Positions 1 through 64,000 of a stretch of 64,000 bases of DNA are shown piece by piece. Position 1 is the stretch's first letter; each line of letters begins with the position of its first letter. The stretch spans positions 186,001-250,000 of the forward strand of contig CATQHT010000002.1 in NCBI GenBank assembly GCA_958296045.1. The letters run 5' to 3'. A program made the translations under genes and the position numbers. The DNA comes from Rhodothermales bacterium (GTDB lineage Bacteria; Bacteroidota; Rhodothermia; Rhodothermales; Bin80). The notes beneath the pieces were generated by a model, which saw nothing but the letters and a program-made list of their open reading frames with translations, was not told the origin of the DNA and did not search any database.

Positions 1-193
1 TGAGCAACACGCCGCAAATCCCTGCAAATAAACTCTCGCACCACGGTTAGGCCCCTATGTTAACGGGCCACGCAACCAGATACCCGCGGCCGCTCACGAT
101 TTCCCGCTAATGAACAAGGTGGGGCTACGAAGTTGCGCTTGTCTCCCCAATCTTGCTCCGAAGAGATTCGGGAACAACTGGTTTCAATTACGG

Positions 194-215
194 TAGTGAG
201 TGAAATAACTCACTA
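194..215. promoter_or_regulatory. perfect inverted repeat before NTPase operon (operator candidate)
   Basis: Two perfect 8-base arms, TAGTGAGT and ACTCACTA, are separated by a 6-base AT-rich spacer. The element ends 14 bases before the ATG of the first NTPase gene, where a repressor site or 5'-UTR hairpin would control the operon. No T-tract follows, so it is not a terminator. The regulatory role is inferred from position only. Confidence 0.5.
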
Positions 216-229
216 GTGTATGTGACTGT

Positions 230-1510
230 ATGGACTTGTATTCGCGGCCGCATCTGGCGACGCTGAAAAGCCGCCTAAGCGAAGAACCTCGTTTGCTTAT
301 TAATATTGCCGGCCCTCGGCAGTGTGGGAAAACCACGCTCGTGCGACAGGCCCTCGATAGCGTAGACCGTCCCGGCGAGTACCTGTCCGCAGACGAACCG
401 GTTGTGCCATTTTCTGGGCATCCAAGCGGCCGTAGGCCTTCGAGGCTTTCGGCTACTGCCGCCGATGTACGACTCCTATTTGAACCTGATATACTCTGGC
501 TCGTGCAGGCCTGGGAAAATGCTCGGAAAGAAGCGCAGGGTTCAGACAATGGATTCATTCTCGTGCTGGATGAGATCCAACATGTCCAGGGTAATTGGTC
601 AAGGACTGTAAAAGGGATGTGGGACAGAGACCGTCAGGAGGACCTCCCGCTGCATGTCGTACTATTGGGTTCCGCGCCGTGGTTGATGCAAAAGGGCCTG
701 AGCGAGAGTCTGATGGGGCGCTTTGAAACCATACGGCTCCCGCACTGGTCGTTTCCCGAGATGGCAGCAGCGTTCGGGTTTTCGTTAGACGAATATGTCT
801 ACTTCGGCGGATATCCGGGAGGAGCACCGTTCATCCGCAACGAGGACCGGTGGCGGGATTACATCTTAGACGGACTAGTGATGCCCGTGCTGGAACGAGA
901 TGTACTCGCGCTGGACCGCGTGAAAAAGCCTGCCCTGCTGAGGCAGCTGTTCGCTTTCGGATGCGAGTACTCCGGTCAAATCTTATCGTACACCAAGATG
1001 GTCGGACAACTGCAGGATGCTGGCAACACGACCACGCTGGCGCACTATTTGGACCTGTTGGCGCAGGTGGGGCTGCTCAGGGGGCTGCAAAAGCATACGG
1101 GAGGCCAGGCCATAGCACAGCGGCGCAGCAGCCCGAAGTTTGTCGTATTGAATACGGCACTCATGTCCGCGCTCTCCGAGTACACTTTTGCCGAAGCCAA
1201 GGCGGACCGGAGCCACTGGGGGCGCCTCGTCGAAAGCGCCGTCGGCGCTCATCTGTGCAATACAGCCTCGTCTGAGATGGAAGTATACTACTGGCGAGAA
1301 AAAACTTCGGAGGTGGATTTCGTCGTGCGCCGAGGGCGGCGCCGGATCGCTGTAGAGGTGAAGAGTGGGTCGCGGCGCCGCTCGGTCAGTGGCCTAGATG
1401 CTTTCGTCGACAAGTTTCCAAAGGTTCGCCCCCTGATAGTCGGCACTGGCGGAATGCCTCTGAAGACGTTTCTATCAACCCCGGCCCGAAATCTCTTTCA
1501 AGCAATATGA
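230..1510 (+). CDS. AAA_14/DUF4143-family ATPase with PD-(D/E)xK-like C-terminus
   Basis: A 426-residue protein of the AAA_14-DUF4143 type, a widespread family of P-loop ATPases whose cellular role is mostly unknown. The Walker A is GPRQCGKTT (residues 28-36) and the Walker B is LVLDEIQ (about 111-117). The C-terminal domain has D363, E376 and K378 in the arrangement D-x12-E-x-K (SEVDFVV...AVEVKSG), the signature of the PD-(D/E)xK nuclease fold found in this family. The start ATG lies just after the palindrome. The stop overlaps the ATG of the next gene (ATGA), so the two are translationally coupled. Coupling to a NACHT-like partner is unusual and suggests a joint role, perhaps defence; many DUF4143 proteins are orphan ATPases, so this is inference. 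Confidence 0.85.
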   Translation: MDLYSRPHLATLKSRLSEEPRLLINIAGPRQCGKTTLVRQALDSVDRPGEYLSADEPVVPFSGHPSGRRPSRLSATAADVRLLFEPDILWLVQAWENARKEAQGSDNGFILVLDEIQHVQGNWSRTVKGMWDRDRQEDLPLHVVLLGSAPWLMQKGLSESLMGRFETIRLPHWSFPEMAAAFGFSLDEYVYFGGYPGGAPFIRNEDRWRDYILDGLVMPVLERDVLALDRVKKPALLRQLFAFGCEYSGQILSYTKMVGQLQDAGNTTTLAHYLDLLAQVGLLRGLQKHTGGQAIAQRRSSPKFVVLNTALMSALSEYTFAEAKADRSHWGRLVESAVGAHLCNTASSEMEVYYWREKTSEVDFVVRRGRRRIAVEVKSGSRRRSVSGLDAFVDKFPKVRPLIVGTGGMPLKTFLSTPARNLFQAI

Positions 1511-4500
1511 CCCACATCGTAGCACGAACATGCGTAGAAATCACGGAGGCATCGCCAGTTCCGTACCGGAGCGGCTCCCAACCGATTGCGGAATTCAGGA
1601 ATTCGGAGGCGTACGTGCTGCTCGGGGATCCCGGGATGGGCAAAACAACAGTGTTTAGAGAGGAAGCCCGCCTTGCGGGTGGGCATTACGTTACGGCACG
1701 CAAATTCTTGAGACCTGAAGTGTCGTCTGAAGAGAAGGCAGCCAGGACGCTGTATATCGACGAGCTGGATGAGATTAGGTTGTGCTCGAAAGACAAGTTC
1801 GGAGTCCTAAAAGAAGTCTGTGCCAAGCTGCGCGAACTTGGGCAGCCACAGGTCAGAATCGCGTGCAGGCCTACCTTCTGGTATGGCGCTTTAGATCGGC
1901 AATTCCTGGAGGAAGACTGTCAAGACAGCAAGGTTCGGGTACTGCTCCTTAACCCGCTGTCGGAGGCTGATTTTCGGGAGATGCTAGCGCAGAACCATGA
2001 CATTAAGAATGTCGATCCCCTACTGCGCGCCATGCAGGTAAAAGGCTTGGCTGGCCTTGCGGCTAACCCGCTGAATCTGAAGCTAATAGCGGAGATGGTC
2101 GCCCACGGCGAAGAGCCTAACTCTCGTATAGAGTTGTGGGACTACACTTGCGTCCGGTTGCTGGAGGAATGCAATGATTGGCTGGATGTCGCCCGTATGG
2201 ACGAACCTGGGGCAATATGCCTCGTGCAAAGAGCCGCATACCTGTGCGCCTGCCTCCTGCTTAGTGGCAATAGAGGCTACAAAGTAGTGGGCAAGGCTGC
2301 CCCTCGTTTTCCGCGGCTGCAGGACCTTCCTGCGGAAGACCTCTCGATTCTTCGCCGGATACTTGATTCGCGCCTCTTTATGGCTGAGTCCGAAGGGCAC
2401 ATGGTGCCGGCGCTCCGGCAGACCTGCGAGTTCCTTGCGGTGCGACATGTTGCCAGACTCCTGCGCGATGGTCTGCCGCTGCAGCGGGTGTTGGCCCTAG
2501 TAACGGATAGCGGGGGCCATGTAATGCAAGAGTTTGCTGGCTTCATCGCTTGGCTTTCGGAGTGTTGCACAGCCTGCCGGGGGGCATTGATCCAGCGGAA
2601 TCCGGCGGACATATTGGCCCTCGCAGAGACAAAGAGCTTTTCTCCCGCAGATAAGCTGCAACTCTTAAATGGCGTTGTAGACGAGGTGATTGAGAGGCGA
2701 ACGCCTTTAGCCCGGATCCTAGTGGGCCCCCATCTCGGCGGACTAGCGACTGCGAACATGACGAAGCATATCGTTCGTACCTTTCAATGCAAGGAACGCA
2801 GCGAGCGCCAAACCATCAAAGTATCGCTTCTAATTGAGGCGCTCAGTAGAGCTGATGCAGCATCCCGACCAACGGGTCCACTGCTGCAAGTCGTGCGGGA
2901 TACCGCATGGCCCTTGCCTGTCCGACTTCGTGCCTTGGAGGCAGCCCTGAGTCGGAATGGTATGGACGAATCACCTACGGCCAGCGAACTTGTGGAGCTG
3001 GCAGCCGAAACCCAAAAGCGACCACCATCGGAAGACAAGGATGCCATTCTTGGCCGACTGCTGCCAAGGCTCTACCCAGACACGCTGACACCTACGGACA
3101 TTGTGCAGTATCTGCACACACCGTTAGTAGTACCAGACATATCATACATACAATTCTGGTCTAGCAATATTCTAGCGTCCTCAACCGAGACACCTGCACA
3201 CCTTATAGAGTTGCTCGATGCGCTGGTCGCGCGGGTTGGCCAACTGCGGCGCCATGATAGACGCTTGGCCAAGACCATTCGCGAGGTACTGCTCATCACA
3301 TTAGGAAATCACCTGCCACGGATAGCACCGCATGCTTCTTCCAAGCAGATCGCTGCCTGGTTATGGTCTGCTTCGCACGCTCTGAATTCGCGAACGTATG
3401 ATTTTGGAGTCTTTCAGTCAGAAACGAAGCTTCGGACTGTTTTGCAGGATCGCTCGACTTTGCGGAAAGAATTGGCTCGGCGTAGCAACGGCGGGCTCGC
3501 CCTGGAACTGCTGCCCAGTGCGCTGAAATCGCTGCACGCGGAGGACCAGTCACAGTCGGATGACGGCTGGCAGCTGGAATTGCTGCGCAGTGCGCTGAAA
3601 TCGCTGCACGAGCAAGACTCGCCCAAAAAGGGAATAGACTCCTATCGGAATCCGCACGGTAACATGCCCGGCGCCTCGCATGCGAGCGATCCGAATCCAC
3701 CCCCCGATCTCCTCTACAAAAGCGCACTCGCTGATGAGGAACGATTTGTAAAGCAGACAGAATCCGATCTTACTGCAGTGGGCCAGAAGATTGATTCGCA
3801 ACTGGAATGCAATAAACATTTGCCCCTGAGCCTCAATTCAGAAATACTGTTCCGACTTGCAAAGACCCATCTTGGGCTGGGCGGAGAGGCTCAAGGGTTG
3901 TCGCCAACCATGCGGCTACGGAATCTGCTTGGTGGTAGCGGTGACTTTATCAAAGATGTGCAGCGCGAATTCTGCAGCTTTACACGGACCGCGGATATTC
4001 CAGACGCAAACAAGATCCTGCAACTCTTCCAAGACAATAGGTTGCCACCTCAGACGCTGCCTCTCCTGGCAGGAGTGCATGAATTGCACCGCAGCCAGCC
4101 GAATCATGCCTTCTGGTCCGATGAAGAACGGCTTCGCCGTGTCGTTGCCGTGTACTTGTGTGCTCGGCCACAATTGCGGCAAGGCCCCGGCACAACCCCC
4201 TCGTGGTTCAAGGCCTTGTGTGAGAGCAACTCAGATGTAGTTGCGAGTGTGTTCGTGCCGTTTGTCGTAGCGACTTGGGCAAGCGAGCCGAGATTTCCTC
4301 CCTCTGGCTTGGCGGAAATCCTATACACACCTGCATATGAGTCCGTCGCCCGCAGATGCATACTTCCCTTGCTGCGTAAGCTGCCGGTACGGGGCAGCTA
4401 CGACGTCAGTCTGATGCACCTGCTGCAAGCAGCCCTGCGACTCCGCAGAGCAGAGCAAGTGGTCGAAGTAGCAGAGAAGAAGCTTGCCGCTAAGAGCATG

Positions 4501-5529
4501 ACAGCTTCTCAGCGTGTCTACTGGCTTACCGCTGGCCTTTTTGCCGATTCCGCCACGTTTGTCCAGCGTCTGGAGGAATTTGTCGCCACTGATCAGTACC
4601 GCGTCAGCCTTCTGGTCAAAGCCGTCGGACTGTTTAAGAGCGCAGGCACAGAGCGGCTCAGCATTGCGGCCCTTGCGGCTATAGTCAGGCAGATCGGAAA
4701 ATTCTACGAACCGAAAACCTTCGCCAGCCGACGCGCGCCAGAGGGAAAAAGCGCAGCAGATTGTGTAAGAGGACCGCTCGATGCACTGCAGAGCATGCCC
4801 AGCGGTCCTGCAAAAGAAGCGCTAAGCGCACTGGCAAGTGACGATGATCTTTTGGCTTGGCGTTCCGAAATACTAGCGGCAAAGAAACGACAGCAATCCC
4901 TATCCCAGCGGATAGCGTTTCGGTATAAGTCTGTGCAGGAGGTGGCACAGGTTCTCGCGAATGCCCAACCTACCAGTGCCGCCGACTTGGCCGCGTTGAC
5001 GGAGGAGACTCTACGTGAGCTTGCAGAGCAAATACGCCATGGTAATACCTCCGACTGGAGGTCATTCTGGAATGTGGATCAGCACAATAGGCCCGATCGG
5101 CCCAAGCCGGAAAATGCTGGCCGCGACATCATAGCCAGTACATTGGCAACCATGATGCAACGGCAGGACATTTCGGTTCATACCGAAGCTGTACATGCCA
5201 ATGATGCGCGTGCGGATATCCGAGTCTCCTATCCAGGCTTTAGCATCCCGGTGGAAATCAAGCGGAGTTGCCATGCTGAGATCTGGAGCGCACTGGAATC
5301 GCAACTAATTCAAAAGTACTGCGCTGCGCCGGATTCAGACGGATACGGGATTTACCTTGTGCTCTGGTATGCTGACGCGCCACCCTGCCGTTGTCCGAAA
5401 CGTAACGGAAGAGCGGTTAATAGCGCGTCCGAACTGGAAAAGCTGCTTGTGCAGACCATAAGCGCCGACCACAAGCACCGCATAAGCGTCGTGGTGGTGG
5501 ATGTGGCGAAGCCTCTGCAGCAACACTGA
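1507..5529 (+). CDS. large NACHT-like NTPase with C-terminal PD-(D/E)xK-like domain
   Basis: A 1340-residue protein. The N-terminal NTPase has Walker A GDPGMGKT (residues 40-47), Walker B LYIDELDE (82-89, the acidic pair expected in NACHT/STAND NTPases) and a sensor-like ACRP after a beta strand. A long middle region (about 250-1150) is helical and leucine-rich with no recognised domain; it could be a repeat-type sensor. The last 110 residues carry D1237, E1250 and K1252 (ADIRVS...PVEIKR), the D-x12-E-x-K pattern of restriction-like nucleases, with the same spacing as in the upstream partner. NTPase-sensor-nuclease is the layout of antiviral STAND (Avs-like) proteins, so a defence role is plausible, but I do not recognise this as a named system. 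It starts in a 4-base overlap with the upstream gene. Codon use looks like that of the neighbours. Confidence 0.75.
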   Translation: MTHIVARTCVEITEASPVPYRSGSQPIAEFRNSEAYVLLGDPGMGKTTVFREEARLAGGHYVTARKFLRPEVSSEEKAARTLYIDELDEIRLCSKDKFGVLKEVCAKLRELGQPQVRIACRPTFWYGALDRQFLEEDCQDSKVRVLLLNPLSEADFREMLAQNHDIKNVDPLLRAMQVKGLAGLAANPLNLKLIAEMVAHGEEPNSRIELWDYTCVRLLEECNDWLDVARMDEPGAICLVQRAAYLCACLLLSGNRGYKVVGKAAPRFPRLQDLPAEDLSILRRILDSRLFMAESEGHMVPALRQTCEFLAVRHVARLLRDGLPLQRVLALVTDSGGHVMQEFAGFIAWLSECCTACRGALIQRNPADILALAETKSFSPADKLQLLNGVVDEVIERRTPLARILVGPHLGGLATANMTKHIVRTFQCKERSERQTIKVSLLIEALSRADAASRPTGPLLQVVRDTAWPLPVRLRALEAALSRNGMDESPTASELVELAAETQKRPPSEDKDAILGRLLPRLYPDTLTPTDIVQYLHTPLVVPDISYIQFWSSNILASSTETPAHLIELLDALVARVGQLRRHDRRLAKTIREVLLITLGNHLPRIAPHASSKQIAAWLWSASHALNSRTYDFGVFQSETKLRTVLQDRSTLRKELARRSNGGLALELLPSALKSLHAEDQSQSDDGWQLELLRSALKSLHEQDSPKKGIDSYRNPHGNMPGASHASDPNPPPDLLYKSALADEERFVKQTESDLTAVGQKIDSQLECNKHLPLSLNSEILFRLAKTHLGLGGEAQGLSPTMRLRNLLGGSGDFIKDVQREFCSFTRTADIPDANKILQLFQDNRLPPQTLPLLAGVHELHRSQPNHAFWSDEERLRRVVAVYLCARPQLRQGPGTTPSWFKALCESNSDVVASVFVPFVVATWASEPRFPPSGLAEILYTPAYESVARRCILPLLRKLPVRGSYDVSLMHLLQAALRLRRAEQVVEVAEKKLAAKSMTASQRVYWLTAGLFADSATFVQRLEEFVATDQYRVSLLVKAVGLFKSAGTERLSIAALAAIVRQIGKFYEPKTFASRRAPEGKSAADCVRGPLDALQSMPSGPAKEALSALASDDDLLAWRSEILAAKKRQQSLSQRIAFRYKSVQEVAQVLANAQPTSAADLAALTEETLRELAEQIRHGNTSDWRSFWNVDQHNRPDRPKPENAGRDIIASTLATMMQRQDISVHTEAVHANDARADIRVSYPGFSIPVEIKRSCHAEIWSALESQLIQKYCAAPDSDGYGIYLVLWYADAPPCRCPKRNGRAVNSASELEKLLVQTISADHKHRISVVVVDVAKPLQQH
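3502..3645 (+). repeat. 72-bp tandem duplication inside the NACHT-like gene
   Basis: Two adjacent 72-base units keep the reading frame and duplicate 24 codons. The first 13 codons of each unit remain nearly identical (LELL-P/R-SALKSLH); the second halves have diverged. This is a small in-frame expansion of the helical middle region. Confidence 0.75.
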
Positions 5530-6541
5530 TCCTATGAACTTGGAAAAGTCTGATAAAGCGGTAGGCATCCATATTGGGCAGCGGCCTGCATGTTGACTTT
5601 TTTCATCGGTGGAATACGGGCAAGTGTGGTATAACCCATAATTGTATCCGTCCAGTAGTCCGTGTATTTCAGCCAATTAGTGCCGCGCGGAGGGGGGTGT
5701 GCGCCATTCTTTGGCTCCAGGCTGGGTACTGCAGGGTCGTGGGGATGCTGGGCGCAGCCGGTTGGAAGCTTTCCTTGATGGCGTGACTGTGTTTTGGCAG
5801 CTGCCTAAGTGACCTGGGTACTCCAGCGGAGTTAGCGGGGGCTGCACGCAGGGCGCTTCAGTGGCGGTGCTCTTGTGCTCAGGAGCGACGCCGTAGCGCT
5901 TATGCGCTGGCACGCACGGGTGGGAGCTGTGTCTGTGAGGGTGCTTTCAAGTTTGGTCCACCGATGTGGCAGCAAGTCGCCGTGTGAAGCAAGAGCCTCA
6001 CGCACGGACTTGCGAGAGCCCGGGGGGTGAGCATCCTCTAGGCTACTCGGCATCCCACCGCGACAAGAACCAAGGAGGAATACTCCAGTGAGCCGAGCGG
6101 TCTGGAAAATCCTCCTGACGCATGAATCCTGTGACGCTCCTCATGCCACACGCCCGTACCCACCCCAGAAGGAGTAGCGTGAGCTGTGTCCGATTCGGAC
6201 AGATGAGGCCCGATGAAGGAGTCTCAATACGACGAAGGACACGCAAGACAGGGGCGACCACCACCCAAACCCACCACCGACCACCTCGGTAAACAGCAAG
6301 GTCCCATAGCAACCAAAAACACGCTCCCCAAACGGGAACAAGAGAAGTCCGACTTTTCACTTCACTACCAGTGACGAAGTTGAGTCCAAACCCTGCAGGA
6401 GGCGGGATTCAAGGGTCTGCTGATGCAGGCCGGGGTCGCACGGATGATTCCCAGGCGCGAAAAACGCGCGCTGGGATCCTGCGTCGGGAAAAAGTGGTTG
6501 TAGTACAAGGCAGAGTCGTAAGCTAGAAGGCGGGAGATCGC
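5530..6541. other. 1-kb stretch without a recognisable gene
   Basis: No reading frame here has a recognisable product or a convincing ribosome site. The only structure noted is an intron-end-like segment near 6.0 kb, described separately. The part next to the Lrp gene probably holds that gene's promoter, but no consensus is clear. Confidence 0.5.
5985..6049 (+). other. possible degenerate group II intron 3' end
   Basis: The last part (…GGGGGGTGAGCATCC… then GGCTACTCGGC) resembles domain VI and the 3' end of the group II intron at 31.3-32.0 kb (…GGGGGTGAGATTCCCCC… then GGCTACTCGAC). It is preceded by TGTGAAGCAAGAGCC, a phrase common just before domain V in bacterial introns. A canonical 34-base domain V hairpin is not present. 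If real, it is a decayed relic. A GTGTGCGCC at about 5.70 kb could be its 5' end, but this is speculative. Confidence 0.3.
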
Positions 6542-7042
6542 GTGGACCAGATAGACGCGACCATCCTTCACCTGTTGCAGGCGGATGGGCGTATGAAATG
6601 CAATGCAATAGCAGAACGAGTTGGCCTTTCGGTGCCAGCCACCGCCATGCGCATGCGAAAATTGGAGCAGCGCGGCGTCATTACCGGGTATCACGCTGCG
6701 GTGAGCCCCAAACTGATGAACTACCACGTGACCGCCTTCATCACCGTGTCGGTGGAAACGGCCGGGCGGCATGAATCCATCACCAGACGCTTTGGCGAGT
6801 GTGATGAGATTCTTGAGGCTCATGCCATCACCGGCATAGGGTCGCACCTTCTAAAGGTGGTGTCGCGCGACACGCAGTCTCTAGAAGTGCTTCTTGGGCG
6901 GATACAGGCCTGGCCTGGCGTCGTAGCCACACGCACCAGCGTGGTCCTTAACACGTACAAAGCTTCGGCGCCGATCCGAGCGGTGCCAGAGGCGCTCCCT
7001 GCGCAGCGCAGACGCCGCAGTCGTGCCCTGCCCGAATCGTAG
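6542..7042 (+). CDS. Lrp/AsnC-family transcriptional regulator
   Basis: A 166-residue leucine-responsive-type regulator. The N-terminal helix-turn-helix runs from LDQ-like MDQIDATILHLLQADGR through the recognition helix (GLSVPATAMRMRKLEQRG) to residue 50. The C-terminal part is the RAM/AsnC ligand-binding and oligomerisation domain (AFITVSVE..., AITGIGSHLLKVVSRD). The first codon is GTG, which places the protein start directly at the conserved DQID segment. Such proteins sense amino acids and bind near target promoters, often their own. The target is not evident; the next gene, an ECF sigma factor, starts 30 bases downstream on the same strand. Confidence 0.9.
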   Translation: MDQIDATILHLLQADGRMKCNAIAERVGLSVPATAMRMRKLEQRGVITGYHAAVSPKLMNYHVTAFITVSVETAGRHESITRRFGECDEILEAHAITGIGSHLLKVVSRDTQSLEVLLGRIQAWPGVVATRTSVVLNTYKASAPIRAVPEALPAQRRRRSRALPES

Positions 7043-7071
7043 AACCTACGCTTCGCCTTCCCGCCTGCTGT

Positions 7072-7680
7072 ATGGCCGACGCCGTAGCGCCAATCCGCTC
7101 CACTTCCAGTGACCAGGATCGAGTCTGGGTGGCCGCAGCGCTCGAAGGAAGTCAGAAAGCCTACACCGCCCTGGTCACCAAGTACCGGCGCGGGCTCCGC
7201 CAGCACATCATGCGGACCGTCAACAATCCGCGGGAAGCGGACGACCTAGTGCAGGAAGCCTTCATCAAAGCGTTTAAAAACCTGGACTCGTATTCGGCCA
7301 CCTACGCTTTCTCGACATGGCTGTATAGAATCGCCTCCAACCATGCGATAGACTTTTTGCGCAAACGGAGGCTGGCAACTGTGTCACTCCAAAGGCAGGC
7401 CGAACCTGGCGAAAATCCAGCGACAAGAGAACTGCCCTGCGAAGAATACCGGCCAGACCGGCATATCATTGAAGATCAGAGGCGGCTCTTGATCCAACAA
7501 GCAATAGATAAGCTGTCCCCGAAATACCGGCGCGTAATCGTGCTGCGCCACCAGAACGAACGGTCCTACCAGGAAATCGCGGAAGAGCTGGATCTGCCCC
7601 TCGGAACCGTCAAAGCACACATCTTCCGAGCGCGCAAACAGCTGTACAAACTGCTAAGAGACCGTAAAGGCCTGATTTAG
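7072..7680 (+). CDS. ECF-type RNA polymerase sigma factor (sigma-70 family)
   Basis: A 202-residue extracytoplasmic-function sigma factor. Region 2 includes the -10 recognition and core-binding segment (READDLVQEAFIKAFKNLDSY, then FSTWLYRIASNHAIDFLRKR). Region 4 contains the -35-binding helix-turn-helix (RSYQEIAEELDLPLGTVKAHIFRARKQL). It directs RNA polymerase to a stress- or envelope-type regulon. No anti-sigma factor gene lies next to it, unlike most ECF loci, so it may be regulated by expression level or by a distant partner. Tight spacing after the Lrp gene suggests co-transcription with it. Confidence 0.92.
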   Translation: MADAVAPIRSTSSDQDRVWVAAALEGSQKAYTALVTKYRRGLRQHIMRTVNNPREADDLVQEAFIKAFKNLDSYSATYAFSTWLYRIASNHAIDFLRKRRLATVSLQRQAEPGENPATRELPCEEYRPDRHIIEDQRRLLIQQAIDKLSPKYRRVIVLRHQNERSYQEIAEELDLPLGTVKAHIFRARKQLYKLLRDRKGLI

Positions 7681-7739
7681 GACGCGAAGCGTTAACCCTG
7701 GGAGGCGCAAGGTGATGGCAACCATAGAATGACGGCCAC

Positions 7740-9035
7740 GTGATAGACCGATACTCGCTGCCAGCCATGAAAGCCCTCTGGAGTGAACAGGCCCAATTCG
7801 AAGCCTGGCTCACAGTGGAGCTGGAAGCCTGCACGGCATGGGCCAAACTCGGGGAGGTCCCTTACGACGATGTGGCCAGACTTCGTAAGAACGCTTCGTT
7901 CAGCCTGTCGCGGATCCATGAGATAGAGAAGACGACGCGCCACGACGTGGTGGCATTCACGCGCGCAGTCAGTGAATCGCTTGGCCCAGAAAGGAAGTGG
8001 ATCCACTACGGACTTACCTCCTCCGATGTGGTCGATACCGCCTGGGGGCTTAGGCTGAAGAAAGCCGGCGCACTGGTCCTCGAAGCGGCCGACCGTTTGC
8101 TGTCGGCACTAAAGGAACGGGCGCTCGAACACAAGGACACCATCGTCATGGGGCGCACGCATGGCGTGCATGCGGAACCCACCACGCTCGGGCTCAAGAT
8201 GGCGCTATTCCTAGAAGAGATGCGGCGCAATAGGGCACGGCTGACACGGGCGATCGACGCCGTAGCAGTCGGCAAATTGTCTGGAGCGGTAGGAACGTAC
8301 GCGCACACACCGCCCGAAGTTGAACAGCACGTCTGCGACGCGCTGGGCCTCACGCGCGAACCGGTCGCCACCCAAGTCGTGCAGCGAGACCGGCATGCAC
8401 ACTTCGTGGCAGCACTGGCCCTGACAGGAGCAACGCTGGAGAAGATCGCCACGGAAATACGCCACCTGCAGCGCACCGAGGTGCGCGAAGCCGAAGAGGC
8501 GTTTAGGCCCGGGCAGAAGGGCTCGTCGGCTATGCCGCACAAACGTAACCCGATCGGCTCAGAGAATATCACGGGATGCGCACGCCTTTTGCGTGGATAT
8601 ATGGTCACCGCCTACGAAAACGTGGCGCTTTGGCACGAACGGGACATCTCCCATTCCAGCGCGGAGCGGGTCATCCTGCCCGATGCCACCACCATCGTGC
8701 ATTATGCGCTGCATCGGATGAGCCGCATCGTGCGCAACCTAGTCGTGTATCCCTACCGTATGCGCCGCAACTTGGCGCAAACGTTCGGACTCTACCATAG
8801 TCAACAAGTGCTCAACCAGCTGATTGACAGCGGACTAAGCCGGGAGGCAGCCTACGACCTAGTGCAGCCACTAGCAATGCGGGCCTGGAACAAGGGACAG
8901 TCATTTAAGACCCTCATGCTACAGGATCCTGAAATCCAGCGGCGCCTGCCACGGGAGATCATCGAGGCGGCCTTCGATGATGCCGCGCATCTGCGGCATG
9001 TCGATACCATCTTTGCCAGGCTGGGACTGCTCTGA
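7740..9035 (+). CDS. purB: adenylosuccinate lyase
   Basis: A 431-residue fumarase/aspartase-superfamily lyase catalysing two purine steps: SAICAR to AICAR plus fumarate, and adenylosuccinate to AMP plus fumarate. The superfamily signature GSSAMPHKRNP is intact. The N-terminus (MIDRYSLPAMKALWSEQAQF) matches bacterial PurB, which supports the GTG start. TSSDVVDTA and GRTHGVHAEPTT, both substrate-site motifs, are also present. It is a cytosolic tetramer. It stands alone rather than in a pur operon; the ECF sigma gene ends 59 bases upstream. Confidence 0.96.
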   Translation: MIDRYSLPAMKALWSEQAQFEAWLTVELEACTAWAKLGEVPYDDVARLRKNASFSLSRIHEIEKTTRHDVVAFTRAVSESLGPERKWIHYGLTSSDVVDTAWGLRLKKAGALVLEAADRLLSALKERALEHKDTIVMGRTHGVHAEPTTLGLKMALFLEEMRRNRARLTRAIDAVAVGKLSGAVGTYAHTPPEVEQHVCDALGLTREPVATQVVQRDRHAHFVAALALTGATLEKIATEIRHLQRTEVREAEEAFRPGQKGSSAMPHKRNPIGSENITGCARLLRGYMVTAYENVALWHERDISHSSAERVILPDATTIVHYALHRMSRIVRNLVVYPYRMRRNLAQTFGLYHSQQVLNQLIDSGLSREAAYDLVQPLAMRAWNKGQSFKTLMLQDPEIQRRLPREIIEAAFDDAAHLRHVDTIFARLGLL

Positions 9036-9097
9036 CTTGAATTGTTTGTGAATAGTCATATATTTTCGTATTACACGGCAGGCCAGACACCGCGACG

Positions 9098-11950
9098 ATG
9101 ACTATGCGTTTCGTATTGAGTCTTCTCTTGACTGTGTTAGCTGCGGTACCGGTAAAGGCGCAGACGGGCATCATTTCAGGAACAGTGACGGATGCGGAAT
9201 CCGGCATGCCCCTTCCTGGCGCAAACGTGATCGTTGTGGGCACCGTGACAGGCACGGCTACCGATGTTGACGGCCGTTATACGCTTAGCGGCTTAACGCC
9301 AGGCAGGATGGAGCTCCTGTTCACGTTTTCTGGATACCGCAATGCGGAGCTGTTCGTCACCGTCACCGTGGGCCTGACCTTAGAGGCGGACGTAGCCTTG
9401 CAGCCGGGAGTGGAGCTGGACCCGGTGCAGGTGACCGCTGGTCGGCAGCAGGAAAAGGTGCTGGAGGCACCGGCGTCGGTCAGCGTGGTCGGTGCAGACC
9501 AGATCGAGCTCGAAGCCCCCCAGTCCACCGTACGTGCCCTGAAGAACGTTGCCGGGCTGGATATCGTTCAGACGGGCATTGATCGCCACGAAGTCGTGCT
9601 GCGCGGATTCAACAACGCATTCAGCGGTGCCGCGCATGTTCTGACGGATTACCGGCAATCCAGTGCGGCGGTGATCGGCGTCAACATGCATAGCATCATG
9701 CCGGGCCTACCGCTAGATGTGGAGCGCGTAGAAGTTGTGCGCGGTCCAGGCGCGGCGCTCTACGGGCCGGGTGTGGATTCTGGGGTAATCCACTATGTCA
9801 CCAAGGATGCGTTCTCGCATCCAGGGTTGACGGTGGTGGCCGGTGGTGGCCAGCATTCCTTGCTCAACTTTCAGAGTCGCGTAGCGGGGGTGATAGGCAA
9901 AAAGCTCGGGCTCAAGTTTTCCAGCATCTACGGGTCGGCCAACGACTTTGAGCTGGAGACGTGCTCTGATGATCTCATCCGCGCACAGCGCTTTTCGGAA
10001 TGTCCAGATGCGCAGGATGCCCAGCAGCTCTTTATTGATGGGCCGCGTGATAACAGGTTCGAAAAGGTGGGTCTGCTCGGGTCGGCCGAATACCGTTTCG
10101 ATGAGCGCACCTCGTTGGCGCTGGACGCCGGCTACGGCAGCGTACAGTCGACCGTGCTCAGCGGTATCGGCACCATCCAGGCGGTGGCCTACCGGTCAAC
10201 CTTCGCGCAAGTGCGCCTTAATCGGGGCCCGCTGTTTGCACAGGCCTACATGAACAAAAACGACTCGGGCCGCTCCTACGTGTACAACGGAGATCCCGTC
10301 GTAGAGCTATCGACACAGGCGAACGTGCAGGCGCAATATCAGCTGACTTTCGGTGGTGACCGCCAGGAGCTGATTACGGGGATAGATTTCGAATTTCTCA
10401 ACCCCAACTCCGGTGGGACGGTATATGGTCGCCATGAAGCCAATGACGCTGTGCAGGAGCTGGGGGCGTATGCACAGTCGAAGACGCGATTGGGTGCTAA
10501 GCTCGACTTGGTGGTCGCGCTACGCGGCGACTATCATAGTCTGTTCGAAAAGGTGCAGCTTTCTCCCCGTGCTGGCCTCGTATTTAAGCCGACGGTGGCG
10601 AATAGCTGGCGCTTGACCTATAACAGGACGGTGGTCAATCCTTCGGCCACCTCGCTTTTTCTCGACCTGGTGGCCGCGAAGCTGCCGCTCGGCGGTGACA
10701 TGTTCATGTCGGTGCGCGGGCGTGGCGGTGTGCATGGATACACGTGGGCCCGCAACCCCGCTTACATGCAGCTGGGTGCTACAACCGACCTGGTCGCTTC
10801 CAGCCTGCTGCCCGGGATGGAAGGTGCTGACATGCCCGTGGGACTGTCTACCGGCCTTGTGTACGGGTTTATGTACGAAGGGCTGGCGGCGATGGACAAT
10901 GAGGAGCTGGCCCAGTTGCTAATCGATGCGCTTGGCCTGGATCCGGCCCTGACGGCGGTCCTCACCGCGCAGATGGATGCCATCAAGGGGTTGCTGCATC
11001 CTGATGAGACAAGGGTTGACGGGTTCAGCGCTGGGCAGCTCGGGCTGCTAAATCTGACGTCGCATACGTTGGATCCTATCGAGACGGATCTGGCGCCCCT
11101 GCCGCGCATCAGGCCCCAGCGATCTATGACTCTGGAGGCGGGATATAAAGGGATCATTAACGACAAAGTCCTGGTGGCTGTGGATGCCTACTACACGGAG
11201 AAGAAAAACTTCGTGGGTTCGCTCCAGATGAAGACGCCATTTGTGCTGGTTCCCTCTTTGGGGGCGGACCTGGAGCGAGACCTGGCCGCTGGCATCGCGG
11301 CCAATGACGGGCTCCTCACGCTCTTTGAGATCCTTGGAACGATCTCGGGGCTGGATCTGACGCCCGAAGCGGCGGCGGCCATGCTGGTGGAGCTGGCCGG
11401 AAGTGACCTGCCAGACGGCAACACGCCGATTGGTGTCGTGCAGCCCAACGAGAATCACGCCGGAATAGGCAACCTGCCTGAGCTCCTCCTAGCGTATCCG
11501 AACTTCGGACATATCAGCTACTACGGAGCAGATCTGGCTATCCATGTGTTGGCTTCCGAGGAGCTTTCGCTGTTCGGCAACCTGTCACTGGTCAGTGATG
11601 ACTTTTTTGATGCCAGCGAGACGGGCGAAGAGGAGCAGAATGCCGTGCTGGCCCTTAACGCGCCGGCGCTCAAGATGAAGCTTGGTGGCACCTATCGGCT
11701 CACAAGCGGCCTTTCATTGGCTGCGTCTGGCCGATATGTGGATGGGTTCAGGATGGTCAGCGGCCAGTATATCGGAGATGTGGAGCGCTATTTCCTGGTA
11801 GACCTGGGAATCGGCTATTCCATAAGCCGCGGTCTTCGCACCGACCTGAACATTTCCAACGTGACCGACAACCAGCACCGCGAATTTATCGGGGCGCCCA
11901 AGATCGGTCGCGTAGGTACGGTGCGGCTCCTTTACCAGGCCGACTGGTAG
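9098..11950 (+). CDS. TonB-dependent outer-membrane receptor, paralog 1 of 3
   Basis: A 950-residue outer-membrane importer. A signal peptide ends near residue 22 (…VKAQ). It is followed by a carboxypeptidase-regulatory-like beta domain (about 24-110, ISGTVTDAESGMPLPGANV), a TonB plug (about 120-235, including RHEVVLRGFNNAFSG and VERVEVVRGPGAALYGPG) and a beta-barrel ending in aromatic YQADW. Energy comes from TonB-ExbBD; a tonB gene lies at 49 kb. The substrate is unknown: no SusD-like partner or iron/cobalamin riboswitch is adjacent. A long hydrophobic extracellular-type insert (about 600-660, ALGLDPALTAVL...) is shared by all three paralogs and is not typical of siderophore receptors that I know. 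Confidence 0.9.
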   Translation: MTMRFVLSLLLTVLAAVPVKAQTGIISGTVTDAESGMPLPGANVIVVGTVTGTATDVDGRYTLSGLTPGRMELLFTFSGYRNAELFVTVTVGLTLEADVALQPGVELDPVQVTAGRQQEKVLEAPASVSVVGADQIELEAPQSTVRALKNVAGLDIVQTGIDRHEVVLRGFNNAFSGAAHVLTDYRQSSAAVIGVNMHSIMPGLPLDVERVEVVRGPGAALYGPGVDSGVIHYVTKDAFSHPGLTVVAGGGQHSLLNFQSRVAGVIGKKLGLKFSSIYGSANDFELETCSDDLIRAQRFSECPDAQDAQQLFIDGPRDNRFEKVGLLGSAEYRFDERTSLALDAGYGSVQSTVLSGIGTIQAVAYRSTFAQVRLNRGPLFAQAYMNKNDSGRSYVYNGDPVVELSTQANVQAQYQLTFGGDRQELITGIDFEFLNPNSGGTVYGRHEANDAVQELGAYAQSKTRLGAKLDLVVALRGDYHSLFEKVQLSPRAGLVFKPTVANSWRLTYNRTVVNPSATSLFLDLVAAKLPLGGDMFMSVRGRGGVHGYTWARNPAYMQLGATTDLVASSLLPGMEGADMPVGLSTGLVYGFMYEGLAAMDNEELAQLLIDALGLDPALTAVLTAQMDAIKGLLHPDETRVDGFSAGQLGLLNLTSHTLDPIETDLAPLPRIRPQRSMTLEAGYKGIINDKVLVAVDAYYTEKKNFVGSLQMKTPFVLVPSLGADLERDLAAGIAANDGLLTLFEILGTISGLDLTPEAAAAMLVELAGSDLPDGNTPIGVVQPNENHAGIGNLPELLLAYPNFGHISYYGADLAIHVLASEELSLFGNLSLVSDDFFDASETGEEEQNAVLALNAPALKMKLGGTYRLTSGLSLAASGRYVDGFRMVSGQYIGDVERYFLVDLGIGYSISRGLRTDLNISNVTDNQHREFIGAPKIGRVGTVRLLYQADW

Positions 11951-12148
11951 AAAGCGGCACCTGGGCCCTCGTAATGCGGGGCAGCATCAGGGAACCAATA
12001 GTGTCTGGCGCTAACGGTCCAGTGGCGTGTAGAACCCTGACCGGCTTTCGCAATGGCCCCAGAGGGCATTGCTGGCTGCAAGTCGCAAGCCTTCACCGTA
12101 TATTTAGCCCTTGGAAGTTTTCGATTACTAACCCTTTGGGGGAGCCTT

Positions 12149-14992
12149 ATGCGCATTGGACTTCTATTTTCAGCCCTGTTGCTTTTTGCGTCACCACTGT
12201 GGGCGCAGACTGGTGCCATATCGGGAACGGTGTCGGATGCTGAGACAGGTGAGATGCTCCCTGGAGCTAACGCCATTGTAGAGGGCACCGGTATCGGCGT
12301 CGCCACAGATACAGACGGTATGTACCATATCGCGGGGCTAACACCGGGCGACTACACGCTCCTGGTGACCTACACCGGATATCAGAACGCCGAGGTAGGT
12401 GTTACGGTGCAGGCCGATGAGACCACCCAGACCGATGTGGCGCTCAATGCCGGTGTGGAGCTGGACCCGTTGCAGGTCACCGCGGGCCGCCAGCAGGAAA
12501 AGGTGCTGGAGGCACCGGCATCCATCACGGTAGTCACGGCTCGCGACATAGAGCTGGAAGCGCCTCAGACCGCCGTCAAGGCGCTCCGCAATGTCACCGG
12601 GCTGGATATTGTCCAAACCGGTATAGATCGGCATGAAGTCGTGCTGCGCGGCTTTGGCAATGTGTTCAGCGGTGCAACGCACGTGCTCACGGACTATCGG
12701 CAGGCCGGAGCGCCGGTGCTCAACATCAACGTGCATAGCATTATGCCGAGCCTTCCGATTGATATCGAACGGGTGGAAGTCGTACGCGGGCCTGGTGCCG
12801 CGCTTTATGGACCGGGGGTTTCCTCTGGGGTTATCCATTACATCTCCAAGGATGCTTTTTCGTATCCAGGCATGACGGTGTCGGTCGGAGGAGGTGAGCA
12901 GTCCATGCTGAACTTCCAGGGGCGCGTCGCAGGCGTCGTGGGCCAGAAGCTGGGCCTGAAAATGTCGGGCACGTATGCACGTGCGAACGAATTCTCGCTG
13001 CAAAGCTGCGATGCGGCCCTTTTGGAGGAACAGCGGTTTTCTGACTGCCCGGACCCACTGGATGCGCAGCAGCTCTACATCGACGGTCCCCGCGAGGAGT
13101 TGTTTAAGAAGCTGAGCCTTGCCGGGTCGGCAGATTACCGGTTCAATGATTACACCTCGTTGGTGATCGGAGGCGGTATCGGCACGTTGCACGGCGCGAT
13201 ACTCAGTGGTATCGGCACGGTTCAGTCCGTGGGATACAGCTCCTCGTACGGTCAGGCGCGCTTCAACAGCGGGCCATTCTTTGCGCAAGCCTACCTGAAC
13301 GTGAATGATTCCGGCGACACCTACGTCTATAATGGGGACCCGGTGGTGGAGCACTCCACGCAAGCCAACGTCCAGGCGCAGTACGACCTGCAGCTAGGCT
13401 TGCGGCAAAGCCTCATCATGGGCGTCGACCTGGAATTCCTGTCGCCCAACTCCAGAGGTACCGTCTACGGTCGCAACGAGGAAAGCGATAACCTCCAGGA
13501 GTATGGTGCTTATGTGCAGTACAAGACCCAGCTCACCAGCAAGTTCGACCTTGTCGCGGCCCTTCGAGGTGACTACCAGAGCATTTTCGGGAAGGTGTGG
13601 CTGTCTCCGCGTGCGGCGCTAGTCTTCAAACCGTCCACCACGAGCAGTGTGCGACTGACCTACAACAGAACGGTTGTCAACCCGTCCGCCACGGCGCTCT
13701 TTTTGGATCTGGTGGCGGCAAAGCTGCCCATTAGTGCCAATGCTGCGCTAAACGTGCGCGGGCGCGGTGCGGCTAATGGCTTCACATGGAACCGCAATGC
13801 GGACTATTTGGCCATCGGGGCTCCGACGGACCTGGTAGCCTCCAGCATGATACCCGGCATGGTAGGGATGGACGCTCCCGTGGGGCTGCCCACTGGCCTA
13901 GTCTACGGACTGATGTACCAGGGCATGGCGGCCATCCCCAACGATGACCTTGCAGATATGCTTATCGATGCGCTTGGGTTGGATCCGGCGCTTCACGCTG
14001 TCCTCGCTTCCCAGATGGAAACCATCAAGACGCTGCTGCATCCCGACGAGACGCAGGTAGCGGGGTTCAGCGCCGGGCAGCTGGGATTGCTCAACCTGAG
14101 TTCGCAGTCGATAGATCCGATTGCCAACGATTTGACGCCGCAGCCCGCTCTGAAGCCCCAGACAGCCCGCTCCATAGAAGTCGGCTACAAAGGCATCCTG
14201 AACGATAGGGTGCTGCTGTCGGCGGATGTCTACTTTGCCTATAAGAAGAACTTCACCGGGGCGCTCCAGATGAAGACTCCCTTTGTGCTGGTACCGACCC
14301 TGTCGCAGGATCTGACGCGCGACCTAGCCGCGGGCATTGAAAACAATGCGGACCTGCTGGCGCTTCTGGACATCCTCGCTACGTTATCAGGCCTGGACCT
14401 GACGCCAGAGGCGGCCGCATCCATCTTGGTCGGCATTGCTGGAAGCGCTCTGCCGAGCGCATCCACGCCGGTCGGCGTGGTGCAGCCTAACGAGAACCAT
14501 GCCGGCGAAGGAAACCTTCCAGAGTTGCTTGTCACGTATCCCAACTTCGGGCAGATCAACTACTACGGAGCGGATTTGGCGCTCCAGGTACTCGCTTCCG
14601 ATGCGCTATCGCTATTTGGAAACATGTCGTGGGTCAGTGACGACTTTTTTGACCACACCGAGACCGGCGAAGAGAATGAGTCTGCGGTGCTTGCGCTGAA
14701 TGCGCCCGCAATGAAATTCAAGCTGGGTGGCACGATGCGCTTCAATAACGGCCTTTCTTTGACCGTGTCGGGTCGGTACATCGACGGGTTCCGGATGATC
14801 AGCGGCCAGTATATCGGGGATGTGGAGTCGTACTTCCTTGTGGACCTGGGTATTGGGTATCGTCTGGGTCGCGCGCTGCGCGCCGACCTGAACGTGGCGA
14901 ACGTGACGAATAACCTGCACCGCGAGTTTATCGGTGCGCCGAAGGTTGGCCGGGTGGGTGCGCTGCGCCTACTGTACGATATGAGCTGGTAA
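12149..14992 (+). CDS. TonB-dependent outer-membrane receptor, paralog 2 of 3
   Basis: A 947-residue protein closely related along its full length to its neighbours. The start ATG is chosen because a GGGGGAG ribosome site precedes it and a clean signal peptide follows (MRIGLLFSALLLFASPLWAQ). It is followed by the regulatory-like domain (ISGTVSDAETGEMLPGAN), the plug (RHEVVLRGFGNVFSG) and a barrel ending YDMSW, with the terminal aromatic expected for BAM recognition. The shared motif GVVQPNENHAGEGNLPELL near residue 790 is conserved among the three. About 200 bases separate it from paralog 1, so each may have its own promoter. Expansion by tandem duplication suggests different but related substrates. 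Confidence 0.9.
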   Translation: MRIGLLFSALLLFASPLWAQTGAISGTVSDAETGEMLPGANAIVEGTGIGVATDTDGMYHIAGLTPGDYTLLVTYTGYQNAEVGVTVQADETTQTDVALNAGVELDPLQVTAGRQQEKVLEAPASITVVTARDIELEAPQTAVKALRNVTGLDIVQTGIDRHEVVLRGFGNVFSGATHVLTDYRQAGAPVLNINVHSIMPSLPIDIERVEVVRGPGAALYGPGVSSGVIHYISKDAFSYPGMTVSVGGGEQSMLNFQGRVAGVVGQKLGLKMSGTYARANEFSLQSCDAALLEEQRFSDCPDPLDAQQLYIDGPREELFKKLSLAGSADYRFNDYTSLVIGGGIGTLHGAILSGIGTVQSVGYSSSYGQARFNSGPFFAQAYLNVNDSGDTYVYNGDPVVEHSTQANVQAQYDLQLGLRQSLIMGVDLEFLSPNSRGTVYGRNEESDNLQEYGAYVQYKTQLTSKFDLVAALRGDYQSIFGKVWLSPRAALVFKPSTTSSVRLTYNRTVVNPSATALFLDLVAAKLPISANAALNVRGRGAANGFTWNRNADYLAIGAPTDLVASSMIPGMVGMDAPVGLPTGLVYGLMYQGMAAIPNDDLADMLIDALGLDPALHAVLASQMETIKTLLHPDETQVAGFSAGQLGLLNLSSQSIDPIANDLTPQPALKPQTARSIEVGYKGILNDRVLLSADVYFAYKKNFTGALQMKTPFVLVPTLSQDLTRDLAAGIENNADLLALLDILATLSGLDLTPEAAASILVGIAGSALPSASTPVGVVQPNENHAGEGNLPELLVTYPNFGQINYYGADLALQVLASDALSLFGNMSWVSDDFFDHTETGEENESAVLALNAPAMKFKLGGTMRFNNGLSLTVSGRYIDGFRMISGQYIGDVESYFLVDLGIGYRLGRALRADLNVANVTNNLHREFIGAPKVGRVGALRLLYDMSW

Positions 14993-15035
14993 ACGCCACC
15001 TGTCTGGGACGCGGGCATCCGCTGTGCTCTCTGGA

Positions 15036-15051
15036 TGTGCCTTCGGGCACA
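15036..15051 (+). terminator. TTCG-loop hairpin after receptor 2
   Basis: A perfect 6-bp stem TGTGCC/GGCACA closed by a stable TTCG tetraloop, followed by GTTGTTGTT. The T-rich tail is weak for a factor-independent terminator, but the position, 44 bases past the receptor stop, fits transcript ending or 3' stabilisation. Confidence 0.45.
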
Positions 15052-15230
15052 GTTGTTGTTAAAGTGCCGAATAGGAGAGGTTAGCTGGAGGATCCACCCA
15101 GCTGGCCATACCAGCGCGTTGGGTTGGGGTCGATCTGACCGGTTGCAGGCATGATGCGTGCAGGGGTAGCTTCCTCACCTCGTAGAAGTCAGTGCCCAGC
15201 GTCGAGCATAACACCTACAGTCGCCCAGGG

Positions 15231-18101
15231 ATGATTGCTTATCGCTTGTGTAGCCGGGCCGCACTTATGGTGGCAGCGTTGACTTGGCTGTCGACTTCAA
15301 CGCTGTGGGCACAGACCGGCACCGTTACCGGCACGGTGACCGACGCGGATACGGGCGAATCCCTGCCAGGCGCCAACGTGCTCGTCGAAGGCACCGCAGT
15401 GGGCGATGCTGCCGACGCCGATGGACGGTATGCCATCACGCGGTTGCCCGTCGGCACGTATGTGCTGATTTTCACTTTTACCGGCTACCAGAACACGGAG
15501 CTGTCTGTGACGGTGAGTCTGGTGGATCCGGTGGTGCTTGATGTGGCGCTTAAGCCGGGCGTGGAGCTAGATCCGTTGCAGGTGACCGCTGGACGCCGGC
15601 GGGAGAAAGCCCTCTATGCCCCGGCATCCATCAGTATCCTCAGCGGACGCGACATTGAGCTCGAAGCGCCGCAGACTGCCGTTAGGGCGCTGCGCAACGT
15701 GACGGCGCTGGATATGGTGCAGACTGGCGTGGATCGCCATGAGGTTGCGCTGCGTGGCTTCAACAGCGCTTTCAGCGGCTCACCCCATGTGCTCACGGAC
15801 TACCGGCAGGCCAGCGCCGCAGTCATTGGCGTTAACGTGCACAGCATCATGCCCGTCCTGCCGATCGATGTCGAGCGGGTCGAAGTGGTGCGGGGCCCTG
15901 GCTCAGCGCTCTACGGTCCAGGCGTGGACGCCGGCGTGATTCACTACATCTCAAAGGATCCCTTCACATATCCGGGCCTGACGCTGGCCGTGGCTGGCGG
16001 CGAGCAATCGCTAATGAACGTGCAGGGTCGCCTCGCAGGTGTGGTGGCGGGGCGCCTGGGACTCAAGGTGACCGGGACCTTGGGGCGCGCCAATGACTTT
16101 ACTTTGGAGGCGTGCGAAGAGGAACTTCTGCGGGCCCAGCGCTTCTCCGAATGCCCTGATGAGCTGGATGCGCAGCAGCTCTATATCGATGGTCCCCGAG
16201 ACAACAGGTTCAGGAAGGCGGGCCTTACTCTTTCGGCGGAATATCGTTTTGGCAAGTCCACCTCGCTCATCTTCAGCGGTGGAACAGGCCAGGTTAGCAC
16301 GACGGTGCTCAGTGGCGTCGGCACGCTTCAGGGCGTCAACTACGTGTCTTCGTTCGGGCAGGTACGTTTCAACAGCGGCCCGTTCTTTGCACAGGCGTAC
16401 CTGAACAGCAGCGACTCTAACGACACGTATGTCTATAGCGGCGATGCCGTGGTGGAGCGTTCCACCCAGACCAGCATCCAGGCGCAGTACGACATGAGCT
16501 TCGGCGGGGATCGCCAGGAGCTTATCGCTGGCATAGATCTGGAGCTTCTGTCTCCCAACTCGGGAGGCACCGTTCACGGACGCAACGAAGGCAACGACTA
16601 CATCCAGGAGCTGGGGGTCTATGCGCAGTCCAAGACGCGCCTCAGTGAGCGTCTGGATCTAGTGGCGGCGCTGCGCGCAGACTTTCATACGGTGTTTCAG
16701 CGGGTGTGGCTTTCGCCGCGTGCGGCGCTGGTATACAAGGCGTCGCCGGTGAGCAGTATGCGCCTCACTCTCAACAGCGCGGTGGTGCATCCGGCGGTGA
16801 TTTCGCTGTTTCTAGATCATGTGGCAAGCCGGATACCGATAGGCGGAGGCAACGAGATGCTAGTACGCGCCCGTGGTGGCACAGGGGGGTACACATGGTA
16901 TCGCAATGCCGCCTACACGCAGCTTGGCGCTCCTACGGATCTGGTAGCTTCCTGCCTTCTTCCTGGTCTAGAAGGGACCGACATGCCGGTGGGACTCTCC
17001 ACTGGAGTGGTCTACAACTTGATGTATGAGGGTCTGGTCGCTATTCCCAACGAGGAGCTAGCGCAGATGCTTCTGGACGCGCTCGGGCTGGATGCGGGAC
17101 TTTTACCATTGCTCACCAGCCAGGTCGATCACATAAAGGGGCTCCTGCACCCCGACCAGACTGTCGTGGACGGCTTCAGCAGCGGGGCGCTGGGGCTGCT
17201 CAACCTGGGCACGCAGGCCATCGATCCGGCGCCCAATGAGCTGGAACCCTTGCCTGGCATCAAGCCAAAAATCTCCCGCACCATAGAACTGGGCTACAGG
17301 AGCATCATCAACGATCACATCCTGATATCCGCAGACGTTTACTACACTGAGCAGAAAAACTTCGCTGGAGCGCTCCAGATGAAGACGCCTTTTGTGTTAG
17401 TGCCTGGCCTAACGCACGACTTAGCGCGCGACTTGGCGGCAGGCATCGCCGGTAATGCGGACCTGTTGCATGCGATGGAGCTCATTGAGCTTCTTGTGGG
17501 TGTTGACCTGTCGCCTGAGGAGGCTGCCAACCTGCTGATGGGGTTGGCGGAGGGAGACTTGCCAGATGCATCCACACCCGTAGGCGTGGTGCAACCTAGG
17601 GAGAATCATGCTGGCGCCGGCCTTGTCCCAGAGCTTTTGATCACTTATCCGAACTTCGGCCATATCACCTATTTCGGTGCGGACTTAGCAGCGCAAGTGC
17701 TCCTGTCGGAGTCGGCAGACGTGTTTGCCAACATGTCATGGGTCAGCGACGACTTTTTTGATCATACCGAGACGGGGGAGAAGCTTGAAACAGCGGTGCT
17801 GGCGCTCAATGCGCCGGCATTCAAGTTCAAGGTGGGGGGCACTTGGCGGCATGGCAGCGGCCTTTTGCTGACGGCTTCGGGCCGCTACGTCAGCGGTTTC
17901 AGGATGATCAGCGGTCAGTATATTGGGTCTGTGGACCCGTACCTGCTGATGGATCTGGGTGTGGGTTACCAGCTGCGGCGTGGCCTCAGGGCGGACCTGA
18001 ATGTTTCCAACATGACCAACAACGTTCGCCGCGAGTTTATCGGTGCGCCCAAGATCGGGCGCGTGGCCACGGTGCGCATCCTCTATACCACGGTGCTGTA
18101 G
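15231..18101 (+). CDS. TonB-dependent outer-membrane receptor, paralog 3 of 3
   Basis: A 956-residue third paralog with the same order: signal peptide (…STSTLWAQ), regulatory-like domain (VTGTVTDADTGESLPGANV), plug (RHEVALRGFNSAFSG) and barrel. The internal ATG is preferred to an upstream GTG because it directly begins a signal peptide. Unlike the other two, the barrel ends in …RILYTTVL, with no terminal aromatic residue, which could slow BAM-dependent assembly. Its plug also differs at otherwise shared positions (VVLRGF in the others is VALRGF here). It may be diverging in function or starting to decay. nuoA follows 52 bases later. Confidence 0.88.
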   Translation: MIAYRLCSRAALMVAALTWLSTSTLWAQTGTVTGTVTDADTGESLPGANVLVEGTAVGDAADADGRYAITRLPVGTYVLIFTFTGYQNTELSVTVSLVDPVVLDVALKPGVELDPLQVTAGRRREKALYAPASISILSGRDIELEAPQTAVRALRNVTALDMVQTGVDRHEVALRGFNSAFSGSPHVLTDYRQASAAVIGVNVHSIMPVLPIDVERVEVVRGPGSALYGPGVDAGVIHYISKDPFTYPGLTLAVAGGEQSLMNVQGRLAGVVAGRLGLKVTGTLGRANDFTLEACEEELLRAQRFSECPDELDAQQLYIDGPRDNRFRKAGLTLSAEYRFGKSTSLIFSGGTGQVSTTVLSGVGTLQGVNYVSSFGQVRFNSGPFFAQAYLNSSDSNDTYVYSGDAVVERSTQTSIQAQYDMSFGGDRQELIAGIDLELLSPNSGGTVHGRNEGNDYIQELGVYAQSKTRLSERLDLVAALRADFHTVFQRVWLSPRAALVYKASPVSSMRLTLNSAVVHPAVISLFLDHVASRIPIGGGNEMLVRARGGTGGYTWYRNAAYTQLGAPTDLVASCLLPGLEGTDMPVGLSTGVVYNLMYEGLVAIPNEELAQMLLDALGLDAGLLPLLTSQVDHIKGLLHPDQTVVDGFSSGALGLLNLGTQAIDPAPNELEPLPGIKPKISRTIELGYRSIINDHILISADVYYTEQKNFAGALQMKTPFVLVPGLTHDLARDLAAGIAGNADLLHAMELIELLVGVDLSPEEAANLLMGLAEGDLPDASTPVGVVQPRENHAGAGLVPELLITYPNFGHITYFGADLAAQVLLSESADVFANMSWVSDDFFDHTETGEKLETAVLALNAPAFKFKVGGTWRHGSGLLLTASGRYVSGFRMISGQYIGSVDPYLLMDLGVGYQLRRGLRADLNVSNMTNNVRREFIGAPKIGRVATVRILYTTVL

Positions 18102-18153
18102 CGAGAGAGAATGCTGACGCTGCCGAGGGTCTGTCCCAACGCGTGACCTTACT

Positions 18154-18525
18154 ATGCCTGCCGACTTTGTTCCGCTTCTGTTGATGCTGGTGCTTGCCAC
18201 CGGTTTGGCGCTGACCTTGCTGTTGGCTGCGCGGTGGCTGGGTCCTAGGCGCGCCAACCCCGTCAAGGTAAGCACATACGAAAGCGGCATGGACCCTATA
18301 GGTACCGCGCGCCAGCGGTACTCGGTCAAGTTCTACCTCGTCGCCATGATCTTCATCATTTTCGATGTGGAGGTTGTGTTCTTGTATCCGTGGGCTGTGA
18401 GTTTCCAGGAATTCCTGGCTGCTGGGTCTGGAGTCGGCGTGCTCGTGGTGGTAACCATCTTCATCTTGGTACTCGCGGTGGGGTTGCTGTACGACATCAA
18501 GAAGGGCGGTCTGGAATTTGACTAA
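18154..18525 (+). CDS. nuoA: NADH-quinone oxidoreductase subunit A
   Basis: A 123-residue membrane subunit of complex I, normal length for NuoA. It has three predicted membrane helices (about 5-27, 65-85, 95-115). The conserved loop between helices 1 and 2 reads KVSTYESGMDPIG, and the acidic FDVEVVFLYPWA motif lies in helix 2. It sits at the junction of the peripheral and membrane arms next to the quinone tunnel. It is the first nuo gene of the cluster, but 400 bases separate it from nuoB, unusually far. Confidence 0.96.
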   Translation: MPADFVPLLLMLVLATGLALTLLLAARWLGPRRANPVKVSTYESGMDPIGTARQRYSVKFYLVAMIFIIFDVEVVFLYPWAVSFQEFLAAGSGVGVLVVVTIFILVLAVGLLYDIKKGGLEFD

Positions 18526-18925
18526 CAAGCGGGTATCATCGGCGCCCGTCGGCAGCATGTACGAGGTCCGTGTCATGCAGGCCTCAGAAATGTAACAGCG
18601 TCGTGAGCCACATGGATTATGGCAAATAGCGGGGCTGTAATGGAGGGTAACAGCGTTGCACTCTGCGAGTGTGGAGACTTTGGATGTCCCCATCGGGTGA
18701 TCCCGGGTCCAAGGTGCGCAGCCATGTCCGGTTGGCTGGGCTTCGCTTCCGGTGTGATATGCTACTAAGGATTCAATACGAGCACTGCGCACGCGGCGGC
18801 GACCTCATTGCATCTGTCGGACACCGAGGGGATGGCACGGCGCACCGAGCCTTGCCCCCACAAGGCCGGATTAGGAAACAGCTACGCGCCTGTCTTATAT
18901 AAGCTGCCCACCCCTACCCACGAGC
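18526..18925. other. 400-base gap between nuoA and nuoB
   Basis: No reading frame or RNA gene is recognisable. A TATATAAG-like AT-rich segment lies about 30 bases before nuoB and could belong to an internal promoter. In most bacteria nuoA and nuoB are contiguous, so this looks like inserted sequence or a regulatory spacer. Confidence 0.5.
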
Positions 18926-19501
18926 ATGGATTCCAACACCGGTTACCTGACAACCACCGTAGATGCGGTGGTAAACTGGGCGCGGTCCAACTCCTTGATG
19001 CCCATGCCGATGGGTTTGGCCTGTTGCGCCATAGAAATGATGGCTTTCGCTGGTCCCAAGTACGACGTAGCACGGTTCGGCAGCGAAGCGATGCGGTTTT
19101 CGCCGCGCCAGGCGGACCTGATGATCGTGGCTGGCTGGTGCAGCTACAAGATGGCGCACGCCATCCGCCGCGTATGGGATCAGATGGCCGACCCCAAGTG
19201 GTGCATTGCGATGGGCGCCTGCGCCTCATCAGGCGGCATGCACCGGTGTTACGGAGTGGTCCAGGGTATTGACAACTTTTTGCCAGTCGATGTATATATC
19301 CCGGGCTGCCCACCAAGGCCTGATACGGTCATTCACGCGCTGATGGATATCCAGGAGAACATTCGCAATGAGTATTCAGTGCTGAAAGACTATCAGTCTG
19401 GCGCACAGCGTTTGGCGCCTCCAGAGTCCAGACCCATGATGATGACGGCAGAGGGTGTGGCCGCTCCAGGGCAGGGCGTTGCAGCCGAAGTCGCCCGGTA
19501 G
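18926..19501 (+). CDS. nuoB: NADH-quinone oxidoreductase subunit B
   Basis: A 191-residue peripheral-arm subunit that binds cluster N2, the last iron-sulfur centre before quinone. The four cluster ligands are visible: tandem C33-C34 ([10 protein letters not shown]), C99 (MGACASSGG) and C128 (YIPGCPPRP). The C-terminal tail beyond residue 160 is a poorly conserved extension rich in Pro, Ala and Met. It is followed by nuoC after 16 bases. Confidence 0.97.
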
Positions 19502-19517
19502 GCCGGACCTTATCGAG

Positions 19518-20162
19518 ATGGCCCTGAAGTTCCACTTTACGCCAGCCGACACCCCGCGCGGAGGCGAAGACAACCCGCATGCCAAGGCGTCCACGGAGGT
19601 CGCAGACACCGTGCTGGCACTACGGGAGGTTTTCGGCAATGCCATCGGTGATGTAGTCGTCTATGCTGGCGAACATACCGTGTGGGTGGAGCCGGCACGC
19701 ATCGCGGACGTATGCCGCCACCTTAAAGAGTCGCTTGGTTTTAACTACCTGGTGGATCTGGGAGGCGTGGACCGCTTCACCGAAGAAGGGCGCTTCGAGG
19801 TGTACTACAACCTGGTCAATGTGGAGGGCCAGAAGCGCATCAGGTTGAAGGTGCGAGTGGAAGAAGAGTCGCCGCAGGTGCCGTCTGTAACAGGCGTCTT
19901 TAAGGCGGCAGACTGGAATGAGCGAGAGTGCTTCGACATGTTGGGTATCACGTTTGAAGGTCACCAAGACCTGCGCCGGATGTATATGCCGGAGGACTTT
20001 GCCTATCATCCGCAGCGCAAAGAGTTTCCGCTGCTGGGCATCCCGGGCTCTTTGCCGTTGCCATCGCAGACTCCTGGCGGTCCCCTAACTATGGACCCCT
20101 TTGCCGCGGCGCGTGGCAGCAAGCCGGTCAAGAGCTACCAGGAACCCCAGTCGACCCAGTAG
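19518..20162 (+). CDS. nuoC: NADH-quinone oxidoreductase subunit C
   Basis: A 214-residue subunit (30-kDa family). The family signature is ERECFDMLGITFEGHQDLRRMYMPEDFAYHPQRKEFPL, present near residues 135-172 with the conserved acidic residues and arginines. NuoC docks with NuoD at the quinone end of the hydrophilic arm. The internal ATG (MALKFHFTP) is chosen since the upstream extension overlaps nuoB. NuoC is separate from NuoD here, not fused as in E. coli. Confidence 0.95.
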   Translation: MALKFHFTPADTPRGGEDNPHAKASTEVADTVLALREVFGNAIGDVVVYAGEHTVWVEPARIADVCRHLKESLGFNYLVDLGGVDRFTEEGRFEVYYNLVNVEGQKRIRLKVRVEEESPQVPSVTGVFKAADWNERECFDMLGITFEGHQDLRRMYMPEDFAYHPQRKEFPLLGIPGSLPLPSQTPGGPLTMDPFAAARGSKPVKSYQEPQSTQ

Positions 20163-20163
20163 C

Positions 20164-21486
20164 ATGCCCACGCTGTCGGACTACATCTCAGGCAGGGATG
20201 TCTTCTCTTTCTGGCCGCGCCATAACCTTGCGGCCGCAAAGAGGCTCGAAAGTAAGGATGCCTGGCTTGAGCAGCGTCGCGGCATTCCCGCAGGCAGCCA
20301 GGAGCCGCCCGATGCGCTGGAGCACCAGATGACGCTTAACATCGGTCCGCAGCATCCGGCCACGCATGGTGTGTTGCGGTGCTTGGTGAAGCTTGACGGA
20401 GAGCGGATCGACAAAGCGGTGCTGGATATAGGCTACCTGCATCGCGGCATTGAGAAGCTCGCCGAGAGCAAGACCTACCAGGAGTTCATGCCCTACACAG
20501 ACCGCATGGACTACCTAGCACCCTATGCCAACAACGTGGCCTGGTGCCTGGCGGTAGAAAAGCTGGCCGCCATCGAGGTCCCCGAAAGGGCGCAGTGGAT
20601 CCGCATGATAATGTGTGAGCTGGCACGCATCTCAAGCCATATGCTTTGGCTCGGGGTGGGGCTGATGGATGCTGGCGCCGTATCGGTATTTCTGTGGACG
20701 TTTCAGGGGCGCGAGGATCTGTACAACATTTTCGATGAGGTCAGTGGTGCCCGGTTCACGGTGTCCCACAGCCGCATCGGCGGGCTAGCTACTGACCTGA
20801 GCCCGCGGGCCCTGGAGCTCATCGGTGACTTCAGCGACCGCTACAAAGGAATCATCCAGGGGTGGCGCAAGCTCCTGAACCGCAATCGGATATGGATTGA
20901 GCGGAACCGCAACGTGGGGGTCGTTTCCAGGGAGGAAGCGCTGGACTTAGGGCTTACCGGTCCCAACGTGCGGGGGAGCGGTGTGCCCTATGACATTCGT
21001 TCCTTCGAGCCGTACCTCAAGTATGACGAGGTGGACTTCATCATTCCACTGCGCGACGAGGGTGACTGTCTTGCCCGCTATCATGTTCGCATGGAAGAGA
21101 TGTTGGAGAGCCTCAAGATTATCGATCAGTGCCTAGAACGCCTGCCGCCGGGGCCGATCCGGTCCGGCGATGCCAAGGCGGCCTACCCGTCGAAGAGCGA
21201 GGTATATTACTCGATGGAAGGCATGATCCACGACTTTATGTACACCGAGACGGGTGTGGTACCGCCGAAGGGTGCAGCAGCGTACCACGCCATAGAGTCT
21301 CCGAAGGGAGAGCTGGGATTCTATCTGGAGAGTGACGGCACCGGCAGCCCTTGGCGTGCACGGATCAATGCGCCCTCATTCACGAACCTTCAGGGCCTTG
21401 AATCCATGATGGAGGGGCACCCGGTGGCAGACATCGTGGTACTTATAGGCTCCATTGACCCGGTCATGGGCGAATCGGACAAGTAG
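20164..21486 (+). CDS. nuoD: NADH-quinone oxidoreductase subunit D
   Basis: A 440-residue 49-kDa-type subunit that forms the quinone-binding site with NuoB. The motifs NIGPQHPATHGVLR, GYLHRGIEKLAE and the terminal SIDPVMGESDK are intact; the His of QHPATH is one of the quinone-site residues. An N-terminal extension of about 55 residues (YISGRDVFSFWPRHN...) precedes the conserved core. The ATG begins one base after the nuoC stop, implying coupling. Confidence 0.97.
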   Translation: MPTLSDYISGRDVFSFWPRHNLAAAKRLESKDAWLEQRRGIPAGSQEPPDALEHQMTLNIGPQHPATHGVLRCLVKLDGERIDKAVLDIGYLHRGIEKLAESKTYQEFMPYTDRMDYLAPYANNVAWCLAVEKLAAIEVPERAQWIRMIMCELARISSHMLWLGVGLMDAGAVSVFLWTFQGREDLYNIFDEVSGARFTVSHSRIGGLATDLSPRALELIGDFSDRYKGIIQGWRKLLNRNRIWIERNRNVGVVSREEALDLGLTGPNVRGSGVPYDIRSFEPYLKYDEVDFIIPLRDEGDCLARYHVRMEEMLESLKIIDQCLERLPPGPIRSGDAKAAYPSKSEVYYSMEGMIHDFMYTETGVVPPKGAAAYHAIESPKGELGFYLESDGTGSPWRARINAPSFTNLQGLESMMEGHPVADIVVLIGSIDPVMGESDK

Positions 21487-21497
21487 CGGAGCGCGGC

Positions 21498-22172
21498 ATG
21501 GCAGACTTTATCAGGAATCCGGTTGTTACGTTGCCAGATCGCAACCCGGCGCCGCACTTTTGTGAACAGGAGCTGGCATTCACAGAAGAGGAGAAGACGA
21601 AGATCGCCCGCTGGGTCAGCCAGTACCCGACGCCGGATGGCGCGGTGATGTGGACCCTGTGGCTGGCTCAGGAGAAGTTCGGCTTTCTTCCGCCCGAGGT
21701 GTTGCGCCTAGTGGGCGAAGAGCTTGGCATCCCTTATGCGCAGGTCTACGGGGTGGCCACCTTTTATACGCAGTATTACAAACAGAAGAAAGGCGTTTGC
21801 GTGCTGGATGTCTGCACCTGCTTTTCGTGCCAGTTCACCGGCGGCTACGACCTCTTACATTACCTGGAAGAAAAGCTTGGTATCCACGCGGGAGAGACCA
21901 CAGCCGACGGATGTTTCACGCTGCAGGAGGTGGAATGCCTGGGGGCGTGCGGCTCGGCACCCATGCTGCAGGTGTCGAACGGCCCTTTTGTGCATTGCGT
22001 GACGCGCGCGCGCGCCGATGCCCTGATTGACGCGCTCAAGGCTGGCAGGATGCCGGAATTTGCCAGCGTCACGCTCCCGCAGGATGAGGATGAGCTAGGG
22101 GGCAACCGACGCACCGATGTCGCATTCTGCGAACGGTATGCCACCTTGCCCATAGCCAAGCATACGCGATAG
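21498..22172 (+). CDS. nuoE: NADH-quinone oxidoreductase subunit E
   Basis: A 224-residue thioredoxin-like 24-kDa subunit with a [2Fe-2S] cluster (N1a). The ligands are C106, C111, C147 and C151 in the expected Cx4C…Cx3C pattern. It partners NuoF in the NADH-dehydrogenase module. A C-terminal tail of about 40 residues (PQDEDELGGNRRTD...) exceeds the usual length and looks unstructured. nuoF starts 2 bases after its stop. Confidence 0.96.
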   Translation: MADFIRNPVVTLPDRNPAPHFCEQELAFTEEEKTKIARWVSQYPTPDGAVMWTLWLAQEKFGFLPPEVLRLVGEELGIPYAQVYGVATFYTQYYKQKKGVCVLDVCTCFSCQFTGGYDLLHYLEEKLGIHAGETTADGCFTLQEVECLGACGSAPMLQVSNGPFVHCVTRARADALIDALKAGRMPEFASVTLPQDEDELGGNRRTDVAFCERYATLPIAKHTR

Positions 22173-22174
22173 GT

Positions 22175-23467
22175 ATGGCCACGAAGGCGGGTGACTGGCG
22201 TTCTTACCAGCGGGTGCTTTTGCCGCCCGTGCGTGACCTGCACAAACTGTCGGTCTACGGAGACTATGCGGCGCTGCGCAAGGTCCTGGCGGAATACTCG
22301 CCGCAGGAGGTGGCTGGCATCGTCAAGAAGAGCGGCCTGCGGGGCCGCGGCGGTGCGGGCTTTCCTACGGGTCTTAAGTGGAGCTTCATGCCGCCGATAA
22401 AGGCCGGCGTGCCCCGTTTTTTGTGTTGCAACGGAGACGAAAGCGAGCCGGGTACCTTCAAAGACCGGCAGCTGATGGAATTCAACCCGCATCAGATGCT
22501 TGAGGGCATCCTTATAGCGAACTACGCCATCACGGCCAAGACGTGCTACTTGTACGTCCGCGGCGAGTTTGCAGACTGGATCACGCTCATTGACGCGGAG
22601 CTGGCCAAAGCCTATGAGGCAAACCTGGTCGGCGACAACATCATGGGCACTGGGTTCTCGACGGATATTGTGGTCCACAAGGGCGCGGGCGCCTACATCT
22701 GCGGAGAGGAGACGAGCTTGATGGAGTCGTTGGAGGGCAAGCGTGCCTATCCACGCATCAAGCCGCCCTTTCCGGCGCAGAGTGGCATATGGGGGTATCC
22801 TACGACGATCAACAACGCGGACACGTTGGCGTGTGTGCCACCGATCATTAAGCGCGGTGCGGAGTGGTTTGCGGGTATTGGGGCTCCCGGTCATCCAGGA
22901 CCGATCCTGTATGGCATTTCCGGGCATGTCAATTGTCCGGGCGTGTACGAGTATCCATCGGGCATGCTTATCACGGACCTGTTGGAGGAGGTGGCTGGCG
23001 GGATGCGCGGGGGTAAGGCGCTAAAGGCAGTGGTGCCTGGCGGCGCGTCGGTGCCTGTACTTCGGGCGGACATGATCGACGGCGTCACGATGGATGCCGG
23101 GAGTCTTAAGAAGGCCGGATCAATGCTGGGCACTGCGGGCATGCTGTTTCTGGACGAAGACACGGACATGGTGGCTTTCTTGCGGCGCGTGACCCGTTTC
23201 TATCACCACGAGAGTTGCGGGCAGTGCACGCCGTGCCGCGACGGCACCGGATGGATGGAAAACCTGGTGACCCGCATTGATGAAGGCGAGGGAAACCTGC
23301 GCGACCTGGATCTTCTGTTGGATCTGTGCAACCAGATGGAGGGGCGCACGGTTTGTGCACTGGCGGACGCGGCGGCGTGGCCGGTGCGTAACACGATCCT
23401 GCGTTTCAGGAAGGATTTTGAGGCCAAGTGCCGCTCGTCGATGTGGACCGCAAAAACTGTTGCATAG
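22175..23467 (+). CDS. nuoF: NADH-quinone oxidoreductase subunit F
   Basis: A 430-residue flavoprotein that binds FMN and NADH and holds [4Fe-4S] cluster N3; it is the electron entry point of complex I. The glycine-rich FMN/NADH segment GLRGRGGAGFPTG (54-66), the GAGAYICGEETSLMESLEG loop and the cluster motif ESCGQCTPCRDG with a distal RTVC cysteine are intact. The stop is 11 bases before a lipoprotein gene that interrupts the usual nuoF-nuoG order. Confidence 0.97.
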   Translation: MATKAGDWRSYQRVLLPPVRDLHKLSVYGDYAALRKVLAEYSPQEVAGIVKKSGLRGRGGAGFPTGLKWSFMPPIKAGVPRFLCCNGDESEPGTFKDRQLMEFNPHQMLEGILIANYAITAKTCYLYVRGEFADWITLIDAELAKAYEANLVGDNIMGTGFSTDIVVHKGAGAYICGEETSLMESLEGKRAYPRIKPPFPAQSGIWGYPTTINNADTLACVPPIIKRGAEWFAGIGAPGHPGPILYGISGHVNCPGVYEYPSGMLITDLLEEVAGGMRGGKALKAVVPGGASVPVLRADMIDGVTMDAGSLKKAGSMLGTAGMLFLDEDTDMVAFLRRVTRFYHHESCGQCTPCRDGTGWMENLVTRIDEGEGNLRDLDLLLDLCNQMEGRTVCALADAAAWPVRNTILRFRKDFEAKCRSSMWTAKTVA

Positions 23468-23478
23468 CGAATAGAAAT

Positions 23479-23931
23479 ATGAGAACCTGCTTATTAGCCC
23501 TGGTCCTGCTTCTTTTTGGCCAAGCCTGCTCGCGCGAGATGCCAGAGGGTTATGACACCTACGGCGAGGCGGTGCCTGTCGAGTCGGCTGTTGCCGTTGA
23601 CGCGGTGATTGCTGATCACGAGGCGCATGTAGGCGAGGTGGTTACCACCATTGGCACGGTACATGCTGTCTGCCAGATGAGAGGGTGTTGGCTTACGCTT
23701 AAGGGCATGGACGACGAAAGCATCCGTGTGGATGTACCGCGCGACGAAGACGACTATGTCTTTACGGTGCCCACCGACATCAGCGGGCGGCGCGCCGTGG
23801 CGAGGGGCATCTTGGTTCAGGACGATGCGGATGCCGCCGCGATGCACCACTATAATGAAGATTCCGAGGGCGCGCTGGGTCCATTTCGGCTGTCTATGGT
23901 GGCCTCAGGCATCATGGTTGCTCCTCGGTAG
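23479..23931 (+). CDS. DUF4920-family lipoprotein inside the nuo operon
   Basis: A 150-residue small lipoprotein. The N-terminal signal ends at a lipobox (LLFGQAC), so the mature protein is predicted to be lipid-anchored at C17. The rest (GYDTYGEAVP, VGEVVTTIGTVHAVCQMRGCWLTL, FTVPTDISGRRAVARG) fits the DUF4920 family of FCB-group bacteria, an OB-like beta fold of unknown function. The VCQMRGCW segment has two cysteines spaced like a metal or disulfide pair. The internal ATG is preferred since upstream residues overlap nuoF. Gaps of 11 and 12 bases mean it is co-transcribed with complex I; a link to assembly or maturation is possible but unproven. Confidence 0.85.
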   Translation: MRTCLLALVLLLFGQACSREMPEGYDTYGEAVPVESAVAVDAVIADHEAHVGEVVTTIGTVHAVCQMRGCWLTLKGMDDESIRVDVPRDEDDYVFTVPTDISGRRAVARGILVQDDADAAAMHHYNEDSEGALGPFRLSMVASGIMVAPR

Positions 23932-23943
23932 ACGGATTCGGGT

Positions 23944-25659
23944 ATGGCGAGCGTCACTATTGATGGTCGGACGTACGAGTTCGAGGGGCGCCCGCGGCTT
24001 CTCCAGTTCTGTCTGGATCACGGAATCGAGATACCCCACTTCTGTTATCACCCGTCCATGTCGGTGCCGGCGAATTGTCGCCAGTGTCTGATCGATGTTG
24101 GTGCTCTGATGCGCAACCGTGCCACGGGAGCGCTGGAGCGCGACGAGGACGGCGCGCCGATTATCCGATACATGCCAAAGCTGCAGACGAGCTGCAGCCA
24201 CACGCTGTCGGACGGACAGGTGATCCATACGCGGCGCACCAGCCAAAAGGTGGCGCAGGCGCAGCGGGACAACCTGGAGTTTCTGCTCATCAATCATCCG
24301 CTAGATTGCCCTATCTGTGATCAGGCCGGGATGTGCCCACTCCAGATCCAGGCGTACAAATACGGGCCGGAGGGATCGCGCTTCGAGTTCAAGAAGACCC
24401 ACAAGCCCAAGAAGGTGAAGCTTGGGCCGCGTGTGGTGCTTGACGCGGAACGCTGTATAAACTGCACCCGATGCACGCGATTCACAGACGAGATTTCCAA
24501 GAGTCACCAGCTGACCATCATTGAGCGCGGCGTAAAGAACTACCCGATGACGCCGCCTGGGATGACATTCGATGAGCCGTACTCGATGAATGTCATTGAT
24601 TTGTGTCCGGTGGGTGCGCTCACGTCCGCGGATTTCCGTTTTCAGGCACGCATCTGGGAGATGAGTTCTGCGCCGTCCATCACGACCACCAATGCCAAAG
24701 GCTCCAACTGCAATTACTGGGTTCGCGACAACTTGGTGTTGCGCGTGACGCCACGCGAAAACCCGGCTGTTAACGAGTTCTGGCTGCCTGATGAAGATCG
24801 GATGGCCTACCGGCGATTCAATGAGGACAGGCCGGAGGGTCCCCAGGTGCGGACCCGAGGAGCCTTTCACGCTGCCTCATGGGAAGATGCATGTGCTTAT
24901 GCGGCCCGCCTGCTGAGAGGTGCTGGCAAGCGCGCCCTCTTTCTGGCATCCGCACATGCGCCGGTGGAGGACAATTACCTACTGATCCGTCTGGCCGCTG
25001 CCGTCGGGGGACGTGTAGCAGGGTTTATCGAGCACATGGAGCCGGGCCATGGGGATGGCTGGCTGCGGACGGATGACCGGGCACCCAACAGTGAGGGGTG
25101 TCGCCGGCTGGGGTTGGCGCCCGTAGGGGCGGAGATGTTGCGCGAGGAGATCGCATCCGGCGCTGTCGGCGCGTTGTATGTGCTTGATGACGATCCGGTG
25201 GGCGCGGGTCTGGTAAGGTCGGAGGATTTGTCTGATATACCGGTGATTCTGCACCACTATCACACCACGAACGAGACGCTTCTTAGCGCCGATGTGGCGT
25301 TGCCGTCGGCCACCGTAGCTGAGACGATCGGCACCTACGTCAACGAGGACGGGCGCGCCCAACGCGTGGTGCCAGCCAAAGCGGTGCGGGGAGCGCACCG
25401 AACGCTGATGATGCAGATGGGTTTGAGCCGGGCAGACCGGCATGGCACGCCCTTTGACCGCTGGCACAACGAATCGAACCTCATCAACTGTAAGCCGGGC
25501 TGGGAGGTGCTACCGATGGTGGCGCGTGCTGCAGGCTGCGACTTTATGGACCGCGGACCGCGCAAGGTGATGCGCGAGGTGGCAGACACCTTTGAGGCGT
25601 TTGCCGGTGCAACGTACAAGGTGATGGGGCTGGGCGGTCATTCCTTACCACCGAGGTAG
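23944..25659 (+). CDS. nuoG: NADH-quinone oxidoreductase subunit G
   Basis: A 571-residue 75-kDa-type subunit carrying several iron-sulfur clusters. The N-terminal ferredoxin domain shows C34, C45, C48 and C84 for [2Fe-2S]. The His-Cys3 site is H118, C122, C125 and C131. A [4Fe-4S] ferredoxin pair follows (CINCTRCTRF at 171-180 and DLCPVGAL near 220). The remaining molybdopterin-oxidoreductase-like domain is shortened relative to the roughly 900-residue E. coli protein, as in many FCB bacteria, and does not need a cofactor. Confidence 0.95.
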   Translation: MASVTIDGRTYEFEGRPRLLQFCLDHGIEIPHFCYHPSMSVPANCRQCLIDVGALMRNRATGALERDEDGAPIIRYMPKLQTSCSHTLSDGQVIHTRRTSQKVAQAQRDNLEFLLINHPLDCPICDQAGMCPLQIQAYKYGPEGSRFEFKKTHKPKKVKLGPRVVLDAERCINCTRCTRFTDEISKSHQLTIIERGVKNYPMTPPGMTFDEPYSMNVIDLCPVGALTSADFRFQARIWEMSSAPSITTTNAKGSNCNYWVRDNLVLRVTPRENPAVNEFWLPDEDRMAYRRFNEDRPEGPQVRTRGAFHAASWEDACAYAARLLRGAGKRALFLASAHAPVEDNYLLIRLAAAVGGRVAGFIEHMEPGHGDGWLRTDDRAPNSEGCRRLGLAPVGAEMLREEIASGAVGALYVLDDDPVGAGLVRSEDLSDIPVILHHYHTTNETLLSADVALPSATVAETIGTYVNEDGRAQRVVPAKAVRGAHRTLMMQMGLSRADRHGTPFDRWHNESNLINCKPGWEVLPMVARAAGCDFMDRGPRKVMREVADTFEAFAGATYKVMGLGGHSLPPR

Positions 25660-25665
25660 CGCGCC

Positions 25666-26694
25666 ATGGACGTTCCACTGTGGCTTTTGGCCATCATCGC
25701 ATTCGGGGTGATCAACTTCATGCTGATTTCCGCGTCGGTGCTGGTATATGCGGAGCGCAAAGTTTCGGCGTATATGCAGAACAGGCCGGGACCCAACCGT
25801 GTGGGGCCGGCCGGATTTCTACAGCCTTTCGCGGATGTATTCAAGCTGATGTTCAAAGAGGACGTAGCGCCGCGTGCCGCGTCGCCTTTTGTGCATTCTT
25901 TAGCGCCGGTCATCATGGTGGTGATTGCGATGACGGTGCCAGCCATGATTCCATTTGCCCGCGGTGTCGTTATCGTGGACAACAGCGTGACGGTGCTTAT
26001 CATCCTGGCGCTGACGTCGGTGTCGGTCTACGGCGTCACGATGGCTGGCTGGAGCAGCAACAGCAAGTTTTCGCTTCTGGGCGGACTGCGCTCTTCGGCG
26101 CAGATGATTTCGTATGAGCTGTCGATGGGTCTTGCGGTGGCGTCCGTAGTGCTATTGGCGGGATCGCTCAGCGTGGTGGAGATTGTCGAAGATCAGTCGG
26201 TAGGTGGCGCGGTCTTGGGGTGGAATGTTTTTCGCAACCCACTTGGCGCACTCATCTTTGTGATCACCGCATTTGCCGAAACGAACCGGGCGCCGTTTGA
26301 CCTTCCAGAGGCGGAGCAGGAGCTGGTGGGTGGCTACCACACGGAGTACAGTGGCATGAAGTTCGGCATGTTTTTCTTGGCCGAATACGTGAACTGGTTC
26401 GTAGCCTCCTTTGTTATTGTCACATTGTTTTTCGGCGGCTATCTGCTTCCGTTCGAACCGCAGATCCTGGCGGCGTATCCTGGGCTGGAGGGGTCTGTCG
26501 GGCTGGGGCTACTCCAGGCATTGTGCCTTCTGGTGAAGGTCGGATTCTTCGTATTCCTGTTTCTGTGGGTCCGCTGGACACTTCCGCGCTTCAAGTACAA
26601 TCAGCTGATGGAGATCGGATGGAAAGTCATGCTGCCTGCTGCACTGGTCAACGTGTTGCTTATTGCGATCGCGGTGGCCGTGTTTATGGGATAG
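25666..26694 (+). CDS. nuoH: NADH-quinone oxidoreductase subunit H
   Basis: A 342-residue membrane subunit with about eight helices that closes the quinone chamber. Conserved signatures are present: YAERKVSAYMQNRPGPNRVGP near residue 30 and FAETNRAPFDLPEAEQELVGGYHTEYSG near 215, the acidic loop that lines the quinone cavity. nuoI-N are not in this window after nuoH, so the membrane-arm genes must lie elsewhere. The cluster ends here; rpe follows 4 bases later. Confidence 0.97.
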   Translation: MDVPLWLLAIIAFGVINFMLISASVLVYAERKVSAYMQNRPGPNRVGPAGFLQPFADVFKLMFKEDVAPRAASPFVHSLAPVIMVVIAMTVPAMIPFARGVVIVDNSVTVLIILALTSVSVYGVTMAGWSSNSKFSLLGGLRSSAQMISYELSMGLAVASVVLLAGSLSVVEIVEDQSVGGAVLGWNVFRNPLGALIFVITAFAETNRAPFDLPEAEQELVGGYHTEYSGMKFGMFFLAEYVNWFVASFVIVTLFFGGYLLPFEPQILAAYPGLEGSVGLGLLQALCLLVKVGFFVFLFLWVRWTLPRFKYNQLMEIGWKVMLPAALVNVLLIAIAVAVFMG

Positions 26695-26698
26695 GCTG

Positions 26699-27394
26699 AT
26701 GCCTCCGATTCTGTCTCCGTCGATCCTTTCTGCTGACTTCGCGCATTTGGAAAGAGACGCGGGTGAGGCAGTTAAGGCTGGCGCCCATTGGTTGCATGTG
26801 GATGTGATGGACGGCCACTTTGTGCCCAACATAACGATGGGGCCGGTCATTGTACGCGCGTTGCAGCCGCTGCGCCGGCGGACCGGGGTCTGGTTGGATG
26901 TGCATCTGATGATTGCGTATCCCGACCGGTATCTGTCTGCCTTTGTCGAGGCTGGCAGTGACGTCATCACGGTGCATGTGGAGGCGTGCCCTGATCCGGT
27001 AGCCACGGTGAAAGCGATTCGGGCGCTGGGGGTTCGTCCGGGGATCACGTTGAATCCCGACACGCCGTTGGCGGCGCTGGACGGCGTGCTTGAGCATGTT
27101 GACGTAGCGATGGTGATGTCGGTGCATCCTGGCTTTGCGGGCCAGGTGTACCTTCCGGGTTCCAACGACCGTATTGCTGCTTTGCGCTGTCGGCTTGATG
27201 CAATGGGGTCGGACGCGTTGTTGCAGGTGGATGGTGGGGTTAAGCCGCACAACGCGTTAGCGGCGGCCACTGCTGGCGCATCGGTGTTGGTGGCGGGCAG
27301 TGCGATCTTTAAGGGAGATATAGCGTCGAATGCTGCGCGTTTCTGCGAGGTTCTTGCCCCTGTAGCTCAACAGGATAGAGCGACGGCCTCCTAA
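26699..27394 (+). CDS. rpe: ribulose-phosphate 3-epimerase
   Basis: A 231-residue TIM-barrel enzyme interconverting ribulose 5-phosphate and xylulose 5-phosphate in the pentose phosphate pathway. ILSADFAHL, HVDVMDGHFVPNIT (metal-binding His and catalytic Asp), VHPGFAGQ and the phosphate-binding VDGGVKPHNA/VAGSAIF motifs are intact. The start is the ATG that begins the conserved MPPILSPSILSADF. The frame runs 39 bases into the tRNA-Arg gene, whose anticodon-arm TAA supplies the stop; the last ten residues are encoded by tRNA sequence. Confidence 0.95.
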   Translation: MPPILSPSILSADFAHLERDAGEAVKAGAHWLHVDVMDGHFVPNITMGPVIVRALQPLRRRTGVWLDVHLMIAYPDRYLSAFVEAGSDVITVHVEACPDPVATVKAIRALGVRPGITLNPDTPLAALDGVLEHVDVAMVMSVHPGFAGQVYLPGSNDRIAALRCRLDAMGSDALLQVDGGVKPHNALAAATAGASVLVAGSAIFKGDIASNAARFCEVLAPVAQQDRATAS

Positions 27395-27428
27395 GCCGTA
27401 AGTCCGGGTTCGAGTCCTGGCGGGGGTA
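27356..27428 (+). tRNA. tRNA-Arg (anticodon CCT)
   Basis: A 73-base cloverleaf. The acceptor strands start GCCCCTG and end CGGGGGT with discriminator A. The D arm is AGCTC…GAGC. The anticodon stem is ACGGC/GCCGT with loop CTCCTAA (anticodon CCT, reading AGG), and the T arm is CCGGG-TTCGAGT-CCTGG. CCA is not encoded. It overlaps the 3' end of rpe. Confidence 0.95.
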
Positions 27429-27433
27429 CAGCC

Positions 27434-27997
27434 ATGCGGGGTGCACTCGGATTCATTGCATTGGGATCCAACGAGGGCGACCGCGTTTGCCATCTGCGCG
27501 CGGCGCTTGTGGGTCTAGAGGCGGCGCGCCAGGTGGTGGTTCTTGAGGCCTCTCCCATCTATGAGTCGGCCGCGCATACGCTCGGACGCGGCGATGTGCA
27601 GCCGGACTATCTGAATGCGGTGGTCATGGTCCGCACCATGCTTCGTGCGTTTGACCTACTTGGTCTGTGCCGCTGTTTGGAAAGGGCTGCGGGTAGGGTG
27701 CGCAGGCTTCGCTGGGCTCCCCGGACGTTGGACTTGGATCTCTTGGATCTCGGCGGTCAGTGCCTGAGTGGTCCTGAGCTTACGTTGCCGCATCCGCGCC
27801 TTGCTGTGCGCCGATTTGTGTTGCAGCCTTGGACAGATGTGTTGCCGACGCACAGGCTGGGGCCGCCCCATCGGGCGACCGTGTCGCAGCTGTTAGCGCG
27901 TTGCTCCGACGACGGAGCGCTACGCAAGACTAAGCTGGCCTGGCGACCGGTCGCTACAGAGAGGGCTGTCGCTCTGGACCTTCCCAGCCAGGATTGA
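27434..27997 (+). CDS. folK: 2-amino-4-hydroxy-6-hydroxymethyldihydropteridine pyrophosphokinase
   Basis: A 187-residue HPPK, which transfers pyrophosphate from ATP to the pterin substrate in folate synthesis. The family motifs are FIALGSNEGDR at the N-terminus, YLNAVV, the signature RWAPRTLDLDLLDL (metal and ATP ligands) and LPHPRLAVRRFVLQPW. The tail after residue 150 is longer than in minimal HPPKs. The ATG lies 5 bases after the tRNA-Arg gene, so the mRNA is probably released by tRNA processing. Confidence 0.92.
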   Translation: MRGALGFIALGSNEGDRVCHLRAALVGLEAARQVVVLEASPIYESAAHTLGRGDVQPDYLNAVVMVRTMLRAFDLLGLCRCLERAAGRVRRLRWAPRTLDLDLLDLGGQCLSGPELTLPHPRLAVRRFVLQPWTDVLPTHRLGPPHRATVSQLLARCSDDGALRKTKLAWRPVATERAVALDLPSQD

Positions 27998-28339
27998 TGG
28001 GTAGGACCGGCCGCCCGAGCGGGATTCGCTGCTGCCCTACCTCCCGCACCGTCCCGCGTGTGCTCCGAGCCTACCTTAGCTGCCCTGATAGATCAGGTCA
28101 GGCGTCCGACTTGGTCGCAGCCTCAGCTGTACGAGGCAGACTATGCTACGCCTGTATTTGGGGGCAGCTCCTGTCTCAAAGTCGGAGTCATTTGCATGCA
28201 GGAGAGGTGCCCATTCTTAAGCGGGTCGCCCTTTACCGTCTTAGCTGACCCCCAGATGTTAACATCGATCCAAGGGGAGTCAGCGTCTCCTACGGACGCA
28301 TTCGAGTAGACGGGATGTGCGCAGCTACGAAGGATCTCG
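27998..28339. other. non-coding stretch between folK and nuclease gene
   Basis: Convergent intergenic region. A short open frame across it has no recognisable motifs or ribosome site. It marks the border between the housekeeping block and the accessory island. Confidence 0.5.
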
Positions 28340-29182
28340 TCACCGTGCTAAGCTATGGGCTTCGCGGATAAGATCCTTGATGGGGTCCCGGCTTCCCTCA
28401 ACATCCTCTTTGGTGAGTGCGACACCGAACCACCCTTGGGTGTTAATGCCCTTTACGTCCATCCCTGCGTCTGCAAGCTTCCTTGTCGCCTCACATTCGG
28501 GAGTGTTCACCTCCACCAGAAGCTTCTTCACCTGCGGCTTCAGCCGCAGAAAAGAGCGCGATTTGCCGTCGCACCTCAGGCTGATGAAGGACTTGAGGTA
28601 GTCTGGCTCAATCGAGGTCTCAACCTCCCTGGCTATGTCAATGAACGTATTCGCAATCGGCATGGTCTGCTCAGCCCTGTCCTCCCAATAACCACGGTTT
28701 CCCGGGTCGCTTTCATCATCTCGCCCTTGGAGGTGCATTACCGTAACAAAGTTAAGGTATACATCGCTGGAGTCATTGATCCTCAGAGCCTCCATCTGGA
28801 TGACCACGATGGGGATGTGCGTGTTAAAGAGGCTTATGACGTTAAGGAAGCGGCTGGTAACGTCCTCTGCAATCAGTACAGCAATGCACTTAGTGTCTGG
28901 TTTTTGTCTGCGATACAGGTCCCAATACTCCAAGATCCGGGTCACGTGATCTGCATCCAGCTTTCCTCGCTGGATCTCAGTCACGTAGTGGCTGTCTGAG
29001 CTCTCGAGAACAAGATCTACTCTACCACGGCCGAGCACCTGTTCCTTGACCGCATTGTCAATAACAGGGCCGAGATCAAGGACATCAGGGTTGTCGCCAA
29101 TCCAGTCCCGAATCGTTCCCTCCTTGATTCCCTCGTTCTCTAGCGAGGCTTTTGAGGCGCGCTGGAGCTTCTTCATACTCAT
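28340..29182 (-). CDS. PD-(D/E)xK-like nuclease (NucS/DUF91-like)
   Basis: The protein is about 280 residues from the likely ATG (MSMKKLQRAS). The N-terminal helix-rich lead (ASLENEGIKEGTIRDWIGDNPDVLDLG) and the core GRGRVDLVLESSD…YVTEIQRGKLDADHVTRILEYWDLYRR match a family of stand-alone PD-(D/E)xK-fold proteins resembling NucS. Key residues are the Asp of RVDLVL and the Glu of TEIQ, with Gln in place of the usual Lys. EDVTSRFLNVISLF is also typical. It probably binds or cuts DNA. An open frame extends upstream through a G-tract from a TTG, but that start is unlikely. It sits downstream of a broken type I restriction locus. Confidence 0.75.
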   Translation of the reverse strand: MSMKKLQRASKASLENEGIKEGTIRDWIGDNPDVLDLGPVIDNAVKEQVLGRGRVDLVLESSDSHYVTEIQRGKLDADHVTRILEYWDLYRRQKPDTKCIAVLIAEDVTSRFLNVISLFNTHIPIVVIQMEALRINDSSDVYLNFVTVMHLQGRDDESDPGNRGYWEDRAEQTMPIANTFIDIAREVETSIEPDYLKSFISLRCDGKSRSFLRLKPQVKKLLVEVNTPECEATRKLADAGMDVKGINTQGWFGVALTKEDVEGSRDPIKDLIREAHSLAR

Positions 29183-29240
29183 AACGCTGTTCCGTTGAGT
29201 GGTGACTGCTCCGCGTCCGCATTGGATCGGAGTCAGAAAC

Positions 29241-29273
29241 AGTTTACCCCCCCCCCCCAATGTTTTTTGTCAA
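29241..29273 (-). promoter_or_regulatory. promoter-like TTGACA/TAAACT pair with G-tract spacer
   Basis: On the minus strand TTGACA is followed by 9 bases, then twelve G, then TAAACT: a 21-base spacer. The canonical spacer is 17 bases, which would need eight G. A homopolymer between -35 and -10 is the classic phase-variable promoter layout (Neisseria porA, opc). FCB-group promoters often differ from the sigma-70 consensus, so promoter function is unproven. Confidence 0.4.
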
Positions 29274-29468
29274 CCCAATTTCAATGAAGCTTTCGTGAAA
29301 TACCGAGGCCAAGGCGCACGTTCGCGGGATTTTCCACCGTCTCGATGGATGAATAGTGCGGGCTTCTGCGGTCCAGATGCCCAGATACCTATAGCCGTGG
29401 CGGTCCCGGAAGAGGGTGATAGCCCGCTGCTGGGTTGGTTGGACCAATAGACCGCCGACGGGAGTCAT
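29244..29468 (-). pseudogene. hsdR: N-terminal stump of type I restriction enzyme R subunit
   Basis: The first 36 or so codons (QRAITLFRDRHGYRYLGIW) match the conserved start of HsdR (…LFRDELGYRYLGDW). Homology then stops, and the frame runs into unrelated sequence ending in the G-tract. The ATG begins 10 bases after the stop of the DUF4062 gene, the normal hsdS-accessory-hsdR order. More than 95% of the gene, including nuclease and helicase domains, is missing, so it cannot restrict DNA. Confidence 0.65.
29247..29258. repeat. homopolymer of 12 C (12 G on minus strand)
   Basis: It is much longer than any other homopolymer I noticed in the window, and GC-tracts of this length are strongly slippage-prone. 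It lies about 65 bases before the likely start of the nuclease gene. Confidence 0.9.
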
Positions 29469-29478
29469 GGCTGGTGGC

Positions 29479-31116
29479 TCAGCGATTGGCAGCAGGGGCG
29501 TCTAACACTTTCCAATAGCCGCCTTTGTCGGGACCGACCCGTTGGATCTTCCCAGCTGCGCGCGCCTTGTCCAGGTGGTAACGGATGGTGGACTCGGTGG
29601 TGGCGAGCGTGGCGGCGATTTCGCGGCGCCCAGCGGTGGGTTTCCGGCGAAGGACCGCTAGGATTCGGTCTCCGATCGGGGCGGATGCTGGCGGTGTTCC
29701 AGCGGATCCGTCGGGTTTCTGGCCGTGTTCTGGTTGCTTGATTTCAGTTTCTGGTTGTTTTCTGGTTGTTTTCTGGTGGATCGGGCCGCTTTCTGGTTGT
29801 TTTCTGGTGGATATCTGCGTAGTGTTCCCGGCTAATTGGTTAGCCTGTCGGGCAGAGCTATTCTGTTCCCGGGAAGTGTCTTGAATGGAACCGTGCTTTG
29901 TTTTGGCGTTGCCTGGCCGCCAAATCCTCGTCAGAAAGCCCGCGCCGACCTCGAACTCGGGTTCCGCAAGGCACACCTCCGTGCACCGCCGGATCATGTC
30001 CACCGTCCCAGTTCCCATCTTCTCGATGTAGCGCAGCAGGTACATGGACTCGGCGAGCAATGGATTGCCGGGCAGAGATTGGTGCGCCACGCGCAGCTTC
30101 TCCACAGTGAGCGGTGGCGGCAAGCGACCGGAATTCATGACTTCCAGCCGATCAGCGAAAAGCATAACTTGCACGCTGCTGCAGTCGGTGTAGTCCCGAT
30201 GCGCTACCGCGTTGACAATGGCTTCGGTAACCACCTCTTTCGGTATCTCGTAGGTCACGGGCGCCTGGACGGTCTTCGCCCTTGTGCCCACAGCAAGCGC
30301 GATCTTGCTCATAACGAAGTCCACGGCTTGGTCCACAAGCTCGAAGACCGTGCCCTTGTAAACCTGATAGGAGGGAATCGGCTTAGCGACCTCGGTACCG
30401 TGGAAGTGCGCGCACTTGACCTCGGAAGAGATCAGGAACCGTTGCGGGGCTCTGCCGAACAGCAACACTGCGGCGTTAGTGAGCCGTCCCCTGTTCAACA
30501 GGTTCAGATGCCTGAGCAGGTCCGCCCGGGACGTGTCCGCCGGTATCGGGAACTGCCGTGCTCTGCGCGCGGTGCGGATGAATCGGTACATGCCCTCGGC
30601 ATCCAGGTCGTCAAGAGTGGCCCCCGAGCAATGTGCGGCATCGAAAGGCCCAAAGCGCAATAGCTCTTTCGTATCGAGATACTGAACGAGTGCGGCGTAG
30701 AGACCGGCTACCAACTCGACAGGTGTGACGAAGCGTCTTCTTACCAAACCGACTTGTGCCCTGTCAATGAGCATGCGCATCTTCGAGTGCCTGTCTTCTT
30801 CAGCACTCCTCACGAAGACGAGCCGGTGCTTTTCCAACTCAGTGGCGCGGTCGAACTCCCGCTCGGTGGGCGAAACACCTGTCGCGTCCTCGAACCCGTA
30901 ATCTTTCCCGAAGAGGCCCACATAGATGTCGGACCGTTCCACTTCGTCCAGATAAACCGTGTCGGGCTGCCGGTCGGAAGCCGGCACATCCTCGAAGAGG
31001 AAAACTTCGAAGTAGCGCCGCATGAGTGGGTCGCTCCGCAAGTAGTTGCGTAGATGCTCCCGCTCCTGTGCGAACTCGCGCTGGACGCTACTGATGAAGA
31101 TACGAATTGGGCTCAT
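29479..31116 (-). CDS. DUF4062 + Schlafen/RecG-like ATP-binding protein of a type I R-M locus
   Basis: A 545-residue protein. Residues 1-150 are DUF4062 (RIFISSVQREFAQERE…GLFGKDYG). Residues 165-400 are the GHKL-type ATP-binding region found in AlbA_2/RecG-like regulators (EAIVNAVAHRDY near 298-309, LEVMNSG, GTGTVDM). Residues 400-480 are a low-complexity Gln/Pro/Thr linker. Residues 480-540 are a winged helix (GRREIAATLATTESTIRYHLDKARAAGKI). Such proteins often sit between hsdS and hsdR. The ATG overlaps the hsdS stop (ATGA), and the hsdR stump follows. It probably had an accessory or regulatory role. The frame is intact although both neighbours are destroyed. Confidence 0.8.
   Translation of the reverse strand: MSPIRIFISSVQREFAQEREHLRNYLRSDPLMRRYFEVFLFEDVPASDRQPDTVYLDEVERSDIYVGLFGKDYGFEDATGVSPTEREFDRATELEKHRLVFVRSAEEDRHSKMRMLIDRAQVGLVRRRFVTPVELVAGLYAALVQYLDTKELLRFGPFDAAHCSGATLDDLDAEGMYRFIRTARRARQFPIPADTSRADLLRHLNLLNRGRLTNAAVLLFGRAPQRFLISSEVKCAHFHGTEVAKPIPSYQVYKGTVFELVDQAVDFVMSKIALAVGTRAKTVQAPVTYEIPKEVVTEAIVNAVAHRDYTDCSSVQVMLFADRLEVMNSGRLPPPLTVEKLRVAHQSLPGNPLLAESMYLLRYIEKMGTGTVDMIRRCTEVCLAEPEFEVGAGFLTRIWRPGNAKTKHGSIQDTSREQNSSARQANQLAGNTTQISTRKQPESGPIHQKTTRKQPETEIKQPEHGQKPDGSAGTPPASAPIGDRILAVLRRKPTAGRREIAATLATTESTIRYHLDKARAAGKIQRVGPDKGGYWKVLDAPAANR
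29751..29812. repeat. 11-bp repeats in the linker of the DUF4062 gene
   Basis: The unit CTGGTTGTTTT occurs twice in tandem (from 29751) and again at 29793; a longer 20-base segment recurs 31 bases apart. They encode the KQPE-type linker. Because 11 is not a multiple of three, gain or loss of a unit would shift the frame before the winged helix. Confidence 0.7.
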
Positions 31117-32337
31117 GGGCTCGGTTCCTCCTCGGCGGGCACCTCTGGGATGGGCAGCCGGATGGAATCGGTGAGCAGCAGCAGCATCATACCTTGCCTG
31201 ATTGCGCGGGTCTTGTTGCAGGGGCGCTCCAGTGCGCTGTTTTCGGCATCCTTGCCAAAGAGAACGGCGGCGATGTCACTCTGTTCTGCGATTGGAGGGA
31301 GCGGCATTGTGCGCCACGAAGGCGCGGAGGGTTACTGATATGACGTAACCTTCCTGCAGCTATGCTGCACAGGAGATGAGGGTAGGCCCCTCGGTGCCGC
31401 CGTGCAGACGGAGGCACCAAACCGCTTGCCGCTGCTGCGCTTAAGAGGCGTGGTGGTAAGCAGGCAAGAAAAGGCCCGGCAAAGATCGGGTCAGGTGTGA
31501 TCCGTTCAAGTTGAGCGCAAGCGAACCGCTGATGACGTGTCGAAACCTCCTTAGAAGAGGTCAAAACCGGGGTTGGGTACCTGCTCCGGGAACAGTCAGG
31601 GAGAGATCTGCTTACTGCCCTGGTGGCCTCCGGCATAAAGGCGGCAAGAGGTCGGATTAGGCTCTTGTGTGGAACGTGGGAACCTGTCGTCCTGATGTTA
31701 AGGGAGACTCGCAAGAGGAAATACCTCAAGCGATTGAGTACCGATGCGGGGCACAGGGGCGGAGTACTTCGTAGTAGCGATGAACCCTCTGTAATGGAGG
31801 TGGAGCGAAGGGAGTACCCTGGTCTGTTGTTGATCTTAGGACAACCGGAAACGGGAGGTTCCTTTGGGAGGCAGCTCTGGAGGGTTGGAAACAACCGTCT
31901 GACGGGCCGGGAGGAGCCGGATGCGTGGAGACGCGCACGTCCGGATCTGTGAGGGCCTGGGGGTGAGATTCCCCCGGGCTACTCGACTCGAATTCAGGCA
32001 GATGATCACTGCGAATGAGAACGCTAGTGCTACCTTGAGCCATACGCACGTTCTGGTGGGCCGCGATCGGAGCGTTCAATAGGCGCGCGAGGTAGGCTGC
32101 TTCCTGGCCAGACATCCTGACAACAACGATGTATCCACCGGCATATGCCACGCAGATCCCGATTTCGGTTATCGATTCTCCCGATCTGGCAAACAGTAGA
32201 TCACCCCTTTCAATCGGCAATGCCGTATCCACTGTGTCCTGCAAAATCCGGGACACAGGCTTAGCCGCACAGCTCTCGTATCGGGAGCAATGCGCTCTGC
32301 ACCGTACGTAGCGGGAACCAGTCTCACGTAGATCACC
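31113..32337 (-). pseudogene. hsdS: type I restriction specificity subunit, interrupted and truncated
   Basis: There are two coding pieces. The upstream piece (32337-31988) reads RGDLLFARSGE…YLARLLNAPIAAHQN…RSDHLPEFE, as in an HsdS target-recognition domain. The downstream piece (31308-31113) reads MPLPPIAEQSDIAAVLF…NKTRAIRQGMM, the conserved HsdS spacer helix. Removing the intervening 679 bases joins them in frame as HLPEFEMPLPPIAEQ, which proves the insertion. Together they make only about 183 residues against roughly 400 in HsdS, so the first recognition domain is also lost. No hsdM is present. The gene cannot be restored by splicing because the intron lies on the other strand. Confidence 0.8.
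31309..31987 (+). mobile_element. ORF-less group II intron
   Basis: It begins with GTGCG, the group II 5' consensus, and ends CTACTCGAC. Domain V (31914-31947) is exactly 34 bases, with the catalytic AGC triad, a GAGA tetraloop and a two-base CG bulge. Its third pair is G·A instead of the usual G·U. Domain VI follows with a TGAGA branch-point region. Conserved domain I/IV-border phrases such as GATTGAGTACCGATGCGGGG are present. The reverse transcriptase is absent, so mobility would need a maturase in trans. It is inserted antisense to the hsdS remnant; boundaries are set by the restored hsdS frame. Confidence 0.9.
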
Positions 32338-32512
32338 TTACACTAAGCCCCTACCTTTAGGCTCCGATGCTGATGTAGTCAGGAATTCGAGTAAATCATG
32401 GCCAGGCCCGCCTTTGCAAGCTGTGCAATCACCGTGCATATTCCGACGAATTCGTGTGCCCACCAGGCAAGGGATATCCTGGACTTGGCCTTCGAGGCCC
32501 TTCGACCGGTGT

Positions 32513-33508
32513 TCAGTTCCCGCGCAGCAACCTGACCACCTCGCCAACGGTCATTTCGCCCACATCGCGTCCGAGTCCTGCTTCACGGATAGGAGCGATC
32601 GCCTGGTCGAAACGAGTCCTTGCGCTTTCGGCAAGCTCGACAATCTCGACACCGACCGCTTGCGCGAGCTCCAGGGCTTCGATGTCTACACGCTCGAATG
32701 CCATGGCGCCAGCCGCAGAAAGCGTGCTGTCTGCAGCTTCGTCGATCCAGCCCTGCTCTTTCGGTGATAGGGCCTCATATACATCCTGATTCATGATCAG
32801 AACAAATGCCAATCCTGAGATTGGAAGCCAAGTGGTTAAGTATGCGGCCGGTTCGTGAAGCCGGAACGTGATAACTCCCGACGGCGCGATTGCGACCCCA
32901 TCGATGACCCCGGTGGTCAGGCTTTGGTGCAATTCCGTGGCTGGCTGCATCAAGGCGCTGGCGCCAAGCGCTTCAATGAACGGGATATCGCTCCGCGAGG
33001 ATACGCGGATTTTAAGGCCGCGGATGTCCTCGAGCGTACGTACCGGAGTATGGCGGGTAAGGAGCACCGGTGGAGTGCTTGACCAGATTGCCAGCACCTT
33101 AGCATCGTATTCTTGCTCCAGAACGGGCCAGGCGCGCTGCAGGGCTTCGGTGCATCCCAATGCGGTCTCGCAGACATCTGGATAGCCAATGAGGCCTGTT
33201 TTCGGAAAGAGGTCGGGCGTGTAGGCCGGGACGACAAGAGCGATATCGGCCACGCCGTTGATTAGCATCGAATACTGCGCGGCTGGCGACGAGTTCAGTA
33301 TTCCGCTGGGGAACTGCCTGACGGTCAGCCGGTTGCCCGAGATCTCCGCCAATCTTTGTGAGAATGGCGTAAACACGGCGTCGTTCAGTGCGTGATCCGC
33401 TGGCAGAAAATGTGCGAGCGACAACTCTTTACCTTCCGGTGCTTCCCCGCACCCGACGGCGATCCAGACTCCTACCGCAAGAGCGAGGACCCAATTCGTT
33501 TTCGCCAT
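32513..33508 (-). CDS. dctP: TRAP transporter substrate-binding protein (DctP family)
   Basis: A 331-residue periplasmic binding protein of a tripartite ATP-independent transporter, which delivers organic acids or related anions to the DctQM permease. The signal ends in a lipobox-like sequence (GVWIAVGC), so it may be membrane-anchored. ELSLAHFLPADHALNDAVFTPF, the DctP-type ligand region IRGLKIRVSSRSD and LHQSLTTGVIDGVAIAPSG are clear. The internal ATG (MAKTNW) gives the best signal peptide. It is the only apparently intact gene of the transporter; the permease genes upstream are damaged. Confidence 0.88.
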   Translation of the reverse strand: MAKTNWVLALAVGVWIAVGCGEAPEGKELSLAHFLPADHALNDAVFTPFSQRLAEISGNRLTVRQFPSGILNSSPAAQYSMLINGVADIALVVPAYTPDLFPKTGLIGYPDVCETALGCTEALQRAWPVLEQEYDAKVLAIWSSTPPVLLTRHTPVRTLEDIRGLKIRVSSRSDIPFIEALGASALMQPATELHQSLTTGVIDGVAIAPSGVITFRLHEPAAYLTTWLPISGLAFVLIMNQDVYEALSPKEQGWIDEAADSTLSAAGAMAFERVDIEALELAQAVGVEIVELAESARTRFDQAIAPIREAGLGRDVGEMTVGEVVRLLRGN

Positions 33509-33622
33509 TTCAGAATCTGCTGTGAGGTTGTATTGTCTCGTGGACATGGCGTGTGAGAATGTTCGTGTTGCTAGGCTGCAGCGGGCGAACCGGGGCCGAC
33601 AGAGGCCGCTGCTATCTTCCCT

Positions 33623-34926
33623 TCATTCGTACATAGCGTTTGGTAGAAGCATGGCTAGGTCGGGTACCAGCGCGATCAGAATCAGCGCTGCTAGCATCGC
33701 GATCCAAAAGGGAACGATGCCCCGGAACATCGTCCCGACCGGCACATCGGGAGCGACACTCTTCACCACGAAAATATTCAGCCCGACCGGAGGCGAGATC
33801 AAGCCCATCTCGAGCGTGATAACAATCATCACACCAAACCAGATCATGTTGGCGTCCAAGGACTCGAGAATTGGCTGAACTAGGGGTACAGTCAGCACGA
33901 GCATCGCAAATCCGTCGAGAAAGGTGCCGAGCACAACGAACATGACCAATACCAGCATTACGACCTGAGTCCCAGAAAACTCTTGTTCGGCGACCCATTC
34001 GGCAGCGACGAAAGCAATTTCCGTGAGTCCTAGAAAGACCTTGAGCACGAACGCGCCGAACAGCACCAAGAAGACAGTGCCACTTGCCTTCAACGTGGCG
34101 CAGACCACCTCGCTCAGGGCATTCCGGTTCATCGTACGCCGCACAAAGGCCGCAATGAGCGCCAACAAAGCACCTACCGCACTCGCTTCGACGGCAGAAA
34201 AGATGCCGATGTACATGCCGCCTATGGTCACAACAACGATGCCCAGGATCCATCCTGGTCTGGCAGTAACCCCGAGGTGATCCCGCCACCGGACGGGTGC
34301 CTTTGTGTGGGAGGCCTTATCGGGGTCGCGCCTCACGACGATCCAGACGGTGAGCACGAAGAGGAGCGTGAGAAGAATCCCGGGGATCACCCCGGCCATG
34401 AAGAGGCGTCCAATGCTCTCTTCGGTGATGATCCCATAGATTATAAGACCCGCCGACGGCGGTATCAGTATGCCGAGTGTTCCACCGGCAGCGATGGCTC
34501 CAGTGGCCAGTGAATCGGCATACCTGTACCGGCGCATTTCGGGAAGCGATACGCGCCCCATGGTCAACGCAGCGGCAAGCGACGAGCCCGAAAGAGCGGA
34601 GAATCCCGCACACGCGACGATCGACGTGGACGCGAGACTGCCCCTGACGCGGCCGAGCCAGCTGTGGGCCGCTTGGTACAGGTCCTGACTCATCCCGGAG
34701 ATCACCGCCAAGTTTCCCATCAAAATGAACAGTGGAAGGATGGTGAGGGAATACCGCGAGGACACCGCGAATATCTCCCCGCCAGCACCGGCACGACCGC
34801 ACCAGGGCGGATCGTGGCGATTCCAGCCCCGCCCACGAGCAGCATCGCCAGCCCCACGGGCACTCGGATCACGAGCAGCACCAGAAGGGCGAGGAATCCG
34901 AGCAGTGCGATGGTACTTCCGTCCAT
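33623..34926 (-). pseudogene. dctM: TRAP transporter large permease, frameshifted
   Basis: A DctM-family permease of about 430 residues with roughly 12 membrane helices. The N-terminus (MDGSTIALLGFLALLVLLVI…AVVPVLAG) is in one frame. The rest (EIFAVSSRYSLTILPLFILMGNLAVISG…) continues in another. The switch falls at a C4 run on the plus strand (34777-34780); one extra base there would restore LAGEIFAVSS. The remaining sequence keeps the family motifs (GILIPPSAGLIIYGIITEESIG, GMFLD-like GTFLDGFAM). Either a recent mutation or a base-calling error. It overlaps dctQ by one base. Confidence 0.85.
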
Positions 34927-35465
34927 CAGTCGGCGGGCTCATTAGGATCTTTACCACTCCAGGTCGCAAAGCCCCGAAGCAGTTGCGACGCGAGCAACAG
35001 CGCGTAGGCGGCAAGAGACGCGGCCAGTGCATAGTAGAACGGGGGGTGGGAGATCGAAACGGTGGAAGTAGCAGCTCCGCATATGGGACCGCAACTGCCG
35101 TGGGTGAACAGGGCGTATGCAGCCGCGGCGGTCATCCCTACGCTCAGAATTCGGGCCACAGCGTCCGTGATCCTGGTTACGCGCCGGCCCGCAAAGCGTA
35201 CGATCAGATTGACGCAGACATGAGAGCCTTCGCGGGCGCCATACGCGATCGCTGCCGCCACCACCACCGCAAGCGACATCGTGGAGAGATCCTCGGCCCA
35301 GAGCAGCGAGTTGTTTAGGACATAGCGCCAGAACACCTCGGCCACGGTGACTCCGAGCAGCACCGCGAGCGCGATACCGCCCGCAAGGCCAAACGCCCCC
35401 GTAACACGGCCGCAATAAGACTCGGCCTGCGCGAAGCGGTCCGCATGCTTCTCGAAGAAGGTTAT
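34926..35465 (-). CDS. dctQ: TRAP transporter small permease (DctQ), start uncertain
   Basis: A four-helix small TRAP permease: AFGLAGGIALAVLLGVTVAEVFWRYVLNNS is helix 1 with the family motif, followed by LLWAEDLSTMSL, SHVCVNLIVR and a last helix ALAASLAAYALLLASQLL. No ATG or GTG precedes the first helix in frame: the frame is open up to FFEKHADRFAQAESYCG but begins beside the PQQ-dehydrogenase remnant. The original start has therefore probably been lost or shifted. The GTG inside helix 1 would give a truncated protein. Function is doubtful with dctM also broken. Confidence 0.7.
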   Translation of the reverse strand: MTFFEKHADRFAQAESYCGRVTGAFGLAGGIALAVLLGVTVAEVFWRYVLNNSLLWAEDLSTMSLAVVVAAAIAYGAREGSHVCVNLIVRFAGRRVTRITDAVARILSVGMTAAAAYALFTHGSCGPICGAATSTVSISHPPFYYALAASLAAYALLLASQLLRGFATWSGKDPNEPAD

Positions 35466-35479
35466 ATCGACGCGAACGT

Positions 35480-36277
35480 TCTAACTGCCCGGATCGCGCG
35501 AAGGCGACGAGCGCCGCGTCTACACCGCCACCTGTGGCGATAATCACGAACTGCCGCCTTGATCGTGTCCGATAGGTCATCGGCGTTGCGGTGGTCGGAT
35601 ACGGCGTCGCGCTGTGTCAAAGTTCGGCGCCCGTCGACTTGTCGAAGGCATACAAGCCCCAGGTGCCGCCGCCGAGCGTGACGAAACTGCCCTGGGTCGC
35701 CAACGGTCCAGAGTCGCCGCATGTGCCCAGCCGATGGGAAAGGAGACGCTGAGCAGCAACGCGTGCGTGCGGATCTCCTCGCTCCCGTCCCCGAATGGCA
35801 CCTTCCACGCGATCCCTTCTCGTTGAGGCTGATAGCCAATAAGTGCGCCCAGGGCAGGATGATCCATGAGATCGGGCCGAGCCCGCGCTCCGGGGACGGT
35901 GCAGCGCCATAGGGGCAGCTGTTGCTGTACTCCATGTTAACACGCGGGTTGTTGCCCGAATTCGCGCCGTTGCTTGTGCCTGGACGCTGGAGCGTCTCCT
36001 GAAGAGTCAGTAACGTGAATGACGGACCCAGTCGGAATCGCTGCATCTCGGCCACCGCAAACGCACGGATCTCCCGAGGCAGATCGCTTGCGTCGTTAAG
36101 CGACACGCCCTGCTGGCCGAAGAGCAAAGGCTGCGTCGGATGTAACACCTCACCCGGCACATCCGTCGATGTGTCTACCGGGCGCTTGTCGATCAGCCGG
36201 CCAGCTGTGTTGCTCGGTTCGTGGTCGCACACCATTGTGGTGGTTATCAGGGCAGCTGTAGCAACAATACGATTCAC
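35480..36277 (-). pseudogene. PQQ-dependent dehydrogenase remnant (glucose-dehydrogenase type)
   Basis: Pieces of a quinoprotein dehydrogenase appear in at least four frames in the correct order: DVPGEVLHPTQPLLF and PREIRAFAVAEMQRFRLGPSFTLLTLQETLQRPG, then EGIAWKVPFGDGSEEIRTH, then GTCGDSGPLATQGSFVTLGGGTWGLYAFDKSTGAEL, then MTYRTRSRRQFVIIATGGG. The N-terminus (MNRIVATAALITTTM, signal-like) is joined directly to mid-protein sequence, so a large internal deletion preceded the frameshifts. An advanced pseudogene of a periplasmic sugar/alcohol oxidase. Confidence 0.85.
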
Positions 36278-36288
36278 GATCTGAACTC

Positions 36289-38575
36289 CTATTGGTAGCC
36301 AGACCCTGGATCGACTGCTTCTTTCGGTGAAAAGCCTGTCGACTCACCCTGGAATCGCTCGGCTAGTAAGTATCGATACAGATTCAGCGTGAGTTGCACT
36401 TCATGCTTCTCAAGTCGCCGTCGGGCGTCTGGTGTCAGCACCATCGTCGTGCAGGGTGTATCCGCACTTACCGCAACCACCTTGTCCTCGGCTGGGTCGA
36501 CAGGCCAGATAGCGTCGCCCGGGCTGTACTGACGGACACGCGTACCCTTTGCGCCGATGGCGGAAGCGCGGCCGGCGGTCAGCAGCTGCAAGCCTGGCCT
36601 CATCGCGCCCAGTCCCGCTATAGCTTCGCCGGTGGCGTACCGGCACAGACTCACCCAGCTTCGAAGCTCGCTGGCCAATTCCTCAAAGCGCACTCGCCGC
36701 TCCAGATGGCTATCCAGCTCGGGGGCGGCGCGCTCCAGTACCATGGAGTGCTGTTCGTCACCCCAGTCTGTGTTCGTCTTCCAAGCTTCAATAATGATTT
36801 CCTCACAGTGTTCAAGTGCGTGGTCCAAGTTTGGCTCGACTCGCAAGGTTGCAAACTCGGAGGAGGAAAGATTGCGTTCTAAACTCGCTCTCACCTGCTC
36901 CGACGGCGCGCTTAGAACCACGGTCACTCCAGCAGCCTTGGCCGATTGCTGGAATCTCGTGATTGCATTCACCGCCGAGAAGTCAAAACCGGAAACGTCC
37001 GTGAAATCCAACACTATGCAGGAAGGTTGGGAGTCGCCGCTCAGCGTTTGCATTAGCTGGTCGCCGAGGGTATAAGCACTGCCGAAGAAGATATAACCGC
37101 GTATCCGCCATACCAGCACACGCTTGCCTTCCTCTTGGAGAATGACACGATCCGGTATGGAGCGCGCCTTGGTGCTGCTCCGTTCTCGTAGTGTCAAGCG
37201 TGATGCGATCAGGTCCACGCGGCTTAAGCGCACTACGAAGAATACGAGAGCGGACAGCATGCCAGCGGCCACACCTTCGAGCAGCCCGAACACCACGGTG
37301 GTGCCAGCGATAAGCACAATAACGCCGTACTCAGTCCAAGGAAGGCGCCTTCGGCTTTTCACAAGCCCTTCGTCTAGCATTCCAAGGCCAGCGAAGAGCA
37401 GAATACCTCCCACGAGCGGCACCGGTACCAGCTCCAGTAGCCCATCGCCTAGAAATAAAGTACCTGCGATCACGAGAGCCGCGATAATCCCGGTGAGGCG
37501 GGTGGCTGCTCCGAACCATTTGCTGCGAAGGGAGGCGGGCACGATCATGCTCGCGACCGTGCCGCCCCCTCCCATGGCCGCGACCACGCTCGCAAGCCCT
37601 GTAGCCCTGAACTCGCGGTTCCAGTCCAGATCCTGGTTCGAGGTAATCTCAAGGCCCGCGAGATTCATGATAACGACGATGAGCGCAACAAGCACCAGCA
37701 TCAATAAGGCAGGGAGTTGCAGGGCTATTGCGGTCCAATCCACCAATGCCAAGTCCGCATGCCCCAAGGCTGGCCACAGGCCTGATTCCGAGGTGCTTGT
37801 CAGCAAAAGGCCTGCCTCCCGCGCTGTGTCGCCGGAAATACCGAGGAGGGCGAGTACGAGGTGGTACACTCCCACGGCCGTGGTGATACCAATAAGCAGG
37901 ATGAGCGGATGGCTCGACCGCTTTACCGCGAAATACAGGCCAAATCCGAAAAGCTGCGCCGGGGATCCACTTCCAAAGGATTGGTGGGCTTACAAGCGCC
38001 GGAATCGCGCGCCAGTCCATTTCCGCTCCCATCAGGGACATAGCGGCCAAGCACACCACGCCCCCGATTCCGGCCACAAAGCCGCCCCCAACCGAATAGG
38101 GGACAAAGCGCACCAGATCGGAGAGTCTGCATTGCGCTATCACGAGAAAGAACGTGCCAGCCGCCACCGCGCCGATAATGAATGCGAACGTGGTGGTGAC
38201 GAACAGGGTGTCGCCTTCCGCACCCATCGTAGCGGCAATCTGTGCCATCACGACGGCAAGCGCGGGAGACAGCCCCGCGAGCGCCCCGCGAAAACCGCCG
38301 GTGAGTGCGACAATAAAGCAGGCGGCGAAGTTGCCGAACAGCACCAGCCCGACGCCCCGAGAGGAATATGGAGCAAGTGGCCCTGAGAATATCAAGCTCG
38401 CGAAAGCGATTTGGACGACAAGCAGAGCGAGGCCAGAGGTTAAGCCGGCTGCTAGTGCCGGTACGGCCTTTTTCGAGATGAAGTCCGCGCGAAGTTCCGC
38501 GGAAAGATTGCAAAGCCATGACACCACCGACACGGGATAACCCCTAGAGGGCGGTTCGATCATAACATTCGGCAA
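36289..38575 (-). pseudogene. SulP-family anion permease with STAS and cNMP-like domains, frameshifted
   Basis: The N-terminal half (MPNVMIEPPSRGYP…SVGGGFVAGIGGVVCL) and the C-terminal half (GVYHLVLALLGISGD… to the end) are in different frames. Removing one base from the run at 37949-37952 joins them as AAFGFGLYFAVK. The protein would be about 760 residues: 10-12 membrane helices, a STAS domain (CIVLDFTDVSGFDFSAVNAITRF) and a C-terminal region resembling a cyclic-nucleotide-binding fold (LLTAGRASAIGAKGTRVRQYSPGDAIW). The family moves sulfate, bicarbonate or organic anions. It heads the decaying minus-strand cluster. Confidence 0.85.
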
Positions 38576-38977
38576 TGCCTATCGCCTCTTCGGTACGGCT
38601 TCAGATTCTTGAGGCGATCGTGAGGCGTTAGTAGGGTCGCTTGCTTTCAACCACGGCTCGCAGGATGCTCAAAATGTCGTCAGAGCTACCATCTACCTTC
38701 GGGCAACAACTCGCGTTCGCTAAGTTACTGCTTACGGAAAAGTACGATGTTGGAGGATGAGTGTCAAACAGATCTTGGACGCGCAAGTGAGGATTGAAAG
38801 CATGACATCAAACGTTGTTGGAGGTAGGGGTTGGATTTGTCGTGGCCCATTTAACAAGGAAGTGCAACACTTGATTTGGCAGAGCAATGGGTTGGCGAGC
38901 GCGTTGGCATCCCGATGGAGCCGTAAGGTCCAGAGGCTGTTGGTATGTATTGTGGATTCATCATTGGAGGGTATCGA
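38576..38977. other. non-coding stretch before IS30 transposase
   Basis: No gene recognised. It should contain the left end of the IS30 element. The phrase AAGTGCAACACTTGATTTGG at about 38.86 kb resembles IS30-type termini, but no matching inverted copy was found on the right side. Confidence 0.4.
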
Positions 38978-39937
38978 ATGGCAAAGGGCTACCGTCACCT
39001 TTCGTACGAGGAAAGGTGTCAGATTCATGCGTTGAAGAAGCGGGGGGATTCAATACGCGCCATAGCGCGGCAGTTGGGTCGTTCGCCATCGACGATCAGT
39101 CGAGAGGTGCGGCGCAACAGTGGAGGTAGAGGCTATCGGTATAAGCAGGCGGACCGACTGGCTCGTGTGCGGCGCCAGAAAGCGTCGTTGCATCCTCGTA
39201 AGATGTCCGCAGCGCTGTGGGCCATGGTGCGCGAGAAGCTCGCCTTGCACTGGAGTTCAGAGCAGATTGCGGGTCGGCTTCGTCATGATGGGGTCGTTGC
39301 GTTGAGCGCCACATGGATCTCCCGGTACATTTGGAGCAACAGGGTAGCTGGAGGATCGTTGTACAAGCTACTTCGCCGTAGCGGTAAGCGTTACAACAGG
39401 CGTAGCCAGCGCGGTGCTGGGCGCGGCCTGATACCGAATCGTGTAGACATCAGCGAACGGGATCCCATAGTGGAGAGCAAGACGCGTATAGGCGACCAGG
39501 AGGTGGATACGATCATTGGGGGCAAGCACCAGGGTGCGTTGGTATCGATGGTCGACCGTGCGTCGAAATTCACGTTTCTTGCGCTGGTATCTTCGAAGGC
39601 AGCGATCGGTGTCCGCCGCGCGATCGTAGCGTGTCTGAAACCGGTGAAGGATCGGGTGCTTACCATCACGGCGGACAACGGGAAGGAATTCGCTCATCAC
39701 CAGCAAATCGCCCGGGCCCTTTCAGCGTCGTTTTACTTTGCGCGCCCGTACCATTCCTTAGAGCGTGGCCTGAACGAGCACACCAATGGCCTGGTACGGC
39801 AATACTTTCCGAAGGCGACCAACTTCCGCACTGTTGAGCCGGCAGCGGTAATGCGGGTACAGACGATTCTGAACGATCGTCCACGTAAGTGCTTGGGTTA
39901 CCGCACACCGGCGGAAGTCTTCATTGGCGCGCGGTAG
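38978..39937 (+). mobile_element. IS30-family transposase
   Basis: A 319-residue DDE transposase. The N-terminal helix-turn-helix (YRHLSYEERCQIHALKKRG…AIARQLGRSPSTISREVRRN) is the IS30 signature. The DDE core includes GDQEVDTIIGGKHQGALVSMVDRASKF, ITADNGKEFAHHQ and SLERGLNEHTNGLVRQYFPK. The reading frame is intact. The start is the ATG of MAKGYRHLS. The protein ends soon after the conserved GYRTPAEVF, and no right-end inverted repeat is apparent, so the element may be immobile. Confidence 0.93.
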
Positions 39938-40484
39938 GCTGTAGCGGCCGCTGTGGATGGTGCACCAAGGTCTGAGCCAGACCCGATAGCAGAAGCCGGT
40001 GCGCCTGGATCAGCGATTCCCAGCAGTCCAGCCAGAGGTGATGGATTGCTTCGGTCGTATCACCAGAACGACCGGTCGGGCACGATACCGTCTACATGCG
40101 GCATCATGCATGGCTGCGCGCATGGGAAAGGGCGTTTGCCCCGCCGGCGCCGAAGCGCTTGGGCCCAAAGCGCTGTTTCAGTCTGCCCGACGCCGTTCCA
40201 TCTCCAGTCGGGCTTCGCCCTCCCTTCGATGAAACGGCCCCTTCCTGCTCTCTTCCCTAACCTTTGCCTCTAATTGCGAGCACACTGACCTGATTGTATA
40301 TGTTGCGCTTCGGAGTTGAATTGGAGCGCTGTCTACGGGACGCTTACGCATATATTGACGCTGTGCAGTGTAATACACGTACGGTGGTAGGAGCTTCGCC
40401 GAAGTGCCTGTTGCCGCACAGCGTCGCGCCGCTGGACGTGCCAGCCGCGGCAACCCTTTACCAAACCAGTCCCGAGGGGACTTG
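39938..40484. other. non-coding stretch between IS30 and peptide gene
   Basis: No recognisable gene. The last 50 bases are one copy of the duplicated leader described separately. Short open frames here have no motifs or ribosome sites. Confidence 0.45.
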
Positions 40485-40488
40485 ATGC
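40433..40488 (+). repeat. duplicated leader sequence, copy 1 (peptide-gene 5' region)
   Basis: About 55 bases, roughly four-fifths identical to 42469-42523. It contains CCAGCCGCGGCAACC, CCAGTCCC, an AGGGG ribosome-site-like core and an ATG. Conservation of leader, ribosome site and start codon in both copies suggests a duplicated expression module. Confidence 0.75.
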
Positions 40489-40795
40489 CATTAAGACCTT
40501 TGTTAACCGTTCTCTCCCGGCTATCTCTGCTGCGAAAGCCCGCATCCTGTGCGCTCTCGCGGTCCTTGTCTGTGCGGTCCTTGTGTCCGCAATTATCGTG
40601 CTAAATCCCGAGAACGTTCAGGCCGATACAGCGCCGCAGTTAGTTTGGCTCGAAGCCCCCGACGATCGATGTGGTGTAGGATGCTTTATGGTGGGTTGTG
40701 AACCCGAATGCAGTATTCACCTTGTGCTTTACGGTCATCCCTGCTGTGACCTTGGAGCAAACAATTATGTGTCCTGCCTGTATTGTGGCCCGTGA
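40485..40795 (+). CDS. small Cys-rich secreted peptide, NVEALA-like; frame problem near start
   Basis: The peptide has a hydrophobic segment (CALAVLVCAVLVSAIIVL), then NPENVQAD, then a tail of about 50 residues with eight cysteines (DDRCGVGCFMVGCEPEC…PCCDLG…CLYC). This layout, and the propeller lipoprotein gene beside it, resemble the NVEALA-type small exported peptides of Bacteroidota; NVQAD would be the processing-site region. The only start with a ribosome site (AGGGG, ATG at 40485) is one frame away from the peptide frame, so there is either a frameshift in the first codons or a GTG start at 40583 that loses most of the hydrophobic segment. The family assignment is tentative. Confidence 0.5.
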
Positions 40796-40815
40796 CTGAC
40801 CAGCATATCGTGGTT

Positions 40816-41895
40816 ATGAGGCTGGGGCTGCTGTTGGCTGTGCTTTCGGCTGGATGTGCTGCCGCGCCCCAGCGGAGTCAGATCCTAGACGCGCCGGTAG
40901 TGCCATTTGATGAGCTGTTTGCTCCCGCGGACACCGTCCGTTTTGACCCGTCCATCATCATAGGCGGGATCGATTTCCTGGATCTTAACCAGGAGGGAGA
41001 CCTGTTGGTGACCGATAGAATAGGACGCGGCATTCATCTGTTTTCGTCGTTTGGGGAACATATCAGGACCTACTCGGCGCAGGAATGTCTGCCTGATGAC
41101 GGGGACCGGGCACCTCATATTTCGCGCTTCCTGGGTAAGAATCACGTAGCTACCATGCTCTCTGGGCTGGCGGCGGCAGTCTTCACCGCGGATGGCCACT
41201 GTGTCGATGCCACCCGCCGCCTACCGGACCCCTCCCGTGGATTTTGTACGAGCGGTGACTCCATGATTTTCTTAATCACGCCTCTCCCTTCGGCCGAGCC
41301 GTTAAGTTACAATAGAGTAGCGGTATATTCACCTGAACTTCATTTTCTGCGAGACATCTCTGTGGAATGGCCTAAGTTCCCCGCGCTTAATGTCACTTTT
41401 AGCGGGTTTTGGGGGCGCAACATTGACTGTTTTGGTGACGGACCGTACTTCACGTACTTGGGGAGCATGGACGCCATGCCTGCACGCTTCGATGCGGCGT
41501 CAGCACAACAGCGTCCAGAGTTTTATTCAGAGCGTCCTCGGGATATGCCGCTAAGAATGTCTATAGAGGCGAAAAGAGCGGAATGGAATAGGTACATCAC
41601 AACAGACGCTGTCTTTGCGCTCACTAGTCACACTCGTATGGTAGTGTATAGGAATCTGGACGAGCGGTGGCAGCCGGAGGAGCAAGCCGACACGTGGGTT
41701 CGCTTGGGCATCAGCGTAGGAAGTAATGTCGGTCGGTTTCTCCCTCGCAGTACGATCGCTACTGTCTGGCCAATAGCTGCAGGCTACGGTTATGCCTATA
41801 GCCGAGGAGACCATGAAAGGCTGCCTAATGGTGACGTGGGCAACCCCATGATCCTTCGGCATCGCTTTGTTCCACCTCAGGATGCGGATGACTAA
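40816..41895 (+). CDS. 6-bladed beta-propeller lipoprotein
   Basis: A protein of about 359 residues. A short signal ends in lipobox LSAGC, predicting a lipid anchor. The body has propeller-like repeats (GIDFLDLNQEGDLLVTDRIGRGIHLFSSFGEHIRTY, AVFTADGHCVDATRR, NRVAVYSPELHFLRDI) as in the BF3164/DUF4221-type 6-bladed propellers of Bacteroidota. In those genomes such genes stand beside NVEALA peptide genes, as here (small Cys-rich peptide 20 bases upstream). A role in peptide export, sensing or surface attachment is inferred. The ATG before the signal peptide is chosen over an upstream TTG. The frame is intact. Confidence 0.7.
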   Translation: MRLGLLLAVLSAGCAAAPQRSQILDAPVVPFDELFAPADTVRFDPSIIIGGIDFLDLNQEGDLLVTDRIGRGIHLFSSFGEHIRTYSAQECLPDDGDRAPHISRFLGKNHVATMLSGLAAAVFTADGHCVDATRRLPDPSRGFCTSGDSMIFLITPLPSAEPLSYNRVAVYSPELHFLRDISVEWPKFPALNVTFSGFWGRNIDCFGDGPYFTYLGSMDAMPARFDAASAQQRPEFYSERPRDMPLRMSIEAKRAEWNRYITTDAVFALTSHTRMVVYRNLDERWQPEEQADTWVRLGISVGSNVGRFLPRSTIATVWPIAAGYGYAYSRGDHERLPNGDVGNPMILRHRFVPPQDADD

Positions 41896-42464
41896 TCGCT
41901 TGCCGTACACCATGTGGTTTGGCGTGCCATTTCTGGCAGCTCTGGTTGCGCTCAGCGGCCTGCGGCTGTGGTTTGCGGGCGACACCAGTCTGGCGCCACC
42001 GGTCAGTGACGCGGCGCTTGTCCCGGACCATTCAATGCTTGTTAGGACACTCGCTCCCCACCGCGGCGCTCCTCAAAGTGCAGTCCAAGGCTCTGGCAGC
42101 AGAACTGGGGTTGGCCATACCCGATACGGCGGTAGTAATTCTACTGGGGAGTGTGGGATGCTCGGACAACCAGGTAGAGCTGCTCCGCTATTGGTCGGAG
42201 CAGGGCGAGGAGACTGGTCTGCAGGATCTTCCTGTGCTGGCTATCTATGCCGATCTCCTCGTGGGCATTGCGCAGGGAGCCTATGAGTCGCTGGTCTTAC
42301 GGCGCGCAAGCCAGGCGACCTTTCCTTTTCTCGTATTGCAGGACCCGGAGTTCAACCCGCGGGCAATGGGGATCCGCATGCCGCAGGTGGTCTTGGCTGA
42401 ATCACAGGTCATCACGCATGTGTTCGATCAGCCAGCGGAGTTCAGATCACCGGTGCCGCAGTGA
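41888..42464 (+). pseudogene. membrane-anchored thioredoxin-like protein, frameshifted
   Basis: The N-terminus (MTNRLPYTMWFGVPFLAALVALSGLRLWF) is a membrane anchor. The rest is in another frame (PTAALLKVQSKALAAELGLAIPDTAVVILLGSVGCSDNQVELLRYW…). One base too many in the C4 run at 42056-42059 explains the switch. VVILLGSVGCSDNQ followed by an alpha/beta pattern (LPVLAIYAD, FPFLVLQDPEF) looks like a thioredoxin/TlpA fold with a single active-site-like Cys. It overlaps the propeller gene, so the two were one operon. The thiol function is inferred from fold and motif only. Confidence 0.55.
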
Positions 42465-42468
42465 CCTT

Positions 42469-42523
42469 TGGACGCGCCAGCCGCGGCAACCGTTTACCAA
42501 CCAGTCCCTAGGAGCCTGGATGC
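42469..42523 (+). repeat. duplicated leader sequence, copy 2
   Basis: Matches 40433-40488, including a perfect AGGAG ribosome site and ATG. Here the ATG is followed almost at once by a TAG stop, so this copy no longer drives an intact peptide. A tiny downstream frame ending SPCTHC may be what is left of a second Cys-rich peptide. Confidence 0.65.
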
Positions 42524-42666
42524 AGTAGCACTCGTTATGCATGGTGGCGGTGCTTGCTGACGTGGCATCTTTGGAACAGTCACCCTGTACCCACTGCATA
42601 TATGCATCTTTATAATTGTAGGTACATATATATGTGTGTTAGCGCTACTTGCTGTTCCTTAAGCCC

Positions 42667-43247
42667 ATGCCAACAACGTTTCGCCCGTATGCACCAGAGG
42701 ATCCGGTGGTGATGCCACCATCGCTCCAGGACTGGCTTCCAGAGGATCATCTGGCTTTTTACGTGTCTGACTTTGTAGACCGCGCGGACCTTGCACCCTT
42801 TTTTGCTCCATACGAGGGGGATGGGCGCCGCAATAGACCCTATCATCCTGCCATGATGTTGAAGGTGTTGATCTACGCTCATGCCACCGGGGTCACCTCA
42901 TCGCGGCAGATTGCACAGAAGTTGGAGACTGATATTGCCTTCCGTGTACTGGCGGCCAATAACATGCCGCACCATCGTACGATTTGTGCGTTCCGGCAGC
43001 GTCATTTCCAGGATTTCCGTGCTTTGTTTGTTCAGGTCGTCTTGATGGCACAGAATTCTGGCTTGGTTGATTGGGGGAAGGTTGCGATTGATGGCACCAA
43101 AGTCAGGGCGAATGCGAGTAAGCGTAAGGCGATGAGCTACGCGCGAATGAACAAGGCGGAGAAGCGGCTGCAGTCAGAGGTTGACGCGCTGTTGGCGCAG
43201 GCGCAGGAGGAGGATGAAGTAGAAGACGCGTTGTTAGGAGAGGAAGT
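42667..43247 (+). pseudogene. IS1182-family transposase, N-terminal fragment
   Basis: About 194 codons of an IS1182 transposase: the DUF772 start (FRPYAPEDPVVMPPSLQDWLPEDHLAFYVSDFVD), RPYHPAMMLKVLIYAHATGVTSSRQIA, the IAFRVLAAN…HRTICAFRQRH region, and the first catalytic strand (VAIDGTKVRANASKRKAMSY). After EEDEVEDALLGEE the homology stops and the sequence becomes the antisense of an IS1380 fragment. The second half of the DDE domain is lost. Confidence 0.88.
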
Positions 43248-43249
43248 GC

Positions 43250-44405
43250 GGTTGCTGTCGCTCTCGTCTCCGAGTGATTGCTTGACCACTTTCTCGAACA
43301 TGTTGGGGCGCGCCGCCGAGGACAGCTGATAGGAAGCGTATGTGATCTCTGCGTGGTGTGCTTCCGCTTTGCCTCGCATCCGGTAGAAGTCAGCCAAGCT
43401 CTGGGCATCACATTCTTCCTTTGACAAGGACGTGAGCAGAAAGTAGTATTCCGGCTCGGCCTTGGAGTGCGTCTTGGGCACCATCACCACGCGCCGGGCC
43501 TGGTTCCAAGACTCCGCTTTATAGGTCAGCTCTATGCAGTGCGTAGGTGATCCGCCGTACTTGGCCACGGTCTTCTTCATCAACGTTTTCAGTTTCTTGT
43601 TCCTTTTCAGGTGCATGACGTAGTCGATGCCATCGTTTTCGAGGCTCTCGTACGTGATGGGGCTGTTGAAGCCCGCGTCGGCACGCACGATAATCCGTTC
43701 GGCGACGTGCTTTTGCGCTGCTATCGCAATCCGGTGGATGAATTTATGGCTATCTCTTGCGTCATTCATAGCGCCAGGACGCAGTTCAGCTCCCAGCACA
43801 TCCCCCGTGGGCCCGCATGTGGCCACCATAGGCAGATATATCCTGTGCCTATAGTGAGCATTATATTCGCTGCCTTCCTGCTTCCCGTACACTTCTACGG
43901 GATAGCTATCCACGTCGATGACCAGCTCTGGCACGCGCTTGCCTCCGTTGCGGGTGTATATCGTCTCCATTCCCAGCCGGGTGACCGTGTCGGCCAGATG
44001 CTGGAGGTTGGGCTCTTCGCTGAGCTGGTCAATAGTGCGTGACAGCGTCGGCTGCGAAGCTAAGCGGTGTTCGGCCTCTAGCACCTTTGCACCTCGCTGG
44101 TCACGGCAGGCCACGCGGAAGGCGGGGTCGTTCTTTAAGTCTTCCGCTGAGCGCAGACGATCCCATCCCTGCATGAACGACAGCAGCACCTGCTGCAGCA
44201 GCTCAGGCAGCGAGTGCCGGACACGGCGCTCGTCGCGGGAGTCCTTCAAGCCCTCCATCAGCATCGAAATCAAGCCCGTCAAGTCCAGCAGGCGACGACC
44301 AACAAAGGCGTCCGCATCGGACGTCACCTGATCGGGCTTATCAAAACTCACCTTAACCGAGCGGTTGTGCGACGCGAACGTTTTCAACGTGTTGGATGCG
44401 GACAT
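43250..44405 (-). pseudogene. IS1380-family transposase, C-terminally truncated
   Basis: A DDE transposase with IS1380 features: ELVIDVDSYPVEVYGKQEGSEYN (first Asp), RADAGFNSPITYESLENDGIDYVMHLK (second Asp), and YRMRGKAEAHH (Glu region). The frame is intact up to about QLSSAARP. The usual C-terminal 60 or so residues are missing, replaced by antisense IS1182 sequence, into which the frame reads on. The ATG at the right end matches the normal N-terminus (…RSVKVSFDKPDQVTSDAD). Two partial elements meet tail to tail. Confidence 0.85.
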
Positions 44406-45204
44406 GGGCTCACTGGATCATGAATGGTACGTGTAGCGGTCCTTCTGGCACCGTGACGCGCTCGTGCTGGTGTGCGCAAGCCCGCCCAGCGGGTAAGGGG
44501 ACCCCCTGCCTCATGGCTGCTGTACCGTCCTACACGCTGCAACAATGAGGCAGTCCAAAGGTGATTACAAGTCTTGTCAAAGTCAAGTATGAGAGTCACA
44601 TCGTGCGTAATGCCGCTTCGCGTGCCACGGTCCGCAGCCCTTCGGCCATCGCCGCCAGGGCCCATAACCCTGGCACGGTGCTCCCGGCTCGCCGCAAACA
44701 GCCCATAACCATCCTGCACCCAGTGCCGTGCATGCGACCGATGCAGGCCGCACTCGCAATGCCGAATCGGCCATGACAATGTCCGCCGTCTAGCAGACCG
44801 ATCCGCCTGCCTCTTGGTGCCCCTCTCAAGCTCGCCCAGGCGCAGAAATCTCCGGCTCTGCCCGGAAAGTGGATACCTGCTAGGACGGGCAAAAGGGCCC
44901 AAAATGGGCCACGTCTCGTTCACCCACCGGGTGAATCCGTACTATCCCTCCAACTGCCCCAAAACACGTATAAACTATGTTTATACTATGGCCTAAATGC
45001 AATTAAGTGGGCGAGCAGAAGCACGCCAAACTCTTGTTTTGGGGCCATCCGCTGCAAATCAATAGGCAAAAGCCTCTTTATTCGTTGAAATGGATCGTAT
45101 AAACGCCCTTCTAATTGAAATTTGACGCACTCAGGGTTATATGTATTGTAACAAAGTATCCATGCAATGCTTTGCTGCTGTTTTATACAAATCTCAGACG
45201 TGAA
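44406..45204. other. non-coding stretch between IS remnants
   Basis: It should include the right end of the IS1380 element. No gene is recognised; the last 200 bases are markedly AT-richer than the rest of the window. A perfect palindrome at 44968-44986 is the only clear structure. Confidence 0.4.
44968..44986. promoter_or_regulatory. perfect 8+8 inverted repeat GTATAAAC-TAT-GTTTATAC
   Basis: An operator-like palindrome with a 3-base centre. No intact gene lies next to it now, so any regulatory role was probably for a lost gene or an insertion-sequence end. Confidence 0.35.
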
Positions 45205-46480
45205 TTATGCGGGATGAAGGGGCATCCCACGGGATTGTGCTTTCGTCTGGTTGGTACCTATGACCTGCAAGTCTTCACAGGCGGGTCGCGTGCTGAAATT
45301 CAGCTTGGTGGTATCCTGTATGCAGAGTACCGCCTTCTGACTCCGTATCCGCTCAATCGTACGTTTGCGATGCGGCGCCAGCATGTTTTCGGGTGTTACG
45401 TCGGTCTGCTTGCTGCTAAGAAGCCGGTAATGGGCCTTCACCGCCGCCCTATCATGGCTCATATGGGAGCATATAGGCTTTCCTATCACATCGGCCAACA
45501 ACGATGCGCTCTTCACCAGCCGCGTGGACAGCCGCCGGTCTCCCAGCGGAGCATCTCCGAACTCTGCCTCAACCCAGTCGTCCATGCCTTCGTGCGGTTG
45601 CCTGACCGGACGCAGCGCCACCTCGGGTACGCCCAAGTACGAGCGCCACCGGCGGTCCACTGCGTACATGAACAAGGCCTTCGGCGCTTCTTCTTTGGAA
45701 TGTGCGTGGCGCTTGCCCCCAGCAGTATAGCCGATGTACAGAAAATTGGCCGCCTTGAAGCACGTACCTTTCCATGGAGGTTCCACATACGTTTCTATCA
45801 ACCAGGGGTGGTATCCATAAAGCGCATAACAGTCGTCAGGTACCTGCTTCAACACCCTGCCGAGTACATGACTGGCCAGGTATTTGCAAGTGCCGCGTAT
45901 CAGAAAGCGGCTCAAACAGAAGATGCGGTGGAGGTGCGCTTGGCGTTGGGCATCGCTCCATGCCATGAAGTGTTCCCTTGCGGCCAAGCGCAAGGCCGGG
46001 ACGGAAAAGCCTACCGCGCCCAGATATCCATGTGCGCTCACTACCAGGTACCGCAGCTGGGCACCAACAAGGGTGGTCGTACCACGAGGATGCTCATGGT
46101 GCAGCAGGGTATTCCACACCGCACGCTGTGCTGCGGTCCGAACTCTTACCAGTGCAAGACCTTCCGCCTCATCCAAAGTCGCTGGCATCCGCCACCGGTG
46201 GAGCAACCGCCTCGTCCAACAGGCGGGGCGACGCCTGCGCAGCATGATTGTTGAGCGGTGCTGGCAGCGTGATCTCTCCCCGCGCCTCCAGCTTCAAGAG
46301 GGCTTTTGCGCAGGTAGCTACTTGTGCCCTGCCTTTGGCATCTACAAATCCAAAGTCCTCACATACACGGCGCGCAATCGCGGTGCGATTGGGAAGGCTC
46401 TCGTCAGAGAGCCTCTTCTTCAAGCGAATGCGCCCCCGGGGAGCACTGAGAGTCCGCAAAATCTGATTCTGCTCGAACAT
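45205..46480 (-). pseudogene. DruA (DUF4338)-Tn5-like transposase fusion, frameshifted and truncated
   Basis: The order on the minus strand is as follows. First comes the N-terminal winged-helix lead of DUF4338 proteins (NRTAIARRVCEDFGFVDAKGR…). Then, after a one-base frameshift near 46181, the DUF4338/DruA core (QLRYLVVSAHGYLGAVGFSV, CLSRFLIRGTCKYLASHVL, YGYHPWLIETYVEPPWKGTCFKAANFLYIG). Next is a Tn5-type transposase N-terminus (WVEAEFGDAPLGDRRLSTRLVK, VLCIQDTTKLNFS). It stops at LHPA, so the catalytic remainder is gone. DruA is best known from Druantia anti-phage systems, where it stands alone; here it is the front part of a transposase. Confidence 0.75.
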
Positions 46481-46507
46481 GCTGCTATGGTAAGCAGCAC
46501 GACTCAA

Positions 46508-46878
46508 AAAGTCAAGTGATCCCTATGCGCGGGGGGCAGACCTGAACACTATTGCTGGGCCTGAAGATAGGTCCATTGCACCCGCAGAGTCGTCAGACTA
46601 GTTCACTATATGGGTAACGGGCAGGGCTACCGCGATGCACCATTCGCTATCATTCCCGGCACAAAGGGTTGACAAAAGGGCGTCTGAAGAAGCCCGAATT
46701 CGCTGCGTAGGAAACGCTAAACGAAACCACGAGTTGTATCACCTGAGGGATGGACAGAGGAGTATGGTATGTTCCCAGCGTACGACTTGGACATCGTGAT
46801 TGCACATGCGTATGCCGATGCTGTATCGCCACGCATTCTTAACGGTCGTCGTGAAGGCGCGAGAACGAACTGATTGCC
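46508..46878. other. non-coding stretch upstream of ATPase gene
   Basis: No gene recognised. A TTGACA at about 46.67 kb could belong to a promoter for the ATPase, but no good -10 partner at standard spacing was found. It also contains whatever remains of the transposon end. Confidence 0.35.
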
Positions 46879-48081
46879 ATGAATCCTGAACTAAGCCCGT
46901 TCCGGCCCGGACAACTCGCTACGCAAGAGTTATTCACTGGACGCAAGCAGGAAATTGAGCGCCTACGTAGCATGGTGGACGCTACTGCGCACGGCAGGCT
47001 CGAGGTAGGATTCGTTACAGGCGAAAGGGGGATCGGAAAAAGCTCTCTGGCTTCGTTTGTCCGCCACGGAGTGCAAATGGATGGCAGGGTCGCAGGTTGC
47101 CATGTCTTCCTCGGCGGCGTACGCACTCTGGAAGATATGCTGCGCAAGGTATTTAACCGCATCCTGCAAGAGAGCGTAGACCGTACGTGGCACAACCAGA
47201 TCAGGGACTTCTTCAAGAGCCGCATAAAGAATGTGGGGATGTTTGGGGTCTCGCTGGAGTTGGACCTGACGGCCAGCGATTTGAGAAGGCTGTCCCAAGA
47301 CTTTGTTCCAGCAATATCGAGTTTGCTGGACAAACTCAAGGGCGAGAAGAATGGGCTTTTGCTGGTTTTCGACGACATTAATGGACTTGCCCGTTCACCT
47401 GAGGTCGCCGACTGGATCAAGAGCACCGTGGATGAAATCGGTGCATCTCAAGAGAAGGTGCCACTGTGCATGCTGTTTGTCGGCCTGGAAGAGAGGCGCT
47501 TGGAGCTGATTGAGAGTCAGCCATCCCTTAATCGTGTTTTTAGGCTCATTGATGTCAAGCCTTGGTCAACCGAAGAAACCACAGCATTCTTCCAGCGTGT
47601 ATTCACCACCCGAAGCGTGCAGATCGGTGAGTCCGAACTGAATAGCCTTGCCAAATTTGCCGGTGGACTGCCGATACTGGCCCAAGCCATCGGAGACGCT
47701 GTTTGGCGCACAGCTAGGGGCCCAGAGATCGATCTTCGTGCAGCCATTCTCGGCCTCTTAGAGGCTGCCGAGATTATCGGTCGCACTTTGCTGGAGCCAC
47801 AAGTGTTCAGCGCGATCCGTAGCGAGAAATATCGGTCAATCCTTCGAACAATTTATGGCGTAGATCCAGGCTGGATGTCCATTCGGAGGTCAGAGCTCTT
47901 ATCTGTGCTGCCTGAAGACGAAGCGAAAGTGGTGGACAACTTCCTTAACCGCATGAAAGAGGTCGGGGCGTTGAAAAGTGACCCCGAGATAAGGGGCGGA
48001 TATCGATATCCCAACCGCCTTTACGCACTTTACTTTTGGATGGAGGCTTGGCGAATGCAGAATGCGACTCGTCGCCAGTGA
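46879..48081 (+). CDS. AAA/ORC-like P-loop ATPase with C-terminal winged-helix-like region
   Basis: A 400-residue protein. The N-terminus (FTGRKQEIERLRSMVDAT) and Walker A GERGIGKSS (48-56) are those of AAA_16/ORC-type ATPases. Walker B is LLLVFDDIN (about 165-173). A lid-like region follows (KPWSTEETTAFFQRVF…LAKFAGGLPILAQAIGDAVW). The C-terminus (SILRTIY…VDNFLNRMKEVGALKSDPEIRGGYRYPNRLYALYFWMEAW) looks like a winged helix with a beta hairpin. Such single proteins occur in defence islands and as orphan ATPases; the function is unknown. It has an intact frame although transposon debris flanks it on both sides. Confidence 0.75.
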   Translation: MNPELSPFRPGQLATQELFTGRKQEIERLRSMVDATAHGRLEVGFVTGERGIGKSSLASFVRHGVQMDGRVAGCHVFLGGVRTLEDMLRKVFNRILQESVDRTWHNQIRDFFKSRIKNVGMFGVSLELDLTASDLRRLSQDFVPAISSLLDKLKGEKNGLLLVFDDINGLARSPEVADWIKSTVDEIGASQEKVPLCMLFVGLEERRLELIESQPSLNRVFRLIDVKPWSTEETTAFFQRVFTTRSVQIGESELNSLAKFAGGLPILAQAIGDAVWRTARGPEIDLRAAILGLLEAAEIIGRTLLEPQVFSAIRSEKYRSILRTIYGVDPGWMSIRRSELLSVLPEDEAKVVDNFLNRMKEVGALKSDPEIRGGYRYPNRLYALYFWMEAWRMQNATRRQ

Positions 48082-48105
48082 ATTGGCCGAGAATCTGTCT
48101 CATAA

Positions 48106-48659
48106 GGTATCCGCTGTCCATGTACGTGAAATAGCGCCACCCAAAAGGGCCGATCGGATTGAGTGGTTGCTGCTAACCACGGAGGAGGAAACGTCACTGA
48201 AGGAGGCAGCGCAGACACTGGACTGCTAGACGCTGCGCTGGCGCGTAAAGGAGACCCTTTGGATACTCAAGAGTGGCTGCAATGTCAAAAAGGTGCGCAT
48301 GCAGAATACGGAGAACCTGCACCAAGCGATTACGCTGTACATGGTCACGTCCTGACAGCTTATGCTCATGACTCTATCGGGGGCGTGTGACTTCCGACCT
48401 GGAGGCGGAAGTAATCTTCACAGACGAGGAGCTGCTTCTGATGGGGGTCTATGCCCGCAACTACAACCTCCCCCAACACACCGACCTCGCCTCGGCGCTC
48501 ATGCTGGTGGCATTGATGGGCGGCTACGTGAACCGCATGCACGACCCGCCGCCCAGGTACGAAATCATGTGGCGTGGTTACGCAAGTCTGCAGATGCGCG
48601 CCATAGCCTACGAAGAACTCGGAACGATATATGACCTTGTAGAGCGCCCGCCACCATAG
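48106..48659 (+). pseudogene. Tn5-like transposase C-terminal half, degraded
   Basis: Translation gives KVSAVHVREIAPPKRADRIEWLLLTT, LRWRVKETLWILKSGCNV, RMQNTENLHQAITLYMVTS, and, after a frame change near 48390, FTDEELLLMGVYARNYNLP and MGGYVNR-H-DPPP-YEIMWRGY. These are the last catalytic segment and C-terminus of IS4/Tn5-type transposases. Two in-frame stops (48227, 48353) and one frameshift kill it. It is the half missing from the DruA fusion at 45.2-46.5 kb, but lies on the opposite strand. Confidence 0.8.
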
Positions 48660-49210
48660 TGAATGACGCAGGCTCTGCGATCTAAACTGCTTCATTCAAC
48701 GCACAATGCGCTAGGAGTATGCCCTTGGCCCACGCACGCTACGCGACGGGTTGCTGCGGATTCATGTCCAGCAGCAGGACTGCCCTTGGCGCACGTAAGC
48801 TACGCGAGGGGCCCTGACCGGTGGCGTACCCCGCGCTCCGTGCAGCGCGAATACGGAGTGCAAAACGAAGCACAGACCCCCCGCTGCAACGGGCTATGCT
48901 TCGCTTGTCAGATAACCATGTCACTGGGAACCGAGGCTATGCCTATGCAACGCCCCACGTAGACTCGTCGTTAAGGCGCTCAAGCTAGGTAAAGGGCAGC
49001 GCTAGGCCTGCCGTGCCGCCGAGGCCATGATGTAGGCCACGCCTAGCAGCATCGTAAGCGCCCGATTTGAATCGGATTCACCGTCCACCTTGCGTCGGAT
49101 TGGGCGCACAAATTTGTCGAAATATGCATCTACCAGCCCTGCCGCCTACGGACAATGCCGCGCCAGTCGCGGTGAATGTTCTCGGACCCTGCTATGGCGC
49201 CTGTCGGGTA
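48660..49210. other. non-coding stretch before tonB
   Basis: No gene recognised. It contains one pair of 31-base direct repeats and forms the border between the insertion-sequence block and the housekeeping block. Confidence 0.45.
48720..48811. repeat. pair of 31-base imperfect direct repeats
   Basis: 48720-48750 and 48781-48811 share TGCCCTTGGC-C/G-CACG and GCTACGCGA-C/G-GGG with a few mismatches, 61 bases apart. Two units only, so not a CRISPR array. Confidence 0.6.
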
Positions 49211-49885
49211 TCAGATGCCAAACCGGATCGTCAGCACGTACTGGCTGCTCACGGCCTGACCCTGTTTGCGCGCGGGACGAAATCGCCACCGCTTTGAGGC
49301 GCTGATCGCAGCTTCCTCCAGGCCATAGCCCAGTGTCGCCACAGGCTCCCTGGCCTGGCCGTCCTCGCTGAGCAGGTACCGCTCTATAATGGTCTGCGCC
49401 GTGACGCGGCCGCGGCGGTCAATATCCACGCGCACGGCTACCTCGGCGCGAATGCCACGCCGCCGCGCTGGCCGCGGGTGCTCCGGCTCCGCGATCATGA
49501 TGGGCCTGGGCCCCGTATCCGCCAGCGGGACTTCGTCACGGGCGGACTCTGTGAAAGTGGGCGCTGGAGGTCCGGCCTCGGCCAGCGGAAGAAAGTCGGC
49601 GTCCAGGTCCAGAGGATCCTCCAGAATCCGATCGTCCGGCATCACGACCGGAGGCAGAGGCGCTGGAGGAGGAGGCGGTGTCCGTACCTGGCGGGTGGGC
49701 TGTACTTCCTCCATCGCTATAGCCTCCTGCTCGGAAGGGAGGAACAGGCGATGTATGCGGTCCCGGTCCGAAGGCGCAGGCCAGTAGCGCACCAGAAGCA
49801 CAAGCAGCAGAAGACTTGCTGCCATGGCGGCCATCACACGCGTGGCGTGCAAAGAGCGGTAGCGCTGCTCGGAGTCTCTGTGCAT
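49211..49885 (-). CDS. energy transducer TonB-family protein
   Basis: A 224-residue inner-membrane protein that couples the proton-motive force to outer-membrane receptors. It has a single N-terminal helix (VMAAMAASLLLLVLLVRYW), a proline-rich periplasmic spanner (RTPPPPPAPLPPVV), an acidic stretch, and a C-terminal TonB domain (VAVRVDIDRRGRVTAQTIIERYLLS…LEEAAISASKRWRFRPARKQGQAVSSQYVLTIRF). No exbB/exbD genes are adjacent. It is a plausible partner for the three receptors at 9-18 kb, though TonB proteins are often multiple. Confidence 0.9.
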   Translation of the reverse strand: MHRDSEQRYRSLHATRVMAAMAASLLLLVLLVRYWPAPSDRDRIHRLFLPSEQEAIAMEEVQPTRQVRTPPPPPAPLPPVVMPDDRILEDPLDLDADFLPLAEAGPPAPTFTESARDEVPLADTGPRPIMIAEPEHPRPARRRGIRAEVAVRVDIDRRGRVTAQTIIERYLLSEDGQAREPVATLGYGLEEAAISASKRWRFRPARKQGQAVSSQYVLTIRFGI

Positions 49886-50138
49886 GTCCTGTTAAAACGC
49901 AAGCGCTGGACGGATGTTACGCGAGCTCAATCCGCCAGCGTCCTTGAAACCTGTATTAATATCGACGCAATACGTTGAGTATTCCGGGTCGCGGGCGTAC
50001 TTTCTGTGCTGCATCGAGCGGCCCCGCAACCGGAGGGCTGAGGCTGGTGCTGAGCGACCAGTGTGTACCCCCAAACTCCCTCCTGCGTGACAGTGGAGCC
50101 CCAACCACAAACCTGCATGATGATACCGGTAGCTGAGC

Positions 50139-51230
50139 TTGGATAGCGGAAGGGAGAGTAAGCTGGCGCTTGCCGATGGCACCGTCGTGACCGGTAGGGC
50201 CGTCGGCGCGCACGGAGAAGCCGGCGGAGAGTTGTGCTTTAACACAAGCATGACAGGGTACCAGGAGATTCTGACCGACCCGTCGTACCACGGTCAGATC
50301 ATGATGATGACATATCCGCATATAGGCAACTACGGGGCGGCGGACCGGGACACCGAAGCCTCGCGACCCATGGTGGCGGCGCTGGCAGTGCGTGAGTTTT
50401 CAGACCGTTACTCAAACAGCTCCGCCGAAGAGTCGCTCGATAACTACATGCTTCGCCATGGCCTAGTGGGCATCTCTGGCGTGGATACGCGCCGCCTAGT
50501 GCTGCACATCAGAAAGCGTGGCGTCATGAATGCGGTGGTATCGTCGGTAGACACTGATCCCCAGAGCCTAGTGGCTAAAGCCAGAGCCTGGCCGTCTATG
50601 GAAGGGCTGGAGCTGGCATCACGCGTGAGCAGGGACCAGCCGTACGATGCTGCCGCGGGGGCTGGCCCCCGCATCGCGGTCTATGACTTCGGGGTTAAAC
50701 AGAATATCCTGCGCACCTTTGCAGGCCTGGGTTGCCGGGTGCGCGTGTTTCCGCACGACGCGCCCCTACCAGATGTCGCTGCATGGCGGCCAGACGGGTT
50801 CTTTCTTTCCAACGGGCCCGGAGATCCGCGCGCCATGCCGGAAGCGCTGGCCACCACGCAGGCCATCATTCGCCTGGGCCAGCCCGTATTCGGGATCTGC
50901 CTCGGACACCAACTCATGGCGCTGGCAGAAGGGTTCGTAGTGCACAAGATGCATGTCGGTCACCGGGGTGCCAACCATCCGGTCAAAAATCTTGCCACAT
51001 CGCGTGTAGAGGTCACAACGCAGAACCATGGGTTTGCCGTCCAGGCGGCGAGCGTTGCATCGACCAGCGCAGCGATCTCCCATCTGAATCTCAACGACCA
51101 AACCGTGGAAGGACTTCGGTTTCGGAGCTTTACAGGTCTGAGTGTCCAGTACCATCCAGAAGCGTCCCCGGGACCGCACGACAGCCGGTACCTCTTTGAG
51201 GAGTTTCTGCGCCTCATAAACCAAGGATAG
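50139..51230 (+). CDS. carA: carbamoyl-phosphate synthase small subunit (glutaminase)
   Basis: A 363-residue amidotransferase subunit: hydrolyses glutamine and channels ammonia to CarB for arginine and pyrimidine synthesis. The N-terminal domain signature [15 protein letters not shown]…GNYG is intact. The class I glutaminase domain has catalytic C254 in FGICLGHQ and the His/Glu pair in [12 protein letters not shown]. It begins with TTG, preceded by little ribosome-site similarity. carB starts 4 bases after its stop, so the pair is one operon. Confidence 0.95.
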
Positions 51231-51234
51231 GCGC

Positions 51235-54063
51235 ATGCCCCGGCGCACGGACATCGAAACGATTCTGCTTATCGGCTCCGGCCCCATCGTCATCGGGCAA
51301 GCCTGCGAATTCGACTACTCCGGCACGCAGGCGTGCCGCGCGCTGCGTGCCGAAGGGTACCATGTGGTGCTCATCAACTCGAATCCGGCGACCATCATGA
51401 CCGATCCCATGACGGCGGATAAGGTCTACCTGGAGCCGCTTGAGGAGGAATCCGTCATGCGCATCGTCGAACGTGAGCGGCCCGATGCCGTGCTGCCAAC
51501 CATGGGCGGCCAGACTGGACTGAACCTGGCAGACCGCCTGCAGCGCAAAGGCTTCTGGGATGCGCACGACGTGGAAGTGATCGGGGTCGACATCGACGCG
51601 ATCCATATCACCGAAGACCGTCAGCAGTTTCGTGACCTGATGGAATCCATCGGCGTGGACCAGGCACGAAGCAAGGTGGCTCGCAGCCTCCTGGAAGCCA
51701 AAGAGATCACACAGGCCCTAGGAGGCCTGCCGGTCGTGATCCGCCCCTCCTTTACGCTGGGCGGTGCAGGTGGCGGCATCGTGTGGAGCTCGTCAGAGCT
51801 CAAACGCAAAGTGCGGCGCGGACTGGAGATGTCTCCCGTGCACGAAGTGCTCATCGAAGAGAGCATGTACGGATGGAAAGAGTTTGAGCTGGAGCTGCTG
51901 CGCGACGCCAATGACAACGTCATCATCATCTGCGCCATCGAGAATGTGGATCCTATGGGCGTCCATACCGGAGACTCCGTCACGGTGGCGCCTGCGCAGA
52001 CACTGACAGATAAGCAGTACCAGCACATGCGTGACACGGCGATTCGCATGATGCGGTCCATTGGCACGTTTGCTGGCGGATGTAACGTGCAGTTCGGTGT
52101 GGATCCCGTGACCGGACGCATGATTGCGGTGGAAATCAACCCGCGCGTCTCCCGCTCGTCTGCGCTCGCCTCCAAAGCTACCGGATACCCCATCGCCAAA
52201 GTCGCCGCGCGCCTGGCGGTCGGCTATACGCTCGATGAGCTCCCCAACGATGTCACAGGAACTACCAGCGCCTGCTTCGAGCCAGCCATCGACTATGTGG
52301 TGACAAAAGTTCCGCGATGGAACTTTGAAAAATTCGAAGGCGTCGATGAGGAGCTTACCACGCAGATGAAGGCCGTGGGCGAGGTGATGGCCATCGGACG
52401 TACCTTCACAGAAAGCCTGCAGAAAGCCTGGCAAAGCCTGGAGGTCGGCTACGCTGGCCTCGGCGCCGATAGGGAGCACGCGTCGCGCCCAACCGTGCGG
52501 GAACGCCTGCGCAAACCGTACTGGGATCGCACGCTGCAGATCCGCAACGCCTTTAAACACGGTGCTACCATCGCGGAAGTGCAGGACATCACTAAGGTGG
52601 ATCCGTGGTTTCTGATGCAGATTGAGGATATCGTCGAAGTAGAAAAGCAGCTCGAGGGGCATCACCTCAAAAGTCTGTCGCGCGACCAGCTCCTAGCGGC
52701 CAAGCGGCGCGGCTTTTCTGATGTCCAGATCGCATTCCTGCTAGCACAAGAGGTGACCGAAGAAGAGGTGCGCGCGCACCGGCTGGCACACGACATGCGG
52801 CCCGCGTTTCTTGTGGTAGATACCTGCGCCGGCGAATTCGCCGCGCGTACACCCTACTACTACTCGTCCTACGAAGATCTGACCGAAAGTGTGGTCAGCG
52901 ACCAGCCCAAAGTCATCATCCTGGGGAGCGGTCCCAACCGCATCGGCCAAGGCATAGAGTTTGACTATTCGTGCGTCCACGGCGTGCAGGCCACGCGCGA
53001 GATGGGCTACGAAGCCATCATGATCAACTGCAATCCAGAAACCGTCTCAACAGACTTCGACATCGCGGATAAGCTCTATTTCGAGCCGGTGTTTTTCGAG
53101 CGGGTGCTGGACATCATTGAACACGAAAAACCTGCCGGCATCATCGTGCAGCTGGGCGGTCAGACCGCGCTAAAACTTGCGCGCAGACTGACCGAGCGCG
53201 GCATCCGCATCCTCGGAACCACCCAAGCAATGATGGACCTAGCCGAGCATCGGGGCAAATTCTCCGAAGTGCTCGCGTCATTGGATATCCCCTTTCCAGC
53301 ATATGGGATGGCCACCAGCGTCTACGAAGCGGTGCGCGTGGCTGAGCGTATCGGTTACCCGGTCCTGGTGCGCCCCAGCTACGTCCTAGGCGGCCAGGGC
53401 ATGCGCATCGCCATCAACAAGGAAGAGGTGGAAGAATGCGTCACGCACATCTGCCGCCTGCTGCCTGGCAATGAGATACTTCTGGATCGCTTTCTCGACA
53501 ACGGGACCGAAATCGATGTAGACGCCGTGCGAGATGGGCAAGAGGTGTGGATCAGTGGCATTATGCAGCACATCGAGCCAGCAGGCGTGCATTCGGGAGA
53601 CTCCACGGCGGTGCTTCCGCCATACTCCCTCTCCGAAGAGGTGATGGCCACCATCCGAAGGTATGTGATAGCCATCGCGCACCGGCTGGACGTCATCGGC
53701 CTAGTTAACGTGCAGCTGGTGGTCCAGAACGAAAAAGTCTACGTCATAGAAGCCAACCCGAGGGCCTCCCGCACGGTACCCTTTGTGGCCAAAGCCACCG
53801 GCTGCGCCGTGGCGCGCATCGCGACACGCGTGATGCTCGGGGACACCCTCCAAGCGCTGCGCGCCCAAGGGGCTCTGGAATCAACGCTGACACGCTACGC
53901 AATAAAGGAACCGGTATTTTCGTGGGACAAATTTCCAGAGGTCCGACGCGAATTGGGACCCGAAATGAAATCCACCGGAGAAGCCATAGCGTTCGTGGAC
54001 ACATTGACGGACAGCCATTTCCGGCGCCCGTACGAGCTGCGCAACCTGTACCTGTCGCGCTGA
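51235..54063 (+). CDS. carB: carbamoyl-phosphate synthase large subunit, short form
   Basis: A 942-residue synthetase with two ATP-grasp halves: the first includes [18 protein letters not shown] and [14 protein letters not shown], the second [21 protein letters not shown] and [12 protein letters not shown]. It makes carbamoyl phosphate from bicarbonate, ammonia and two ATP. It stops right after the second synthetase domain (…[14 protein letters not shown]). The roughly 130-residue MGS-like allosteric domain of the 1073-residue E. coli enzyme is absent, so UMP/ornithine control at that site is not possible. yebC starts 1 base after the stop. Confidence 0.96.
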
Positions 54064-54064
54064 C

Positions 54065-54781
54065 ATGGCTGGACACAACAAGTGGTCAAAGATCCGGCGC
54101 CAGAAGGCGGTAACCGACAGCAATCGGTCTAAGGCGTGGGCGACCATCGCACGCGACATCGTTACCGCAGCCCGCGCCGGTGGGCCAGATCCGTCTGCTA
54201 ACGCCAAACTAGCGCTCACCATTCAGAAAGCGAAGCGCGAAAATATGCCCAAAGACAACATCGCTCGCGCGATACGGCGCGCCACCGGTGCGGCAGAGGG
54301 TAAGTCCTATGAGGAGCATACCTACGAGGGGTATGCGCCCGGCGGCATAGGCATCCTGGTGGAGGCGCTGACAGACAACACCAACCGTACCGTCGCGGCG
54401 CTGCGCAGCCTTTTTAACAAGGCCGGCGGACGCTTGGGGAAGGCCGGATCGGTGGCCTACCTTTTTGAGCGCAGAGGGCTGATGCAGGTGGACGCGTCTG
54501 AGGAGGCTGCGGTGCTGGACCTAGCGATTGAGGCGGGCGCCGAAGATGTCGAAGAGGCCGAAGGCGAATTCTTGGTGGTCACCTCCTCAGAGACGCTGGG
54601 CACGGTCCATCAAGCGTTCGCGTCCGCGCACCTCGCCATCACGGATTCGCGCCTAGTTCAGGTGCCAGTGACTACCATCGAGGTGAGCGCGCCGGTAGCC
54701 GCGCGGGTGCAGCGCCTGATAGAGCAGCTCGAACAGCACCAGGATGTGCGGGCCGTCTATTCGAACATGGCATTGCCGTGA
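54065..54781 (+). CDS. yebC: YebC/PmpR-family regulator or translation factor
   Basis: A 238-residue protein with the family start MAGHNKWSKIRRQKAVTDSNRSKAW and the segment MPKDNIARAIRRATG, then YEGYAPGGIGILVEALTDNTNRT and FEGGRLGKAGSV-like GGRLGKAGSVAYLF. Family members were described as transcription regulators and more recently as ribosome-associated factors. Its stop overlaps the GTG of ruvC by 4 bases (GTGA), a common yebC-ruvC arrangement. Confidence 0.95.
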   Translation: MAGHNKWSKIRRQKAVTDSNRSKAWATIARDIVTAARAGGPDPSANAKLALTIQKAKRENMPKDNIARAIRRATGAAEGKSYEEHTYEGYAPGGIGILVEALTDNTNRTVAALRSLFNKAGGRLGKAGSVAYLFERRGLMQVDASEEAAVLDLAIEAGAEDVEEAEGEFLVVTSSETLGTVHQAFASAHLAITDSRLVQVPVTTIEVSAPVAARVQRLIEQLEQHQDVRAVYSNMALP

Positions 54782-55314
54782 TTGTCTTGGGCATTGACCC
54801 CGGGTCTGTATGCACCGGTTATGGCGTCATAGAGGTGGACGGTCGGGCCTTGTCCGTATGCGGACATGGGACGATACGGCCTAGTGGCACGCATCTGAGC
54901 CGATTGAAGCGCATCTATGCCGCAATAACGGAGGTGGTCCAGGAATTTGCGCCAGACACGTGCGCGGTGGAGATGCCCGTGTATGCAAAGAACGCACAGG
55001 CTATGCTGAAGCTGGGGCGCGCCCAAGCAGCAGCGATGTTGGCAGCCGCTCACCAAGACCTCGAAGTGGCGCAGTACACACCCAAAGAGGTTAAGCGTGC
55101 GGTGACAGGCAGTGGCGCGGCCAGCAAAGAACAGGTCGCGTTTATGGTACGCAGCCTACTGAAGGTGCGACCCGACGGACTTGACTCGCAGGACGCCAGC
55201 GATGCCTTAGCAGTGGCACTCTGTCACCGGCACCGGAAAGAGAGCGGCGTGGCCAAACCCGTATATGCGGATTGGGCAGCCTTTGTACGCCAGAATCCAG
55301 ACCGCACCATCTAA
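54778..55314 (+). CDS. ruvC: Holliday-junction resolvase RuvC
   Basis: A 178-residue endonuclease that cuts Holliday junctions with RuvAB during recombinational repair. The acidic catalytic residues D7 (GIDPGS), E65 (AVEMP), D139 and D142 (SQDASDALAVALCH) are at the expected places. It starts with GTG overlapping the yebC stop. Its 3' end overlaps tail-to-tail with the DUF4290 gene by 3 bases. Confidence 0.95.
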   Translation: MIVLGIDPGSVCTGYGVIEVDGRALSVCGHGTIRPSGTHLSRLKRIYAAITEVVQEFAPDTCAVEMPVYAKNAQAMLKLGRAQAAAMLAAAHQDLEVAQYTPKEVKRAVTGSGAASKEQVAFMVRSLLKVRPDGLDSQDASDALAVALCHRHRKESGVAKPVYADWAAFVRQNPDRTI

Positions 55315-55595
55315 GAAGGCTTGAAATATCCGCGCTCCTCGTCGCGGACGCACACCACCTCGGCAACCTCGTCGCTGTCAAGAAGGTTGTGGGCCATGCG
55401 CTGTACCAGGTGCGCAATCTGGCGGTCCTTCAGCGGCGTACGGTTCCATTCCGGATGAGCCTGCTCAATGATGCTGACCAGGATGCGCAGGAACGCGTAG
55501 CGCGATTCTGCGTCTGGATACCGCGCGATGGCTTTCGCAAAAAGCTCGGCGTTGCGGCCAATCTGGCGATCGACGATCTTCCGGTCGTATAACAT
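55311..55595 (-). CDS. DUF4290-family protein (C-terminally conserved small protein)
   Basis: 94 residues from the ATG of MLYDRKIVDRQIGRN. The pattern IGRNAELFAKAIARYPDAESRYAFLRILVSIIEQAHPEW matches DUF4290, a small helical family largely confined to Bacteroidota-type genomes, with unknown function. An upstream in-frame extension has no conservation and would overlap the next promoter. It converges on ruvC. Confidence 0.7.
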   Translation of the reverse strand: MLYDRKIVDRQIGRNAELFAKAIARYPDAESRYAFLRILVSIIEQAHPEWNRTPLKDRQIAHLVQRMAHNLLDSDEVAEVVCVRDEERGYFKPS

Positions 55596-55735
55596 GGGCC
55601 TCACATGGCAGGTTGGACACAGTATAGTAACCGGCCGCGGACTATCCAAAGGGCGGCCCCTGGACCACAAATATCGAACAATGCTGCTAATCTGGCGTAT
55701 AGACGCACCAACATGTTGCACCTTGCAGATGGTAC

Positions 55736-56020
55736 ATGACTGATCGTTACCCCAAGTCCACGACCCCGTACCGGTTGGATCGCTTGCCAATCGTGCAGGC
55801 CTTCCACTGGCGTTCCCGTTCCAAGCCGCCGCTCAAGACTGGTGAGCTGGTATACTACGGACCCATGCCGACCCAGTACGGGATTGGCGTAGTCAGGTAT
55901 GTGGCGGGGAAGCGCGTAGCAGTAGATTTTCGCGGTACGGGCACCTGCAACGTGCATGAAGAGGTTATTGACGCGCGGTATCTGATCCCGATCCCTGATC
56001 CGGCGCGCTCGCTTCTGTAG
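55736..56020 (+). CDS. small protein with SH3-like/CarD-like fold, unknown
   Basis: 94 residues; the first 35 are basic and Pro-rich. The rest (LKTGELVYYGPMPTQYGIGVVRYVAGKRVAVDFRGTGTCNVHEEVIDARYLIPI) has the short beta pattern of DUF3553- or CarD-N-like small domains (a GxGVVxxVxGxxVxVxF motif). No family assignment is certain. It is 47 bases upstream of an ABC transporter gene and divergent from DUF4290. Confidence 0.55.
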   Translation: MTDRYPKSTTPYRLDRLPIVQAFHWRSRSKPPLKTGELVYYGPMPTQYGIGVVRYVAGKRVAVDFRGTGTCNVHEEVIDARYLIPIPDPARSLL

Positions 56021-56067
56021 CGCTGTGCGGCGCGCTTGCTATTTGTGAGCCTTGGTGGGTGGTTACT

Positions 56068-56976
56068 ATGGCAGTACTGTCTGTTCGCGGCGTCACCAAA
56101 CGATACGGGCGTCTCACAGCTGTCGATGAGGTCTCATTTGAGGCCCAGCCCGGGCGAATCTTGGGCTTTCTGGGGCCCAACGGCGCGGGCAAGACATCCA
56201 CCATCCGCATGATCGCCCACATCCTTTTGCCTGATGAGGGCGAAGTGCTCTATGGCGGGCGACCTGTGGGGCCGCGAAGCCAGAGGCAGATGGGCTACCT
56301 CCCCGAAGAGCGCGGCCTCTACCAGAAGATGAAGGTATGGGACCAGCTTTGCTACCTGGCGGCGCTCAAAGGGCTGTCGCGTGCCCGCGTCAAAGAGCAG
56401 GTGACGCACTGGGCGGAACGGTTCGGCCTGGAGGACAGGCTGCAGAGCAAGACGCGTGCCCTATCTAAAGGCATGCAGCAGAAGATGCAGTTTGTGGTCA
56501 CCATCCTTGGGGCACCCAGCCTGCTGATCCTAGATGAGCCTTTTGGCGGACTGGATCCTATCAACAGTGAGTTACTTCGCGGCATCATTGAAGAGCTCAA
56601 AGACGAGGGATGTACCATCCTGTTTGCCAGCCACCGCATGGAGCAGGTGGAGCAGCTGTGTGACGACATCTGCCTGATAGCCCGCGGCAGGGTGCTCATC
56701 AATGGTGCGCTGCGCGACATAAAAAAGAGCTATGGGCGCGATACGCTGCACCTGGGTTTTGATGGCGACGGCGCTTTCCTTCGCCCTTTTGAGCGGGCAG
56801 GACGTATCGAAGTTAAGAGCCGTTCCGCAGAAGGCATGGTGCTGAAGCTGAACGATGACAAGGTGCCGCGTACCATCCTGGAAACCATCATGAGCCAGGG
56901 GGTGTCTTTCTACCGCTTTGAGCTGGCCGAGCCGACCTTGAACGAGATCTTTATCCGGGAGGTGGAAGGGTCATGA
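56068..56976 (+). CDS. ABC transporter ATP-binding protein (NatA/DUF4162 type)
   Basis: A 302-residue ATPase subunit. Walker A is GPNGAGKTS, the signature loop is LSKGMQQKMQF, and Walker B is LLILDEPFGGLDP, with the switch His in FASHRME. The C-terminal region after residue 225 is the DUF4162-like extension seen in NatA-type exporters. The permease gene overlaps its stop by 4 bases (ATGA), forming an exporter pair; the substrate (Na+, drug or lipid) cannot be told from sequence. Confidence 0.92.
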   Translation: MAVLSVRGVTKRYGRLTAVDEVSFEAQPGRILGFLGPNGAGKTSTIRMIAHILLPDEGEVLYGGRPVGPRSQRQMGYLPEERGLYQKMKVWDQLCYLAALKGLSRARVKEQVTHWAERFGLEDRLQSKTRALSKGMQQKMQFVVTILGAPSLLILDEPFGGLDPINSELLRGIIEELKDEGCTILFASHRMEQVEQLCDDICLIARGRVLINGALRDIKKSYGRDTLHLGFDGDGAFLRPFERAGRIEVKSRSAEGMVLKLNDDKVPRTILETIMSQGVSFYRFELAEPTLNEIFIREVEGS

Positions 56977-58262
56977 ACATGGTCCTTATCGTGGCGCGAA
57001 GCGAGCTACTTCGCCGGATTAAGACGAAGAGCTTTATTCTGGTGACGCTCTTGGCGCCCACCTTACTTATCGGGGTGTTCGCGCTGATCGCGATCCTTAC
57101 CGTATCCACGTTTGAGTCGGACAGCCGCACCATCGGTGTGGTCGATCATACGGGCGTGGTGCTGGATCGCCTTCTGGCTCAAGAGGAGGACGCTGATCTT
57201 GTCCTGATCGCGGCCGACAGCAGTACCGTGCAGGCGGCCGTGATGGCAGGCCGCTATGACGGATATGTGACGATCCCCAAAGGCATCCTCGATGGAGAGG
57301 AATCGCTGCGCTACTATGCTGCCGAGGGGGGTGGCTATGGCGTTACGTCGTCGTTGCGGTTCCGGGTGCGTCGTGCCGTGAGGAATCACCTCCTGGACGA
57401 AGCCGGGGTTCCTAACGAAGTACGAGACATCTATCGCACCTCGGTATCCATCTCTTCGGTACAGCTGGACGACGAAGGAGAAGAGACGGGAAGCCAAGAG
57501 CTGTATGGCGGGCTTGGCGCGCTTATGGCATTTCTGTTGTACTTCGCGCTGATCTTTTACGGCAACACCATCTTTTTGGGCGTGATGGAGGAGAAGCGCA
57601 CCCGTATCGTCGAGGTGCTCTTGTCCTCGACGCGTCCATTCAGCCTGCTGATGGGCAAGATCCTGGGCATTGGCGGCATGGGACTGGTGCAGTTTTCCTG
57701 CTGGGCGGTCATGATTGTCGGTCTGACCGCAGCCGCTGGTACGGTGGTGGGTTTCTTCATGGATCCCACCTCGCTAGGGCTGGGCGCGCGGGCCTCCGCA
57801 ACCGAGATGCTGGATGCCTCGGGCATTGTGCTGCCCACGTTGAAGCTCAGCGTAGTGGTTTGGTTTATCTTGTTCTTTGTGGGAGGTTTTCTGCTGTATG
57901 CCGGCTTGTTTGCGGCGGTAGGCTCCATGGTGGATCAGCCGCAGGATGCGCAGGCCGTCATGCTGCCGGTAATGTTGCCGCTTATCCTGCCCATGCTGTT
58001 TATTTCGAGCCTCTTGGAGAGCCCCAATTCCACGCTGGCGGTGGTGCTCTCGATGATTCCGGTTACGGCTCCGGTGCCCATGGCGATCCGGCTGGTCGTG
58101 ACGAATCTGCCCTTCTGGGAGGTACTGCTGTCGTTTATCCTGCTGTTAGGAGGCATCGCTGGCACGATGTGGGTCACCAGCCGCATCTACAGGGTTGGCA
58201 TCCTGATGTACGGCAAAAAGGCCTCGCTCAAGGATGCGGTTCGGTGGTTTCGCAGTGGATAG
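56973..58262 (+). CDS. ABC-2-type permease (NatB-like)
   Basis: A 429-residue membrane partner of the upstream ATPase. One helix near the N-terminus (FILVTLLAPTLLIGVFALIAILTV) is followed by a periplasmic domain of about 140 residues and a C-terminal bundle of about five helices (LMAFLLYFALIFYGNTIF, MEEKRTRIVEVLLSSTRPFSLLMGKILG is the typical cytoplasmic loop). This is the ABC-2 exporter layout. Its stop lies 63 bases before tig. Confidence 0.9.
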   Translation: MNMVLIVARSELLRRIKTKSFILVTLLAPTLLIGVFALIAILTVSTFESDSRTIGVVDHTGVVLDRLLAQEEDADLVLIAADSSTVQAAVMAGRYDGYVTIPKGILDGEESLRYYAAEGGGYGVTSSLRFRVRRAVRNHLLDEAGVPNEVRDIYRTSVSISSVQLDDEGEETGSQELYGGLGALMAFLLYFALIFYGNTIFLGVMEEKRTRIVEVLLSSTRPFSLLMGKILGIGGMGLVQFSCWAVMIVGLTAAAGTVVGFFMDPTSLGLGARASATEMLDASGIVLPTLKLSVVVWFILFFVGGFLLYAGLFAAVGSMVDQPQDAQAVMLPVMLPLILPMLFISSLLESPNSTLAVVLSMIPVTAPVPMAIRLVVTNLPFWEVLLSFILLLGGIAGTMWVTSRIYRVGILMYGKKASLKDAVRWFRSG

Positions 58263-58325
58263 CCGAAGCCTTCGATCTTTCCTGAGCCGGTAGCGTTGGA
58301 TCGCTGCCTATTACCGCGCAACACG

Positions 58326-59594
58326 ATGGATACGGAAGTCACAAGAAAGGACATCAGCTTTCATGTGCTCCGGATCTCCGCCGAGAGCGAGGATCTGGAA
58401 GATGACGTCAAGCGTGAGGTGCGTCGCCTCAAGCACAAGACTCAGCTGGACGGGTTCCGGCCAGGGCGTGTGCCAGCCCATCTCCTGAAGCGAATCTACA
58501 AGAACGAGCTTACCGAAAAGATTAGCCGCGGATTGGTTTCCGAGGTGTTCAAGGATTTGGTGGAGGACTCAGACATGTATGATGTGACCGGTCCGCCTTG
58601 GACGACAAGGCTTGAATACGAGCTGGATGGCCCCTTAGAAGCTGAAGTGACATTCAACGTATTGCCTCGTATCGACTATGATGTACTGAAGAAATACACG
58701 TTGAAATTGCCTACGACTCAGGTCACCGAAGCGGTCGTCCAGGATGCGCTGCAAGAACTGGCGCAAGATGTTATGGAGACGCGCTTCATTGAAGGCGATG
58801 AGTCCATTAAAAGAGGGGACAGAATCTTCTGCGACCTGCAAGAGGTGGACATTGTTACCAAGGTGGTGCTAATCGGCGGATTGTCAGAGAAGGAGGTGCT
58901 TCTGGACCCGGAGGATCCTATGGAGGAGGAGCCCTATGCGTCCGTACTGGAAGCCTGCATCGGACATTGCCTAGGTGACACGGTGTTCGTCAGTACTGAT
59001 TCAGAATGGGTGTCTCTGGAGCTGGACCTCCCTGCTTCCGAGAGGCTTTTTCGTACGACGATACAGCGCGCCGAGCGCGATGTCCTGCCGGAGCTGACAA
59101 CGGACGTGGTCCGTGAAGTGACCGACGGGGTCCTCAATACCGAGGAGCAGCTGCTGAAGTTTGTTCGGCGTAAAACCAAGGAAAGCTTCCAGTCGATGGA
59201 AAAGGCGTTCGCAATCCATGAAATAAGATTGAGGATGCTGGAGCTGTTTCGGTTCGAGCTGCCCAGCAACCTGTTGAAGTCCATTTCGGCAGCAGCCGAA
59301 ATGGACGAAGCGGATGTGGCTGAGCATCTGCGCTGGGCCATGATTCTTGAGGCGGCGGACAAGGATTTGATGGCGCAGAACGACGGAGTACAACCAAAAC
59401 CGCCAGACATCAAGTCACCTTATCCTTCAAGGGAAGATTTTGACGAGGAGGCAGTCAACGAGGCGCAAGCCTTGATCCAGCAGGAACGCGTCGCGAAATA
59501 CCTGCAGCAGTTTTTCACCGTCAGGGAAGTCGCCTTGTCGGACAAAATAAATCCGGACAAGGCGCCAAGTAATCGTATTTTGAGGCCATGGTAG
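58326..59594 (+). CDS. tig: trigger factor (ribosome-associated chaperone)
   Basis: A 422-residue chaperone. The N-terminal ribosome-binding domain has the signature region [22 protein letters not shown] (the FRxGxxP motif). The PPIase-like middle domain is divergent ([10 protein letters not shown]…[10 protein letters not shown]), and the long C-terminal helical arms follow. Adjacent clpP (and usually clpX) form the classic tig-clp cluster linking folding and degradation. The ATG of MDTEVTRKD is preferred to an upstream TTG. Confidence 0.92.
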
Positions 59595-60259
59595 AAGATT
59601 TTACATCGTTTGCCAAGAGCCTTAGGCTGCCGAGCAGCATTTATGGCCGTGGCCTAGGAGATCAGCCGATAAGTCAGCTCGTCCCGATAGTGGTGGAACA
59701 GACCGCACGGGGCGAGCGCGCGTACGACATCTTTAGTCGCCTGCTAAAGGAGCGTATCATCCTTCTGGGCACACCCATCAACGATGTGGTGGCCAACTTG
59801 GCCGTGGCACAGCTGCTGTACTTAACCAGCGAGGATCCGAAGCGTGACATCAACATCTGGATCAACTCGCCCGGCGGCATGGTGTACAGCGGGCTTGGCA
59901 TCTACGACACGATGCAGCTGGTCTCGTGCCCGGTCGCTACCATCTGTGTCGGGCTGTCCGCCTCGTTGGGGTCGGTCCTGTTGACAGCTGGCACCACAGG
60001 GAAGCGTTCCGCTCTCCCCAACTCACGCATCATGCTGCATCAGCCTGTAGGGGGTGCTTCAGGTCAGGCTTCCGACATTGAGATCCAGGCCCGCGAAATC
60101 CTTTCGCTGAAGCAGCGCCTTTATGAGATCCTAGCACACCACACCGGTCAGTCCATCGAGACGATTGCCAACGATGCCGACCGCGACTACTGGCTCAGCG
60201 CTGATGAGGCCAAAGAGTATGGCCTCATCGACAAGGTGCTCGCTAAGTCTGAGAGCTGA
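59588..60259 (+). CDS. clpP: ATP-dependent Clp protease proteolytic subunit
   Basis: A 223-residue serine protease that forms a tetradecamer and degrades substrates fed by ClpX/ClpA. The triad is S126 (in SASLGS), H151 (MLHQP) and D200 (DRDYW), with the spacing of E. coli S97/H122/D171. The start overlaps the tig stop by 7 bases. The usual clpX neighbour is not downstream; a tRNA on the other strand follows instead. Confidence 0.96.
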
Positions 60260-60264
60260 GTAGG

Positions 60265-60337
60265 TACCGCGTACGGGATTTGAACCCGTGTTACCGGCGT
60301 GAGAGGCCGGCGTCCTGGACCCCTAGACGAACGCGGC
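60265..60337 (-). tRNA. tRNA-Glu (anticodon CTC)
   Basis: A 73-base cloverleaf on the minus strand. The acceptor is GCCGCGT…ACGCGGT with discriminator A. The anticodon stem CCGGC/GCCGG closes loop CTCTCAC (anticodon CTC, reading GAG), and the T arm is ACGGG-TTCAAAT-CCCGT. CCA is not encoded. Confidence 0.95.
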
Positions 60338-60463
60338 AGGAACGTATGAAACGCTGATGCTGCGCCTACAGTTTCCATGGCCTTTGCAACAGCAGACCTC
60401 GACTCTGCACCTCCTCCTTTGTACGTGAATGCGGCGACGCGACCCGAATTGCGAGGCGTGCGC

Positions 60464-61624
60464 GTGCCCATTTACTTGGACTACAACGCGACGACGCCGC
60501 TGGATCCGTATGTCTTGGAGCGGATGCTGCCGTATTTCACCGAGCACTACGGCAATCCTTCCAGCGTGCAGCATGCCTATGGATGGGCCGCCGAGGCCGC
60601 CGTGAACATGGCGCGCACCCAGGTGGCCAGTGCACTGGGCGTACGGGCGGAATGTGTCACGTTCACCGGCGGAGCCTCCGAGAGCATCAACACGGCGGTG
60701 AAGGGCATCGCCAGCGCCTATAGGCGCAAAGGGCGCCACATCGTCACCGTGGACACGGAGCATGTGGCCATGATCAAGACCTGCCAGGCGCTTAGGCGGC
60801 AGGGGTGTCGTGTTACGTTCTTACCAGTAGACTGCAACGGGCTGGTGGATCTGGATGAGCTGGAGTCGGTACTGAGCCCAGACACGATCCTGGTAAGCGT
60901 CATGTGGGCCAACAATGAAACCGGCGTCCTGCAGCCTGTCAAGGAGATCGCGGCACGTGTGCGAGCGCGCGGCATCCTGTTTATGACCGATGCCACGCAG
61001 GCCATTGGAAAAATAAAGGTCAGTGCCCAGGACGCGGACATCATGGTGGCCTCGGCTCACAAGCATTATGGTCCCAAGGGTGTGGGTATCCTGTATCTCA
61101 AAGAGCGTATCCGTGTGCCGCCCTTGTTGCATGGCGGGGGTCAGGAGCGGGGACGGCGTGCTGGTACATTAAATGTACCGGGCATCGTGGGCATGGGGGC
61201 GTCGTTTGAGGTGGCGTGCGCCTCTGTGACGGACGATGGGCTTCGCATGCGCCGCCTGCGTGATCTCTTCGAAGGCATAATGTGTGATGCATTGCCTGGG
61301 CTCCGCATCAATGGTCGCGACGCGCCACGCTTGCCCAACACGTCCAGCCTAGCATTGCCCGCGGGTGCGCGCGAGGTGCTGTCTCCCAAAGCCCTTGGTG
61401 CAGTGGCGCTGAGTCGGGGCAGCGCATGCTCCTCCGCTGGCGGGGCACCTAGTCACGTGCTGCGCGCCATGGGCCTGCAAAAGGATGAAGCGGAGCGGAC
61501 CGTCCGTGTCAGCATAGGCCGCCCGACCACCGAAGAGGAGGTACGTCAGGCGGCCAGCGCCCTGATACGCGCTGCAGAGCTAGCCGGCGCCAAGGCCCAG
61601 GCACTCATACCAGATTGTCAATAG
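60464..61624 (+). CDS. cysteine desulfurase (NifS/IscS-like, class V aminotransferase fold)
   Basis: About 386 residues from the GTG at MPIYLDYNATTPLD, which has GAGG upstream; an ATG at 60377 would add 29 non-conserved residues. The enzyme takes sulfur from cysteine with PLP for iron-sulfur clusters or tRNA thiolation. The PLP lysine lies in SAHKHYGPKG, the catalytic cysteine in RGSACSSAGG, and ETG-type residues in WANNETGVLQPV. No iscU/iscA is adjacent. It is followed at once by the DUF2480 gene. Confidence 0.93.
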   Translation: MPIYLDYNATTPLDPYVLERMLPYFTEHYGNPSSVQHAYGWAAEAAVNMARTQVASALGVRAECVTFTGGASESINTAVKGIASAYRRKGRHIVTVDTEHVAMIKTCQALRRQGCRVTFLPVDCNGLVDLDELESVLSPDTILVSVMWANNETGVLQPVKEIAARVRARGILFMTDATQAIGKIKVSAQDADIMVASAHKHYGPKGVGILYLKERIRVPPLLHGGGQERGRRAGTLNVPGIVGMGASFEVACASVTDDGLRMRRLRDLFEGIMCDALPGLRINGRDAPRLPNTSSLALPAGAREVLSPKALGAVALSRGSACSSAGGAPSHVLRAMGLQKDEAERTVRVSIGRPTTEEEVRQAASALIRAAELAGAKAQALIPDCQ

Positions 61625-61625
61625 C

Positions 61626-62126
61626 GTGGCTATCGTTAATAAGGTACAGACCAGCGGCATTCAGGTGTACGATCTGGAGTCGCTATGGGATGGGGCATCC
61701 CTGACGGAGCTTGATCTAGCTCCCTTCCTGAAGTTTGGCCAGGTGCTGATAGAAAGAGAGTTTCGGCGCAAGGTGGCCGACTTTGACTGGAGCCCGTTTG
61801 GGGGCACGCATGTGGCGATCTACTGCTCAACCGATGCTATCGTACCGACATGGGCCTACCTCCTGTTAACCGCGCGTCTGGATTCGGCCCGATCGGTGAC
61901 CTTTGGTCGTCAGGCTGATGCTGTGGCCGCCTATTTTGAGCGGGCGCTGCAGCGTGAGGACTGGGACCGTTTTGATGACCGCATCGTGGTGATCAAGGGG
62001 TGCGGTACGGGCTTGGTGCCGTCTGGCGCGTATGTCACCGCGATGCGCCATCTCACGTCTGTGGCTCGCAAAGTGATGTACGGTGAGCCGTGTTCGAACG
62101 TACCCCTGTGGCGAAAAAAGCGATGA
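61626..62126 (+). CDS. DUF2480-family protein
   Basis: A 166-residue protein of the DUF2480 family, found mainly in Bacteroidota-type genomes and of unknown function. Hallmarks are IVNKVQTSGI, a helical LKFGQVLIEREFRRKVADFDWS, YCSTDAIVPTWAYLLL, VVIKGCGTGLVPSGAYV and the C-terminal MYGEPCSNVPLWRKKR. It lies 1 base after a cysteine desulfurase gene and has conserved cysteines, so a link to sulfur or iron-sulfur handling is possible but unproven. Its stop overlaps the SDR start. Confidence 0.85.
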   Translation: MAIVNKVQTSGIQVYDLESLWDGASLTELDLAPFLKFGQVLIEREFRRKVADFDWSPFGGTHVAIYCSTDAIVPTWAYLLLTARLDSARSVTFGRQADAVAAYFERALQREDWDRFDDRIVVIKGCGTGLVPSGAYVTAMRHLTSVARKVMYGEPCSNVPLWRKKR

Positions 62127-62884
62127 TGCAGATAGACTTGTCAGACAAGGTGGTTTTGGTGACCGGTGCCAGCCGCGGCATAGGGCGGGCGCTGGCGTCT
62201 GACCTGGCCAAGGCTGGGGCGACCGTGGCTGTCCATTACCACCGCAACGCCGAAGCGGCTGAGCAGCTGGCGGCTGCGCTCGGGCGCGCGGCCCGGGCGT
62301 TTCATGCGGACTTGGCCCGGGTCGAGGCCTGTGACCACCTATTCGACCAGGTGCTGGGCCACTACGGGCAGTTGCATGTCCTGGTCAATAACGCCGGCGT
62401 GGGCGTTTTGGCGCCTTTGGAGGCGTCCACCGAAGAGTGGAAGGCTGCCTGGCAGCACACGATGCATGTGAATCTGCGAGCCACGGAGCTCCTTTGTCGG
62501 CGGGCGCTTGTCCACTTTATTGCCCAGGGCGGCGGGCGTATCATCAACATTGCTTCGCGCGCGGCCTTTCGGGGAGATACCGCGGACTACTTGGCATACG
62601 CTGCCTCCAAGGGTGGAGTGGTAGCGCTCACGCGCAGCATCGCCAGGGCCTGGGGGAAGCAACAGGTTTGCGCCTTTGTCATTGCCCCCGGCTTTGTGCG
62701 CACGGACATGGCCCAGGCTTCCATTGATGCCTATGGTGAGGACTTTGTCGTCGGTGATCTGGCGCTGGACCGGCTCACCGAGCCAGAGGATGTAGCTCCG
62801 ATGGTGACGCTGTTGGCCAGCGGTCTGGCGGACCATGCGACCGGAGCGACGATCGATATTAATGCTGGCAGCTACGTGCATTAG
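62123..62884 (+). CDS. SDR-family oxidoreductase (FabG-like)
   Basis: A 253-residue short-chain dehydrogenase/reductase. The Rossmann motif is TGASRGIGR. The catalytic set includes N of NNAGVG, S of NIASRAAFRG, and Y/K of YLAYAASKGG. The C-terminal DINAGSYV is typical of 3-oxoacyl-reductase-like enzymes. The preferred cofactor is probably NADP(H), from the basic residues after the first beta strand (HYHRN). The specific substrate is unknown; no other fab genes are adjacent. The ATG overlaps the DUF2480 stop (ATGATG). Confidence 0.9.
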   Translation: MMQIDLSDKVVLVTGASRGIGRALASDLAKAGATVAVHYHRNAEAAEQLAAALGRAARAFHADLARVEACDHLFDQVLGHYGQLHVLVNNAGVGVLAPLEASTEEWKAAWQHTMHVNLRATELLCRRALVHFIAQGGGRIINIASRAAFRGDTADYLAYAASKGGVVALTRSIARAWGKQQVCAFVIAPGFVRTDMAQASIDAYGEDFVVGDLALDRLTEPEDVAPMVTLLASGLADHATGATIDINAGSYVH

Positions 62885-63615
62885 GCGGACGGCACGCGTC
62901 CGAATCGGCGCTGCCGCTTGCAAAACTCTGCCAGTGCTTCATCTAGGGCTGCATCGTTAAAGTCGGGCCATGGGCACCGGGTGAAGTACAGCTCGGCGTA
63001 GGCGCATTCCCATAGTAGAAAGTCGCTTAGCCGTTGTTCTCCGCCCGTGCGTATCAGCAGATCCACATCGGGTACGGGCTTTTCGCAGTGATAGGCGCCC
63101 GCCAGTGCGCTTTCGAAGTCCTGCGCTGCGGGTCTGCCGTTGCGATTTGATTTCAGGTGTCTGGCGGCGCGGGCCAGGGCGCCGCGCGCGGAGTAATCGA
63201 GCGCGAGTCGCAGGTGCAGCTGGGTGCCAGCGTGCGTGCGTGTTTCGGCGGCTTTGATGGCCCGGATCACGTCTTGGGCTAGGCGGTCGCGGCGCCCGAT
63301 AACGCTTAGACGGACCCCTTCGCGGGCCAGCTTTCTGGATTCTTTGGGGAGGCGGCTAACCAGAAGCTGCATGATGGCACCTACCTCGGTGCGTGGGCGG
63401 TGCCAGTTGTCCGAAGAAAAGGCATAGAGTGTCAGCGCGCCGACTTTGCGGCGCACGGCCGCTTCCACGACGGTACGCACGGTGTTGACGCCCGCGGCAT
63501 GGCCAGCCGTGCGTGGCAGGCCTCGACTGTTGGCCCAACGGCCGTTGCCGTCCATAATGACCGCCACATGGATGCCCTGGGGGTGGGGCCGGGATGGCTC
63601 ACGTAGCGGCTGCAC
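62881..63615 (-). CDS. uppS: isoprenyl transferase / undecaprenyl diphosphate synthase
   Basis: A 244-residue cis-prenyltransferase that makes the C55 lipid carrier for cell-wall synthesis. HVAVIMDGNGRWA (catalytic Asp), SSDNWHRP, DYSARG and the substrate-site segment PDVDLLIRTGGEQRLSDFLLWECAYAELYFT are intact. A GTG start is chosen because AAGGA lies 7 bases upstream and the protein then begins just before the conserved HVAVIMDGN. It overlaps the end of an upstream membrane-protein gene. The 3' end overlaps the SDR gene tail-to-tail. Confidence 0.95.
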   Translation of the reverse strand: MQPLREPSRPHPQGIHVAVIMDGNGRWANSRGLPRTAGHAAGVNTVRTVVEAAVRRKVGALTLYAFSSDNWHRPRTEVGAIMQLLVSRLPKESRKLAREGVRLSVIGRRDRLAQDVIRAIKAAETRTHAGTQLHLRLALDYSARGALARAARHLKSNRNGRPAAQDFESALAGAYHCEKPVPDVDLLIRTGGEQRLSDFLLWECAYAELYFTRCPWPDFNDAALDEALAEFCKRQRRFGRVPSA

Positions 63616-63994
63616 GGTGGGTTCCTTGAAGGTGGAGGATGGTGCCGGTTCCCTGGGCGATGAGAAGCAGGCAGGTAAGGATGGCCCAGGCTTCCAGGTC
63701 TCCGGTGATGTTGGCCATATGGTAGCCGTGGACGGCGCCTGCGGCGCCAAGGGCGATCATGGCTGCTGCTCCCAGAAGGACCAGCGGCCATCTGGCCAGT
63801 GTCTGGTGTCGGAGAAGGTGCGCCAGCGTTGCGCCGCTGACCAGGAGGATGCAGAGGGCGGCAGTGACGCGCGGCCATACCCAGCTCTGATCCGGCGTCA
63901 GCACGACAAACGCGAGGGTCAGGGCCGCCACGGTCATAGTCAGCGCGCAGGCCAGCACTATCGACACTCGAAGAAGTCTGTAAAGGACATTCAT
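63599..63994 (-). CDS. small four-helix membrane protein, unknown
   Basis: 131 residues with four predicted membrane helices (about 8-30, 43-62, 70-90, 100-122) and short polar loops. No family recognised. It precedes uppS in an overlapping arrangement (17 bases), the place where many bacteria have small envelope proteins, so co-expression with cell-wall genes is likely. Confidence 0.65.
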   Translation of the reverse strand: MNVLYRLLRVSIVLACALTMTVAALTLAFVVLTPDQSWVWPRVTAALCILLVSGATLAHLLRHQTLARWPLVLLGAAAMIALGAAGAVHGYHMANITGDLEAWAILTCLLLIAQGTGTILHLQGTHRAAAT

Positions 63995-64000
63995 AGGACA

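Follow-up and report, generated by a model that had tools for sequence, protein, structure and literature searches.

In 14 of the 16 genomes of a Rhodothermales family (f1), the gene for ribulose-phosphate 3-epimerase (rpe) runs into the tRNA-Arg(CCU) gene downstream of it and uses a stop codon inside that tRNA. We consider it probable that rpe once closed a nuo operon with a stop codon of its own, that a tRNA-Arg(CCU)-folK pair came to lie directly after it, and that this stop was subsequently lost, leaving the tRNA to end rpe translation. The analysis starts from a 64-kb stretch of DNA (the window), whose own genome is G000 in genome-by-genome comparisons; several of the family genomes are presumably derived from sponges.

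The gene order on the + strand of the window is nuoG-nuoH-rpe-tRNA-Arg(CCU)-folK (Table 1). ARAGORN places the tRNA at 27356-27429 and Rfam RF00005 at 27356-27428 (64.9 bits), and the rpe stop takes up tRNA bases 37-39 by simple count, which are U36-A37-A38 in canonical numbering. The earlier note on this DNA had the rpe frame entering the tRNA by 39 bases and closing at a TAA, which ARAGORN, Rfam and a reading of the frame bear out, but its figure of ten final codons from the tRNA is too low: the tail derived from the tRNA is 12 residues (APVAQQDRATAS), followed by the stop. The tryptic peptide that crosses the rpe/tRNA junction is FCEVLAPVAQQDR. In the window folK has a single in-frame start and no alternative. 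We note that the acceptor stem of the tRNA starts with a G1-U72 pair (27356, 27427) rather than G-C, as it does in all 15 family genomes with a readable tRNA 3' end. Elsewhere in the window, an ORF of 545 codons on the minus strand (29479-31116) encodes a protein that resembles the DUF4062 type and may carry a winged helix at its C-terminus.

Table 1. Features of the rpe-tRNA-folK locus in the window, and tRNA genes at other loci of G000 and G002 discussed in the text.
Feature	Position	Strand	Basis and remarks
nuoH	25666..26694	+	NCBIfam NuoH models; stop ends 4 nt 5' of rpe ATG
rpe, ribulose-phosphate 3-epimerase, 231 aa	26699..27394	+	TIGR01163, PF00834; TAA inside tRNA
tRNA-Arg(CCU), CCA not encoded	27356..27428	+	ARAGORN, Rfam RF00005
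rpe/tRNA overlap, 12 rpe codons and TAA = tRNA bases 1-39	27356..27394	+	
TAG, tRNA bases 8-10	27363..27365	+	Out of frame here; rpe stop in G007, G009, G011, G015
TAG, tRNA bases 21-23	27376..27378	+	Out of frame here; rpe stop in G001
rpe stop TAA	27392-27394	+	Within tRNA; reading frame
GGGGG, acceptor 3' strand of tRNA	27422..27426	+	Shine-Dalgarno-like stretch closest to folK; use doubtful
folK (HPPK)	27434..27997	+	TIGR01498, PF01288; ATG 5 nt past tRNA discriminator base
tRNA-Ser(UGA), G002	L278, 1501-1588 of reverse complement	minus	
Intron-bearing tRNA-Arg(UCU), G000:C3	L281 1456-1741	minus	ARAGORN, RF00028
Intron-bearing tRNA-Arg(UCU), G002	L282 1476-1766		ARAGORN, RF00028

The rpe gene is genuine and full. 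It scores 249.6 bits against TIGR01163 (cut-off 212.6), is an open frame and is present in a single copy, the sole match in the window's genome. PF00834 spans residues 5-204, and the best relative in the PDB aligns over residues 4-218. The tRNA starts at rpe codon 220, so that the recognised Rpe body is encoded upstream of it; as judged from these alignments, the core of Rpe is complete before the tRNA begins.

The overlap is widespread in the family, which comprises 16 genomes including the window's own. The rpe stop lies at tRNA bases 37-39 in nine of these (G000, G002, G003, G005, G008, G010, G012, G013 and G014), at bases 8-10 in four (G007, G009, G011 and G015) and at bases 21-23 in one (G001). 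In G006 rpe enters the tRNA in the bases 37-39 frame and is still open where the contig ends, and in G004 it stops 11 nt 5' of the tRNA. The earlier note had asked whether the overlap is conserved in relatives, and had reasoned that stops ahead of the tRNA in those relatives would mark a local loss of a stop codon. G004 is the one genome among the 16 with such a stop, and with the rpe stop inside the tRNA in 14 of them the overlap is not a local accident. In the overlapping genomes rpe is 58-72% identical to the window's copy. The start of folK is 4-10 nt 3' of the tRNA in 14 of the 16 genomes, of which G001 and G011 each offer a further candidate start no more than 12 nt away; in G004 the first in-frame start is a GTG 23 nt from the tRNA, and G006 is unreadable at the contig end.

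The use of three reading frames is explained by one-base shifts in the spacing between rpe and the tRNA. Of the 15 overlapping genomes, 14 have the conserved Rpe motif AGSA[VI]F at a distance of 44-46 nt from the start of the tRNA (45 nt in nine, 44 in four and 46 in one); the distance is 51 nt in G003 and 83 nt in the non-overlapping G004. The tRNA is able to receive each of these frames, as its two TAGs (bases 8-10 and 21-23) and its TAA (bases 37-39) between them close all three. This is not a common property: among the distinct tRNAs around the fetched loci of two genomes, all three frames are closed in only four of 32 in G000 (two tRNA-Met, tRNA-Val(GAC) and tRNA-Arg(CCU)) and in only four of 33 in G002, tRNA-Arg(CCU) included. 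Loss of the rpe stop may have been tolerated because the Rpe body ends 5' of the tRNA and the tRNA closes each frame.

A NuoG tree suggests an order for these events. It is a quick tree without bootstrap, rooted on 14 genomes from other families, in which f1 is monophyletic (SH-aLRT 100) and G004 branches as sister of the 15 remaining members (SH-aLRT 88). The four rpe end states require three changes on this tree, with G006 scored in the bases 37-39 frame. The simplest history would be one in which the genes were adjacent, a single loss of the rpe stop followed, and two later frame changes were caught by the other stops of the tRNA. Since the placement of G004 has a support of 88 without bootstrap, its separate rpe stop may also reflect a secondary loss of the overlap.

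Outside the family, the parts of this locus are found separately. In all 14 non-family rpe loci examined, a minority of the rpe loci of the order, the gene has its own stop 17-21 codons past AGSA[VI]F, and none of the 14 has a tRNA beside rpe within the 0.8-1.5 kb visible downstream. Among the 18 non-f1 genomes with a strong nuoG match, a same-strand spacing of 1.1-1.3 kb between nuoG and rpe is seen in six (G016, G019, G022, G029, G030 and G033) and one of 3.4-3.7 kb in three more (G024, G025 and G036), as taken from the match positions. tRNA-Arg(CCU) is no more than 0.9 kb upstream of folK in five of 28 non-f1 folK loci, and in G061 just a few bases away. The separation is about 0.2 kb or less in three f2 genomes (G016, G049 and G061) and one f14 genome (G102), of which G016, G049 and G102 come from a set of 20 regions, some picked for their tRNA, so that these folK neighbours are a sample. 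With nuo-rpe and tRNA-Arg-folK pairings both present outside f1, the f1 arrangement would appear to be a fusion of two blocks that existed before it, probably made on the family's stem.

A plausible scenario for the expression of the joined locus follows from what is known of tRNA maturation. Placed directly beside the tRNA-Arg(CCU)-folK pair at the end of the nuo operon, rpe would have lost its own stop and would now be terminated by the one in the tRNA, and any one transcript spanning the locus would then mature into the tRNA or serve as a complete rpe-folK message, but would not do both. The RNase P of bacteria cleaves its substrates at base 1 of the tRNA. Such a cut would leave a stopless rpe mRNA ending ...GAG GTT CTT, and cleavage at the 3' end of the tRNA would leave the folK mRNA about 5 nt of leader, while the uncut transcript would encode Rpe with its tRNA-encoded tail, plus folK. 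Ribosomes on the cut rpe mRNA would presumably be rescued by tmRNA, whose gene is present in the window's genome (163.7 bits).

Transcripts translated rather than cut would be lost to the supply of tRNA-Arg(CCU). AGG accounts for 7.9 per thousand codons in 40 ORFs of the window. tRNA-Arg(UCU) could also read AGG by wobble, and as a possible AGG reader the intron-bearing form present here could make some loss of tRNA-Arg(CCU) bearable. In both G000 and G002 the tRNA-Arg(UCU) gene lies between tRNA-Pro and tRNA-Cys and is split by a group I intron (211-214 nt by ARAGORN; 57.8 and 56.0 bits against RF00028, cut-off 50). No uninterrupted pattern for tRNA-Arg(UCU) or tRNA-Lys(UUU) is found in either genome, and none of the 39 tRNAs identified in G000 is a tRNA-Lys; its absence from the uninterrupted set suggests that tRNA-Lys may be split too. 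We also note further group I intron matches at L279 (64.2 bits) and L280 (62.3 bits), and two below the cut-off at L283 (33.3 bits) and L284 (29.8 bits), all in split tRNAs whose identity is doubtful in ARAGORN (Leu, Asn).

Close contact between a protein gene and a tRNA also occurs elsewhere, in the relative G002. Of the 39 tRNA genes identified in G000, 30 were examined with flanks and nine with short flanks only, and among the 30 rpe is the only recognised gene seen to end in a tRNA; of 19 further long frames reaching a tRNA, five were run against Pfam and have no match, and the rest were judged by eye. In G002, where 30 of 39 tRNAs were likewise examined with flanks, there are 21 long frames besides rpe, and of five run against Pfam three have no match and two do. 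One is a VTT-domain (DedA-like) gene that stops at a TGA formed by bases 3-5 of tRNA-Thr(UGU) (L255, tRNA 1501-1574). The other is an FGGY carbohydrate kinase, whose ATG takes its A from the end of the CCA encoded in the tRNA-Ser(UGA) gene and its TG from the two bases that follow. Genes other than rpe are thus also packed closely against tRNAs.

Other interpretations of the locus share its anatomy and history with the scenario above, and the likelihoods we attach to them are not exclusive. One, which we regard as unlikely, is that there are two independent transcripts, with a tRNA promoter lying within rpe and the long mRNA shielded by translating ribosomes, such that there is little conflict between them. 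A search for the Bacteroidota-like promoter TAnnTTTG, with up to one mismatch, finds a site no more than 130 nt upstream of the tRNA in eight of the 16 genomes, seven of them at -51/-52 and the one in G008 exact. Synonymous-site conservation at residues 183-218, just ahead of the tRNA, also lies among the higher values along the gene, with an excess identity of 0.07-0.09. However, codon shuffling gives 5.8 of 16 genomes with a TAnnTTTG-like site, the -51/-52 site coincides with the conserved A[VI]F codons, and the window's genome has no such site. There is no sigma-70-like site in 26600-28100, and this, together with TAnnTTTG-like sites near chance, disfavours an internal tRNA promoter. A terminator-like site is also absent from 26600-28100.

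Slightly less probable still is that the locus is an evolved switch, in which folding of the tRNA and its cleavage by RNase P set the output of Rpe and FolK and so link the pentose phosphate pathway and folate metabolism to the capacity for translation. The overlap has survived two frame changes in 15 of the 16 genomes and folK has been kept 4-10 nt from the tRNA in 14, and the same logic has been proposed for selB/selC (PMC8124441). In a model with a ribosome on the rpe stop, the predicted cost of opening the acceptor GGGGG falls in ten of 14 genomes (all but G004 and G006 being modelled, with an assumed footprint and unmodified RNA). Most of the falls are small, however, and the cost rises in the other four, the window's genome included (G000, G005, G012 and G014); the cloverleaf is the lowest-energy fold of the modelled tRNA alone in only three of the 14 (G000, G001 and G013). 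Shine-Dalgarno sequences are not enriched in the 40 window ORFs (seven, against 8.8 in controls, with starts taken as the first ATG), and we therefore make no claim that folK uses the tRNA as one. With the near copies G009, G011 and G014 left out, there is no synonymous-site peak ahead of the tRNA, comparable excesses being present elsewhere in rpe (0.087 at residues 63-74 and 0.098 at residues 99-110), and neutral retention predicts the identical pattern. The particular form in which an elongator tRNA punctuates two genes, by supplying the stop of rpe and the context in which folK starts, with a choice between cutting and translating that sets tRNA-Arg(CCU) against Rpe and FolK, we rate as a little more doubtful again.

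The earlier note had proposed that the overlap could couple tRNA maturation to rpe expression, and the overlap structure itself holds. Regulation is not firmly supported, given the lack of a synonymous peak, promoter-like sites that barely exceed expectation, RNA-structure results that vary from genome to genome, and the two further overlaps in G002, which suggest a tolerance of tight packing. Signs of selection at the overlap are weak and mixed; its long retention could mean selection, but looks more like tolerated compaction than an evolved switch. A benefit of the tRNA-encoded tail to Rpe is very improbable, as the tail, identical in the nine genomes fully read in the bases 37-39 frame, is dictated by the tRNA, and five other overlapping genomes carry a different and shorter one. 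Least credible of all is an artefact, whether a false join in the assembly or an rpe that is no longer functional: although the tail is plain translated tRNA, the family contigs stem from many assemblies, G002 is one single contig, and rpe is single copy, open and above the TIGR01163 cut-off.

The arrangement has several partial parallels. In the secG-leuU and tufB operons of E. coli, tRNA genes lie inside mRNA operons, and the tRNA is similarly cut from a longer transcript with protein genes; the stops of those protein genes are not known to lie inside the tRNA, as that of rpe does. In animal mitochondria tRNAs act as punctuation: coding regions are parted where the tRNAs are excised, and the message on the 5' side can lose its stop in the process, as would be the case here. 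Mitochondria can complete stops by polyadenylation, whereas A residues added at the rpe cut would give no stop in any of the three frames when the codons are read.

The closest case found in an open PMC literature search is that of selB and selC (PMC8124441); in one query, none of the 15 papers listed out of 1,102 matches has tRNA overlap in its title. Mukai (2021) reports selC nested in selB or partially overlapping it, and in Dyella and Luteibacter the selB stop is inside tRNA-Sec at residues 46-48. It is proposed there that tRNA processing leaves the mRNA on the 5' side without a stop and the one on the 3' side without a leader; the lowered protein output that this would cause is a hypothesis in that paper too. 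The selB/selC overlap is described as conserved yet not essential, with some relatives having gained stops before the tRNA. The two cases are alike in that a protein gene runs into a same-strand downstream tRNA and stops inside an intact-looking tRNA, and in that the overlap is kept among related species. They differ in that selB and selC are partners in one pathway whereas rpe and tRNA-Arg(CCU) are, by annotation, unrelated, and in that the rpe locus uses three frames across relatives and has folK 4-10 nt past the tRNA. What is new relative to selB/selC is the exchange of three frames, and a family record in which the earliest-branching member has its own stop. PMC8124441 also cites Armadillidium cox1 as a mitochondrial overlap of a tRNA and a coding sequence, and passages of PMC10865867 deal with phage attachment sites in tRNAs.

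An elongator tRNA can therefore terminate a metabolic gene in most members of a bacterial family, despite changes of frame. Tails such as PVAQQDRATAS, easily written off as mistranslated tRNA, can be the genuine C-terminus of a protein. If transcripts of this locus must choose between tRNA and message, such loci would be a natural setting in which to study how ribosomes and RNase P compete, and how tmRNA rescue is used as a matter of routine.
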